44,553 bases of DNA from an uncultured bacterium (GTDB lineage Bacteria; Verrucomicrobiota; Kiritimatiellia; RFP12; UBA1067). Below, piece after piece: positions 1 through 44,553 of the stretch (positions are counted from its first letter, which is position 1; every line of letters starts with the position of its first letter). The position numbers were made by a program, and so were the translations under genes. The stretch is taken from positions 1-44,553 of the forward strand of contig CADCBS010000005.1 in NCBI GenBank assembly GCA_902799715.1, read 5' to 3'. The notes beneath the pieces were generated by a model, which had not been told where the DNA came from, ran no database searches, and saw nothing but the letters and a program-made list of their open reading frames with translations.

Positions 1-1
1 C

Positions 2-1189
2 ACTATATACATCGACGGTCAAGCCGCGGGGGCGATGACAGTGGTGGCGGCGGGCAATCTCCAGCAGCTCCATATCGGAACATGGGTGCGCCAGAACGGG
101 AGCGACCGTGCGAACCAGTACAGCAACTCCGAACTCGACGAAGTCGCGGTCTACGACTATCCTGCCACTGCCGAAAACGTGAAGTGGCTTTCAAGGAACA
201 AGCCCGCCCCCGGCGTCGTAGCAATGCGCGCGATGCCTGTCATGTGGCCGTTCGACGATACAAGGGATGGTTCGCTTGGACTGTGGCCTGGCAACGCCGG
301 CACTGGAACCGACAGGTCTTTTAGATGGACTTATCCCAACAACTACTGGGCAGGATACCTTACCGGCGGCGCAGCTGGTTCATATGTCGGATTCGATCTC
401 CATTGCAATCCTACGTTTCGCGTCAATGGCGAATCTGCGACGGAAGGGTTGGGAGCGAATCTCGCCGACGGCATGGCGATATCCTTTTGGCTCAAGGCAC
501 CGGCAAATTTCGGCAGGAACTGGCAGAAGATAATGTCTTTTGCAATAGGTCCCAGGACGGGGCGCTACGAATGGCAGACGAACGATCCGGGAGTATGGCT
601 TTTCGGAAAGGAAAACAGTAGCTCGGACAATGCGAGCATGTCCGGCACCGCCAGCTGCCTTTCTCTCGTTCCCGGGGAATGGACGCATCTTTGCATGAAC
701 TGGAACCGGGTGAATCTCGCTTTGGAGGTTTATGTCAACGGCGAAAAGAGAGACGCGAGATGGGTATTTCCTTCGGCAAGTGCCACATATATGTTGAAAA
801 GTCTCGTAGTTGGAATGCAGGAGCACAACGGAGGTAAAAGTCAGAGTCCGAGTGGAACAGGCGCGGATGAAATCGCCATATTCAACCACTCGCTTTCGGA
901 CGGGCAGATCGCGTGGCTTGCAGGGCACATTCCCGAAGTGACGCCGCTCGACACTACGAACCTCGTGCGCACTGTTTCCGGGGACGCCACCTGGGCCAAG
1001 GACGGCGGCGCTTCGTGGACGGTGCGCCAGTGGGACGAAGCTGGCGGGACGTGGGAGGATACCCAGGTCACGCTCTGCTATCCCACGATGGAAGACTGCG
1101 ACGTGGAGTCGGCCGTCTCCTTCGCCGACGATGCGACGCTCACGGTCGACACGCTCGTCGCCGGGAAGGGAAGAAGATTTCGTTCCTGA
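2..1189 (+). CDS. LamG-domain surface protein, 5'-truncated by window edge and frameshifted at its 3' end
   Basis: The reading frame is open from the first bases of the window (no start visible), so the protein begins upstream. It holds the end of one LamG/concanavalin-like jellyroll (ending near the motif SELDEVAVYDYPAT) and a complete second one at about residues 80-305 counted from the window edge, with the typical signatures AISFWLKAP, GEWTHLCMNWN, LEVYVNGEK and DEIAIFNHSLSDGQIAWL. LamG modules of this kind occur in large secreted or cell-surface proteins of PVC bacteria and usually bind glycans or other proteins. The frame stops at 1189 in a poor C-terminus (GKGRRFRS), while the next frame carries a clear continuation from about 1168, so this is half of one broken gene. 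Specific ligand unknown. Confidence 0.75.
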   Translation, partial: TIYIDGQAAGAMTVVAAGNLQQLHIGTWVRQNGSDRANQYSNSELDEVAVYDYPATAENVKWLSRNKPAPGVVAMRAMPVMWPFDDTRDGSLGLWPGNAGTGTDRSFRWTYPNNYWAGYLTGGAAGSYVGFDLHCNPTFRVNGESATEGLGANLADGMAISFWLKAPANFGRNWQKIMSFAIGPRTGRYEWQTNDPGVWLFGKENSSSDNASMSGTASCLSLVPGEWTHLCMNWNRVNLALEVYVNGEKRDARWVFPSASATYMLKSLVVGMQEHNGGKSQSPSGTGADEIAIFNHSLSDGQIAWLAGHIPEVTPLDTTNLVRTVSGDATWAKDGGASWTVRQWDEAGGTWEDTQVTLCYPTMEDCDVESAVSFADDATLTVDTLVAGKGRRFRS

Positions 1190-1935
1190 ACGGCGGCGAA
1201 ACGGCGGTCTCGCCTGCGCTCAAGTTCGCCGAAGGGGCGAGGTTCGAGCCTTCCGTGATGGAGATCGGAGCAGGAGTCGAACTCGGCATTCCGCTGTATC
1301 GCGAGATGCCGGGCAAGATTTCGTTCGCTGGCAATTCGAAGATAGTCTTCGACGTGTCCAACTACGATTGCAGAACGAATGCGCTGTCGTTCGGCGAGGT
1401 GGAGCTGCCCGAAGGCGAGTCGGACGTCATGGCCCACTTCGGCGTTTCGGACGACAGGTTCGCGATAGAGCTTTCCCAGGACGGCAAGACGGTGTACGTG
1501 CAGCTCAAAGGGCTTGCGATCGACATCGGCGGGGGCAGGGTCGTCAGCGTCCCCGACTCGTGGGTCATGGAAAAGTTGGGCGAATCCTTCTGGACGGATT
1601 ACACCGTGACGTGGCTTGAAGAAAAAGGCGCTAACGGACTCCCGCGCTGGCAGAGCTGGCTTTTCGGGCTTGAGCCTGCCGAAGCGTCTTCGGTGGTGAT
1701 ATGCACGGCGAGCGAAACGCAGCCTGTCGACGGAAGTTTCGCGGTGGGCGCCAATATAGACGTGCAACCAGGTTCCGGAGTGTCGGTGACGGCGTATCTC
1801 GACATGTCCGCCGACGGTGTGTCGTGGGAGCAAGTCGCCACGCAGCAGCTCTCGTCCGGCGGAAAGGTGTCGTTCATCCGCACGCTCGATCCGGGCGGTC
1901 TGGCGTTCTTCCGCATACGCCTTTCGGTGGAGTGA
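1168..1935 (+). pseudogene. 3' continuation of the LamG surface protein after a -1 frameshift
   Basis: From about 1168 the +1-phase frame reads GKKISFLNGGETAVSPALKF and runs to a stop at 1935 with a beta-rich, extracellular-type composition (many short Gly/Asp/Ser turns). The upstream frame ends at 1189 with SFADDATLTVDTLVAGKG, which joins naturally to this frame if one base was lost in the purine run CGGGAAGGGAAGAAG (1162-1176). There is no good start codon with a ribosome site near the join; the first in-frame ATG is at 1258. I treat both pieces as one gene disrupted by a one-base deletion or a sequencing error. The end is followed directly by a strong terminator, so this is the true end of the transcript. 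No family is recognised for this C-terminal region. Confidence 0.6.
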
Positions 1936-1938
1936 CGG

Positions 1939-1970
1939 AAAACGGCCGCGCATCCGCGCGGCCGTTTTTT
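1939..1970 (+). terminator. Rho-independent terminator
   Basis: Perfect 9-10 bp GC stem ACGGCCGCG (1942-1950) / CGCGGCCGT (1957-1965) with a small CATCCG loop, preceded by AAA and followed by a run of six T (1965-1970). It lies 3 bases after the stop of the LamG gene. Confidence 0.85.
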
Positions 1971-2050
1971 CCATGCAGAGCGGAAACCGCGCACGCGGCG
2001 GTGCGGCGGGAGATGGGCGGAGCGCGCCGCCGCCGCCGCGCTCCGCGGAT

Positions 2051-2062
2051 TTTTGGTATACT
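2051..2062 (+). promoter_or_regulatory. Extended -10 promoter TTTTGG-TATACT
   Basis: TTTTGG immediately followed by TATACT (2057-2062). With standard spacing transcription would begin near 2069, giving a leader of about 35 bases to the ATG at 2104. The same TTTTGn-TAnACT arrangement recurs in front of mcsA, the sulfatase, secG and the NifU-like gene. No convincing -35 box is seen. Confidence 0.6.
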
Positions 2063-2103
2063 TGACAAAACAAAAATCCCGTTCGGGGAAAGGATTCGCA
2101 GAC

Positions 2104-4173
2104 ATGTGCAGAGTATCGAAATTGATGGCCGCGCCGGCGTTCGTCGCGGCGGCGCTCGCGGCGCACGGACAGGTGAAGACGGCCACGCCGTTCGCCGACA
2201 ACATGGTTCTCCAGCGCGGACGGGCGGTTCCCGTGTGGGGCGCCGCCGATCCGGGCGAGAAGGTAGTCGTGGAGTTCGCCGGGCAGACGAAGACCGTGCA
2301 GGCGGGATCCGACGGCAAATGGCGCGTAGACCTCGATGCGATGGAGACGTCCAGGGAAAACCGGACGCTCGTCGTCACCGGCGCGTCCAATTCCGAAACG
2401 ATAAAGAACGTGCTTGTCGGCGAAGTCTGGTTCGCGAGCGGCCAATCCAACACCGAATGCCCGATCTGGGGGCCGAATCCGCGCTACCGCGACGGGCAGG
2501 GCGCGATGATGACGGCCGCCGCGCGCCGTCCTTGCATACGCTACGTGAAGAACGAGCGGCTTGCTACGCAAGAGCCGCGGCTTGGCTGGAAGGCCGTGTG
2601 GCGCGACTATTCGCCGGAGTCCTTCAAAGAGACGTTCAAGGGCAATCTTTCCGCAATCGCTTTCTACTATGCGCTCGAGCTGCACGATGCGATCGGCGTG
2701 CCGGTCGGCATAATCGATTCCAGCTGGGGCGGCACGCGCATCGAGCCGTGGACGCCGCCTTCCGGGTTCGCAAGGCCGCCGAAGAAGCAGGGGAAGACCG
2801 GCGCCGGGACGCCGTCGGCGCTGTGGAACGGCATGGTCGCCGCGTTCGCGCCGTACGCCATCAAGGGTTTCATCTGGTACCAGGGCTGCGCAAACGCCGG
2901 CGACGGCCGCAGCTACTGCGCCAAGATGCACAATCTCTACGACGGCTGGGCGAAGGAATTCGAAAACCCCGGTCTCAAACTGTATTTCGTGCAGCTTGCG
3001 CCGTTCTCGCGCAGCTGGTTTGAAATCCAGCTGGGCCAGAGCCAGTTCGCCAAGGAGGAGAAGAACGCAGCGATGGTCACGACATGCGATGTCGGAAACC
3101 TCTGGGACATCCACCCGAACGACAAGGAGACCGTGGCGCGGCGTCTCGTCCTGCACGCGCTCAAGCGCGACTACGGATTTGCGGGCATAACCGACGATCC
3201 GCCGGAGCTTGAATCGTGGAAGGTCGAAGGCGGCAAGTTCGTCATGTCATTCAAGAACGCCGGCTCCTGGTACGTATACAACGCCGACCGCTCGCCGGCG
3301 CGCGGGTTCGAGATCGCAGGCAAAGACGGCAGGTTCGTCGCGGCGAATATAGAGAACAAAGGCGACAGGGGGACCCTTTCCGGCAAGGAACTCGTCGTGT
3401 CGGCTCCGGGCGTGGCGCATCCGCGCCGCCTGAGGTACCTGTATTCCAAGCCGTGGACAGGGTCGCTGTACTCGTTCGATTCCGGCTTGCCGCTGGGCCC
3501 GTTCGAGATACGTGCCAACGGCCCTGCGGACGAATTGCGCGACACTCGTTCCGCCATGGGCGACGCCTTGAAGATTCCCGAGCTCGAAGGGTTCAAGAAG
3601 ATTCTCGAGGCTGAAATCCCCTCCGCACCGTTCGCCGGGTATTCGTTCGACGGCACGGCTTCCGCCGGGAAATACTCGCGCGTCGCGTTCGTCCTCGAGC
3701 TCGAGCGCATGGACGGCATCGTGGAGTGGGCCGCGGCGGCGATGGACGCGTTCTCGCCGGAAGCCGGAAAGCTCGGCGTGCCGGCCGCAAGCAAAGCGTC
3801 CTTCCAGCAGCGGACCGGGGGGCTCGTGGTGCGTTCCAACGTAAAGAGCGTGAAGGAAGGCCGGTTCCCCGAGGGCGGAATCGTGGAATTCTTCAATTCG
3901 AACTACGGACCCGGCGTCAATCTCGAGGGCGCGCCCGGATCCGCCAAAGTGTACGACTGCAACGACACTCCGTCGGCCCCCGAGCCTGGCTACGGGTGCA
4001 TGCAGGTGCACAACGCGAAGACCGGCGCGACGGTGTTTGCGTACAACAAATTCCGCTCCGGCCCACCTGACATCGGCATCGGAAACTGCACCGACGGTCC
4101 GCATCCGGACTGGACTTTCGCAGGCAACGCCGCGCAGTACAAGACGCGGCGCCTGACCGTTCTCGTGAAGTGA
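2104..4173 (+). CDS. Sialate O-acetylesterase-like (SASA) carbohydrate esterase
   Basis: Secreted esterase expected to remove O-acetyl groups from sialic acid or other decorated glycans. The ATG at 2104 is chosen because GGGGAAAGG lies about 10 bases upstream and the product then begins with a signal peptide (MCRVSKLMAAPAFVAAALAA); an upstream in-frame ATG at 2053 lies inside the promoter. Family landmarks: the oxyanion/Ser motif SGQSN near residue 112, GxxxSxxGGTxIEPW-type block near 205-215 (DSSWGGTRIEPWTP), WYQGCANAGDG near 258 and the catalytic Asp-His motif DIHPNDKETVARRL near 335. Beyond residue 560 there is an extra beta-rich domain not needed for catalysis. It converges with the GH29 fucosidase gene, and together with the fucosidases and the sulfatase suggests use of host-type acidic or fucosylated glycans. 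Substrate specificity is inferred. Confidence 0.85.
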   Translation: MCRVSKLMAAPAFVAAALAAHGQVKTATPFADNMVLQRGRAVPVWGAADPGEKVVVEFAGQTKTVQAGSDGKWRVDLDAMETSRENRTLVVTGASNSETIKNVLVGEVWFASGQSNTECPIWGPNPRYRDGQGAMMTAAARRPCIRYVKNERLATQEPRLGWKAVWRDYSPESFKETFKGNLSAIAFYYALELHDAIGVPVGIIDSSWGGTRIEPWTPPSGFARPPKKQGKTGAGTPSALWNGMVAAFAPYAIKGFIWYQGCANAGDGRSYCAKMHNLYDGWAKEFENPGLKLYFVQLAPFSRSWFEIQLGQSQFAKEEKNAAMVTTCDVGNLWDIHPNDKETVARRLVLHALKRDYGFAGITDDPPELESWKVEGGKFVMSFKNAGSWYVYNADRSPARGFEIAGKDGRFVAANIENKGDRGTLSGKELVVSAPGVAHPRRLRYLYSKPWTGSLYSFDSGLPLGPFEIRANGPADELRDTRSAMGDALKIPELEGFKKILEAEIPSAPFAGYSFDGTASAGKYSRVAFVLELERMDGIVEWAAAAMDAFSPEAGKLGVPAASKASFQQRTGGLVVRSNVKSVKEGRFPEGGIVEFFNSNYGPGVNLEGAPGSAKVYDCNDTPSAPEPGYGCMQVHNAKTGATVFAYNKFRSGPPDIGIGNCTDGPHPDWTFAGNAAQYKTRRLTVLVK

Positions 4174-4198
4174 CGGAGACTGCGGGGCGGGCGCGCTG

Positions 4199-5590
4199 CT
4201 ATTTTGCCGGCGCGACGTCCCGGGCGCGGCGCAGCGCCGCCGGGAAAATCTCCGGCGGCGCGATGCCGCGGAGCGTGATGCGGACGCGCGCGTGCCGTCC
4301 GCCCGGCACGCGCGCGAGCCGCCGGTGGCCGACTGTGGTCCCCTCGCAGACCTTGCGCCAGCCGCCGCCGTCGTCCAGTTCTATCGAGAAAGCCTTGATG
4401 CGCTGGCCGCCGGCGATGCGCTCCTTGATGTCGACGAAGTTGAATTCCGCCGGCTCCGGCAAAGCCATCTCCACTACGAGCGTGTCGCCGTCGCGCCGCT
4501 CCGCGACCGTCGCATTCTTGGCGAAGTCCGTCGAATTGAATTCTCGCACCCACGCGCCGAATTCCGCGAGCCGTTTCGCGTCCGCCTCGCAGACCTGTCC
4601 GTCGGCGTCGGGGGCGACGCCGATATTCATCACCGAGCCTCGCCCCACGGATTCGACGTATATCTTCGCGAGGCGGGCGAGCGGCTTGGGGCTTTCGTTC
4701 CGGTGCCAGTACCAGCCGCGGCGCAGGGGGAAATCGGTTTCCGGCGGTAGCCAATGGAGTTTTCCGTCCGCGCCCTTGCGGGGGCACCACCAAGTTTCGG
4801 GGCAGACGCCGCTTTCGTTGCCGCACCACTCCGAAGACCATTCCCCGCCGCCGCCGAATGCGATGGCGCGCGGGTGCTTTTCGTGCATGAGCCGCAGGAG
4901 CGAATCCAGCCTGTAGTAGTCCTTCGGTATCGTGCGCCGCTCGCCCTTGCCGCCGTTGGCGCCGCCGTACCAGCCTGTGCCGCCGTTGGCGCCGTCGATC
5001 CAGATTTCGGCCAGTTCGCCGTAGTTGCCGAGAAGTTCGTTCCACTGCGCGAAGAAGTAGTCGACATACGCGGGCGTGGCGTAGGAGGCCTGCCGCCTGT
5101 CCCAGGGCGAAAGGTACACGCCGAACTTCATGCCCTCGCGCCGGCAGGCGTCAGAAAGCTCGCGCACAAGGTCGCGGCCGGTGTTCGGCGGCGGCACGGC
5201 GGACATCGAATAGTCCCTGTTCAGCGGCGAAGGCCACAGGCAGAACCCGTCGTGGTGCTTGGCCACGAGCACCACGGCCGAAATCTCCGCCGCCTTCATG
5301 GCCTTTGCCCACTGGGCGGGGTCGAGCTTCCGGGCGGAGATTTTCGAAAGAGGCACGTTGCCGAACCCCCATTCCTGGCCGGTGTACGCGTTCAGCCCCC
5401 AGCACACGAGCGCGATTATTTCGCGGTCCTGGTATTCAAGGTGCGCCTGCGACGGCAGGACGGACGCCGTTCCGGCGTCCGGCGCGCCTGTGGTTCCGGC
5501 CTTCGCCGCAGTCTCCGCGCCTGGCGCGGCAGCGACGGCGGAGACCGCAGCGAGAGCGGCGGCGCAAATGTTGGCCCATGGCTTTTTCAT
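4199..5590 (-). CDS. Alpha-L-fucosidase, GH29
   Basis: Exo-acting, retaining alpha-L-fucosidase. Starting at the ATG at 5590 (AAGGA 9 bases upstream) it has a signal peptide MKKPWANICAAALAAVSAVAA and about 463 residues; an ATG at 5608 adds MKKDDD. Typical GH29 segments are present: GLNAYTGQEWGFG, VLVAKHHDGFCLWPS, REGMKFGVYLSPWD, and the motif EIWIDGANG near residue 196 whose Asp is the nucleophile of the family. The GGGGEWSSEWCGNE block and the C-terminal beta-domain (about 340-463) also fit. Composition of the substrate pocket resembles subfamily B (GH29B, alpha-1,3/1,4 linkages) but I cannot assign this firmly. It is the last gene of a run with GH95 upstream (70 bases between them), so both fucosidases are probably co-expressed in the periplasm or outer membrane. 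Confidence 0.88.
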   Translation of the reverse strand: MKKPWANICAAALAAVSAVAAAPGAETAAKAGTTGAPDAGTASVLPSQAHLEYQDREIIALVCWGLNAYTGQEWGFGNVPLSKISARKLDPAQWAKAMKAAEISAVVLVAKHHDGFCLWPSPLNRDYSMSAVPPPNTGRDLVRELSDACRREGMKFGVYLSPWDRRQASYATPAYVDYFFAQWNELLGNYGELAEIWIDGANGGTGWYGGANGGKGERRTIPKDYYRLDSLLRLMHEKHPRAIAFGGGGEWSSEWCGNESGVCPETWWCPRKGADGKLHWLPPETDFPLRRGWYWHRNESPKPLARLAKIYVESVGRGSVMNIGVAPDADGQVCEADAKRLAEFGAWVREFNSTDFAKNATVAERRDGDTLVVEMALPEPAEFNFVDIKERIAGGQRIKAFSIELDDGGGWRKVCEGTTVGHRRLARVPGGRHARVRITLRGIAPPEIFPAALRRARDVAPAK

Positions 5591-5660
5591 GTCGTCGTCC
5601 TTTTTCATGTTGTCGTCAACCTTCCGTATCGTATGGTATCCCGGCGCGCCGCAACGCGCG

Positions 5661-7628
5661 TCACCATGAGAAATCAACGGTCTTGCCGTCGCGCGTGCGC
5701 AAGCCCTTCACGGAGCCGTGTCCCCATGATGCGGGGATTGCGCGTTCCAGCAGGATTTCGCACACGGCGCCGACCATGCCGAGGTTGCCGTCTATCTGGA
5801 AAGGCGGATGCGTGGCGAAAAGATTGTCCAGCGTGTTGTGCCGCAGCAGGCCGTCGAGCATGGCGCCGGCCTTTTCGCCGTCGCCGAGGCGCGCCCACAG
5901 CGCGGCGCGCCAGGGCCAGGTCCAGCTGCGGCGCGAGTCGCCGCCGTTCGCGCGCCCGGCGAGCGCCGTCGCCGCGGCGCGGGCGAGTTCCGGCGTGGAC
6001 CTGCGCGATATGGTGGAGCCGGGGTACACGGCGTACAGGTGGCTGGTGTGGCGGTGCGTGTCGCCTTTCACGTCGCGGTCCGTCTCCCATTCCTGCAGCT
6101 GGCCCCAGCGGCCGATCCTGTCTTTCAGGAGTTTCGGTTCGAGACGCGCGACCTCGCGTGTGAACGCGTCGTCGATTCCGAGCGTCTTCGCCGCGGCGAG
6201 GATCGACCGGAAGAGTTCGCGCACGATCTGCTGGTCGTGGGCTACGCCGTCCTCGCGCGGGCCGTGCTCGGGGCTCCAGCCGTTCTTCACCACGACCGTG
6301 CCGTCCGGACGCTCCTTCAGCTGGGTGGAGATCATGAACTCCGCCGCGCCCTTCATCAGCGGCCAGCAGATTTCGCGCAGATACGCGCCGTCTCTTGTGA
6401 AGAGCCAGTGGTCGTAGCACTGCGCGGCCATCCACGGCGCGCCGGCGAAGTTCCAGCGCCAGCCCCCTCCCCCGACGGCGTTGGCGCTCGTCCGGTAGGC
6501 GAATCCCATAGATCCGGGGAACGCCGCGCGCGTGCCTTTTTCCGCTACAGGCATGGTCGAAAGCATCCAGTCGCAAAAGGGCGTGAAGCACTCGGAAAGG
6601 TTTGCGGAATCGGCGCCCCAGTAGTTCATCTGGATGTTTATGTTGGTGTGGTAGTCGCAGTGCCACGGCGGGTGCAGCGAATTGTTCCATATTCCCTGAA
6701 GGTTGGCGGGAAGGGAGCCCGGGCGCGAGCATGAAATCAGCAGGTACCTGCCGAAATTGAACTGCAGCGCGACAAGCCCGGGATCCTTCGCGCCCTTGCG
6801 GAAGTCCGCGAGGCGCGCGCGGGTCGGGACGTCCGCGCGGCTTGCGCCGCCGATGTCGAGCGTCATGCGGCCGTACAGGCGCGAGTAGTCGGCCGTGTGG
6901 CGGGCCAGCAGCTTTTCCACGCCCATGTCGCATGCCATGCAATGCATGAGCGCGTCGTCCCTGGCGCGTGCGCCGGTGGCGGCGCAGAGGGCCATCTCCA
7001 CCTTGCCGCCGGCGGAGCGCATGCGGACGGCGGCCGCGTATTCGAGGCCGTTGCCCAGCCTGCCGGAGAAAGTGTGTGCGCCGTCAGCGGGCGCGCCGCC
7101 GGCGCGGCGGGCGTCGACGAGGCGGATGCGCGGCATGGCCGGCGGCGTTCCTCCTGCTATTTCGACCACGATGGCGTTGTCCGGGGCGCTTGCGAATATC
7201 CTCCGCGAAAACTCCCTGCCGCCGACGGAGAAGCGGTCGGAGTACACGGCCTTCGAAAGGTCGAGTTCGCGCCTGTAGCCCGTCACGCGGCCTGGCGGGA
7301 GCAGCGGGCGCATGTCGATTTCAAGCTCTCCGAAATTCTGGTATTCGCCCATCGTGGCGTAGTTTGCGTCGGCCGATGCGTCGCCGGCGGCCGCGGATAT
7401 GTTCTCGCCGCCGGTCCACAGCGAGTCGAGGTTGAACTGGACGCGGAGCTTTTCCGCGCCGCCGTCTACCATGCAGCCGAGGCGTCCGTTGCCGAGTGGG
7501 TACCAGGAACTTTCCCAGGCGGCGCCCGGGCGGTCGTCCCATATCCTGTCTTCGAGTCCGTGGGCCGCGAAAGCGGCTATGGCGGCGGCGATGGCCGCGC
7601 AGGCGCGGCAGGCGGATTTTGCGTTCAT
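5661..7628 (-). CDS. Alpha-L-fucosidase (inverting), GH95, compact C-terminus
   Basis: Inverting alpha-1,2-L-fucosidase family. The ATG at 7628 follows AAAGAAAGGGA and opens a signal peptide (MNAKSACRACAAIAAAIAAF). N-terminal beta-domain: GAAWESSWYPLGNGRLGCMV and QFNLDSLWTGGEN. The (alpha/alpha)6 catalytic barrel carries the family's functional residues: Asn pair in NINIQMNYW (about residue 329), acid Glu in WSPEHGP (about 452) and base-assisting Asp in PPFQIDGNLG (about 611). At 655 residues it is roughly 100 shorter than usual; the segment normally reading QSHxGEIxLLPALPxxW is missing between EILLERAIP and GSVKGLRTRDG, and the protein stops right after TVDFSW, so the C-terminal beta-domain is largely gone. 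Lies 42 bases after clpC on the same strand. Catalysis looks possible; the trimming is unusual. Confidence 0.88.
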   Translation of the reverse strand: MNAKSACRACAAIAAAIAAFAAHGLEDRIWDDRPGAAWESSWYPLGNGRLGCMVDGGAEKLRVQFNLDSLWTGGENISAAAGDASADANYATMGEYQNFGELEIDMRPLLPPGRVTGYRRELDLSKAVYSDRFSVGGREFSRRIFASAPDNAIVVEIAGGTPPAMPRIRLVDARRAGGAPADGAHTFSGRLGNGLEYAAAVRMRSAGGKVEMALCAATGARARDDALMHCMACDMGVEKLLARHTADYSRLYGRMTLDIGGASRADVPTRARLADFRKGAKDPGLVALQFNFGRYLLISCSRPGSLPANLQGIWNNSLHPPWHCDYHTNINIQMNYWGADSANLSECFTPFCDWMLSTMPVAEKGTRAAFPGSMGFAYRTSANAVGGGGWRWNFAGAPWMAAQCYDHWLFTRDGAYLREICWPLMKGAAEFMISTQLKERPDGTVVVKNGWSPEHGPREDGVAHDQQIVRELFRSILAAAKTLGIDDAFTREVARLEPKLLKDRIGRWGQLQEWETDRDVKGDTHRHTSHLYAVYPGSTISRRSTPELARAAATALAGRANGGDSRRSWTWPWRAALWARLGDGEKAGAMLDGLLRHNTLDNLFATHPPFQIDGNLGMVGAVCEILLERAIPASWGHGSVKGLRTRDGKTVDFSW

Positions 7629-7670
7629 GGCGGCGTCCCTTTCTTTGCGTACGGTCGTGGCGCGGCGGCG

Positions 7671-10259
7671 TCAGCCGGCGGGATTCTTCTGTGCGAACGA
7701 AAGCGTGCCGTCGTCCGCGGCGTCGGCGGTCACGCGGCCCGGCGCGAGTTCGCCGCGGAGGATTTTCTCGGCCAAGGGGTCTTCGACGTAGCGGCGGACC
7801 GCGCGCCGCAGCGGGCGCGCGCCCATTGCCTCGTCGCAGCCCTTGGAGGCCAGGAAGTCGGCGGCGGCCGGCGAAAGCTCGAGCGTCATGTCCTTCGCGC
7901 TCAGGCGGCGGCGTATCTTGGAAAGCTCGAGTTCGAGGATCTTCGACACGTCCTCGCGGGAAAGCCGCTTGAAGACTATGGTTTCGTCGAACCGGTTGAG
8001 AAGTTCCGGTCGGAAGGCGCGTTTGGCCTCCTCCAAGAGCTTCGCCTCCATGCGGGAGAAGTCGCTTTCCGGCGTTTTCGGCGCGAAGCCCAGGCCCTTG
8101 CCGCTTTTGGCGAAGTCGAACCCGAGGTTGGCCGTGCAGATGACGATAGTGTTGCGGAAGTCTATGACGCGGCCCTGCCCGTCGGTCAGGCGGCCTTCGT
8201 CGAGAATCTGGAGGAGCATGTTCATCACGTCGCCGTCGGCCTTCTCGAATTCGTCGAACAGGACGACGGAGTACGGCCTGCGGCGGACGCGCTCGGTGAG
8301 CTGGCCGCCCTCGCTGTAGCCCACGTATCCGGGCGGCGCGCCGAGGAGGCGGGACGCGGTGTATTTTTCCGTGTATTCGCTCATGTCCAAGGAGATGAGG
8401 GCTTTCGGATCGCCGTACACCTGCACGGCGAGGTTCCGCGCGAGGAGAGTCTTGCCCACGCCGGTGGGGCCGAGGAACAGGAAGGAGCCGATGGGCCGGT
8501 CGGGGTCCTGGAGCTGGGCGCGGCTGCGGCGCAGGGCGCGCGCGACGGCGCCGACGGCGCGCTCCTGGCCGATCACGGTGGCGTTCAAGTCGCGTTCGAT
8601 CGACAGCAGGCGGCCGGCGGTGCTTTCGGTTATGCGCTGGACGGGGACGCCGCTTATCGAGGCCACGGTCTCGGCGATGTCGTCGCCGGAAATCTCCACG
8701 ACGTTCTCCGCCTGCCTGCCGCGCCATTCCTCCAGGGCGACGTCGAGTTCGCGGCGCGCCTCGAGTTCGCCGTCGCGGCAGACGGCGGCGTTTTCGAAAT
8801 CCTGTTTTTCGATGGCGGCGTTCTTGCGTCTGTGGAAATCGTCCACCTTGGCCTGGAGCTCGCGGATCGAGTCCGGGCGGGTGGCGGCCTTCATGCGGGC
8901 GCGGGCGCCGGTTTCGTCTATGGCGTCGATGGCCTTGTCGGGAAGCAGGCGGCCGGGCAGGTAGCGTGCGGTAAGTTCCACGGCGGCGCGGAGCGCGTCG
9001 GGGGCGTACTTCACGTTGTGGTGCTCTTCGTAGCGCGAGGCGATCCCCTTGAGTATCTCCAGAGCCTCCTCCTGGTCCGGCTCGTTCACCATGATGCTCT
9101 GGAAGCGGCGTTCGAGCGCGGCGTCTTTTTCCACGGACTGCCTGTACTCCTTCAGCGTGGTGGCTCCGACGCACTGGAGCTCGCCGCGCGCGAGCGCGGG
9201 CTTCAGGATGTTGGCGGCGTCCATGGCGCCTTCGGCGCCGCCGGCGCCCACGAGCGTGTGGATTTCGTCGAGGAACAGCACGACGTTCCCGGCGCGGCGG
9301 GTTTCCTCCACCACGGATTTGAGGCGCTCCTCGAACTGGCCGCGGTACTGGGTGCCGGCCACGAGGCGGGCCATGTCGAGCGACACCACGCGCTTTCCGG
9401 CCATGCGCTCGGGGACGTCGCCGGAAGCGATCGCCTGCGCGAGGCCCTCCACGACGGCGGTCTTGCCCACGCCGGCCTCGCCGATCAGGACGGCGTTGTT
9501 CTTCGTCCTGCGGCAAAGCACCTGTATCACGCGCACGAGTTCGTTGCGGCGGCCGATCACGGGGTCGAGTTTGCCCTGCCGGGCCATGGCCGTGAGGTCG
9601 CGGCCGAAGGCGTTCAGCGCGGGAGTCTTCTTCTGGGCGGAGTCCTTCGCGCGTCCGCCGCCCTGGCGTCCGTCCGGGTCCGTCTGGTCCTCCCCTCCCC
9701 CGTCTCCGTCGCCGTCGCCTTCGTCTTCGCCGTCTCCGTCGCCGGAGTCCCGGCCGGCGTCGTTCCCGTCCGCGTCGTCTTCCTGCCCGTCCGCGTCCCG
9801 GTCTCCGTCGCCGTCCGCGCCGTCGTCTGCGTTTTCGCCTGCGGCGGCGAAGCCCGACAGCGTGATTTCGCGGTTGAAGAGAATCTGCGCGGCGGCGGAT
9901 TCGCCTTCGGAAAGGATGGCTTCGACTATGTGCGAGGTCCCTGCCACCGTCTCTCCGGCCTCCGCCGCCATCGCGAGGGCCATGTCGACGATTTTCTTCG
10001 TGCGTGCGGTGACGGGCGGCACGCCGCGCTGGCGCACTGGCTCGCCGCGGCCGACTATCGACGCCTCGGCGGCCACGCGCAGTTCGTCGGGGTCGGCGCC
10101 CATGGCGGAGAACCGCCGGCACGCGCCGCATTTCCTGTCGCGCAGTATCGCGAGCAGGATATGCTCCGTTCCTATGTACGGGTGGTTCATTTCCTGGGCT
10201 ATGGAAGCGGCCTTGTCGAGCGCGGCTCGCGCTCCGGCGGAAAATTCGGCTGATGGCAT
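7671..10259 (-). CDS. clpC: ClpC-type AAA+ unfoldase with an Asp/Gly-rich linker
   Basis: Hsp100 unfoldase that feeds substrates to ClpP. ATG at 10259 with AGGA 10 bases upstream. Order of parts: Clp N-domain with two repeats (residues 1-140, [14 protein letters not shown] and [13 protein letters not shown]), a 60-residue linker made almost only of Asp, Gly, Glu and Ala (141-200, encoded by 9660-9839), AAA1 with GEAGVGKT near 260, a middle region containing an UVR-like segment ([20 protein letters not shown]), AAA2 with GPTGVGKT and the D2-small domain. The UVR-containing middle region and the neighbouring mcsA/mcsB identify ClpC rather than ClpB. The usual ClpC linker before AAA1 is short; here it is extended by low-complexity, hexanucleotide-like DNA. 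Third gene of the mcsA-mcsB-clpC operon, 55 bases after mcsB. Confidence 0.92.
9660..9839 (-). repeat. Low-complexity GAC/GGC-rich tract coding the acidic ClpC linker
   Basis: On the plus strand this reads as repeated GTCTCC/GTCGCC/GTCGTC hexamers. It encodes residues 141-200 of ClpC, about two thirds Asp plus Gly, with no aromatic residue. Such tracts can expand or shrink by replication slippage. Confidence 0.7.
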
Positions 10260-10314
10260 GTGGTTTGTCCTGTTGCGTGTAAAGTTGCGTGGAACCCCGG
10301 CTCCGCGGGGCGTG

Positions 10315-11409
10315 CTACTGCAGCGAGCGCCTGCCGCGGACGTTCGGCGCCAGGCGCATCGCGAGCGGACGGAGTTCCGTGGCGCGCGCCGCGTCGGCGG
10401 CGTCGCACTCGTCCGGCGTCATTCCCGCCGCTTCGCCGGAATCCGGCGAGATGCCGAGCATGGCGCGGTCAAGCTCCTCGAGGCTCGCGCCGGACACGAA
10501 GCCCATCGACGCGGCCATGCGCACGGGCGACAAGACGTCGAGCGCCTCGGTGGTGCTGATCATCCTGCAGTTCTGCATGATTGCGATGGCGCGGCGCACG
10601 GTGTCGGACAGCACTATGTTCAACTCGCCGGCGAGGCGCATGCGCGCGTTTATCTCCTGTTCGGCGAGGGCGTCGGTGGCGGCCTGGAAGCCGGCCAGGA
10701 GTTCGCTTTCCGAAAGCCCAAGGGTGCGTCCGTTCGAAAGCATGAATATGTGGCCGGCGCCGTTGAAGCCGTCCAGCTCCACGCTGCGGACCTTGATGCG
10801 CATCGCGGCGAGGCCGTGGAGCGACGCCTCGAGCTCGCCGATCTCGTGCAGGCCCTCGAGATGCATCATGCGGAACGCCTTGAACCCCGTCCCGACGCTG
10901 TCCGGGCTCGACGTCAGGAAGCCGAGCGAAGAGTCCCATGCGAAGTTCAGCCGCCGCGAAAGCGTCTCTTCGAGCACGGCGACGCGCATCGCGGGGCCTT
11001 CGACGTCCGTACCCGGCGCGATGCGCGCGATCGCGAGATGGTCGGAGTGGCACGAGAAGATGAATTCGAACGGCGTGGCCGACGAGACGAACGGGTTCAT
11101 CGCCAGCTCGTCGCATGCGTCGGCGGCGTTCAGGTGCATGAGGCGGGCGAAGTAGCCCACGAGCCCGTGCGGGTGCGGCGGCTGGACGCGCGTGAAGCGC
11201 GTGCCGTCGGGGAACGGCTCGCCCGCCGCCTTGCAGATTTCGCCGTCGGCGCGCTGGAACTCCTTTTCCTTGTCCGGATCGTGGTATTTGGTCGGGAACG
11301 GCCTTCCGGCGAGATTGCGCAGCAGGCACGCGCCCGACATGAAACACACGTCCGACACGTCGAGCGCGGGATACGGGTGCGGCGGCCGCTTCGGGGCGTG
11401 GAGCTTCAT
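10315..11409 (-). CDS. mcsB: McsB-like protein, phosphagen-kinase fold with degenerate active site
   Basis: Homologue of the protein-arginine kinase McsB (ATP:guanido phosphotransferase family), 364 residues, ATG overlapping the mcsA stop (ATGA). The fold is clear: [43 protein letters not shown] and [16 protein letters not shown] align with the B. subtilis protein without large gaps. The residues needed for catalysis are not kept: the ATP-binding SSRIR is MSGAC, the catalytic NEEDHxR is CHSDHLA, the family Cys in SCPTN is Ser, the Arg in GTGLRAS is Lys, and RGIYGEG is RSVELDG. The C-terminal phospho-arginine site ERDxRRA is ECDAADA. I infer a pseudokinase that may act as a scaffold or adaptor between McsA and ClpC; arginine phosphorylation is unlikely. 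The gene is intact, in frame and in its conserved position, so it is not simply decaying. Confidence 0.85.
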
Positions 11410-11996
11410 TCGCCCTCCTTGACGCCGTCGCCGCCGTCAAGTCCCGAAAGCTGGTCGCGCAGGCGGCGCGCCTCTTCGAAATCCTGTGCGGCCACGGCTT
11501 CGGCCATGCGCTTTTCGATGCTCTTGCGCACGGCCTCGCCGCTGCGGTGCAGAGGGACCTTCCCTCCGCAGGAGGTCGCCACATGGACCTTGCGCAGCCT
11601 GTCCTCGAGCTTTTCGCGGAATGCGTGGTAGCAGGCGGGGCATCCCAGAAGGCCGGATTCGGAGTAGTCCTCCCACGTGTGCCCGCAGACCTTGCATTTG
11701 ATGTCTTCCTTGCGCGCGGCGGCGTCCGCCCTGCCTGCGAGGCTTCCCATCAGGTCGGCGGTGGCGCTCATCAGCGCGTCGAGGACCGGCGGCGGCACCA
11801 TGTTTTCCGGCAGCGCGTTGATGGTCAGGGACAGCCCCGCCCGGGGCTTGCCGCGTCCTTTGCGGGCTGCGGCCTTCCGGCGCCGTTCGCTTTCGGCGGC
11901 GCAGGCCTTGCAGACGTAGTATTCGCGGTCGCGGCCGTTCTCGTTGGCGTGGATTACTGTTTCGGCTTCCGCCTTGTGGCATTTTTCGCATTTCAT
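11406..11996 (-). CDS. mcsA: McsA-like zinc-finger/UVR protein
   Basis: Partner and activator of McsB/ClpC. The start at 11996 gives [12 protein letters not shown]; 196 residues. Four CxxC pairs (MKCEKC, YVCKACA, IKCKVCG, LGCPACY) form two zinc-binding units, and the C-terminus holds an UVR helical hairpin ([22 protein letters not shown]) of the type that contacts the ClpC middle region. The middle Pro/Leu-rich part ([19 protein letters not shown]) resembles other McsA proteins. No ctsR is found upstream; instead the gene starts the operon, with a TTTGG-TATACT promoter whose predicted start of transcription (12000) is only four bases before the ATG. No Shine-Dalgarno fits in so short a leader. 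Stop overlaps the mcsB start. Confidence 0.88.
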
Positions 11997-12006
11997 TTCG
12001 CGCGCA

Positions 12007-12018
12007 AGTATACCAAAT
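12007..12018 (-). promoter_or_regulatory. Extended -10 promoter of mcsA operon, near-leaderless
   Basis: Minus strand reads CATTTGG-TATACT (hexamer at 12012-12007). Transcription is expected near 12000 while mcsA starts at 11996, leaving a leader of about four bases. Confidence 0.55.
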
Positions 12019-12125
12019 GCTCCGGCCTCCATACAGAAAAAACGCGCGAATCCTGATTGCCACGGAGCGCGGATTATGGCACAATATCAACCCTACGCGG
12101 CAAATGCCGCAAAACGGGGCATGTC

Positions 12126-13385
12126 ATGGAACTGTTGCAAAAAAGCATTATGATATTCCGCAAGAGCCTTCTGGCGAGGGTCGCCGCAGCCATCCTGATA
12201 GGTTGCGGCGCCGGGTCGTGCTTCGGCCTGGCGGACGGCGCCGCGGCCGTGCCGATAGATGCCGCGCGGGCGTTCGCCACGTTCAGCGCGCTGTTTTCGT
12301 CGTTCCTCGCGTTCATGATCCCGCTGATAATAGCAGGGCTTGTGACGGCGTCCATCGCCGAGATCGAGCAAGGCGCCGGGAAGATGCTTTTCGCGACTGT
12401 CGCGATAGCCTACGCCGACACGGTGTTCTGCGGTTTCATTTCATACGGCGTGGGCGCCACCGTGTTCCCGCATTTCACGGACGCGGCGGCGCAGGCGGGC
12501 GCGGCCCCGTTCGCGTCGCCGGCGCCGTACTTCACGGTGAAGATACCGCCGGTGATAGACGTGATGTCGGCGCTGATGCTGGCGTTCGTGGCCGGCATGG
12601 GCATTTCCGGGCTGGGTTGCGAGACTCTGCGCAAGGCGGTCCGGGAGTTCGGCGCCATCGTGTCGGCCACGATCGAGAAGGCCATAGTGCCGCTCCTCCC
12701 CCCGTACATATTCTGCATATTCCTCGACATGGCGTGGACCGGGCAGGCGGTGGCCGTGGCGTCGTCGTTCGCCATGGTGGTGGCGGTGATATTCGCGATG
12801 CACATCCTCATTATCCTGATCCAGTACTGCCTGGCCGGGGCGTACTGCCGGCGCAACCCGTTCAAGGCCATCGCCTGCATGATGCCGGCGTACTTCACGG
12901 CGCTGGGCACGTCATCGTCGGCGGCGGCGATCCCCGTTTCGCACGAGTGCGCCCTGCGCTACGGCATTTCGCGCGAGACCGCCGGCCTGGTCATACCGCT
13001 CACAGCCACGATACACATGTCCGGCAGCGCGATGAAGATAACGGCGTGCGCGGTGGCGCTGTCGCTGATGCGCGGCTACGGGCTCGCGTTCGCGGATTTC
13101 GCCGGGTTCGTGATGATGCTGGGCGTGATCGCGGTCGCCTCGCCGGGCGTCCCCGGCGGCGCGATAATGGCGTCTCTCGGGATATTGGGGTCGATACTGG
13201 GCTTCAACGCGGCCGACCTCGCGCTCATGATCGCCCTCTACCTTGCCATGGACAGCTTCGGCACCGCCTGCAACGTCATAGGCGACGGCGCTATAGCGAT
13301 GGTCGTGGACAGGATGGCGGCGAAACGCTCCGCCTGGCGGAAACCTTCCGCCGGGGGCGCGGGGAGCGGGGAGCGCGCGACGTGA
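12126..13385 (+). CDS. Dicarboxylate/amino-acid:cation symporter (DAACS/SDF family, SstT-like)
   Basis: Inner-membrane Na+ or H+-coupled transporter of the glutamate/serine symporter family, 419 residues with 8 predicted hydrophobic segments plus two re-entrant hairpins. The serine-rich hairpin ALGTSSSAAAIPVS (about 260), the TIHMSGSAM motif in place of the classical NMDGT, and MDSFGTACNVIGDGAIA at the C-terminal end mark the family; the NMDGT variant recalls serine/threonine (SstT) or tryptophan-type members rather than glutamate carriers. Start chosen at 12126 (ACGGGG upstream); 12150 is a weaker alternative. It is divergent from mcsA and its GTGA stop overlap links it to the glutathione peroxidase. 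Substrate not determinable from sequence. Confidence 0.85.
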   Translation: MELLQKSIMIFRKSLLARVAAAILIGCGAGSCFGLADGAAAVPIDAARAFATFSALFSSFLAFMIPLIIAGLVTASIAEIEQGAGKMLFATVAIAYADTVFCGFISYGVGATVFPHFTDAAAQAGAAPFASPAPYFTVKIPPVIDVMSALMLAFVAGMGISGLGCETLRKAVREFGAIVSATIEKAIVPLLPPYIFCIFLDMAWTGQAVAVASSFAMVVAVIFAMHILIILIQYCLAGAYCRRNPFKAIACMMPAYFTALGTSSSAAAIPVSHECALRYGISRETAGLVIPLTATIHMSGSAMKITACAVALSLMRGYGLAFADFAGFVMMLGVIAVASPGVPGGAIMASLGILGSILGFNAADLALMIALYLAMDSFGTACNVIGDGAIAMVVDRMAAKRSAWRKPSAGGAGSGERAT

Positions 13386-14053
13386 CGGCCGCGCGGATGG
13401 TTTTTACGGCTGCGGCCGCAGGCGCAATGGCGCTGTGCGGATGCACCGGCACGGGAGGAAACGGGATGAACGACGGAAAGAAAGAGGAAAGCGTGTACGC
13501 TTTCACGGTCAAGGACCGCAAGGGCGCCGATACGCCTTTGTCCGCATACAAAGGCAAAGTGCTGCTGATTGTAAACACGGCCACCCGGTGCGGGTTCACG
13601 CCGCAGTACGAAGAACTCGAAGCGATGTACGAGCGCTTGAGGGGGCGCGGTTTCGAGATCCTCGACTTTCCGTGCAACCAGTTCGGCCAGCAGGCCCCCG
13701 GAACGGCCGAGGAAATACATTCCTTCTGCCAGCTGAACTACAAGACGGCATTCCCGCAGTTCGCCAAGGTGGAGGTGAACGGTGAAAACGCCGATCCGCT
13801 GTTCAAGTTCCTTGTGGCCGGCACGGCTTTCGCAGGGTTCCCGCCGGACGGCAAGCTCGCCCCGGTTCTCGAAAAGATGCTCTCCGAGGCCGATCCCGCC
13901 TACGCAGAGAAGCCCGACATCAAGTGGAATTTCACGAAGTTCCTGATAGACGCCGAAGGGCGCATAGCCGGGCGCTTCGAGCCTACCGCGCCGCTGTCGC
14001 AGGTGGAGGCCGCCGCAGAGCGGCTGCTTGACGGAGCGGGCGCGGCGAAATGA
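13382..14053 (+). CDS. Glutathione peroxidase (Cys type), probable lipoprotein
   Basis: Thiol peroxidase of the GPx family reducing hydroperoxides, usually with thioredoxin when the active residue is Cys. GTG at 13382 overlaps the preceding stop and has GGGGAG upstream; ATG at 13397 is possible. N-terminus is hydrophobic and ends in LCGC, resembling a lipobox, so the enzyme is probably anchored in the membrane facing the periplasm. Family motifs: NTATRCGFTPQYEELE (peroxidatic Cys, coded TGC, not selenocysteine), DFPCNQFGQQAPGT (Gln of the catalytic tetrad and a second Cys) and KWNFTKFLID (Trp and Asn). All four catalytic residues are present. The 224-residue length includes the leader of about 35. 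Confidence 0.9.
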   Translation: MTAARMVFTAAAAGAMALCGCTGTGGNGMNDGKKEESVYAFTVKDRKGADTPLSAYKGKVLLIVNTATRCGFTPQYEELEAMYERLRGRGFEILDFPCNQFGQQAPGTAEEIHSFCQLNYKTAFPQFAKVEVNGENADPLFKFLVAGTAFAGFPPDGKLAPVLEKMLSEADPAYAEKPDIKWNFTKFLIDAEGRIAGRFEPTAPLSQVEAAAERLLDGAGAAK

Positions 14054-14117
14054 TCTGCGCGGCGGCCGCGGCGCGCGTGCGCCTGCGGCCGCCAGGCCAG
14101 GAGCGAAGGTTTTCCCG

Positions 14118-15224
14118 ATGCGCGTGCTGTATCTGATCAACGCCGGAATAATGGGCGGGCGCGAACGCCACGTCCTCACGCTCGTGCGGTCGCTGCCCAA
14201 GGACGTGGAACGCTGCGTCTGCGCTGTCTCCGGCGGCGAGGCCGTCGACGCCATGCGGGCCGCAGGGATCGACGTGCGCGTCCTGGGCGGGCGCAACGGG
14301 CATGACATCCGCGTGCTTCCGCGTTTCATCCGGCTGTTGCGCGAATTCAGGCCGGATGTGGTCCATGCGCATTCTTCGGCCATCCTGACTTCGTTCGCCT
14401 TGAGATTCTTCCCGCGCATCGCGTTCGCGATGTCCATCCACGGTCCGTCCGTCTCCGGCGCGGAGTGGGCGGCCCGCCGCAGGAGCCTGCGCTGGAAGCT
14501 GAAGGAAATCGCGGCCGCGGCCGTCGAACGCCGCCCCGACTATTATCTTCCGGTCTCCGGATCCACATGGAAGGAATTCCTCCAGGTGCGGCCCGGCGCG
14601 AAAGGCGAAGTGTTCTACAACGCGCTCAGGCTGGACGCCATTCCGAAGCGCGAGCCTCGCCCCGGCAGGGAAAAGAAGGTGGCCGGGATGGTCGGGCGCA
14701 TGGCCGACCAGAAAGACTGGCCGTCGTTCGCTGCGATAGCGCGGGCGGCCGTCTCGTCGCGTGGCGACGTGGAATTCTGGGGCGTGGGCGCCGACGAGGC
14801 GTGGGCGGCGGAAAACGTGGGCGAAAACGCAAAGTATGTCCGCTGGTTCGGTTCTCGCCAGGACGCGCGCGACCTTATTGCGCAGATGGACGTTTTCGTG
14901 ATGACGTCCAAGCACGAGCAGCTGCCGACCACCCTTCTGGAAGCGTTCGCGATCGGCGTCCCAGTGACTGGCTTCATGCCCGAGGGCGGAACGTCCGAAG
15001 TCATAGATCTGTCCGGCGGCGCAAGCGCGATCATGATCGAAGAGCGCGACTGCGCTAAAGCCGCCGCGAACGTCCTGAAAGTACTGGACGATCCGGCGCT
15101 TGCGGCGTCCATGGTCGCGGCCGGCGGCGAAACCGTGCACAGGCATTTCGACATGGAAAAGCTTTGCGCCACGCAGCTCATGGACGTTTACGCAAGGCTT
15201 GCGGCGGAGAAGAGGGCGAAATGA
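14118..15224 (+). CDS. Glycosyltransferase family 4 (GT-B)
   Basis: Retaining GT-B glycosyltransferase acting at the cytoplasmic face, 368 residues. N-domain opens MRVLYLINAGIMGGRERHVL, the glycine-rich acceptor-side loop of GT4 enzymes. C-domain has VAGMVGRMADQKDW (nucleotide-sugar binding) and the conserved E-x7-E element in EQLPTTLLEAFAIGVPV. Start at 14118 with GAAGG upstream; 64 bases after the peroxidase. The SDR gene begins inside its stop codon (ATGA). First enzyme of a polysaccharide cluster reaching 22.66 kb; donor and acceptor sugars are unknown. Confidence 0.88.
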   Translation: MRVLYLINAGIMGGRERHVLTLVRSLPKDVERCVCAVSGGEAVDAMRAAGIDVRVLGGRNGHDIRVLPRFIRLLREFRPDVVHAHSSAILTSFALRFFPRIAFAMSIHGPSVSGAEWAARRRSLRWKLKEIAAAAVERRPDYYLPVSGSTWKEFLQVRPGAKGEVFYNALRLDAIPKREPRPGREKKVAGMVGRMADQKDWPSFAAIARAAVSSRGDVEFWGVGADEAWAAENVGENAKYVRWFGSRQDARDLIAQMDVFVMTSKHEQLPTTLLEAFAIGVPVTGFMPEGGTSEVIDLSGGASAIMIEERDCAKAAANVLKVLDDPALAASMVAAGGETVHRHFDMEKLCATQLMDVYARLAAEKRAK

Positions 15225-15955
15225 AATTCAGTCTCGCCGGCAAAACCGTCCTGGTGACGGGGGCGTCGTCCGGGATCGGGCGCGCGTGCGCGGTGTGCGC
15301 GGCCGGACTCGGCGCGCGGCTGGTGCTTACAGGGCGGAACCGGGCGGCAATGGATGAAACGCTCGCGCTTTGCGCCGGCCGGGGACATGCGTCCGTATGC
15401 GGCGATATCGCGTCGCCGGAGTTCGTGCAAAGCCTTCCTGACGTCTCGGGTCCGCTTGACGGGCTTGTCCATTCCGCCGGGGTTTCGCGGATATGCCCGG
15501 CCGGGATGAATCTCGCTTCCGAGGCGGAGGCGATGGCGCGCGTCAACTGGCTGGCGTTTCTGGAGCTTGCGAAAACGTATTCCAAGGCGAAAAACAGGAA
15601 GCCCGGGCTGTCGATGGTGGCGGTGTCGAGCGTTGCGGCCGCGGCCGGATCGCCGGGACTGTCGGCGTACGCCGGCACGAAGGGCGCGCTGTCGGCGAGC
15701 GTGCGCGCGCTTGCCGCGGAGCTGGCGGGGAAAGGCATACGCGTGAACGCGGTCTGCCCCGCGGGGATAAAGACGCCGCTGTTCGACGCGACCGTCGGTG
15801 CCGTCCGTCCGTCCGGCGCGGGCCGCACGCTGCTGCCCCCTGGCGTCGGCGTCCCCGAGCAGGTGGCTTGGCCGGTATGCTTCCTGCTTGGCGACGCGGC
15901 GGATTTCATCACCGGCGTGAACCTGCCGGTCGACGGAGGCTTTTTGGCGGGATGA
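15221..15955 (+). CDS. Short-chain dehydrogenase/reductase (SDR)
   Basis: NAD(P)-dependent oxidoreductase of the classical SDR family, 244 residues. TGASSGIG cofactor loop at residues 13-20, HSAGVS (NAG-type) element, catalytic Ser in VAVSSVAAA and the YxxxK pair in SAYAGTKGAL, then RVNAVCPAGIKTPL. Resembles FabG-like reductases, but its place between two glycosyltransferases, overlapping both by ATGA junctions, suggests a role in modifying a sugar or lipid building block rather than fatty-acid synthesis. No trailing membrane segment. Confidence 0.88.
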   Translation: MKFSLAGKTVLVTGASSGIGRACAVCAAGLGARLVLTGRNRAAMDETLALCAGRGHASVCGDIASPEFVQSLPDVSGPLDGLVHSAGVSRICPAGMNLASEAEAMARVNWLAFLELAKTYSKAKNRKPGLSMVAVSSVAAAAGSPGLSAYAGTKGALSASVRALAAELAGKGIRVNAVCPAGIKTPLFDATVGAVRPSGAGRTLLPPGVGVPEQVAWPVCFLLGDAADFITGVNLPVDGGFLAG

Positions 15956-16011
15956 GAGGCTCTCGCGCGGGATTGAGACTGGTGATGGAGAAAAACAAGG
16001 AAAAACAACGT

Positions 16012-17019
16012 ATGGACAAGCCGTTTCTTTCAGTATGCATACCGAGCTACAACAGGCCGAAGGAACTGTTGCGGCTTTTGCGGACCATAGATTGCGATCC
16101 GTCGGTCACGCAGATAGTGGTGTGCGAAGACCACGCGCCGAAGCGCCTTGAAGTGCGTGCCGCCGTCGAGGAGTTCAAGGCGGAGACGAAGTACGCCGTC
16201 AAGTACGTCGAGAACGAAGTCAACAAGGGCTACGACTGGAACCTGCGCGATTTCCTGACGACTGCCGACGGCGAATACATCGTGTTCTGCGACGACGACG
16301 GCGCGTTCGTGAAAGGCGCGCTCGACAAATTGATTGCGTTCTTGAAGGAGCATCCGGAACTCGGCTACGTGCTGCGGCGCACACGCTATCCCGAACGCGG
16401 CGACGACATGCGGTATTTCCCCGGTACGCGCTTTTTCGAGCCGGGCGTGGAAACCTACCAGATGCTTTTCAGGAAAAGCGTCATCGTGGCCGGCTTCACG
16501 TTCAAGCGGGAACTGGCGATCGACACCATGACCGACCGGTTCGACGGTTCGCTGCTCTACCAGCTTTACATCTTGGCGGAAATATGCCTGAAACACCCAA
16601 GCGCGTATTTCGACGAGCCGATCACGGAGAAGCTCCCTGGCGAGACGGAGTTTTACTTCGGCTCCAGCGAGAAGGAGAAAGGCCTGTACGAGCCAAAGAA
16701 GATTTCAGTGCGCGGGCAGATGAACTTCATGAACAGTTTCATCAAGATTGCGCAGTACATCGATGACAAGTACGGGCTGCACTCAGTCAAGTACGTGAAG
16801 AAGGACATGTCCAAGTATTCGTACCCGGTGCTTGCGTGGATGATGCGCAAAAGCCGTTTCGCCATGCTTGGCGTCGCGTGGGAATACATCAAGGGCGGCA
16901 TGGGCACGACGATCTATTTCTACATATACGTTTTCGCGCTGCTTCTTTTCGGCACGAACTTCTGCGACAGGATGATCGTGCGCATAAAGAAGAAAATGGG
17001 CCACACTCCGAACCTCTGA
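16012..17019 (+). CDS. Glycosyltransferase family 2 (GT-A)
   Basis: Inverting GT-A glycosyltransferase, 335 residues from the ATG at 16012 (AAGGA 12 bases upstream). In-frame ATGs at 15952 (overlapping the SDR stop) and 15985 would add short polar tails. LSVCIPSYNRPKELLRLL is the classical start of the GT2 fold, NKGYDWNLRDFL the nucleotide region, and FCDDDGAF the DxD metal-binding site near residue 100. The C-terminus (about 285-335) has one amphipathic/hydrophobic stretch (TTIYFYIYVFALLLFG) that may attach it to the membrane. Part of the polysaccharide cluster; sugar unknown. Confidence 0.85.
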   Translation: MDKPFLSVCIPSYNRPKELLRLLRTIDCDPSVTQIVVCEDHAPKRLEVRAAVEEFKAETKYAVKYVENEVNKGYDWNLRDFLTTADGEYIVFCDDDGAFVKGALDKLIAFLKEHPELGYVLRRTRYPERGDDMRYFPGTRFFEPGVETYQMLFRKSVIVAGFTFKRELAIDTMTDRFDGSLLYQLYILAEICLKHPSAYFDEPITEKLPGETEFYFGSSEKEKGLYEPKKISVRGQMNFMNSFIKIAQYIDDKYGLHSVKYVKKDMSKYSYPVLAWMMRKSRFAMLGVAWEYIKGGMGTTIYFYIYVFALLLFGTNFCDRMIVRIKKKMGHTPNL

Positions 17020-17078
17020 CCGGCGGGGCGAATTGGATCGCATGAAAGACAATTCACATTTTGCACAAAGGCATAGGT

Positions 17079-17522
17079 ATGGAAAAAATTGAAGAGGTCA
17101 AGGTAGTGGTATACGAATTGCTTCGGTACTGCGTAGTCGGGGGCATAGCGTTTCTCGCCGATTTTGGAACATTGGTGATGACGAGGGAACTGTTTCTGAA
17201 AAACACACAATATGGAATATATATAGCTACGGTTTACGGCTTTGTAGCCGGTTTGACTGTCAATTATTTCCTGTCGCTCTGGTTTGTGTTCACACAGAAG
17301 AAGGACAAGGGCAAGGGTAGGAGTGTTGGCGCTTTCATTGTTTTTGGCGCCATTGGGCTGCTTGGCCTTATATGGACAGAACTAGGAATGTGGATTGGCG
17401 TCGAGCTGCTGTCCGTCAATTACATGATTGTAAAAGTTTTGGTTACAGGCGCGGTTCTGGTCTGGAACTATCTTGGTCGCAAGGTGCTCATATTCAATGC
17501 AAAAGAAGGAGCTGTAAAATGA
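17079..17522 (+). CDS. GtrA-family membrane protein
   Basis: Small polytopic protein (147 residues, four hydrophobic segments) of the GtrA family, thought to flip or present polyprenyl-phosphate-linked sugars for transfer outside the membrane. [15 protein letters not shown] at the start and [12 protein letters not shown] at the end are characteristic. ATG at 17079 with AAAGG/AGG upstream. Its stop overlaps the start of the FAD oxidoreductase (ATGA). The DNA from here to about 20.4 kb has more A+T than the flanking genes, suggesting transfer of this block. Confidence 0.85.
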
Positions 17523-19048
17523 AGACAAAAACGGCTGTCGTGATTGGCGCCGGCCCTGCCGGACTTACCGCCGCATACGAGTTGCGCCGAAAGTCCAAAG
17601 ACTGGCGGATTGTTGTGTTCGAGGAGTCCTGCTTCATCGGAGGAATATCCAGAACTGCAGTGTGCGGCGACTGCCGCATAGACATCGGCGGACACCGCTT
17701 TTTCTCAAAATCCAAGGCAGTAAACGATCTTTGGTCAGAGTTGATGCCTGTGCAGGGCAGCCCTTCCAAGGATGACTTGATTCTCGGGAGGCCATGTAAC
17801 ATCGAGAAGGGCGGTCCCGACCCTGAAAAAGAAGAAAAGGTCATGCTTCGCCGTCGGCGGGTGAGCCGCATTTACTATTTAAGGCATTTTTTCGACTATC
17901 CGATTTCCGTGAAGCCGGCGACATTCTTGGCAATGGGGCTCTGGCGTACGCTGAAAGCCGGATCCAGCTATATCTACAGCGCAATTTTCAAGCGTCCTGA
18001 GAAATCGCTCGAGGACTTCTACATCAACAGGTTCGGCAAGGTGCTGTATTCCATGTTCTTCGAGGATTACACCGAGAAGTTGTGGGGCGTGCATCCGTCC
18101 AAGATAGACCCATCGTGGGGGGCGCAGCGTGTCAAAGGGCTTTCGCTGTGGAAGGCGATCCTCAACGTCTTTATTCCCAAGGGGGGGGCAAAGGAGACGT
18201 CACTCATTGAAGAATTCTTATATCCCAAGCGAGGCCCGGGGCAGCTGTGGGAACTTATGGCGGATAAGCTCCAGACGGAGGGGGTAGAGTTGCGCCTGAA
18301 TTCCAAGATATCCAGAATAGAAACGGACGGCAACTCGATATGCGCGGTGGCAACCGAAAACGGCGAGCGCATCACGTGCGATGCCGTGTTCTCGTCGATG
18401 CCCGTAAAAGACCTTGTCGCATCTTTTTGCAATGTGCCGCGCGAAGTGGCCCGGATCGCATCGGAATTGCCATATCGCGATTTTATTACAGTCGGGCTTT
18501 TGGTCGACAGGCTTTCCATAAAGAACAAGACGAAGCTCACGACCGTGAACGGCATAGTCCCAGACACATGGATATATGTCCAAGAACGGGATGTGCGCAT
18601 GGGTCGCATCCAGATATTCAACAACTGGTCCCCGTATATGGTGGATGACGTTACGAAGCACGTCTGGATAGGTCTCGAGTATTTTTGCACCGAGGGTGAC
18701 GCGTTGTGGTCTATGGACGAAGCTTCATTTGTAGGTATGGCCACAGGTGAGTTGCGCCGGATTGGAGTCCTCGGCGAGGACGAACCTGTCCGCAAGTCTG
18801 TCCGGATCAAGGTGAAAAAGGCGTATCCTGCGTATTTTGGAAGTTATTCGGAGTTCGGCAAAGTGCGCGAATGGCTGGACGGTTTCGGGAACCTATATTG
18901 CATCGGCCGCAACGGACAGCACCGGTACAACAACATGGACCATTCCATGCTGTGCGGCATCGAGGCAGTCCGGGCGTTGCTGGAAGAGACGGACAAGACT
19001 GCGGTGTGGAGTGTCAACACGGAGGAGGTGTACCATGAGGGGAAGTAG
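17519..19048 (+). CDS. FAD-dependent oxidoreductase, amine-oxidase/UDP-galactopyranose-mutase-like
   Basis: Flavoprotein of the NAD(P)/FAD-binding protoporphyrinogen-oxidase-like group, 509 residues. FAD-binding [13 protein letters not shown] at residues 9-21, followed by [12 protein letters not shown] and DIGGHRFF typical of sugar-cluster flavoproteins. The closing FAD segment [16 protein letters not shown] lies near the C-terminus. Homologues are often found with GtrA and GT-C genes in O-antigen or exopolysaccharide loci, where a reaction on a lipid-linked sugar or on UDP-sugar ring forms is suspected; the true substrate is not established. The following gene starts 14 bases inside its 3' end. 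Confidence 0.82.
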
Positions 19049-20432
19049 AGCTTTGTGGTGGCTTGTCGTAGTGGGGGTGAGCCTTCGCGTTGTATTGTGG
19101 TGCTTCCAGGCATGGCCGTATGGCGAGGATGGTCATAGATATTTGGCTGAAGCCATGAACATGGTGAATCATGGCGTTTTTTCCCAGTCGTTGGCGGAGA
19201 TGCCCTCTCCTACTGCACATGACATGCCATTATGGCCCTGTATAATGGCCTTGATCTATATGTGTGTTGGATCTGTAAAAGTCATGCAATATGTTTTGGG
19301 CATGCTGAATATAGGCTTGTTATTAGGGAGCTCGTACATACTTATCGGCATGTTGCGTAGTAGGCCATTTGGATTTTCGGATAAATCCATAGCGGTTGCG
19401 ATTGGCGTTTATTTGCTAATGCCAGAGACGGTTGTTTTTTCCTTGTTCAACCAGCCAGACCAATTGGCGGTTTTTTGTCTGGTGCTTGCATTGAAATTCT
19501 ATTTCAGGATCAGGGAAAAGGGATTGGTAGCGGCAGTGTACACCGCGATGTCATTGCTGTGTGCTGTCTACGCTAAGCCTATTTGCATGCCTTTGGCTGT
19601 TGCTTTGATAATGGCTATGCCATTGCTGGCGGAAGGTCGATTATTGAAGAGGAGTCTCGTGTGCGCGTGCGCAGCGAGTTTGCTTGTCGCAGGCTTGATA
19701 CCGTGGGCAATCCGTAGTAAGATGGCGTTTGGGCGTGTTGGTTTGACAACGATATCAGGGAGAAATCTTTATGCTTGTAATTGGGGGTGGATGGTGGATT
19801 CTTTTCCAGAAGGCAAGAGATCAAGTTTAAGGGCTGACATGGCGTCGCTGGATGAGCGCACGAAGAACATGAATCCTATGGAAAAGTCTCAAGTGCAAGG
19901 GCGGTATGCGAGACGGCAATTGCTGGCACACTTCGGTGATTATGTTTGGTTTACGATAAAAAGGCACCCTAGACTATATGCCGGGACAGGAAGTATCGCG
20001 CTGTTGAAGTACCTTGGGTTAGATAGAGTGTATGATGCATTGGACACAATGTGGGGGTCTGGGGAAGGCAGGGGGTATGTTCAGCCGCCGCCCGACAAGC
20101 CGTATACTTTATTTGAGAAAGGCGTTGGTATTGCGCTTCAAGTTGCCTCTTGGTGCATGTTGCTTGTGTGCTACGGTCTTGTGTTTTGCGGATTTGTCAA
20201 AGGTTTCAGAAATATCGTTTTTGCTAAAGATAAAACGCATGACTCGGCATATGCTAAGCTGGCGTTCGTCTGTCCTGTATTATGCATCGTCCTGGTGGCT
20301 ATTGTAATTGGACCAGTCACAAGTACTAGGTATAGGTTTATCATGATACCGTTTTTCGCAATGGTTGCAGGGTACTCGTGTATGCCCAAGAGAGTCGCCG
20401 GCCGCTCGCTTGCTGTCTCGGACTTTTATTAA
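19035..20432 (+). CDS. Polytopic membrane protein, probable GT-C/ArnT-like glycosyltransferase
   Basis: 465 residues with roughly ten hydrophobic segments. After the first one a short extracytoplasmic loop carries [13 protein letters not shown], matching the acidic (DxD-like) loop of GT-C transferases that use polyprenyl-phosphate sugars (GT39/GT83 type). A large loop between about 250 and 330 ([20 protein letters not shown]) would face the periplasm. GGAGGAGG precedes the ATG at 19035. Together with GtrA directly upstream this gives a flipping-and-transfer pair. Codon use is clearly more A/T-rich than in the flanking genes. Family assignment is by topology and the acidic loop only. Confidence 0.7.
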
Positions 20433-20444
20433 GGAATTGAACCA

Positions 20445-21542
20445 ATGACTGCTTTTTGCGGGGGCGCTCATTTCAACGGCATATCAAAATCCCAAATCGC
20501 ACGTAATGTATCAATAGATGCCTTGCGTTGTCTTTTGATGTTCGGCGTTGTTTTGCAGCATACATTCGCCATGTGCAAGTACGGCGGAGTTGTCGCCTAT
20601 TCGTCATATATCCTCTGGGATTGCCTCACCCATCCTTCCGTAGACGGATTCACGTCCATTTCAGGATGGTTTGGAGTCCGTTGCACGGTCCGCAAGCTGT
20701 ATCGCCTGGCCTGTCTCATATTTTTCTGCGGGTGCGTCCATTGGCTTGTGTACCAGTTGGGGCAGGCTGCGTGCGGGGCGCCGTATGCGGAAAATTTCGG
20801 ATTCGAAATCCCGGACATGCCGTTTGCCTACGAGTGTTTCCGCTATTGGTATCTTGGCGCATACATAAAACTCATGTTGCTGACGATTGTCTTGAATCCA
20901 GCGCTGGCTGCCGTCGAAAGGGCCGGAAGGACATGGGCCGCCGCGGCATTGGCTGCCGTCGTGGGGTTGTCGTACCTTTCCACATTGTGGATCCCGTGGC
21001 CGGGACATTCGCCGAGAACCGTGATTTTCATATACATCGTAGTCCGCCTTGCGATCATCCTCGGGTTGAAGCGCGCCATGCAGGAAAGCCGCGCGTTCCG
21101 CATAAGCGCTTTCGGCGTGCTGGCTGCACTGGTCGCTATCATCGCGATCGACGCTCTTTGCCGCAAATACGGCGTGGCGGAATGGATCGGACTGGGGTTG
21201 CCGTGTGGAGACTATGCCGATCCGCCGATCCTCTTGACAGGTCTTTTCCTTGTCGCATGCTTTAGCGTGATAAAGCTGCCGGACGGATCGAAGTTCGCCG
21301 GAGCGTGCGCGATCATAGCCCCGTCGATGATTTCCGTGTACATGCTCCACTGGAATTTCACCACCACATTCTTCAAACCCGTTCCCCAGTTGATTCTCGG
21401 AGTGTTTCCGGGGCTGCCGCCAGTTCTTGCATTCCTTCCCTGCGCAATAGCCATATTCGCGATCTGCGTATTGATGGATATCGCGCGCCGCCGTGTGTTG
21501 GACGCGCTCAAGCGGCGTTGCAAATGGAAATTCCTGTTTTAG
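20445..21542 (+). CDS. Acyltransferase 3 family membrane protein
   Basis: Membrane O-acyltransferase, 365 residues, about ten membrane segments. ISKSQIARNVSIDALRCLLMFGVVLQHT contains the RxxxxDxLR...H start motif of the family (His as catalytic candidate near residue 40), and SGWFGVRCT fits the next conserved loop; LHWNFTT near the end is the usual terminal element. Such enzymes put acetyl or succinyl groups on exported polysaccharides. AAGGAATTG precedes the start; 12 bases after the GT-C gene and 4 bases before the GT4 gene. Confidence 0.85.
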   Translation: MTAFCGGAHFNGISKSQIARNVSIDALRCLLMFGVVLQHTFAMCKYGGVVAYSSYILWDCLTHPSVDGFTSISGWFGVRCTVRKLYRLACLIFFCGCVHWLVYQLGQAACGAPYAENFGFEIPDMPFAYECFRYWYLGAYIKLMLLTIVLNPALAAVERAGRTWAAAALAAVVGLSYLSTLWIPWPGHSPRTVIFIYIVVRLAIILGLKRAMQESRAFRISAFGVLAALVAIIAIDALCRKYGVAEWIGLGLPCGDYADPPILLTGLFLVACFSVIKLPDGSKFAGACAIIAPSMISVYMLHWNFTTTFFKPVPQLILGVFPGLPPVLAFLPCAIAIFAICVLMDIARRRVLDALKRRCKWKFLF

Positions 21543-21546
21543 CAAT

Positions 21547-22659
21547 ATGAAAATACTGCATGTGATAACGGGGTTCGGCAAGGCGGCCGGCACGACGGTC
21601 TTCTGCGGCGAGGTGTGCAGCGGCCTTGCTGCGGCGGGGCATGATGTAACGCTTGCGATTTCGGATCCTGCGGAACCGGGACGGTATCAGGTCGACGGCC
21701 GCGTACATGTCGTTTCGATCGATTCGATCCTGTCGGACGGTTCCGGATATGTCCCGGATGTCGCGCATTTCCACGTGATATGGCTTCCCGTGATGCACAA
21801 GCTTTGCAATTGGGCGAAACGGAACGGCGTGCCGGTGGTATGGAGTCCGCACGGCACTCTCACCCCGTGGGCGATGAAGTACCGCTGGTGGAAGAAATGG
21901 CCGATCTGGTGGCTGTTCCAGAAGCGCGATCTGGAATGCGCCAGGTGCCTGCATGCGACCGCGCAGAGCGAGGTCGGGGATTTCCGCCGGATGGGGCTGC
22001 GGAATCCGGTCTGCATCGCACCGCTCGGAGTCCATCTGCCTGAAGAAAAAAGGCAGGCGGGAGAACCGGAAGACCGGGGCGGCCTGCGTACGTTGCTTTT
22101 CGTAAGCCGCGTGCAGAGGAAGAAGGGGCTTGCCAATCTGATAAGGGCGTGGGCGTCGCTTCCGGGGCCGGTCAAAAAAGGATGGCGCGTCCGCATCGTG
22201 GGGCCGGACCAGGAAAACCATACGGCCGAACTGACCGCCCTGTGCGGCGAATGTGGCGTTTCGCAGGACTTCGAGTTCGCGGGTCCGAAGTTCGGCGGGG
22301 AACTCCAGCATGAATATGCCGCGGCGGATTTGTTCGTCCTCCCTACGCATTCGGAGAACTTCGGAAGCGTTGTCATAGAGGCGTTGGCCCATGGATTGCC
22401 CGTAATCACGACAAAGGGGGCGCCCTGGTCCGAGATAGAGACAGCAGGCTGCGGCTGGTGGATCGACATTGGCGTGGAGCCGCTGGCCGGAACATTGCGC
22501 ACGGCGCTTTCGCTTGACGCCAAGGCGCGCCTCGAAATGGGTTCGCGCGGACGCAGGCTTGTGGAAAACAAGTACACATGGACGTCAGTCGTCAAGACGA
22601 TGGAGCAGACTTACGCCGGCGTGGCGCGAGAAGGGGCCGTCCATTCCGTAATCCGGTAG
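21547..22659 (+). CDS. Glycosyltransferase family 4 (GT-B)
   Basis: Second GT4 enzyme of the cluster, 370 residues. MKILHVITGFGKAAGTTVFCG opens the N-domain; LLFVSRVQRKKGLANLIRAW is the nucleotide-sugar region and PTHSENFGSVVIEALAHGLPVI carries the E-x7-E element with the glycine before it. Length and both Rossmann domains are complete. It is the last gene of the plus-strand polysaccharide run and converges with the sulfatase maturase 38 bases later; no T-rich hairpin is seen between them. Confidence 0.88.
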   Translation: MKILHVITGFGKAAGTTVFCGEVCSGLAAAGHDVTLAISDPAEPGRYQVDGRVHVVSIDSILSDGSGYVPDVAHFHVIWLPVMHKLCNWAKRNGVPVVWSPHGTLTPWAMKYRWWKKWPIWWLFQKRDLECARCLHATAQSEVGDFRRMGLRNPVCIAPLGVHLPEEKRQAGEPEDRGGLRTLLFVSRVQRKKGLANLIRAWASLPGPVKKGWRVRIVGPDQENHTAELTALCGECGVSQDFEFAGPKFGGELQHEYAAADLFVLPTHSENFGSVVIEALAHGLPVITTKGAPWSEIETAGCGWWIDIGVEPLAGTLRTALSLDAKARLEMGSRGRRLVENKYTWTSVVKTMEQTYAGVAREGAVHSVIR

Positions 22660-22697
22660 ATCCGGACGCGTGCCGTGCGGCGCCCCGTTCGGCGGAG

Positions 22698-23651
22698 TCA
22701 GCGGGCGGAGAGTTCCGCCGCCAGCCTGGACAGGACCGGCAGGGCGTGTCCGTAGAAACGCCGCCATCCCGCGTCGAGCCTGTCGCGGTTCCGCGGGCAG
22801 TCCGCATGGCCGCGCTTGCGCCGCCCGAACTCCGCGTACTTCTTTCCTCCGGCCATTTCTTCCCACGTGTTTTCCATCACGTTGCCGAGCTTGAGCGCCG
22901 GCTCGACGAAGAAGTCGCATGGATACACGTCGCCGTTCGCCTCGACCACGAGATGGTGGCGGCAGTCGTCCGAGAACTGGCACAGCGCCGGGACGCCGAA
23001 TGCGATTTCCGACACGATGGAATCGAACGTGCGCACGCTTACGCGCCGGACGTCGCCGCACCGCAGCCATTCGTCGAACAGGCCCGACATGAAACCGCCC
23101 CATACGCCGGAATCCACCGCAAACGCGCGCGGCCAGGTGCATTCTATGTACTGGTGGTGCATGCATCCGAGCGTGTCGCGGATGTAATGGTACAGCCCGG
23201 CCGGGTCGCCGGCGAGGTCGCGCGTGACGAGCTGGAGGACGTTCACAGCCGCTCCTGCGCGCACGAGAGTTCCATATCCGCGCATGAACTCAGCCGACCT
23301 GGAATGCGGGCTGACGCCGACAAGCCAGCCGTTTTCCGCGAAAAACCGCGCGATGGAATCCGTTGCGAGCGTCGCATTCGTCTGCACCGAAAAGCGCACG
23401 CCCGGCGCGATCTCCGCCGCGCGCCGGAAGAATTCTTCTCCGGCCAGCAGCGGTTCGCCGCCCTGGAACGCGACGTCGTGCGACGGCAGCGGCAGCGCCG
23501 CGTACGACGCGAGCGCGCGCTCCAGCACGCGCCGGTCCATGCGCGGATGGGCATCGGCGTGCAGCGCGGATTTCGGCCGGTAGAAGCAGTACGGGCAGGC
23601 GAGATTGCAGTCGGCCCCGGCAGGCTTCACCAGCAGCGAAAACGGCTTCAT
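22698..23651 (-). CDS. Anaerobic sulfatase-maturating radical SAM enzyme, shortened SPASM domain
   Basis: Radical SAM enzyme that converts the active-site Cys (or Ser) of sulfatases to formylglycine without oxygen. CNLACPYC (Cys 15, 19, 22) binds the SAM cluster; FQGGEPLL and SVQTNATL are the following family motifs. The SPASM part keeps CQFSDDCRHH and NGDVYPCDFF, but the block usually reading like CRxCxxxxxCNGGCPKxR is reduced to HADCPRNR, removing about 13 residues with several cluster ligands. At 317 residues it is 50-80 shorter than usual. The ATG overlaps the sulfatase stop (ATGA), so enzyme and substrate are translated together. Function is very likely; the reduced auxiliary-cluster site is odd. 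Confidence 0.85.
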   Translation of the reverse strand: MKPFSLLVKPAGADCNLACPYCFYRPKSALHADAHPRMDRRVLERALASYAALPLPSHDVAFQGGEPLLAGEEFFRRAAEIAPGVRFSVQTNATLATDSIARFFAENGWLVGVSPHSRSAEFMRGYGTLVRAGAAVNVLQLVTRDLAGDPAGLYHYIRDTLGCMHHQYIECTWPRAFAVDSGVWGGFMSGLFDEWLRCGDVRRVSVRTFDSIVSEIAFGVPALCQFSDDCRHHLVVEANGDVYPCDFFVEPALKLGNVMENTWEEMAGGKKYAEFGRRKRGHADCPRNRDRLDAGWRRFYGHALPVLSRLAAELSAR

Positions 23652-25249
23652 GGCTGCGGTTTGCCGTATTCGCGCGCGTTCCGGTACTGGTCGCGGTCGC
23701 CGAGTGCGGCGCGGAGGCGCGCGAGGCGCTTTTTCAATTGTGCGATGCGCGCCGCGCATTCCGGTTCCGAATATGCGTTGTCGAGCTCTTCTGGGTCTTT
23801 GCGCAGGTCGAAATACTCCCACTCGCCGCGCTTGTAGTAGAACATGAGCTTGTCGGTCCGCGTGCGTATGCCGTACCATGCGGCTGTGGCGTGTTCGCCG
23901 CCTTCCACGTAGTACCTGAAATAGGCGTCCTTGCGCCAGTCCGCCGGGGTGCGGCCTTTCATGTTCTCCACGAATCCGCGGCCCTGCATCCCGGCGGGAA
24001 CCGGCGCGCCGGCGGCCTGCAGGAAAGTGGGGGCGAAATCCACGTTCAGCACCATGTCGTCGACGCGCGTGCCCGGGGCGATCGCGGCCGGCCATTGGGC
24101 GACGAACGGCATTTTGATCACTTCCTCCATCATGAAGCGCTTGTCGTACAGCCCGTGGTCGCCGAGGAAGAAGCCTTGGTCGGAAGTGTAGATCACAAGC
24201 GTGTCGCGGGCTATACCGCGCTTTTCGAGGAACGCCGCCATGTCGCCCACCGAGTCGTCGACGGACTGTACGCACGCCAAATAGTCCTGCATGTAGCGCA
24301 GGTAGGAAAGCGCCGCCTTCGCGCGGTTGTCGTTCTCCATGCCTTCCGGCCATGCGTCGATATATTCGCCGTTCGCGTTCCTGCGGCCTTCGTAGGCGCG
24401 CCCCTCGAATTCGAACTTGCCTCCGCCGGCGAAATATTCGGCCAGCTTGAGATCCTCCTTCAGACGCATGTGCCGCAGAACGGTCATCGCGGTCGTCTTT
24501 ATCGGGCTGGCGCGGCCTTCCCAGGCGTCGAAAAGCGTATCCGGGACTGGGATGTCCTTCAGCGTCATCGCGCGGAACCGCGCCTTGTACTTCGGGGACG
24601 GCAGCCAGTTGCGGTGCGGCGCCTTGTGGTGCATCATGGCGAAGAACGGCTTTCCGGCGGCGAGCGCGCGGTCAATGGCGTCCTGCGTGACGCGCGTGAT
24701 GTTCTCGGTCGCGTATTCGCCCTTGTATTCGGTGCGGCGGATCCGGCCGTCCTTCTTCTCCCAGTACCACGGGTTGAAGTATTCCCCCTGGTTCGCGTAC
24801 ACCATCCAACGGTCCCAGTCGGAGTCGCGCACGGTGCGCGGTCCGCCCAGGTGCCACTTGCCGATGAAGGCCGTGTAGTATCCGGCGTCGCGCATGTACC
24901 CGCCCACGGTCTTGATATCCGGGGAGATGTCGTTGAACACAGGGACGCCGTTCGCGTGGCTGTACATCCCGGTGAGGATGCCGGCGCGGCTCGGCGTGCA
25001 GATCGGGTTGGTGCAGAAGCAGTTGGTGAAAAGCGCGCCGCGGCGCGCGAGCGCGTCGATGTGCGGCGTATGGTTGATGCGCGACCCGTACGCGCCTATC
25101 GCGTGCGCGGCGTGGTCGTCGGTCATCATGAAAAGGATGTTCGGCTTTTTCCGTTCCGCACCGGCCAGGGCGGACGGTCCGATGCCGGCGAGTCCTGCGG
25201 AGGCGCAGGCCATCGCCAGGAAACTGCGGCGGGTGTATCTGTCGTTCAT
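23648..25249 (-). CDS. Type I formylglycine sulfatase with Tat signal
   Basis: Arylsulfatase-superfamily hydrolase, 533 residues. Twin-arginine signal RRSFLAMACASAGLAGIG at residues 7-24 indicates export as a folded protein. PNILFMMTDDHAAHAIGAYG gives the metal-binding Asp pair; the maturation motif is CTPSRAGILTG, so the residue converted to formylglycine is Cys; GKWHLGG and SDQGFFLGDHGLYDKR supply further active-site residues. Overall arrangement resembles the S1 N-sulfoglucosamine/mucin sulfatase branch (S1_11 or nearby) but the subfamily is uncertain. The ATG at 25249 coincides with the predicted start of transcription, so the message may be leaderless. Followed by its maturase. Probably acts on sulfated host or algal glycans with the fucosidases. 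Confidence 0.9.
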   Translation of the reverse strand: MNDRYTRRSFLAMACASAGLAGIGPSALAGAERKKPNILFMMTDDHAAHAIGAYGSRINHTPHIDALARRGALFTNCFCTNPICTPSRAGILTGMYSHANGVPVFNDISPDIKTVGGYMRDAGYYTAFIGKWHLGGPRTVRDSDWDRWMVYANQGEYFNPWYWEKKDGRIRRTEYKGEYATENITRVTQDAIDRALAAGKPFFAMMHHKAPHRNWLPSPKYKARFRAMTLKDIPVPDTLFDAWEGRASPIKTTAMTVLRHMRLKEDLKLAEYFAGGGKFEFEGRAYEGRRNANGEYIDAWPEGMENDNRAKAALSYLRYMQDYLACVQSVDDSVGDMAAFLEKRGIARDTLVIYTSDQGFFLGDHGLYDKRFMMEEVIKMPFVAQWPAAIAPGTRVDDMVLNVDFAPTFLQAAGAPVPAGMQGRGFVENMKGRTPADWRKDAYFRYYVEGGEHATAAWYGIRTRTDKLMFYYKRGEWEYFDLRKDPEELDNAYSEPECAARIAQLKKRLARLRAALGDRDQYRNAREYGKPQP

Positions 25250-25255
25250 GCAGGC

Positions 25256-25268
25256 AGTATAGCAAAAC
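25256..25268 (-). promoter_or_regulatory. Extended -10 promoter of the sulfatase operon, predicted leaderless start
   Basis: Minus strand reads TTTTGC-TATACT followed by GCCTGC and the ATG. With the usual six bases between the -10 hexamer and +1, transcription starts on the A of the start codon (25249). No Shine-Dalgarno sequence can exist upstream on such a message. Confidence 0.55.
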
Positions 25269-25318
25269 GGGGCGTCTGCGTGGAATCCCATTTTGCGGAC
25301 GTCAGCGGAGCGGGAAAA

Positions 25319-25356
25319 GGAAAACGCCCGGTCCGCATGGCGGGCCGGGCGTTTTG
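25319..25356 (-). terminator. Strong hairpin terminator after pgk
   Basis: AAAACGCCCGG (25321-25331) pairs with CCGGGCGTTTT (25344-25354); the inner TCCGC/GCGGG extends the stem to about 16 bp with an ATG loop. On the minus strand the stem is followed by TTTTCCTTTT. It separates pgk from the sulfatase promoter. Confidence 0.85.
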
Positions 25357-25374
25357 CGCATCGTACGGGGCGGC

Positions 25375-26667
<1,293 letters not shown>

Positions 26668-26710
26668 ATCGAGATCCTTTCTTTTTTTGTTGGTTATGTC
26701 CGTGTGAAAC

Positions 26711-26746
26711 GCAAAGCACCGGGAATGGCGTCGCCGTTCCCGGTGC
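26711..26746 (-). terminator. Hairpin terminator after rpsT
   Basis: GCACCGGGAA (26716-26725) and TTCCCGGTGC (26737-26746) form a perfect 10 bp stem with an 11-base loop; on the minus strand it is followed by TTTGCGTTT. It lies 38 bases downstream of the rpsT stop. Confidence 0.75.
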
Positions 26747-26783
26747 GTCTGCCGCGGCGCAGCCGCATGCGGCGCGCCTGGGG

Positions 26784-27080
26784 TTATTCGGCGGCGGCCG
26801 CGGGGGCGGCCTTCATCTTGTTCATCTTCAGCTGGGCGCGGGATTTGCGCCGGCTGGCCGTGTTCTTGGTGATGATCCCGCGCTTCGCCGCCTTGTCGAG
26901 GCGGGACACGAAGCTCTGGAATTCTTTTTCCGCAGTCTCGCGGTCGCCTGCGTCGGCGGCCTTGAAGAGCTTCTTGTGTCCGTCGTGCAGACGGGCCTTG
27001 GCGGCGCTGTTGCGCTTGTTTGCCTTTGCGGCCTGACGGTCGCGCTTGCGTGCGCTGCGGCCACCCTTTATGTTCGCCAT
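26784..27080 (-). CDS. rpsT: 30S ribosomal protein S20
   Basis: 98 residues, Lys/Arg/Ala-rich helices: [31 protein letters not shown] and later [20 protein letters not shown], the hallmark of S20, which binds 16S rRNA early in 30S assembly. Ends in an Ala-rich tail [14 protein letters not shown] lies upstream of the ATG at 27080. Divergent from secG. Confidence 0.96.
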
Positions 27081-27118
27081 GTCTTTTGACTCCTGGTTCG
27101 TGGAAACGATTGGCGGAA

Positions 27119-27130
27119 AGGATACATTAA
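27119..27130 (-). promoter_or_regulatory. Probable promoter of rpsT
   Basis: Minus strand TTTAATG-TATCCT: an extended -10 (TG one base ahead of the hexamer at 27124-27119). Expected start near 27112 gives a leader of about 32 bases that includes CAGGAG. Confidence 0.4.
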
Positions 27131-27165
27131 ACCGGCGGAGAAATCAAGCCTTGAAATCCGGAGCG

Positions 27166-27179
27166 TTTTTTGCTTTACT
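27166..27179 (+). promoter_or_regulatory. Probable promoter of secG
   Basis: TTTTTTGC-TTTACT (hexamer 27174-27179), the same layout as the TTTTGn-TATACT promoters elsewhere in the window. Start expected near 27186, 33 bases before the secG ATG. Confidence 0.45.
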
Positions 27180-27218
27180 TCACCGTTGCAACGACAAACC
27201 AGAAAGAGGTTGAACAAA

Positions 27219-27560
27219 ATGCTTTCGTTTTTCACAGGGCTGCTCTACACGGTCGAGATAATAACGTGCCTGCTGCTCGCCGGCGCCGTGCTTCTCCAGA
27301 AGCCGAAGGAGGGCGGCCTCGGCGGCGTGATCGGCGGTGCCGGCGGAGACGTCTTCGGCGCCGACGCCGGTAACGTGCTCGTGAAGGCCACGTCCATTCT
27401 CGGCGGCGTGTTCCTCGTCGTGACGCTCCTTCTCGCGTGCGTGACCGCGCGTTCCGCCGCAGACCAGTCCGTGATGTCCGGTTCGTCCGCCGCGCAGGAA
27501 GCGCCCGCCGCGCAGGATGCCCCCGCCGGGCAGGATGCGCCAGCGCAATCCGGTTCCTGA
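27219..27560 (+). CDS. secG: Preprotein translocase subunit SecG
   Basis: 113 residues with two membrane helices (about 4-22 and 60-78) flanking the conserved cytosolic loop VLLQKPKEGGLGGVIGGAGGDVFGA, in which LLQ and the GGL-G pattern are diagnostic. SecG helps SecYEG translocation in the inner membrane. A low-complexity Ala/Gln/Pro/Asp tail (residues 90-113, repeats of AAQDAPAGQDAPA) is added. ATG at 27219 preceded by AAAGAGG. The downstream gene follows after 28 bases. Confidence 0.93.
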   Translation: MLSFFTGLLYTVEIITCLLLAGAVLLQKPKEGGLGGVIGGAGGDVFGADAGNVLVKATSILGGVFLVVTLLLACVTARSAADQSVMSGSSAAQEAPAAQDAPAGQDAPAQSGS

Positions 27561-27588
27561 GCGCGTCCGCGCCGGGGGAAGTGCCGCG

Positions 27589-28752
27589 GTGCGCATTCTT
27601 TTCCGATACGTCCTGCGCGAATTCTGCATTCCGCTGTTCTACTGCACTGCGGGATTCCTCTCGATATTCGTGCTTTTCGAGCTTTTCGGCTCGTTCGGCA
27701 GGATTGTAGACGCCGGACCCGCGTTCGGCGACGTGGTCCGCTACTTCGGCGGCTACATAGCCCCGTACTTCCAGTGGCTGATGCCGGCGTCGCTGCTGCT
27801 GGCCACGCTATACACGATGTGGAACTTCTGCCGCCACGGCGAACTTACGGCCATGCGCGCCAGCGGCGTGGGGTTCGCGGCGATCGTCCGGCCGATCCTC
27901 GTGGCGTCCGTCCTGTGCGCGTGCGCCGTGGCGTGGGTGAACGAACGGTTCGTCCCGCGCCACACCAAGTGGGCGGAGGATTTCCGCGAAGCCAAGTTCC
28001 GCGAGGACGCGCGCCAGGGCAAGGACACCATATTCGCCGCCGTGCTGCCGGGAACGTCGCGCCAGTGGACGGCGGGCAGGATGCTGTCGCCCGACGCGTC
28101 CGACCTGGAAAACGTCGTCATCTCGGACAAGTCCCTGAACATGAAGGTGGAAGCCCGCCGCGCACGCTACCTGGACGGCCTGTGGTGGATAGACTCGCCC
28201 AAGTGGTCATACACCGGACCTGACGGGCGGCCGCGCCCGTCCCCCTCCCCCGCGCTCGACAGGCTGCCTTTCCGCGCGCTCCCCGAATGCCCGGAGACTC
28301 CGCGCGAACTCCTGCTCAGCACGCAGGGCCAGGACTTCGGCAAGAACAGCCTGAATTCGCTTTCCACGGCCGACCGCTTCAAGTACATAGAGATGCACCC
28401 TGCCGTGACGCCCGCCTCGCGCACGAAGAACACGTACGACGCGTGGGCCAAGATCGCCGCGCCGTTCGCCTGCATCGTCATAACGCTCTTCGCCATCCCC
28501 GCAGGCGTCGCCACCGGCAGGCAGTCCGTTTTCCGCGGCGTCCTCGGGGCGATCGGGATGTTCTTCGCATTCTTCGCCCTCTCCATACTCTGCAACGCCG
28601 GATGCTCCATGCTCGCGGACGGCGGCTGGACCGTCCCGCCCGCCGGCGCCTCCGGCGGATTCCTGCGCCGCGCGACCCCGGCCGTCGCGGCGTTCCTGCC
28701 CTCGGCCGTGTTCCTCGCCGCAGGGTTCAAGCTCTTCCGCCGGCACCGCTGA
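27589..28752 (+). CDS. LptF/LptG-family permease
   Basis: Inner-membrane component of the lipopolysaccharide export ABC system (LptB2FG), 387 residues. GTG at 27589 with GGGGGAA 9 bases upstream. Three membrane helices at the N-terminus (ILFRYVLREFCIPLFYCTAGFLSIFVLFELF..., FQWLMPASLLLATLYTM), the coupling segment RHGELTAMRASGVG that contacts LptB, a periplasmic beta-jellyroll domain (about 130-270) and three C-terminal helices (PFACIVITLFAIPAGVATG). Only one permease gene is here, so the partner must lie elsewhere. Its presence shows an LPS-type outer membrane. Confidence 0.9.
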   Translation: MRILFRYVLREFCIPLFYCTAGFLSIFVLFELFGSFGRIVDAGPAFGDVVRYFGGYIAPYFQWLMPASLLLATLYTMWNFCRHGELTAMRASGVGFAAIVRPILVASVLCACAVAWVNERFVPRHTKWAEDFREAKFREDARQGKDTIFAAVLPGTSRQWTAGRMLSPDASDLENVVISDKSLNMKVEARRARYLDGLWWIDSPKWSYTGPDGRPRPSPSPALDRLPFRALPECPETPRELLLSTQGQDFGKNSLNSLSTADRFKYIEMHPAVTPASRTKNTYDAWAKIAAPFACIVITLFAIPAGVATGRQSVFRGVLGAIGMFFAFFALSILCNAGCSMLADGGWTVPPAGASGGFLRRATPAVAAFLPSAVFLAAGFKLFRRHR

Positions 28753-28768
28753 AAGAAAGGATGCCGGC

Positions 28769-29740
28769 GTGACGTTGTTCGTTCTTGCGGCCGTGGACGT
28801 GGCGGCGTTCCTTGCGTGGACCGGGATGTTCCTTCCGCGCGAGGCGCCGCGCGGTGACGCGTACGCCGCGCGGTTCGCGCGGGCCTGCGCGTTCGTTTCC
28901 GCTCCGTTCGCCCAGCTGCCTTCCATGCCGGCGCGCGCGGCTTCCGCCGCGATGCTCCTGCTGCTGGCCGCCCTGCGGACGGTCGTCATCGCGCGCGCCG
29001 GCGCGGTCGAGGCCGTCTTCGCCGCTCCGTTCGCCGCCCGCGCCCCCGCAGTCGATCCCGGCTCGCGCGACGCGGCGGCGTTCGCCGCCCCGTTCGCGTT
29101 CTCCATCGTTTCGATGGCGTGCTCCCTCTTGAAGGTGTGGACCGCATGGACCGTCGCGCGGATGTTCGGGGCGAAGCCAGGCCCGGACATGCCGGGATAC
29201 GGAATCTGCTCGCTCGCCGCCGCGCCGGTCTCGCGTCTGCCCGCATGGGCGCTGGCGGCCGCCGTCCCCGCGCTCCACTGCTGCGCGGCCGCGGCCGTCC
29301 TGTCCGTTTCGCCGGGCGTCCGCGCCGACCCCGCCGTGATGGACGCCATCCGCTCCGCCCTCGCCGGGATGCCTTCGCCGCTGCCGCTTCCGTCCGATTC
29401 TCCCGCCGCGTTCGCCCCGGGCGGCGGCGCCGCGGCCGCGGCGGCGGGATGCGCGATTCTCGGCGCCGCGCTTTTCGCCGAAGGGCTGGGATTCGCCGCC
29501 AGGGCGATCTTCACGCTGTTCGTCCTGAAAATCCTGGCCGCCCTTTTCCGCAACGCCGGCATGGCCGCCTTCTGCGGCGCGGTCATTGCGACGATGCGCG
29601 GCGCGCTGCACGGGCGCGGCGCGGCCAAGGGCGGCCGCGACTGGTCGCCGCTGGCCGCGTGGTTCATCTGCTTCGCCGCTTCGGGCATTGCGGCAAATCT
29701 CGCGCTTTTCGCCGCCGGCGCGATGGAGGCTGCGGAATGA
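28769..29740 (+). CDS. Polytopic membrane protein of unknown function
   Basis: 323 residues, very Ala-rich, with about six hydrophobic stretches (3-20, 60-78, 110-130, 160-180, 215-245, 285-320). GTG at 28769 with AAAGG 8 bases upstream. The spacing of one helix, a Pro/Arg loop and a second helix near both ends is reminiscent of two YggT-like halves, but no sequence motif confirms this. It lies between the LptF/G-like permease and an acyl ligase, whose start overlaps its stop (ATGA), so a role in envelope lipid or LPS biology is possible. I do not recognise the family. Confidence 0.7.
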   Translation: MTLFVLAAVDVAAFLAWTGMFLPREAPRGDAYAARFARACAFVSAPFAQLPSMPARAASAAMLLLLAALRTVVIARAGAVEAVFAAPFAARAPAVDPGSRDAAAFAAPFAFSIVSMACSLLKVWTAWTVARMFGAKPGPDMPGYGICSLAAAPVSRLPAWALAAAVPALHCCAAAAVLSVSPGVRADPAVMDAIRSALAGMPSPLPLPSDSPAAFAPGGGAAAAAAGCAILGAALFAEGLGFAARAIFTLFVLKILAALFRNAGMAAFCGAVIATMRGALHGRGAAKGGRDWSPLAAWFICFAASGIAANLALFAAGAMEAAE

Positions 29741-31425
29741 CCATACGCGACTATTTCGACCGCGCCGTGCGTTCCAGGCCCGACGCGCCGTTCATGCGCT
29801 TCTGCGGCAGGGGCTCCGCCGCGTGGCAGACTCTTTCGTACGCGCAGACCGCGGCGCGCGTGCAGGCCGCGTTCGCCGCGCTCGCGCCGCTCGGCCTCGA
29901 ACCGCGCCGCGACATCGCGGCGTTCATGCTGCCGAACTCCCCCGAGTGGATAGTGCTTTATCTCGCGCTTTCCGGCGCCGGCGTGGCGGTGTCGCCGTTC
30001 GACCCGAAACTCCGCGCCGTCGAGGCCAGGCACATCCTGTCCGACTCCGGCGCCTCCGCGCTTTTCGCGCAGACGGCCCAGGCCGGAACCGTCGCCGAGG
30101 CCGCAAAGGGCCTGAAGTCCCTCCGCACGATCGTGTGGACCGACGCGGCTGACGACGCCTCCGCGCCGTCGGTCCCCGGCTTCGCGTGCCGCGCCCTCGC
30201 TTCGCTGGAAGGTTCGTGCTGCACGCCCCCGGCCAAGGCCGCCGCCGCGTACGCCGCCGCCCGCCCGTCCGAGGACGACATGGCCTCGCTCATATATTCG
30301 TCCGGCACCACCGGAAGCCCGAAGGGCGTGATGCTTTCGCACGGCAATTTCTCCGCGAACGTCACGGCCACCCTCGCCCGCGTGGGATTCTCCGCCTCCG
30401 ACAGTTTCATGAACGTCCTTCCGCTGTTCCACGCGTTCTCGTTCACCGGAAACTTCCTGCTGCCGCTCTGCGTCGGCGCGTCAGTCACGTTCGCGCGCTC
30501 CGTCCGCACCCTCGCCGAAGACCTGGTGCAGACGTCCCCGACCATCCTGCTCGCCGTCCCACTGCTCGCCGAAAAGCTCTACGCGCGGATCGACGCGCAG
30601 ATCAAGAAATCGCTCGTGGCGTCCGGGCTCTTCAAGTTCGGGTTCTCCCGGAAGATCGTTGCGCGCAAGATAGTGGAGCGCTTCGGCGGAAAGCTTCGCC
30701 TGCTCGGAATCGGCGGCGCCCCCACGTCCGTCGAGACGCTCGAAGGCTTCAAGAAGATCGGCCTGTTCGTCCTCGAAGGCTACGGCATCACCGAGTGCTG
30801 CCCCGGCGTCGCCTATCCCTGCCCCGAATCGTTCGTCCCCGGCACGGTCGGGCCGGTGCTGGACAGCTACGAGTGGAAGCTGGCGAATGTCGACGGCACC
30901 GGCGTCGGCGAACTCCTCCTCAAGGGCCCCTCCGTGATGAAGGGATACTGGCGCAACGAGGAGCAGACGAAGGCCGCGTTCGACGAAGACGGCTTCTACC
31001 GCACCGGCGACATCGTGCGGATCGACAAATCCGGAAACGTCGCGATCTGCGGCCGCTGCAAGTCCCTCATCGTAAACCGAGAGGGCAAGAACATCTACCC
31101 CGAGGAGGTCGAGCGCCCGATAGAGCACAGCCCGCTCATAAAGGACATACTCGTTCTGGGCTGGCGCGCGAAGGGCGAGACCGGCGAGCACGTCGGCGCG
31201 ATAGCCGTGCCCGACGCCGACGCCGTGGCCGCCCACCTCAAGCGCGATTTCCTCTCCCGCGAGGAACTTGTGGCGTTCACGTCGTCCTACATCCTCGGCG
31301 TGTGCCGCGCCTCCGTGGCCGACTACAAGATTCCGCGCAAGATCGAAGTGCGCCTTGAGCCTCTCGAGCGCACGCCTTCGCTTAAAATCAAACGCGCCCT
31401 CTACGCGGGGGCGCTCGACGAATGA
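29737..31425 (+). CDS. AMP-forming acyl-CoA / acyl-ACP ligase
   Basis: ANL-superfamily adenylating enzyme, 562 residues. It activates a carboxylate (by similarity a long-chain fatty acid) with ATP and passes it to CoA or ACP. P-loop-like motif IYSSGTTGSPKGVMLSHGN near residue 190, LPLFHAFSF, the A5 motif GYGITECCP near 345, RTGDIVRIDKSGNV and the hinge GRCKSLIVNREGKNIYPEEVE, then TPSLKIKR with the catalytic Lys near the end. No acyltransferase domain is fused. The ATG overlaps the upstream stop. Confidence 0.88.
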   Translation: MTIRDYFDRAVRSRPDAPFMRFCGRGSAAWQTLSYAQTAARVQAAFAALAPLGLEPRRDIAAFMLPNSPEWIVLYLALSGAGVAVSPFDPKLRAVEARHILSDSGASALFAQTAQAGTVAEAAKGLKSLRTIVWTDAADDASAPSVPGFACRALASLEGSCCTPPAKAAAAYAAARPSEDDMASLIYSSGTTGSPKGVMLSHGNFSANVTATLARVGFSASDSFMNVLPLFHAFSFTGNFLLPLCVGASVTFARSVRTLAEDLVQTSPTILLAVPLLAEKLYARIDAQIKKSLVASGLFKFGFSRKIVARKIVERFGGKLRLLGIGGAPTSVETLEGFKKIGLFVLEGYGITECCPGVAYPCPESFVPGTVGPVLDSYEWKLANVDGTGVGELLLKGPSVMKGYWRNEEQTKAAFDEDGFYRTGDIVRIDKSGNVAICGRCKSLIVNREGKNIYPEEVERPIEHSPLIKDILVLGWRAKGETGEHVGAIAVPDADAVAAHLKRDFLSREELVAFTSSYILGVCRASVADYKIPRKIEVRLEPLERTPSLKIKRALYAGALDE

Positions 31426-31445
31426 CAAGAATGGAGATGCACCAA

Positions 31446-32750
31446 ATGCCTGCAATCCGCCGCTGCGCGGCTTTCATGGCGGTCGCGCTGTCCGTCGCGT
31501 CCGCCCCCGGCGCCGAATGGATATTCAACGAATTCGCCCTCCGCGCGCTCGCGCGCACCGAGCCTGCCGGCGGCGGAGGGTTCGTCTGCCCCGTCTACGG
31601 CCTGTCGTCGGCGCTCGGCACGCTCGGATACGCCATGCCGCCGGAATCGCGCCCGCCTTTCGCGAAGGAGCTTTCGCTGTTCTCCGGCTTCCCCGAGTCT
31701 TTCGCCGAAGTGCGCGGCAAGCTTCTCGCGTCGCGCGCGTTCATCGACAACAACGGCCGCTCGTGCTTCGTCCTGTGGGCGCTCCGCGGCATGGACGTGC
31801 GCGGAACAGACGACGGCGTGGACACCGGATTCGCATTCTCGGTGCAGGACTCTTTCGGCGGCGAGGTCGTAAGGACGATGTACCCCTCGCACGCCAACCG
31901 TCTCATATCTGTCATGACGGACGGCGAATTCCCCTGCTTTCTCGCGAAGGGCGAAGAGCTCGGCCGCGCCGGATGCTCCTACACGGGCGCTTGCTCCATG
32001 CGGCCGCGCTTCGAAAAGCCGTTCGATCCCGCCGCGACCGCCGCGGGCCGGTTCCGCTCCCCGGGCGGATCTTCCGGAATCCGCTTCGTCCGCGGCGAGC
32101 AGGACGGCGCCGCCGGCGAGACGGGCGGGCTCTCCGCCGCCGCATTGCGCATGAAGGGCGGCCTCGTTCTCGTGCTCGTCAAGCCGCGCGACCCCGCCGC
32201 GAAGCTTCCGCAGTTCAAGGATCTCACGCCGTCCGGCCTGGCGGAAATCTTCAAATGCCTCGCGGTTTCCCCCGAGGAGCGCGTGATATCGTCGCTTTCC
32301 GACGACGCCTTGATGGAGTTCCGCACAAACGACCTCGTCCGCGTTTCGCTCCCCGTCTTTTCCCAGACGCGCTCCATCGACCTTGCGGAGTATTTCGCGT
32401 CCGCCGGCCTGCCACGTTCCGGCTTCAGCTGCCTCGGATCCGGAGCAGGCGTTGGTTTCATGCGCATCGAGACGAAGTTCGCCATCGACGAAGGCGGCAT
32501 GCCGCCGGATGGCGAAATCGTGAGCGGCGATCCCGCGGAGGCTTCTCTCGCGGCAAGGAAGGACGCCGTCGCGAAGGCCTCCCCCGCCAAGGCCCCCGGA
32601 CGCCGCAGGACGGACAGGAACGCCAAGGCCGCCCGCAAACCCGTCGACTTCGCCTGCGACGTTCCGTTCATGTATTTCGTCTGCCACGAAAAAACCGGAT
32701 GCATCGTCTTCGCGGGCCGGTACGCCGGCGAAACTCCGCCGGCGAAGTGA
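31446..32750 (+). CDS. Secreted serpin-like protein with a long basic reactive-loop region
   Basis: 434 residues from the ATG at 31446 (GGAG nine bases upstream; ATGs at 31422, 31431 and 31437 are alternatives, the first overlapping the upstream stop). Signal peptide MPAIRRCAAFMAVALSVASAPGA. The serpin fold shows in FVCPVYGLSSALGTLGYAM (helix B, IxPxSxxxALxM), RFEKPFDPAATAAGRF near 187 (W/FxxPFDPxxT), AALRMKGGLVLVLVKPRD, RVSLPVFSQTRSIDLAEYF, KFAIDEGGMPPDG at the hinge (about 341) and DVPFMYFVCHEKTGCIVFAGR near 405-425, the serpin C-terminal signature. The stretch between hinge and C-terminal strand is about 50 residues, Lys/Arg/Ala-rich (GRRRTDRNAKAARK), much longer than the canonical 20. Pro residues in the hinge argue against loop insertion and hence against classical protease inhibition. 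Function unknown. Confidence 0.78.
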   Translation: MPAIRRCAAFMAVALSVASAPGAEWIFNEFALRALARTEPAGGGGFVCPVYGLSSALGTLGYAMPPESRPPFAKELSLFSGFPESFAEVRGKLLASRAFIDNNGRSCFVLWALRGMDVRGTDDGVDTGFAFSVQDSFGGEVVRTMYPSHANRLISVMTDGEFPCFLAKGEELGRAGCSYTGACSMRPRFEKPFDPAATAAGRFRSPGGSSGIRFVRGEQDGAAGETGGLSAAALRMKGGLVLVLVKPRDPAAKLPQFKDLTPSGLAEIFKCLAVSPEERVISSLSDDALMEFRTNDLVRVSLPVFSQTRSIDLAEYFASAGLPRSGFSCLGSGAGVGFMRIETKFAIDEGGMPPDGEIVSGDPAEASLAARKDAVAKASPAKAPGRRRTDRNAKAARKPVDFACDVPFMYFVCHEKTGCIVFAGRYAGETPPAK

Positions 32751-32784
32751 CGGCGCGGCATTTTGGCTTTGAACGGGCGCGGGC

Positions 32785-32796
32785 TTTTGGTAGACT
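32785..32796 (+). promoter_or_regulatory. Extended -10 promoter TTTTGG-TAGACT
   Basis: TTTTGG followed by TAGACT (32791-32796), start expected near 32803, about 48 bases before the NifU-like gene. Same layout as the promoter at 2051. Confidence 0.5.
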
Positions 32797-32850
32797 CTCC
32801 CCCGTAGCGCCCAAGGCTAGCGCCAGGCGCCGACAACGAGGTTTGGATCA

Positions 32851-33069
32851 ATGGAAGAGAAGATAAAAGAGAAACTCGAGCAGCTCCGCGGAATGCTGCA
32901 GGCCGACGGCGGCGATCTGGAGCTTGTCGGGATAGAAGGCAAAACCGTGACGCTCAAGCTCGTGGGCCATTGCGGCTCCTGCCCCTATGCGATGATGACG
33001 CTGAAGCAGGGCATCGAGTCCGCCCTCCGGGAGATCGACCCGGAAATCGCCGTCGTGCGCGCGGAGTGA
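32851..33069 (+). CDS. NifU C-terminal-domain protein (Fe-S scaffold)
   Basis: 72 residues comprising only the NifU-like C-terminal domain. RGMLQADGGDLELVGIE and GHCGSCPYAMMTLKQGIE show the conserved LQADGGD start and the CxxC that binds a 4Fe-4S cluster for delivery to target enzymes. GAGG lies upstream of the ATG. Six bases separate it from iorB, an enzyme acting in a ferredoxin-dependent (Fe-S) system, so it may help mature that complex. Confidence 0.9.
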   Translation: MEEKIKEKLEQLRGMLQADGGDLELVGIEGKTVTLKLVGHCGSCPYAMMTLKQGIESALREIDPEIAVVRAE

Positions 33070-33075
33070 CCGGCC

Positions 33076-33666
33076 ATGGAAACCGTGAATGTGACGCTCG
33101 CAGGCGTGGGCGGACAGGGAATACTGCTCACGGCCGACGTGCTTGCGCGCGCCGCCGCGATCGCCGGCATGGATGTCAAGAAGTCCGAAATCCACGGCAT
33201 GGCCCAGCGCGGCGGCAGCGTGATATCCCAGGTGCGCTTCGGAATGTCCGTGCACTCCCCCATCGTGCCTGCGGGCCGCTCCGACATCCTGGTCGCGTTC
33301 GACAAGCTCGAGGCATTGCGCTGGGCCGGTCTTCTCGCCCCGGGCGGCAAGGCTGTCGTGAACGACCTCTACATCGTCCCTGTCACGGTCACGAGCGGGC
33401 AGCAGGCCGGAATGGACGACCTCGACGGACGGCTCGCCGCCGCGCTTCCGGGCGCGATAATGGTGGACGCCGCCGCCATGGCCGCCGAGGCCGGGAACCC
33501 GCGCTCCATGAACATGGTCCTCGCCGGCGCGCTTTCGGCGATATGCCCGTTCAAGGAATCGCACTGGGAGCTGGCAATGACGGAACTCCTTGCGGGACCC
33601 AAGGCGAAATTCCTTGAAGCTAACAGAAAGGCTTTCGCGGCGGGACGGGCCGCTGCGGTCCGTTAG
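33076..33666 (+). CDS. iorB: Indolepyruvate ferredoxin oxidoreductase, beta subunit
   Basis: 196 residues of the pyruvate:ferredoxin oxidoreductase gamma-domain family. LAGVGGQGILLTADVLARA and SEIHGMAQRGGSVISQVRFG are the diagnostic IorB motifs. With IorA it oxidatively decarboxylates aryl-pyruvates (indole-, phenyl-pyruvate) to aryl-acetyl-CoA, reducing ferredoxin, in the cytoplasm. The iorA gene usually beside it is not in this window. The next gene is a phenylacetate-CoA ligase, as in the classic iorA-iorB-paaK arrangement, supporting aromatic amino-acid fermentation. Confidence 0.92.
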   Translation: METVNVTLAGVGGQGILLTADVLARAAAIAGMDVKKSEIHGMAQRGGSVISQVRFGMSVHSPIVPAGRSDILVAFDKLEALRWAGLLAPGGKAVVNDLYIVPVTVTSGQQAGMDDLDGRLAAALPGAIMVDAAAMAAEAGNPRSMNMVLAGALSAICPFKESHWELAMTELLAGPKAKFLEANRKAFAAGRAAAVR

Positions 33667-33684
33667 CATCCGGGAGGTGTTGCG

Positions 33685-34965
33685 ATGGGAATCTGGAACA
33701 GGGCTGCGGAAACGATGTCGCGCGACGAACTCGCCGCGCGGCAGCTCGACGGGTTGCGCAAGACGCTGAACCGCGTCAAGGACAATCCTTTCTACCGCGA
33801 GCGCCTCTCCGGCTGCGGCATCCTTTCGCCGCAGGACGTCTCGTCGCTCGACGACCTCCGGAAGCTTCCTTTCTTCACCAAAGAGGATTTCCGCCAGGCG
33901 TACCCCCTCAAGATGAACTGCGTCGACCGCCGCGAACTGCTGGAGTTCCACCAGTCTTCCGGCTCCACCGGCACCCCCGTCGTGATGGCGTACACGAAGA
34001 ACGACCTGAACCAGTGGGCCGAGTGCATGGCGCGCTGCTTCGCGATGGCCGGACTCGAAAAAGGCGACGCGTTCCAGATAATGCCCACGTTCGGACTGTT
34101 CAACGGCGGGTTCGGCTGCTACCACGGATGCAGGAAGGCGCACCTTTTCTGCGTGCCGGCTTCGAGCGGCAACACCGAGCGCCAGATAAAGCTCATGCGC
34201 GATTTCGGCGTAAAGGGCTTCTGCTCCGTCGTGAGCTACGTCCCCCGCATCATCGAGAAACTCGACGCCGACCCGTCCGGCGACACCGACATCCCTTCCC
34301 TCAAGGTCGGCATATTCGGCTCCGAGACTTTCTCCGACGAAATGCGCCGCCGCATAGAAAGCCGCCTGCACATCGAGTGCTTCGACATATACGGCATGAC
34401 CGAGACCGGCGGCATCGGCACCACCGGCCAGGACTGCCCCTGCCACTGCGGCCTGCACGTGTGGGAGGACCACTACATCGCGGAAATCGTCGACCCCTCC
34501 ACCGGCGAGCCGGTGCCGGACGGCGAATACGGCGAAATCGTCTTTACGTCCCTCACCCGCGAGGCGATGCCGATCATCCGCTACCGCACCCACGACATAA
34601 CGCGAATCCTCGGCCGCGAAAAGTGCGCGTGCGGACGCACCCATCTCAGGATAGACCGCATCACCGGCCGCACGGACGACATGCTCATCGTGAAGGGCGT
34701 CAATTTCTATCCGCGCCAGGTCGAGCAGGCGCTTATGGAGATCCCCGGCGTCAAGGACGAGTTCCAGATCATACTCGAAGAAAGCCACGGCATGACAGAC
34801 GTCACTATCAACGTTGAAGCCGAGCCGGGCGTGACGGGCCACATGGTCGCCAAGCATCTGCGCGAACGTCTTGGATTCCTGCCGAAAGGCGACGTGTTCC
34901 CCGTCGGCTCCCTCCCCCGCAGCGAGGGCAAGGCCAAGCGCGTCATCCGGAAGAAAATCGAGTGA
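33685..34965 (+). CDS. paaK: Phenylacetate-CoA ligase
   Basis: ANL-family enzyme interconverting aryl acetates and aryl-acetyl-CoA, 426 residues. LNRVKDNPFYRERL opens the PaaK fold; FHQSSGSTGTPVVMAYT (adenylate loop), DIYGMTETGG, IRYRTHDITRIL and CACGRTHLRIDRITGRTDDMLIVKGVNFYP are hallmarks. Working with IorAB the reverse reaction can give ATP by substrate-level phosphorylation. GGGAGG is placed 8 bases ahead of the ATG. Last gene of its run, 37 bases before tRNA-Val. Confidence 0.92.
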   Translation: MGIWNRAAETMSRDELAARQLDGLRKTLNRVKDNPFYRERLSGCGILSPQDVSSLDDLRKLPFFTKEDFRQAYPLKMNCVDRRELLEFHQSSGSTGTPVVMAYTKNDLNQWAECMARCFAMAGLEKGDAFQIMPTFGLFNGGFGCYHGCRKAHLFCVPASSGNTERQIKLMRDFGVKGFCSVVSYVPRIIEKLDADPSGDTDIPSLKVGIFGSETFSDEMRRRIESRLHIECFDIYGMTETGGIGTTGQDCPCHCGLHVWEDHYIAEIVDPSTGEPVPDGEYGEIVFTSLTREAMPIIRYRTHDITRILGREKCACGRTHLRIDRITGRTDDMLIVKGVNFYPRQVEQALMEIPGVKDEFQIILEESHGMTDVTINVEAEPGVTGHMVAKHLRERLGFLPKGDVFPVGSLPRSEGKAKRVIRKKIE

Positions 34966-35002
34966 TTCCAAAACCCGTTCTCCGATTTCTTTACATTTTC
35001 CC

Positions 35003-35079
35003 GGGCGGTTAGCTCAGTTGGTCAGAGCAGGACCTTTACACGGTCAAGGTCGGGGGTTCGAATCCCTCACCGCCCACCA
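35003..35079 (+). tRNA. tRNA-Val (anticodon UAC), CCA encoded
   Basis: Acceptor arm GGGCGGT (35003-35009) pairs with ACCGCCC (35069-35075); D-arm GCTC/GAGC; anticodon loop TTTACAC with TAC at positions 34-36 (about 35037-35039); T-arm GGGGG-TTCGAAT-CCCTC; ACCA is encoded (35076-35079). TTTACA lies seven bases before the 5' end and may be its -10. It sits at the border between the core genes and the accessory island. Confidence 0.93.
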
Positions 35080-35093
35080 ATCGAATGGCTATG

Positions 35094-35121
35094 CCCGATC
35101 CGAACCCCCATCCGGATCGGG
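35094..35121 (+). terminator. Hairpin downstream of tRNA-Val
   Basis: CCCGATCCG (35094-35102) and CGGATCGGG (35113-35121) form a perfect 9 bp stem with a 10-base C-rich loop. No T-run follows, so termination is only likely, not certain. About 20 bases later there is a small ACCCC/AGGGT stem. Confidence 0.35.
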
Positions 35122-35157
35122 TAACGATTAAACCCCTGTAAAATAAGGGTCTTATCG

Positions 35158-35181
35158 CCTTGGCCGTGTAAAGGTCTTGTT
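35158..35181 (-). repeat. Inverted partial copy of the tRNA-Val anticodon arm
   Basis: On the minus strand this 24-base stretch matches 35026-35049 of the tRNA (end of D-arm, anticodon stem-loop, variable loop) with three mismatches, all transitions. The copy is inverted relative to the tRNA and about 110 bases downstream, immediately outside the IS element. Confidence 0.6.
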
Positions 35182-35223
35182 TCTGTTTGTCGAAATTCTG
35201 ACGAGTTATTGTCGAAAAAGATG

Positions 35224-36423
35224 TTAGACACGAACCCCCTCGTGTAAAGATCGGTTGACGGCCTTCTTTCGTTCGGTATCATAGCGGCGCTCCTTGTCCG
35301 CAGGTGTCATCATCCTTATTGCCTTGTGCGGGCGTTTCGTGTTGTAGAAGTCAATGTAGTCGTCAAGCGATTTGATGAAATCCCTCGCCGACTTGTATTT
35401 GCGGCGGTAGAGTTCCTCGGCCTTGAGTGTCTTGAAGAAAGCTTCGCTGACGGAGTTGTCGTATGGCTTCCAGGAGCGTGAGTACGACCGGGTGATGCCG
35501 TTCTCGTTAGTATATGCGATGAGGGCGAACGAACGGTAGGCGGGGCCTCTGTCAGAGTGCAATATCAGTCCTGGCTTCGGTTTTCGCTGAATCAGTGCAT
35601 CTTTCAGCGTCAGCTTCACGAGATGGGTACTGTTCCGGCGGCTTGTCCTGTATGCGACAACCCTGCGGCTATAGAGGTCGATTGTCGCGCAGATGAAGAA
35701 TGTGTATTTCTTTACGTGCCATTCGGTGACATAACTGACCCATATCTCGTTCGGTCTTGGTGGATTGAAGTGCTGCTTTACGCGGTCGACTGGATTTCGG
35801 ATTTCAAGGCGCCACCTGCGTTTAGCACCCGTCCGGATGCTGTGGAGGCCCATCTCGCGCATCAACCTTCTGACTATCGCAACTGACACATGCAAGTCTC
35901 TTTTCTTCATAATGACGATAATCTTGTCCGCTCCAAACCGTTGTTCGCTCTCGTTGAAGATATGGCGTATGCATTCCTTGAGCGCCGGAATCCTTGTCTT
36001 GAACCATGCGGCATCGCGTTTATTGTATTTGACATGCCCATAGAAGATTCTCCGGGAGACACCGAATGCATCGCAGAGGATGTGGATGTTGTATTTTACG
36101 GGGTCTTCACTGTAGAATTCTTCCATTGCATTGAGCTTGGCTTTTATGTCGGAGTGCAAAGTTTCGTTGGCGCGCTGGAGTATTTCGCGGATTCTTTTCT
36201 CTCGTTCAAGTTGCATCTTCAAGATGCGTACATCACTCCAGTTCGGCGCAGGTTTGGTCGTTGCCGGCACAATGGTGGATGGTCTCCGGTTGCCTTTTGT
36301 CCAGTTGTAGATGCTTTGCCTCGAGATGCCGTATTGGGCGGCAAGCGCCTTTACTTCCATATTGTTGCTATAGTAGCAGGATAGGATTTCTACCTTCTCT
36401 GCTTTTGAGATCTTTGGTTTCAT
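35224..36423 (-). CDS. IS3-family transposase, fused OrfAB, first catalytic Asp missing
   Basis: 399 residues from the ATG at 36423 (AAAGGAG seven bases upstream). Residues 1-60 form a helix-turn-helix (VKALAAQYGISRQSIYNWTKG), then a leucine-rich coiled coil and the HTH_21-like segment (ILCDAFGVSRRIFYGH), then the rve integrase core. Normally IS3 elements make OrfAB by -1 frameshifting; here it is one frame. The D(35)E pair is present (HSDRG near 289 and NSVSEAFF near 326), but the first Asp of the triad, expected in WVxDVTxW, is Tyr (WVSYVTEW, residue 231, codon at 35731-35733), a single GAT-to-TAT change. The enzyme is probably inactive. A-rich codons unlike the core genes. Confidence 0.85.
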   Translation of the reverse strand: MKPKISKAEKVEILSCYYSNNMEVKALAAQYGISRQSIYNWTKGNRRPSTIVPATTKPAPNWSDVRILKMQLEREKRIREILQRANETLHSDIKAKLNAMEEFYSEDPVKYNIHILCDAFGVSRRIFYGHVKYNKRDAAWFKTRIPALKECIRHIFNESEQRFGADKIIVIMKKRDLHVSVAIVRRLMREMGLHSIRTGAKRRWRLEIRNPVDRVKQHFNPPRPNEIWVSYVTEWHVKKYTFFICATIDLYSRRVVAYRTSRRNSTHLVKLTLKDALIQRKPKPGLILHSDRGPAYRSFALIAYTNENGITRSYSRSWKPYDNSVSEAFFKTLKAEELYRRKYKSARDFIKSLDDYIDFYNTKRPHKAIRMMTPADKERRYDTERKKAVNRSLHEGVRV

Positions 36424-36446
36424 TGTTTGTCTCCTTTTGATTGTGC

Positions 36447-36478
36447 TTTCGCCGTCCATCGGCGAAATTGAAAGTATA
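36447..36478 (-). promoter_or_regulatory. Transposase promoter and leader hairpin
   Basis: Minus-strand TATACT (36478-36473) gives a start near 36466. The leader then carries a perfect hairpin TTTCGCCG (36447-36454) / CGGCGAAA (36460-36467) with a five-base loop before the Shine-Dalgarno, which may limit expression of the transposase. Confidence 0.45.
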
Positions 36479-36610
36479 CTATAGGAATTCGGTGTTTCAG
36501 CAATACAGGAAATTTGCCTTTCTAAAAGCAATGCATCGGACATGCAAGAGAACATTGATGGCACAAACTGGGCGGAAACGTTCGGTTTGTGACATTAGAC
36601 AAGCCGACTG

Positions 36611-36640
36611 TTGACAGAAACAGGGCAGAAATGATATAAT
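36611..36640 (+). promoter_or_regulatory. Consensus sigma-70 promoter of the AbiE operon
   Basis: TTGACA (36611-36616), an 18-base spacer and TATAAT (36635-36640), both hexamers perfect. Start expected near 36647, only two bases before the GTG of the antitoxin gene, so the message is almost leaderless. Confidence 0.75.
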
Positions 36641-36648
36641 ACTGCATC

Positions 36649-37191
36649 GTGAATGCGTATGATACTATTTTCGACGAAGCCATAGGCTACTATGGCATCT
36701 TTAGGACATCTCAAGCCCAAAGCCTGGGGGTGTCTGGCTCGGCCATATTGAGTCTTGCCAAGCGCGGCAAACTGCTGCGCATTGCGCATGGGCTTTATCG
36801 CATTGACAAGTATGTACCGCAACCTGATGGACTTGACGCATATGCCATTGCCGTCGCGAGGGTTGGCGAAGATGCCTATCTTTGGGGACCTTCCGTACTT
36901 CAGGCGCACCATCTATGCCCAACCGATCCTGCTAAGATATACGTCGCAACGCCGTCAAGATTCAGGGGGCGACTGCCACAAGGCATAATCCTTAAAAATG
37001 GCGCGAAACTGCATGAAGTCGATTTCATCGAGGGAATCCGGGCGCAGTCCGCAGGACAGGCGATTCTTTCCAGCCAGCACATAGTCATGTTCGACCGCCT
37101 GCTTGAAGCGGTGGAGAACGCCAAGGGCAAGGGGCTTCTCAACGATGCGGAAGCCCACAACACTCTCAAGGAACTGTACAAGAATGACTAA
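36649..37191 (+). CDS. AbiEi-like antitoxin (winged-helix transcriptional repressor)
   Basis: 180 residues; GTG start at 36649 is the only in-frame choice after the promoter. N-terminal winged helix: YYGIFRTSQAQSLGVSGSAILSLAKRGKLLRIAHGLYRI is the pattern of the AbiEi antitoxin N-domain, followed by a second domain (YLWGPSVLQAHHLCPTDPAKIYVATPSRFRG). In type IV toxin-antitoxin pairs AbiEi represses its own promoter and neutralises AbiEii. It overlaps the toxin gene by eight bases. The perfect promoter with a start right at the coding region fits tight autorepression, an inference. Confidence 0.85.
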   Translation: MNAYDTIFDEAIGYYGIFRTSQAQSLGVSGSAILSLAKRGKLLRIAHGLYRIDKYVPQPDGLDAYAIAVARVGEDAYLWGPSVLQAHHLCPTDPAKIYVATPSRFRGRLPQGIILKNGAKLHEVDFIEGIRAQSAGQAILSSQHIVMFDRLLEAVENAKGKGLLNDAEAHNTLKELYKND

Positions 37192-38005
37192 GAAACCGAA
37201 TTCGCGCGCAAACCTTGATCGTGCAATCGAGAGACTTTTCGGCAACTATGAAAAGTCGCTTGAGACGAGAAGCATAATGGCCAACGCCATCGTGGGGCAA
37301 ATGCTACACGGTGGTGTCGTTAAAGGCGGCAGTGGGCTCAAACTCAGATACGGCACGAGCATTACGCGCGCAACGATGGATTTGGACACCGCCTGTCGAG
37401 GTGATATCTCTGAATTTACCGAGCATCTGTCCGCGAGCCTTAAGAGCGGATGGTGCGGATTTTCGGGAACGGTCGTTAAGCGCGATCCGGCAAAGCCGAA
37501 GAATGTGCCGCCGCAATATGTGATGCAGCCATATGCCGTAAGGTTGTCGTATAATGGACAGCCGTGGTGTACGGTTGACCTCGAAATTGGGTTTAACGAA
37601 CTGGGAGATGCGGAGGATTGCGACTTCGCCCTGTCGGACGAGGTGGCACAGATATTCACCGCGCTAGGATTCCCGGTCCCCGACGCGGTGCCGCTGATGA
37701 AATGCGAGTATCAGATTGCGCAGAAGCTGCATGGCCTTACAGAGCCGAACTCCAGGCGCGCCCACGATCTTGTCGACCTTCAGTTGATTGTAGAACATTC
37801 GCCTGTGGATTTCACGATGGCGGCGCAACTTTGCAGACGGCTTTTCTCGTTCCGCAATATGCAGTCATGGCCGCCTACGGTCGGAAAGGGAGACGACTGG
37901 GAGACGTTGTACAATGACGCCAACTTCAAGCATGGTGTATCCCGCACGATAGACGAAGCAGTCGTATGGGCGAATGAATTGATAGCGACCATAGCAAAGG
38001 CGTAG
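37184..38005 (+). CDS. AbiEii/AbiGii-family nucleotidyltransferase toxin
   Basis: 273 residues from the ATG at 37184. HGGVVKGGSGLKLRYG is the GS-type nucleotide motif of the AbiEii/DUF1814 family and RATMDLDTA its metal-binding DxD; later CTVDLEIGF and MKCEYQIAQKLHGLTEPNSRRAHDLVDL (the KxxAxxxR..K.RDxxDL element) are also conserved. These toxins transfer nucleotides to tRNA or other targets and stop growth when phage infection releases them. All catalytic residues appear intact. Twelve bases separate it from the ion-channel gene, with which it shares the operon. Confidence 0.86.
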   Translation: MTKKPNSRANLDRAIERLFGNYEKSLETRSIMANAIVGQMLHGGVVKGGSGLKLRYGTSITRATMDLDTACRGDISEFTEHLSASLKSGWCGFSGTVVKRDPAKPKNVPPQYVMQPYAVRLSYNGQPWCTVDLEIGFNELGDAEDCDFALSDEVAQIFTALGFPVPDAVPLMKCEYQIAQKLHGLTEPNSRRAHDLVDLQLIVEHSPVDFTMAAQLCRRLFSFRNMQSWPPTVGKGDDWETLYNDANFKHGVSRTIDEAVVWANELIATIAKA

Positions 38006-38017
38006 GAGGTGCATTAA

Positions 38018-38866
38018 ATGGATTTTCGCAGAAGAATTTACGAAATCGTGCAGCCTGATGACGGCCATTCTATGTTAAGCCGTCTCTTCGATTGGCTGAT
38101 TACGGCGCTGATCATGGCGAGCGTCATCATTGTATTCGCTACAACCTTCAACTTGCCGCGACGGACTCTTGGACACCTTTCATTGGCGGAAGGGGTTGCT
38201 TCAGTCGTGTTCACAATTGAATATGCACTCCGAATTTTAACGGCCGATTTTCTGTACCCGAAATCCGGGAAGTTCAAAGCCAGGATCAAATACGTGTTTT
38301 CGCCAATGGCAATTGTCGATCTTGTCGCAATCCTGCCTTTCTGGTTGCCAATGTTCTTCCCTGGTACAGTGCTCGGCTTGCGGGCATTACGTCTTGTACG
38401 GCTTCTGCGGATATTCAAGCTGAACAGGTATTTTGATGCCATGAAATCTCTGGGCGAAGTGATTGTCTCTAAGAAGAGGGAACTGCTCGGCTCAATGTTC
38501 TTTGTCTTCATCCTCATGTTGATTTCATCGCTTTTGATGTATTCCGCAGAACACGAAGTACAGCCTGATGTGTTCCGCAATGCCTTTTCTGGGTTGTGGT
38601 GGGCCGTTGCAACGCTGACAACTGTTGGATACGGAGACATTTACCCAGTCACTCCGCTTGGAAGACTCGTCGGCGCGTTTATCGCGTTTTCGGGTTTGGC
38701 CGCTGTCGCTATCCCCACCGGCATAATCTCTTCGGGACTGACAGAGCGCATCACAAAGAGCGACAAAGGGAAAGCCGCATCGGAAGAGGCTGATATCAGC
38801 GACACGCTTCGCAAGCAAGGTGAAATTCTCCACGACATACTCACAAAACTTTCCAAGAGCAACTGA
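38018..38866 (+). CDS. Voltage-gated potassium-channel-like membrane protein
   Basis: 282 residues, six-transmembrane channel subunit. S1 (LFDWLITALIMASVIIVFATTF), S2/S3, and an S4-like segment LGLRALRLVRLLRIFKLNRY near 117-136 with Arg every third position; pore helix and selectivity filter ATLTTVGYGD near 195-205, the K+ signature; S6 GAFIAFSGLAAVAIPTGIISSG. A short C-terminal tail (KSDKGKAASEEADISDTL) has no RCK or cyclic-nucleotide domain. GGAGG lies before the ATG at 38018. Placed inside a toxin-antitoxin operon and followed by a nuclease-like gene, it could act as a membrane-depolarising effector, a role proposed here and not proven. Confidence 0.86.
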   Translation: MDFRRRIYEIVQPDDGHSMLSRLFDWLITALIMASVIIVFATTFNLPRRTLGHLSLAEGVASVVFTIEYALRILTADFLYPKSGKFKARIKYVFSPMAIVDLVAILPFWLPMFFPGTVLGLRALRLVRLLRIFKLNRYFDAMKSLGEVIVSKKRELLGSMFFVFILMLISSLLMYSAEHEVQPDVFRNAFSGLWWAVATLTTVGYGDIYPVTPLGRLVGAFIAFSGLAAVAIPTGIISSGLTERITKSDKGKAASEEADISDTLRKQGEILHDILTKLSKSN

Positions 38867-38878
38867 AAGGCGGCCAAG

Positions 38879-40666
38879 ATGAAGAAAGTTCACTACATAT
38901 TAATCAGCATCGCAGTGGCAATGGCGTTGATCCCAACGATCGCGCCCTCGCTACTTTCGGTTGCAATAATTGGTGCGCTTCTCGGCGTTGGCGTTGTCTA
39001 TTTCGTGCTACGGGGCGTAGATGCGGAAGACCAGAGACTGAAAGCAGAGATAAAACGGGTCGAGGGTGAAATCGCAAAAGCAAGAGAAGACAGGGACGCC
39101 GCCACGTCGCACGCCGAAGAGCTTGACAAGTTTTTCAAGGATAACGGCTACGCTGAGCTTGCGGAAAACCGCCAGCGGATCGAGATGGAGAGCGCCGACT
39201 TTGACAAGCAGATTGAGGCGAAGAGGCTGGAGTTCGAGCAGGAAATGGAACGCCAATGCGCCGAATACGAAAAGGATCTCGCAGAAAGAAATGCCCAGCA
39301 GGAGCAAGTCCTGCAGGAGAAAACTGCTCTTGAAATGAAATTGCAGAAGGAGATCGACAACCTCACAGCCCGCCGTGATGGTGCTGTCGAATTTGTGCAG
39401 AAATTTGATGATGCGCAAAGAAAATACAATGCGCTTCTAGAAAAGTTTGTCCGTACAAAGAAGAACTTCGAGGCTGTCGAATACTGTCTGTCGAATTGGT
39501 TGCATCTAGAGAACAAGCCGATAGAGGTGCTTAATGCGGAGGCGGCAATGTCAGATCAGGATTCCCTCGATCCAATCGGAGAAATTGACATCAAGGCACT
39601 CTCGATTCCTGACCTTCGCAAGGAGGCAAAGCAAATATCCCGCAGGATAGACACCCTGTGCGAAGAATTCTCGCTTAGGTATCAGACAAAGGCGATGAAG
39701 TCGCTTTTCTCGGTGACGGTCATTTACTTGAAGCTTGAGCTGCGTGTTATTCTTGGAGAATTGCGCTACAAGGCGCAGGAGGAAGCTGTCAGCAAGGTCG
39801 GGAAGCTCATGCTACGGGTTCAGCAGCTGTTTGAGGACGGAAACAGGACGATTCTTCCGACGGTTCTCGGATTCCTCGGAGAGCTTGAAAAGATATTCAT
39901 TGACGCAGTAAAGGTAGAATACTTGTGGTATCTGCGCAAGGAGCAGCAGCGTCAGGAGCAGATAGCACTGCGAGAGAAGATGAGAGAGGAGAGAGAGGAA
40001 AGGCTCCGCCTTGAAGAAGAGCGGAAGCGAGTGGCCGAAGAGGAAGCCAAGTTTGCTGCCGAACAGGAGCGGTTGCGGCTTATGCGCGAGGAAGCAGCGG
40101 CGAAGGCCGCAGAGGAGATGGCCGCCACAGGAGAGCAGTCCGACGAGACCAGGGAGGCACTTGCGGAGATTGACGCGCAGATGCTTAAGGTTGAAGCAAA
40201 TCTTGGAGAGGTGGCAGTCCAGAGGGAAGAGATCGCAAAGAGGCAAAACGGCAAGGCCGGGACTGTGTACGTCATCAGCAATCTAGGTTCCTTCGGGCCA
40301 GATGTGTTCAAGGTTGGAATGACACGCCGCCTTGAGCCTCAGGACCGTGTCGATGAACTTGGAGACGCCAGCGTTCCGTTCGAGTTCGACGTCCACAGCT
40401 TCATATTCTCGGAGGATGCCGTCGGACTAGAAGCGAGCCTCCATGAACGTCTCGCAAGTTGCCGCGTAAACAAAATCAACGCGCGTAAGGAGTTTTTCCG
40501 TGTATCGTTGGACGACATAGAACGTCTCGTCCAGGAAACAGACCCCACTGCCTCGTTCAACCGCACTATGGCGGCTGAAGAATACAGAGCCTCCCAAAGC
40601 GGCATAGAGCTTAACGAGACGGTGCAGGGCGAAACATCACAATCCGAAGAAGAGGGCGAAGAATGA
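38879..40666 (+). CDS. Membrane-anchored coiled-coil DUF4041 protein with GIY-YIG (T5orf172-like) domain
   Basis: 595 residues. Two N-terminal membrane segments (about 5-22 and 25-44), then a long charged coiled coil (50-190, EIKRVEGEIAKAREDRDAA...), a DUF4041-like helical core (about 195-365), a second highly charged coiled coil (REKMREEREERLRLEEERKRV) and a GIY-YIG-superfamily domain at about 460-550: GTVYVISN, VFKVGMTRR, DRVDELGDASVPF, EASLHERLA and NARKEFFRV carry the Tyr, Gly, Arg, Glu and Asn positions of the fold. GIY-YIG enzymes cut DNA; in T5orf172 relatives the activity is less clear. C-terminal acidic tail EEGEE. GAAAGGCGG precedes the ATG. The next gene begins in its stop codon. 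Context suggests a membrane-tethered sensor/nuclease partner of the channel. Confidence 0.8.
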   Translation: MKKVHYILISIAVAMALIPTIAPSLLSVAIIGALLGVGVVYFVLRGVDAEDQRLKAEIKRVEGEIAKAREDRDAATSHAEELDKFFKDNGYAELAENRQRIEMESADFDKQIEAKRLEFEQEMERQCAEYEKDLAERNAQQEQVLQEKTALEMKLQKEIDNLTARRDGAVEFVQKFDDAQRKYNALLEKFVRTKKNFEAVEYCLSNWLHLENKPIEVLNAEAAMSDQDSLDPIGEIDIKALSIPDLRKEAKQISRRIDTLCEEFSLRYQTKAMKSLFSVTVIYLKLELRVILGELRYKAQEEAVSKVGKLMLRVQQLFEDGNRTILPTVLGFLGELEKIFIDAVKVEYLWYLRKEQQRQEQIALREKMREEREERLRLEEERKRVAEEEAKFAAEQERLRLMREEAAAKAAEEMAATGEQSDETREALAEIDAQMLKVEANLGEVAVQREEIAKRQNGKAGTVYVISNLGSFGPDVFKVGMTRRLEPQDRVDELGDASVPFEFDVHSFIFSEDAVGLEASLHERLASCRVNKINARKEFFRVSLDDIERLVQETDPTASFNRTMAAEEYRASQSGIELNETVQGETSQSEEEGEE

Positions 40667-41697
40667 CATCGGTCGTCAAGGCAGTCCTTGCCCTCGCCGC
40701 ACTTTGCCTGACCGTTGCGGTCGGCGTGTCCTCGGCGCATAACAGTAGAGCCTTAAGACACTACTATCGATTTCTTTATGCAGGAAGGAACGAAAAGTAC
40801 GACGAGGCTCTTGAAGAATACAAATATCTATCTGAAAAATGGCGTTCAGACCATCTCGCCGGTTCATATTACATCGCTGCCAAAGAGCAGACAGGACGAG
40901 ACGTAAAGCCATGCCTGTTCCCTACCGTGGAAAAGGCGGATGTCATGGCGTTGGCAATCTTTGCCTTTGGCGTGATGATTCTGCTTTCGCGTGTGTCTCC
41001 AAAGGAGCAGAAACTGTATTCTCGCGAGAAAAATGTGCCTTTGCCCAATCCGCCTACTGACGGTCAACTTTCATTCATACGCCGAATCAATGGCGGAATA
41101 GTCCCCGTAGGGCTGACAAGAGAATCCGCTGCAATGATGATCAAGAATCATATTGCCAAGGTTAGCCAGTCCTCCAGGCGACAGAAAATTGATGTCTCGC
41201 CCATTGAGTTCATGTCTGGATCACGCTCATACCGAGAAAGAATGAGACTTGAACGCGAACGCAAGAGAGCGCAGGAGAAACTGGTTCGCCAGCAAGAACA
41301 GGAAAAGAGGAGGCAAGAGCGAGAAGCACAAAGAGCCCAGAAAGCAGCCGATAGGCTTTACGACAAGCGCCTTTCAGAAGAGGAGAAACTGATTAAAGCG
41401 AGAGAGGAAGCGGCATCAGGATTGGTGCGTAAATCACGAAACGCAAAAGCGCAAGCCATTCAGGAGCTTCAAACCCTTGTAAACGACATCTTGGCCGACG
41501 AACGCATAGAGCCACAGGAAGTCCGTCAGTTGAAAGCATGGCTTATGGCTAATAAACAGGGCCCCGATGATTTTGCCCAGATGTTCAAGCTGATTGACGA
41601 ATCTCTTATCGATGGAATTATCGACGCAGACGAAACACAGGCAATCTATGAAGGATTCATCGATTGCTTGATTACGCTTCGGGAGAGAAGAAATTAA
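40663..41697 (+). CDS. Membrane-anchored coiled-coil protein with a TerB-like C-terminal helical domain
   Basis: 344 residues. Hydrophobic segments near 6-24 and 91-108 with a 65-residue loop between, probably periplasmic (YDEALEEYKYLSEKW resembles a TPR helix). Then TDGQLSFIRRINGGIVPVGLTRESAAMMI, similar to the short QLxYIxxLGG...TxxEA motif found in many TerB-associated proteins, followed by a Lys/Arg/Glu coiled coil (RMRLERERKRAQEKLVRQQEQ) and a C-terminal LQTLVNDILADERIEPQEVRQLKAWL domain of TerB-like shape with acidic repeats (ILADERIEPQE, IIDADETQAI). ATGA overlap with the GIY-YIG gene. Last gene of the five-gene operon. Exact function unknown. Confidence 0.72.
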   Translation: MTSVVKAVLALAALCLTVAVGVSSAHNSRALRHYYRFLYAGRNEKYDEALEEYKYLSEKWRSDHLAGSYYIAAKEQTGRDVKPCLFPTVEKADVMALAIFAFGVMILLSRVSPKEQKLYSREKNVPLPNPPTDGQLSFIRRINGGIVPVGLTRESAAMMIKNHIAKVSQSSRRQKIDVSPIEFMSGSRSYRERMRLERERKRAQEKLVRQQEQEKRRQEREAQRAQKAADRLYDKRLSEEEKLIKAREEAASGLVRKSRNAKAQAIQELQTLVNDILADERIEPQEVRQLKAWLMANKQGPDDFAQMFKLIDESLIDGIIDADETQAIYEGFIDCLITLRERRN

Positions 41698-41715
41698 ACA
41701 AAAAGGCGAATATCA

Positions 41716-41820
41716 ATGAACATCCAGATTCTACAAGGTTCGCCGAGGACGAATGGAAATACTGCATGGATTACGGAAGAGCACCGCAGGGCAACGGAGG
41801 CAGTTGGGTATCTGAGTTGA
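41716..41820 (+). pseudogene. Remnant of a flavodoxin-like NADPH-dependent FMN reductase
   Basis: A 34-codon frame opening MNIQILQGSPRTNGNTAW, with an AAGG ribosome site upstream. The ILxGSPRxNGNT pattern is the FMN-phosphate loop of iron-sulfur flavoprotein/FMN reductases (normally 170-250 residues); the rest of the protein is missing and the tail TEEHRRATEAVGYLS is unrelated. Confidence 0.4.
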
Positions 41821-41935
41821 GGACGCTATGAATCATGAACGCTTAAAACCAACTCGCCATTGCATACTTTTTCGGGGAGAAAATGACATGGTTCAGCGGT
41901 CTGCACGAAACCAACACCCCGTCACACCCAAAACA

Positions 41936-41960
41936 TGCTATAATACAAGGGTTTTTGATG
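41936..41960 (+). promoter_or_regulatory. TGC-TATAAT promoter heading into the repeat array
   Basis: ATGCTATAAT (hexamer 41939-41944) with an extended TGn and start near 41951. It reads into the octamer array. The following 30 bases resemble those after the promoter at 42507. Confidence 0.45.
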
Positions 41961-42024
41961 GGTCGGCTTCTCCGTTTGTCTCGAGTGAGGCGGGAGTCTG
42001 AATCCTTCAAATACCACCAATAAT

Positions 42025-42440
42025 AACTTGCCAACTTGCAAACTATCAGCAGGAATCTGCACCATTCAGTTGCCAAGTTAAACAGTTGCCAAGTTGAATG
42101 GACAGTTGAGAAGTCTAACTGATGCAAACTTGCCAACTTGCAAACTTGATAACTTGCCAACTTGCAAACTTCAGCAGGAATCTGCACCATTCAGTTGCCA
42201 AGTTAAACAGTTTTCAAGTTGAACAGTTGCCAAGTTGAATGGACAGTTGAGAAGTCTAACTGATGCAAACTTGATAACTTGCCAACTTGATAACTTGCAA
42301 ACTTGCAAACTATCAGCAGGAATCTGCACCATTCAGTTGACAAGTTAAACAGTTGACAAGTTAAACAGTTGCCAAGTTGAATGGACAGTTGAGAAGTCTA
42401 ACTGATGCAAACTTGCCAACTTGCCGACTTCCAAACTCAT
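42025..42440 (+). repeat. Three-unit octanucleotide repeat array with complementary blocks
   Basis: Each unit (125-142 bases, three copies, at about 42025, 42147 and 42267) has an A block of AACTTGNN octamers (2-6 copies), a fixed core TCAGCAGGAATCTGCACC, a B block of CAGTTGNN/AAGTTNAA octamers (4-6 copies) and a fixed tail GACAGTTGAGAAGTCTAAC. AACTTG and CAAGTT are complementary, so A and B blocks can pair. A final partial A block ends near 42440. Octamer numbers differ between units. The period of eight breaks any reading frame. Confidence 0.8.
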
Positions 42441-42505
42441 GTCTTGTGGTTGGCGCAGCAGGAAATCGGAAATCGGAACCGCGCCATACGCATAGAATCC
42501 GTTTA

Positions 42506-42535
42506 TGCTATAATAAATGGCGCTTTGGAAGGTAT
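42506..42535 (+). promoter_or_regulatory. TGC-TATAAT promoter of the AAA+ gene
   Basis: TATGCTATAAT with the hexamer at 42509-42514 and start near 42521, about 110 bases ahead of the ATG at 42631. The leader begins GCTTTGGAAGGTATGCTTCT, partly matching the leader at 41951 (18 of 29 aligned bases from the hexamer on). Confidence 0.5.
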
Positions 42536-42630
42536 GCTTCTTCTCTTGGATAGATGGTTTCTTCGTGGGCCGGCAGCTTGAAATGACAATGCGGACGGAC
42601 ATATCTGCTTTCGGACGGAAGGCGGCTTGA

Positions 42631-44334
42631 ATGGGCGGCGTGTCGCCTGCGCATAGCCGTCTCCGCGGCTTTTTCAGCGGCATGGCCGGACTTGCGGCCG
42701 TGGCCGCCGCCGTCGCGGCCGCGGCTTTCGCCGTCGCGGCTCGGCATTATTCCCGCCTCGAAGACGTGTCCGTCATGTTTTTGCTGCTGGCCGCCGTTTC
42801 AGGTGCGGTCGGTCTGTTCGCCGCATGGTGGGCCTGGTGTTTCCCGTCTGCGCCGCCGGCCCGGTACGTGGACGACGCGGGCGTGCGCGGCGCCATTTCG
42901 GCGGCGGGTTCGCTTGTCGGCTTTTTGAAGTCGCTGGACCGCAGCCTGGAGTGCGCGAACATCCTTGCCGGAATCTCCGGCATGGATGCTGTCGCGCCCA
43001 GGGCTTCGATGTTCGCCATCAACGACCGCCTTGCCGCCATAGCGTATACCGACATAAGGAACGTGTTCTGCAGACTTGGAAATCCCAGGACGCTTCTGTC
43101 GAACCCGGAGGGGATCGGCTACTGCGCCGTGGTGATGCAGCTCTTCAACATCGGAGCCGCCCCGGAGATGCTGCTCGACCCCCGCACGCGAGACAGGGTG
43201 GTTGAAATCATCGAGAAATTCGAGAAGACATGCAATCTGTCGCTGTCCGTCGAAGGGGCGGACGGCGGGTTCGCATTCGCGGCCGTGTTCGGCGGGAAGG
43301 CCGGCGAATGCCAGTGGGTGCGACGCTATGCCACCGCGATGTACAGGTGGGCGTCGTTCGTGGCGAAAGTCGACGGGACGGTCACCCGGAAGGAAAGCGA
43401 GACGCTTGCGTCCATAATGTCCATGGCGGCCGGGCCGGGCCCGGACGGCGAAGACGGCATGGCGGCCGACGGCATCCAGGACGACGCTCCGCGCACCTCA
43501 GGCCTGGAGGCAATCATGGAGCGGCTCGACGGACTCGTCGGCCTGGAAAGCGTGAAGGCCGAAGTCCGTGCGCTTGCCAGTTTCATAGACATCCAGGCCA
43601 AGCGCAGACAGAGCGGGATGAAAGCCGCGTCCGTTTCCTGCCATTGCGTGTTCACGGGCAATCCGGGCACCGGCAAGACCACCGTGGCAAGGCTGCTTGC
43701 CGACATATTCCGCGAGACCGGAATCGTGAAGAAGGGACATCTCGTCGAGACCGACCGTTCGGGGCTTGTCGGCGAATACGTCGGACAGACCGCGGTGAAG
43801 ACAAACAAGACGATAGACCGTGCGATAGACGGCGTCCTGTTCATCGACGAGGCGTATTCGCTCGTCCAGGGCGGAGACCGCGACTATGGCGCCGAAGCAG
43901 TGTCCACGCTGCTGAAGCGCATGGAGGACGACAGGGGAAGGCTTGTCGTGATTCTCGCGGGCTACCCCGGCGCGATGGAATCGTTCCTCGACAGCAATCC
44001 CGGACTGCGTTCGCGGTTCGGCAGGCGGATAGAGTTCCCGGACTACAATGCCGCGGAGCTGGCGAGGATATTCGCGATGTACGCGGAAAAGAGCGAATAC
44101 ACGTGCGGCCCTGGCGTGCGCGAGGCGGTCGCCGGAGCCATGGCGGCTGCGATTGCGGAAAAAGGCCGCAATTTCGGCAACGCGCGATTCGCGAGGAACC
44201 TGTTCGAGCGGGCGATCCAATGCCAGGCCGTGAGGCTGTCCACGGTCGCGCCGCTCACGCCGGAGGCGCTGGCGGAGCTCGCGCCGGAAGACATAGTGCA
44301 GGCGTCCGGCATCCAGTCCGGCCGACTGCCTTGA
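42631..44334 (+). CDS. Membrane-anchored TerB/AAA+ ATPase of the CbxX/SpoVK family
   Basis: 567 residues from the ATG at 42631 (GGAAGG 8 bases upstream). Two membrane helices (about 13-37 and 46-68), a helical region and a TerB-like segment near 225-265 (YRWASFVAKVDGTVTRKESETLASIM), an acidic spacer, then one CbxX/CfxQ-type AAA+ module: LDGLVGLESVKAEVRAL, Walker A GNPGTGKTTVARLL near 343, VGEYVGQTAVKT, Walker B GVLFIDEAYSL near 400, sensor-1 VILAGYPGAM, arginine finger in GLRSRFGRRIEFPDY, and FGNARFARNLFERAI. Family members remodel proteins (Rubisco activases, SpoVK) or serve in type VII secretion and defence. GC-rich like the core genome. Role unknown; the shared TerB-like theme ties it loosely to the upstream operon. 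Confidence 0.82.
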   Translation: MGGVSPAHSRLRGFFSGMAGLAAVAAAVAAAAFAVAARHYSRLEDVSVMFLLLAAVSGAVGLFAAWWAWCFPSAPPARYVDDAGVRGAISAAGSLVGFLKSLDRSLECANILAGISGMDAVAPRASMFAINDRLAAIAYTDIRNVFCRLGNPRTLLSNPEGIGYCAVVMQLFNIGAAPEMLLDPRTRDRVVEIIEKFEKTCNLSLSVEGADGGFAFAAVFGGKAGECQWVRRYATAMYRWASFVAKVDGTVTRKESETLASIMSMAAGPGPDGEDGMAADGIQDDAPRTSGLEAIMERLDGLVGLESVKAEVRALASFIDIQAKRRQSGMKAASVSCHCVFTGNPGTGKTTVARLLADIFRETGIVKKGHLVETDRSGLVGEYVGQTAVKTNKTIDRAIDGVLFIDEAYSLVQGGDRDYGAEAVSTLLKRMEDDRGRLVVILAGYPGAMESFLDSNPGLRSRFGRRIEFPDYNAAELARIFAMYAEKSEYTCGPGVREAVAGAMAAAIAEKGRNFGNARFARNLFERAIQCQAVRLSTVAPLTPEALAELAPEDIVQASGIQSGRLP

Positions 44335-44460
44335 CGCGCCGCCGCCACGCGGCGCGCGTCCCCATGCGAATTATTCTCGATGTCCACCCTGGTTGCAAAG
44401 GCAAATGCTTCGATATCTTGCATTCACTTTTGCAAATGGCAGAATCTCCAGATTGTAATG

Positions 44461-44488
44461 GGTTAGTGGGTTGCGCAGCCCACCAACC
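44461..44488. repeat. 28-base near-perfect palindrome (REP-like hairpin)
   Basis: GGTTAGTGGGTTGC (44461-44474) pairs with GCAGCCCACCAACC (44475-44488) with one A-C mismatch and one G-T pair. It lies about 130 bases after the AAA+ gene and may be an intergenic repeat or a transcription end. Confidence 0.5.
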
Positions 44489-44553
44489 GATCTGAGGATT
44501 AGGGCCGTCTTTCCGCAAGGGTGCGGACGCTTGGCGTCTCCAAAATGAAGAAA

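Follow-up and report, generated by a model that had tools for sequence, protein, structure and literature searches.

A degenerate McsB homologue in a mcsA-mcsB-clpC locus: a putative, recurrently evolved pseudokinase

In a 44,553 bp stretch of DNA from an uncultured bacterium (contig CADCBS010000005.1, positions 1 to 44,553, referred to as the window) we found a McsB homologue with a largely substituted active site. McsB normally marks damaged proteins for degradation by phosphorylation of arginine. Alignment and profile comparison showed the loss of the catalytic Cys and Glu and of most phosphate-binding arginines, with the fold, the dimerization domain and the loop contacted by McsA still in place. 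Comparison with related genomes showed that canonical McsB had changed to this degenerate state on several occasions and that the state was kept under purifying selection. We propose that the protein is a recurrently evolved McsB pseudokinase, probably acting as a kinase-independent, McsA-bound adaptor or regulator of ClpC, and would give this reading a probability of about two in three.

The original prediction had described a conserved pseudokinase used as a ClpC adaptor. Its first half is well supported: the gene is intact and present in a single copy, the loss is lineage-wide, the gene is under purifying selection, the partners were kept and the eraser phosphatase was lost as well. Judged by its sequence, this is a conserved and selected gene of a kinase family whose catalytic residues were lost, i.e. 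a putative pseudokinase. A use as adaptor of ClpC would explain the data best and is derived from the gene context, the retained residues and the published adaptor activity of the kinase-dead C167S mutant of B. subtilis McsB (PMC7235348).

The following features were assigned, all of them on the reverse strand:

11406 to 12032, (-): mcsA, gene of the activator and partner; both zinc-finger CxxC pairs and the UVR motif intact
10315 to 11409, (-): McsB homologue of 364 aa, degenerate and putatively a pseudo protein-arginine kinase; open reading frame, PF00217 (E 1.9e-23), 6FH1 (E 5.7e-32), substituted catalytic residues
11029 to 11049, (-): HSDHLAI, residues 121-127, replacing EEDHIRI of G. stearothermophilus McsB (alignment)
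10918 to 10938, (-): retained loop W158-F164 (WDSSLGF), counterpart of the loop with which McsB meets the zinc finger of McsA (conservation; Y147-Y153 in S. aureus)
10900 to 10908, (-): S-P-D motif, residues 168-170; Ser168 stands where B. subtilis McsB has its catalytic Cys167 (alignment)
10420 to 10674, (-): retained dimerization domain (residues 246-330 approximately), in which E252, R256 (B. subtilis R255), R273 (B. subtilis R272) and E288 are kept (alignment)
7671 to 10259, (-): clpC, AAA+ unfoldase; N-terminal repeats GTEH (Glu32 kept) and GTSH (Glu106 replaced by Ser)

The mcsB frame starts with ATG and contains no internal stop. It overlaps mcsA by 4 bp (11406-11409) and is located 55 bp upstream of clpC, which starts at 10259. 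The predicted intactness of the gene, its overlap with mcsA and its position ahead of clpC were hereby confirmed. With clpC and a mcsA with two zinc fingers both being adjacent, the locus has the composition of a mcsA-mcsB-clpC operon. Two clpP genes were present in the genome. The gene in the window is the only one matching PF00217 in the assembly (89.6% complete), and no second active McsB was found. Directly downstream of clpC two overlapping fucosidase-type genes were found (4199-5677 and 5661-7628, both on the reverse strand), one an alpha-L-fucosidase by Pfam (PF01120), the other a member of glycoside hydrolase family 95. A sodium:dicarboxylate symporter gene (12057-13385, forward strand) is divergently orientated with its start adjoining the mcsA start. 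It is followed by what reads as a glutathione-peroxidase-like frame.

According to the Pfam, NCBIfam and PDB comparisons the window protein belongs to the McsB/ATP:guanido phosphotransferase family. It scored 83 bits against PF00217 (cut-off 22). The score against the NCBIfam protein arginine kinase (152 bits) was below the curated equivalog cut-off of 385, and that of a second NCBIfam equivalog (124 bits) did not reach the cut-off of 500. The closest solved structure was G. stearothermophilus McsB (6FH1), aligned with residues 19-348, and homology to 6FH1 and PF00217 covered the phosphotransferase as well as the dimerization domain. AlphaFold2 on the window protein and a homologue of the same genus gave no usable model (pLDDT 41.6), so that the retention of the fold rests on sequence profiles.

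The active-site residues were mapped with G. stearothermophilus McsB (6FH1) and a 54-sequence alignment and are given in B. subtilis McsB numbering. C167 is replaced by Ser168, E121 by Ser122, R125 by Ala126 and R176 by Lys177, R29 by Gly26 and R31 by Cys28, while the exchange of E212 to Asp213 is conservative. His124, R34 (Arg31 of the window protein) and R207 (Arg208) were retained. Within the catalytic set of E121, R125, C167, R176, R207 and E212 together with the N-lobe R29, only R207 was left, the others being S, A, S, K, D and G, respectively. At the pArg receptor site near the C-terminus, D338 was retained and R337 lost; R341 was ambiguous, with Asp in one alignment and Arg in another.

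The motif exchanges quoted previously (SSRIR to MSGAC, NEEDHxR to CHSDHLA, SCPTN to SSPDS, LRAS to FKAF, RGIYGEG to RSVELDG and ERDIRRA to ECDAADA) all matched the explicit alignment, and mapping of each catalytic residue gave substitutions at C167, R125, E121, R176, R29 and R31. The accompanying claim that the whole active site is lost and all key positions differ holds for most of the catalytic residues but was too broad, as R34, R207 and D338 were kept and E212 is represented by Asp. Each of the exchanges C167S, R125K and R176K abolishes the kinase activity of B. subtilis McsB, and the window protein carries the same changes C167S and R176K (PMC7235348). The retained R34 and R207 and the Asp for E212 may be compatible with a residual or altered activity.

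A profile built from 16 relatives was used to search 162 genomes of the order. The McsB homologue was present in 148 of them, mostly with open frames. The NEEDHxR motif, screened as a DNA pattern (0 matches in the reversed-pattern control), was retained in 21 genomes, and all 21 matches were located inside the McsB coordinates. Outside the order but in the same class, the motif was present in 69 of the 72 genomes with a homologue (counted by hand). The loss was thus widespread in the order, with 21 NEEDHxR-bearing genomes among the 148. Additionally, 20 canonical and 33 degenerate McsB sequences of the order were read directly. All 20 canonical sequences contained C167, R125, E212 and R29; these were present in 0, 5, 5 and 4 of the 33 degenerate sequences, respectively. 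The motif state was uniform inside each genus of the order. Since the same class of loss was seen in 33 separately read loci, it is not due to chance. A pseudogene, contamination or misassembly was ruled out by the intact, single-copy gene and the recurrence in many separate genomes. The sampled genomes are incomplete MAGs. The one named relative, the uncultured genome RUG11875 of the same genus, was the only record found in a collection scan with a narrow alignment; two broader alignments were too poorly conserved throughout for such a scan.

A tree of RpoB from 51 genomes, built by a quick method from this single gene with homology-chosen reading frames, required 5 changes between the canonical and the degenerate state, at least 4 of which are forced by strongly supported branches. 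With regain excluded, the tree reads as six losses: one in f4, one in g24 of f6, one each in g9, g18 and g19 of f1, and one in a large clade that holds f3 together with the genus of the window. The degenerate g18 was placed as sister of the canonical g17. The dN/dS was 0.12-0.41 in 11 degenerate pairs compared to 0.07-0.25 in 4 canonical pairs, these figures being rough with the most divergent pairs close to synonymous saturation. The intact genes together with the dN/dS of 0.12-0.41 argue against pseudogenes.

Among the canonical-invariant columns the full-length degenerate proteins retained on average 0.33 for the active loop and 0.20 for the lid, compared to 0.71 for the segment surrounding the McsA-contact loop and 0.67 for the dimerization domain. 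In S. aureus the contact loop (Y147-Y153) is bound by the zinc finger of McsA (PMC12467219). In B. subtilis McsB the exchanges R255K and R272K lose the stimulation by McsA only (PMC7235348). R255 was found in 32 and R272 in 31 of the 33 degenerate proteins, and E251 and R34 were invariant (33/33). The zinc fingers of McsA were intact in nearly all degenerate genomes. In almost all loci mcsA adjoins mcsB; clpC was adjacent in 21 of 34 degenerate loci, and ClpC was present in 17 out of 17 further genomes searched. Several lineages (g2, g6, g13, g14) carried a protein without most of the N-lobe that retained the dimerization domain. McsA and McsB were also found fused in one open frame with a canonical active site (L031 of G017). 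The fusion in genus g6 (L034, L036, L043) was without the second McsA zinc finger and much of the N-lobe.

Low-molecular-weight phosphatases were present in 39 of 48 genomes. Three types of P-loops were found: the YwlE-like C[TS]GN[TIV]CRSPMAEAL, a tyrosine-phosphatase-like CHGNICRSPMAEF-type and the ArsC-like CTGNSCRSQMAEGW. The YwlE-like phosphatase occurred in 13 of 19 canonical and in 0 of 29 degenerate genomes, with the subfamily assigned by P-loop motif only and the MAGs being incomplete. In the genome of the window (89.6% complete) a YwlE-type phosphatase (P-loop C-T-G-N-T-C-R-S or close) was not found; its single low-molecular-weight phosphatase carries the P-loop CHGNICRS. Thr or Ile at position 5 of the P-loop sets the preference for pArg or pTyr, respectively (PMC8001253). 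Some canonical genomes had Ile or Val at this position of the YwlE-like phosphatase, therefore not all YwlE-like proteins need be arginine phosphatases.

Glu32 and Glu106 are key determinants of the pArg sites of ClpC (PMC12583610). Glu32 was kept in all 52 genomes; Glu106 was present in 19/19 canonical and 17/33 degenerate genomes. ClpC of the window retained Glu32 and lost Glu106 to Ser. The exchange E106A leads to a partial activation of S. aureus ClpC without adaptor (PMC12583610). As Glu32 is kept everywhere, some reading of pArg might persist. The order offered only 3-4 pairs that are phylogenetically independent, all tied or in the expected direction, and with so few pairs the associations with YwlE and Glu106 were not significant after phylogenetic correction.

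In the mechanism we favor, the McsB homologue would no longer write phosphoarginine. Bound to McsA, the pseudo-McsB would regulate ClpC-ClpP allosterically or serve it as a stoichiometric adaptor, and could present clients or control the assembly of ClpC through the N-terminal domain without a pArg tag. The adaptor function is suggested by the kinase-dead C167S variant of B. subtilis McsB, which according to its authors keeps a kinase-independent adaptor function in vivo in the turnover of MgsR (PMC7235348). Within this phylum, the chances seem evenly balanced that the phosphoarginine tag was abandoned several times, with the writer inactive, the YwlE-type eraser gone, one reader pocket of ClpC decayed and a tag-free McsA-pseudoMcsB adaptor of ClpC left.

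It seems very improbable that the degenerate McsB has kept its arginine kinase activity through a rearranged active site, in which R34, R207, Asp213 and new residues provide weak or McsA-dependent catalysis. The R34 found in 33/33 degenerate proteins would fit here, as would R207, E212D and R176K of the window protein. However, C167S, R125K and R176K each kill the activity of B. subtilis McsB (PMC7235348), the catalytic positions differ between the degenerate clades, leaving no shared replacement active site, and the YwlE-type phosphatase was absent from all 29 degenerate genomes examined. We regard it as just as improbable that the old nucleotide/guanidino site was recruited for a new activity, enzymatic or ligand-binding, that has nothing to do with protein arginine phosphorylation. 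Even though the altered loop is conserved within some clades, e.g. as WCE[LV]M[SG]ANHxTFS in genus g21, no common new motif was seen across clades. Furthermore, a new catalytic pocket is hard to reconcile with g2, g6, g13 and g14, where most of the N-lobe is missing and the dimerization domain is kept.

A mcsB decaying toward loss, and kept only by the operon structure or by slow drift, is also quite unlikely. The gene was found in 148 of 162 genomes with mostly open frames, dN/dS stayed far below 1 in each of the 11 pairs, and E251 and R34 were invariant (33/33) with R255 and R272 nearly so; the progressive shortening and McsA fusion in some genera (L025, L034, L036, L043) and a dN/dS somewhat above the canonical pairs would speak for such a decay. 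Finally, the protein could be mainly a regulator or structural partner of McsA and not of ClpC, e.g. by sequestering McsA or as a McsA-dependent redox or heat sensor. This is unlikely in our opinion: although the zinc fingers of McsA were kept and mcsA is adjacent in almost all loci with clpC in only 21 of 34 degenerate ones, ClpC was present in all 17 further genomes searched, and the McsA/McsB complex has been described as binding the N-terminal domain of ClpC (PMC12583610).

The preferred reading as a pseudokinase acting on ClpC can be compared with known systems. With the McsB protein-arginine kinases of B. subtilis, G. stearothermophilus (6FH1) and S. aureus (8GQD) the window protein shares the homology over residues 19-348, the order mcsA-mcsB-clpC, the McsA-contact loop and the dimerization domain. 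It differs by the replaced catalytic Cys, Glu and most active-site arginines, by scores below the NCBIfam equivalog cut-offs and by a genome in which a YwlE-type phosphatase was not found. The B. subtilis C167S mutant, reported to keep its adaptor function in MgsR turnover (PMC7235348), has the same Cys to Ser exchange. However, this is one engineered change in a canonical enzyme, whereas the window protein shows many natural changes with an altered pathway around it. Bacterial Ser/Thr pseudokinases (PMC12599244) likewise keep a kinase fold with a predicted loss of catalysis and a presumed scaffold or allosteric role, but theirs is the Hanks fold and not the phosphagen-kinase (ATP:guanido) fold. 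The likeness to MecA-type adaptors, whose activation of ClpC has been described (PMC12583610), lies in the proposed mechanism only and is not sequence-based: a tag-independent adaptor or activator of ClpC would act via its N-terminal domain. Pseudokinases and the McsB family are already known. A report on McsB pseudokinases or on a naturally recurrent pseudokinase with phosphagen-kinase fold was not found in our non-exhaustive literature search.

Whether McsB is to ClpC chiefly an arginine kinase or also a kinase-independent adaptor has so far been argued from laboratory mutants. Here, a natural and repeatedly evolved McsB apparently without catalysis has kept its partners, and sister genera still carry the active enzyme. 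Such degenerate and canonical sister genera are ready pairs for sorting out the tag-dependent functions of McsB. If our reading is true, the adaptor role would be separable from the kinase role in nature and able to outlive it. The annotation as protein arginine kinase and the phosphoarginine signalling inferred from it are probably wrong for most genomes of the order, which seems to consist largely of uncultured bacteria.

Beyond the order, degenerate sets were found in the families f15 (g47), f28, f46, f52, f53, f54 and f64, and in f42 some members of genus g83 were degenerate as well. In family f40 (genera g81 and g89; L222, L223, L225) McsB carries NEEDQ in place of NEEDH with the other active-site residues intact. 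Phylum-wide pattern counts were not used as loss counts, since the NEEDHxR pattern under-counts canonical McsB in f40. In genus g83 canonical (L221, L224) and degenerate McsB (L232, L240, L247-L250) were both present; the loss may be recent here and good for dating.
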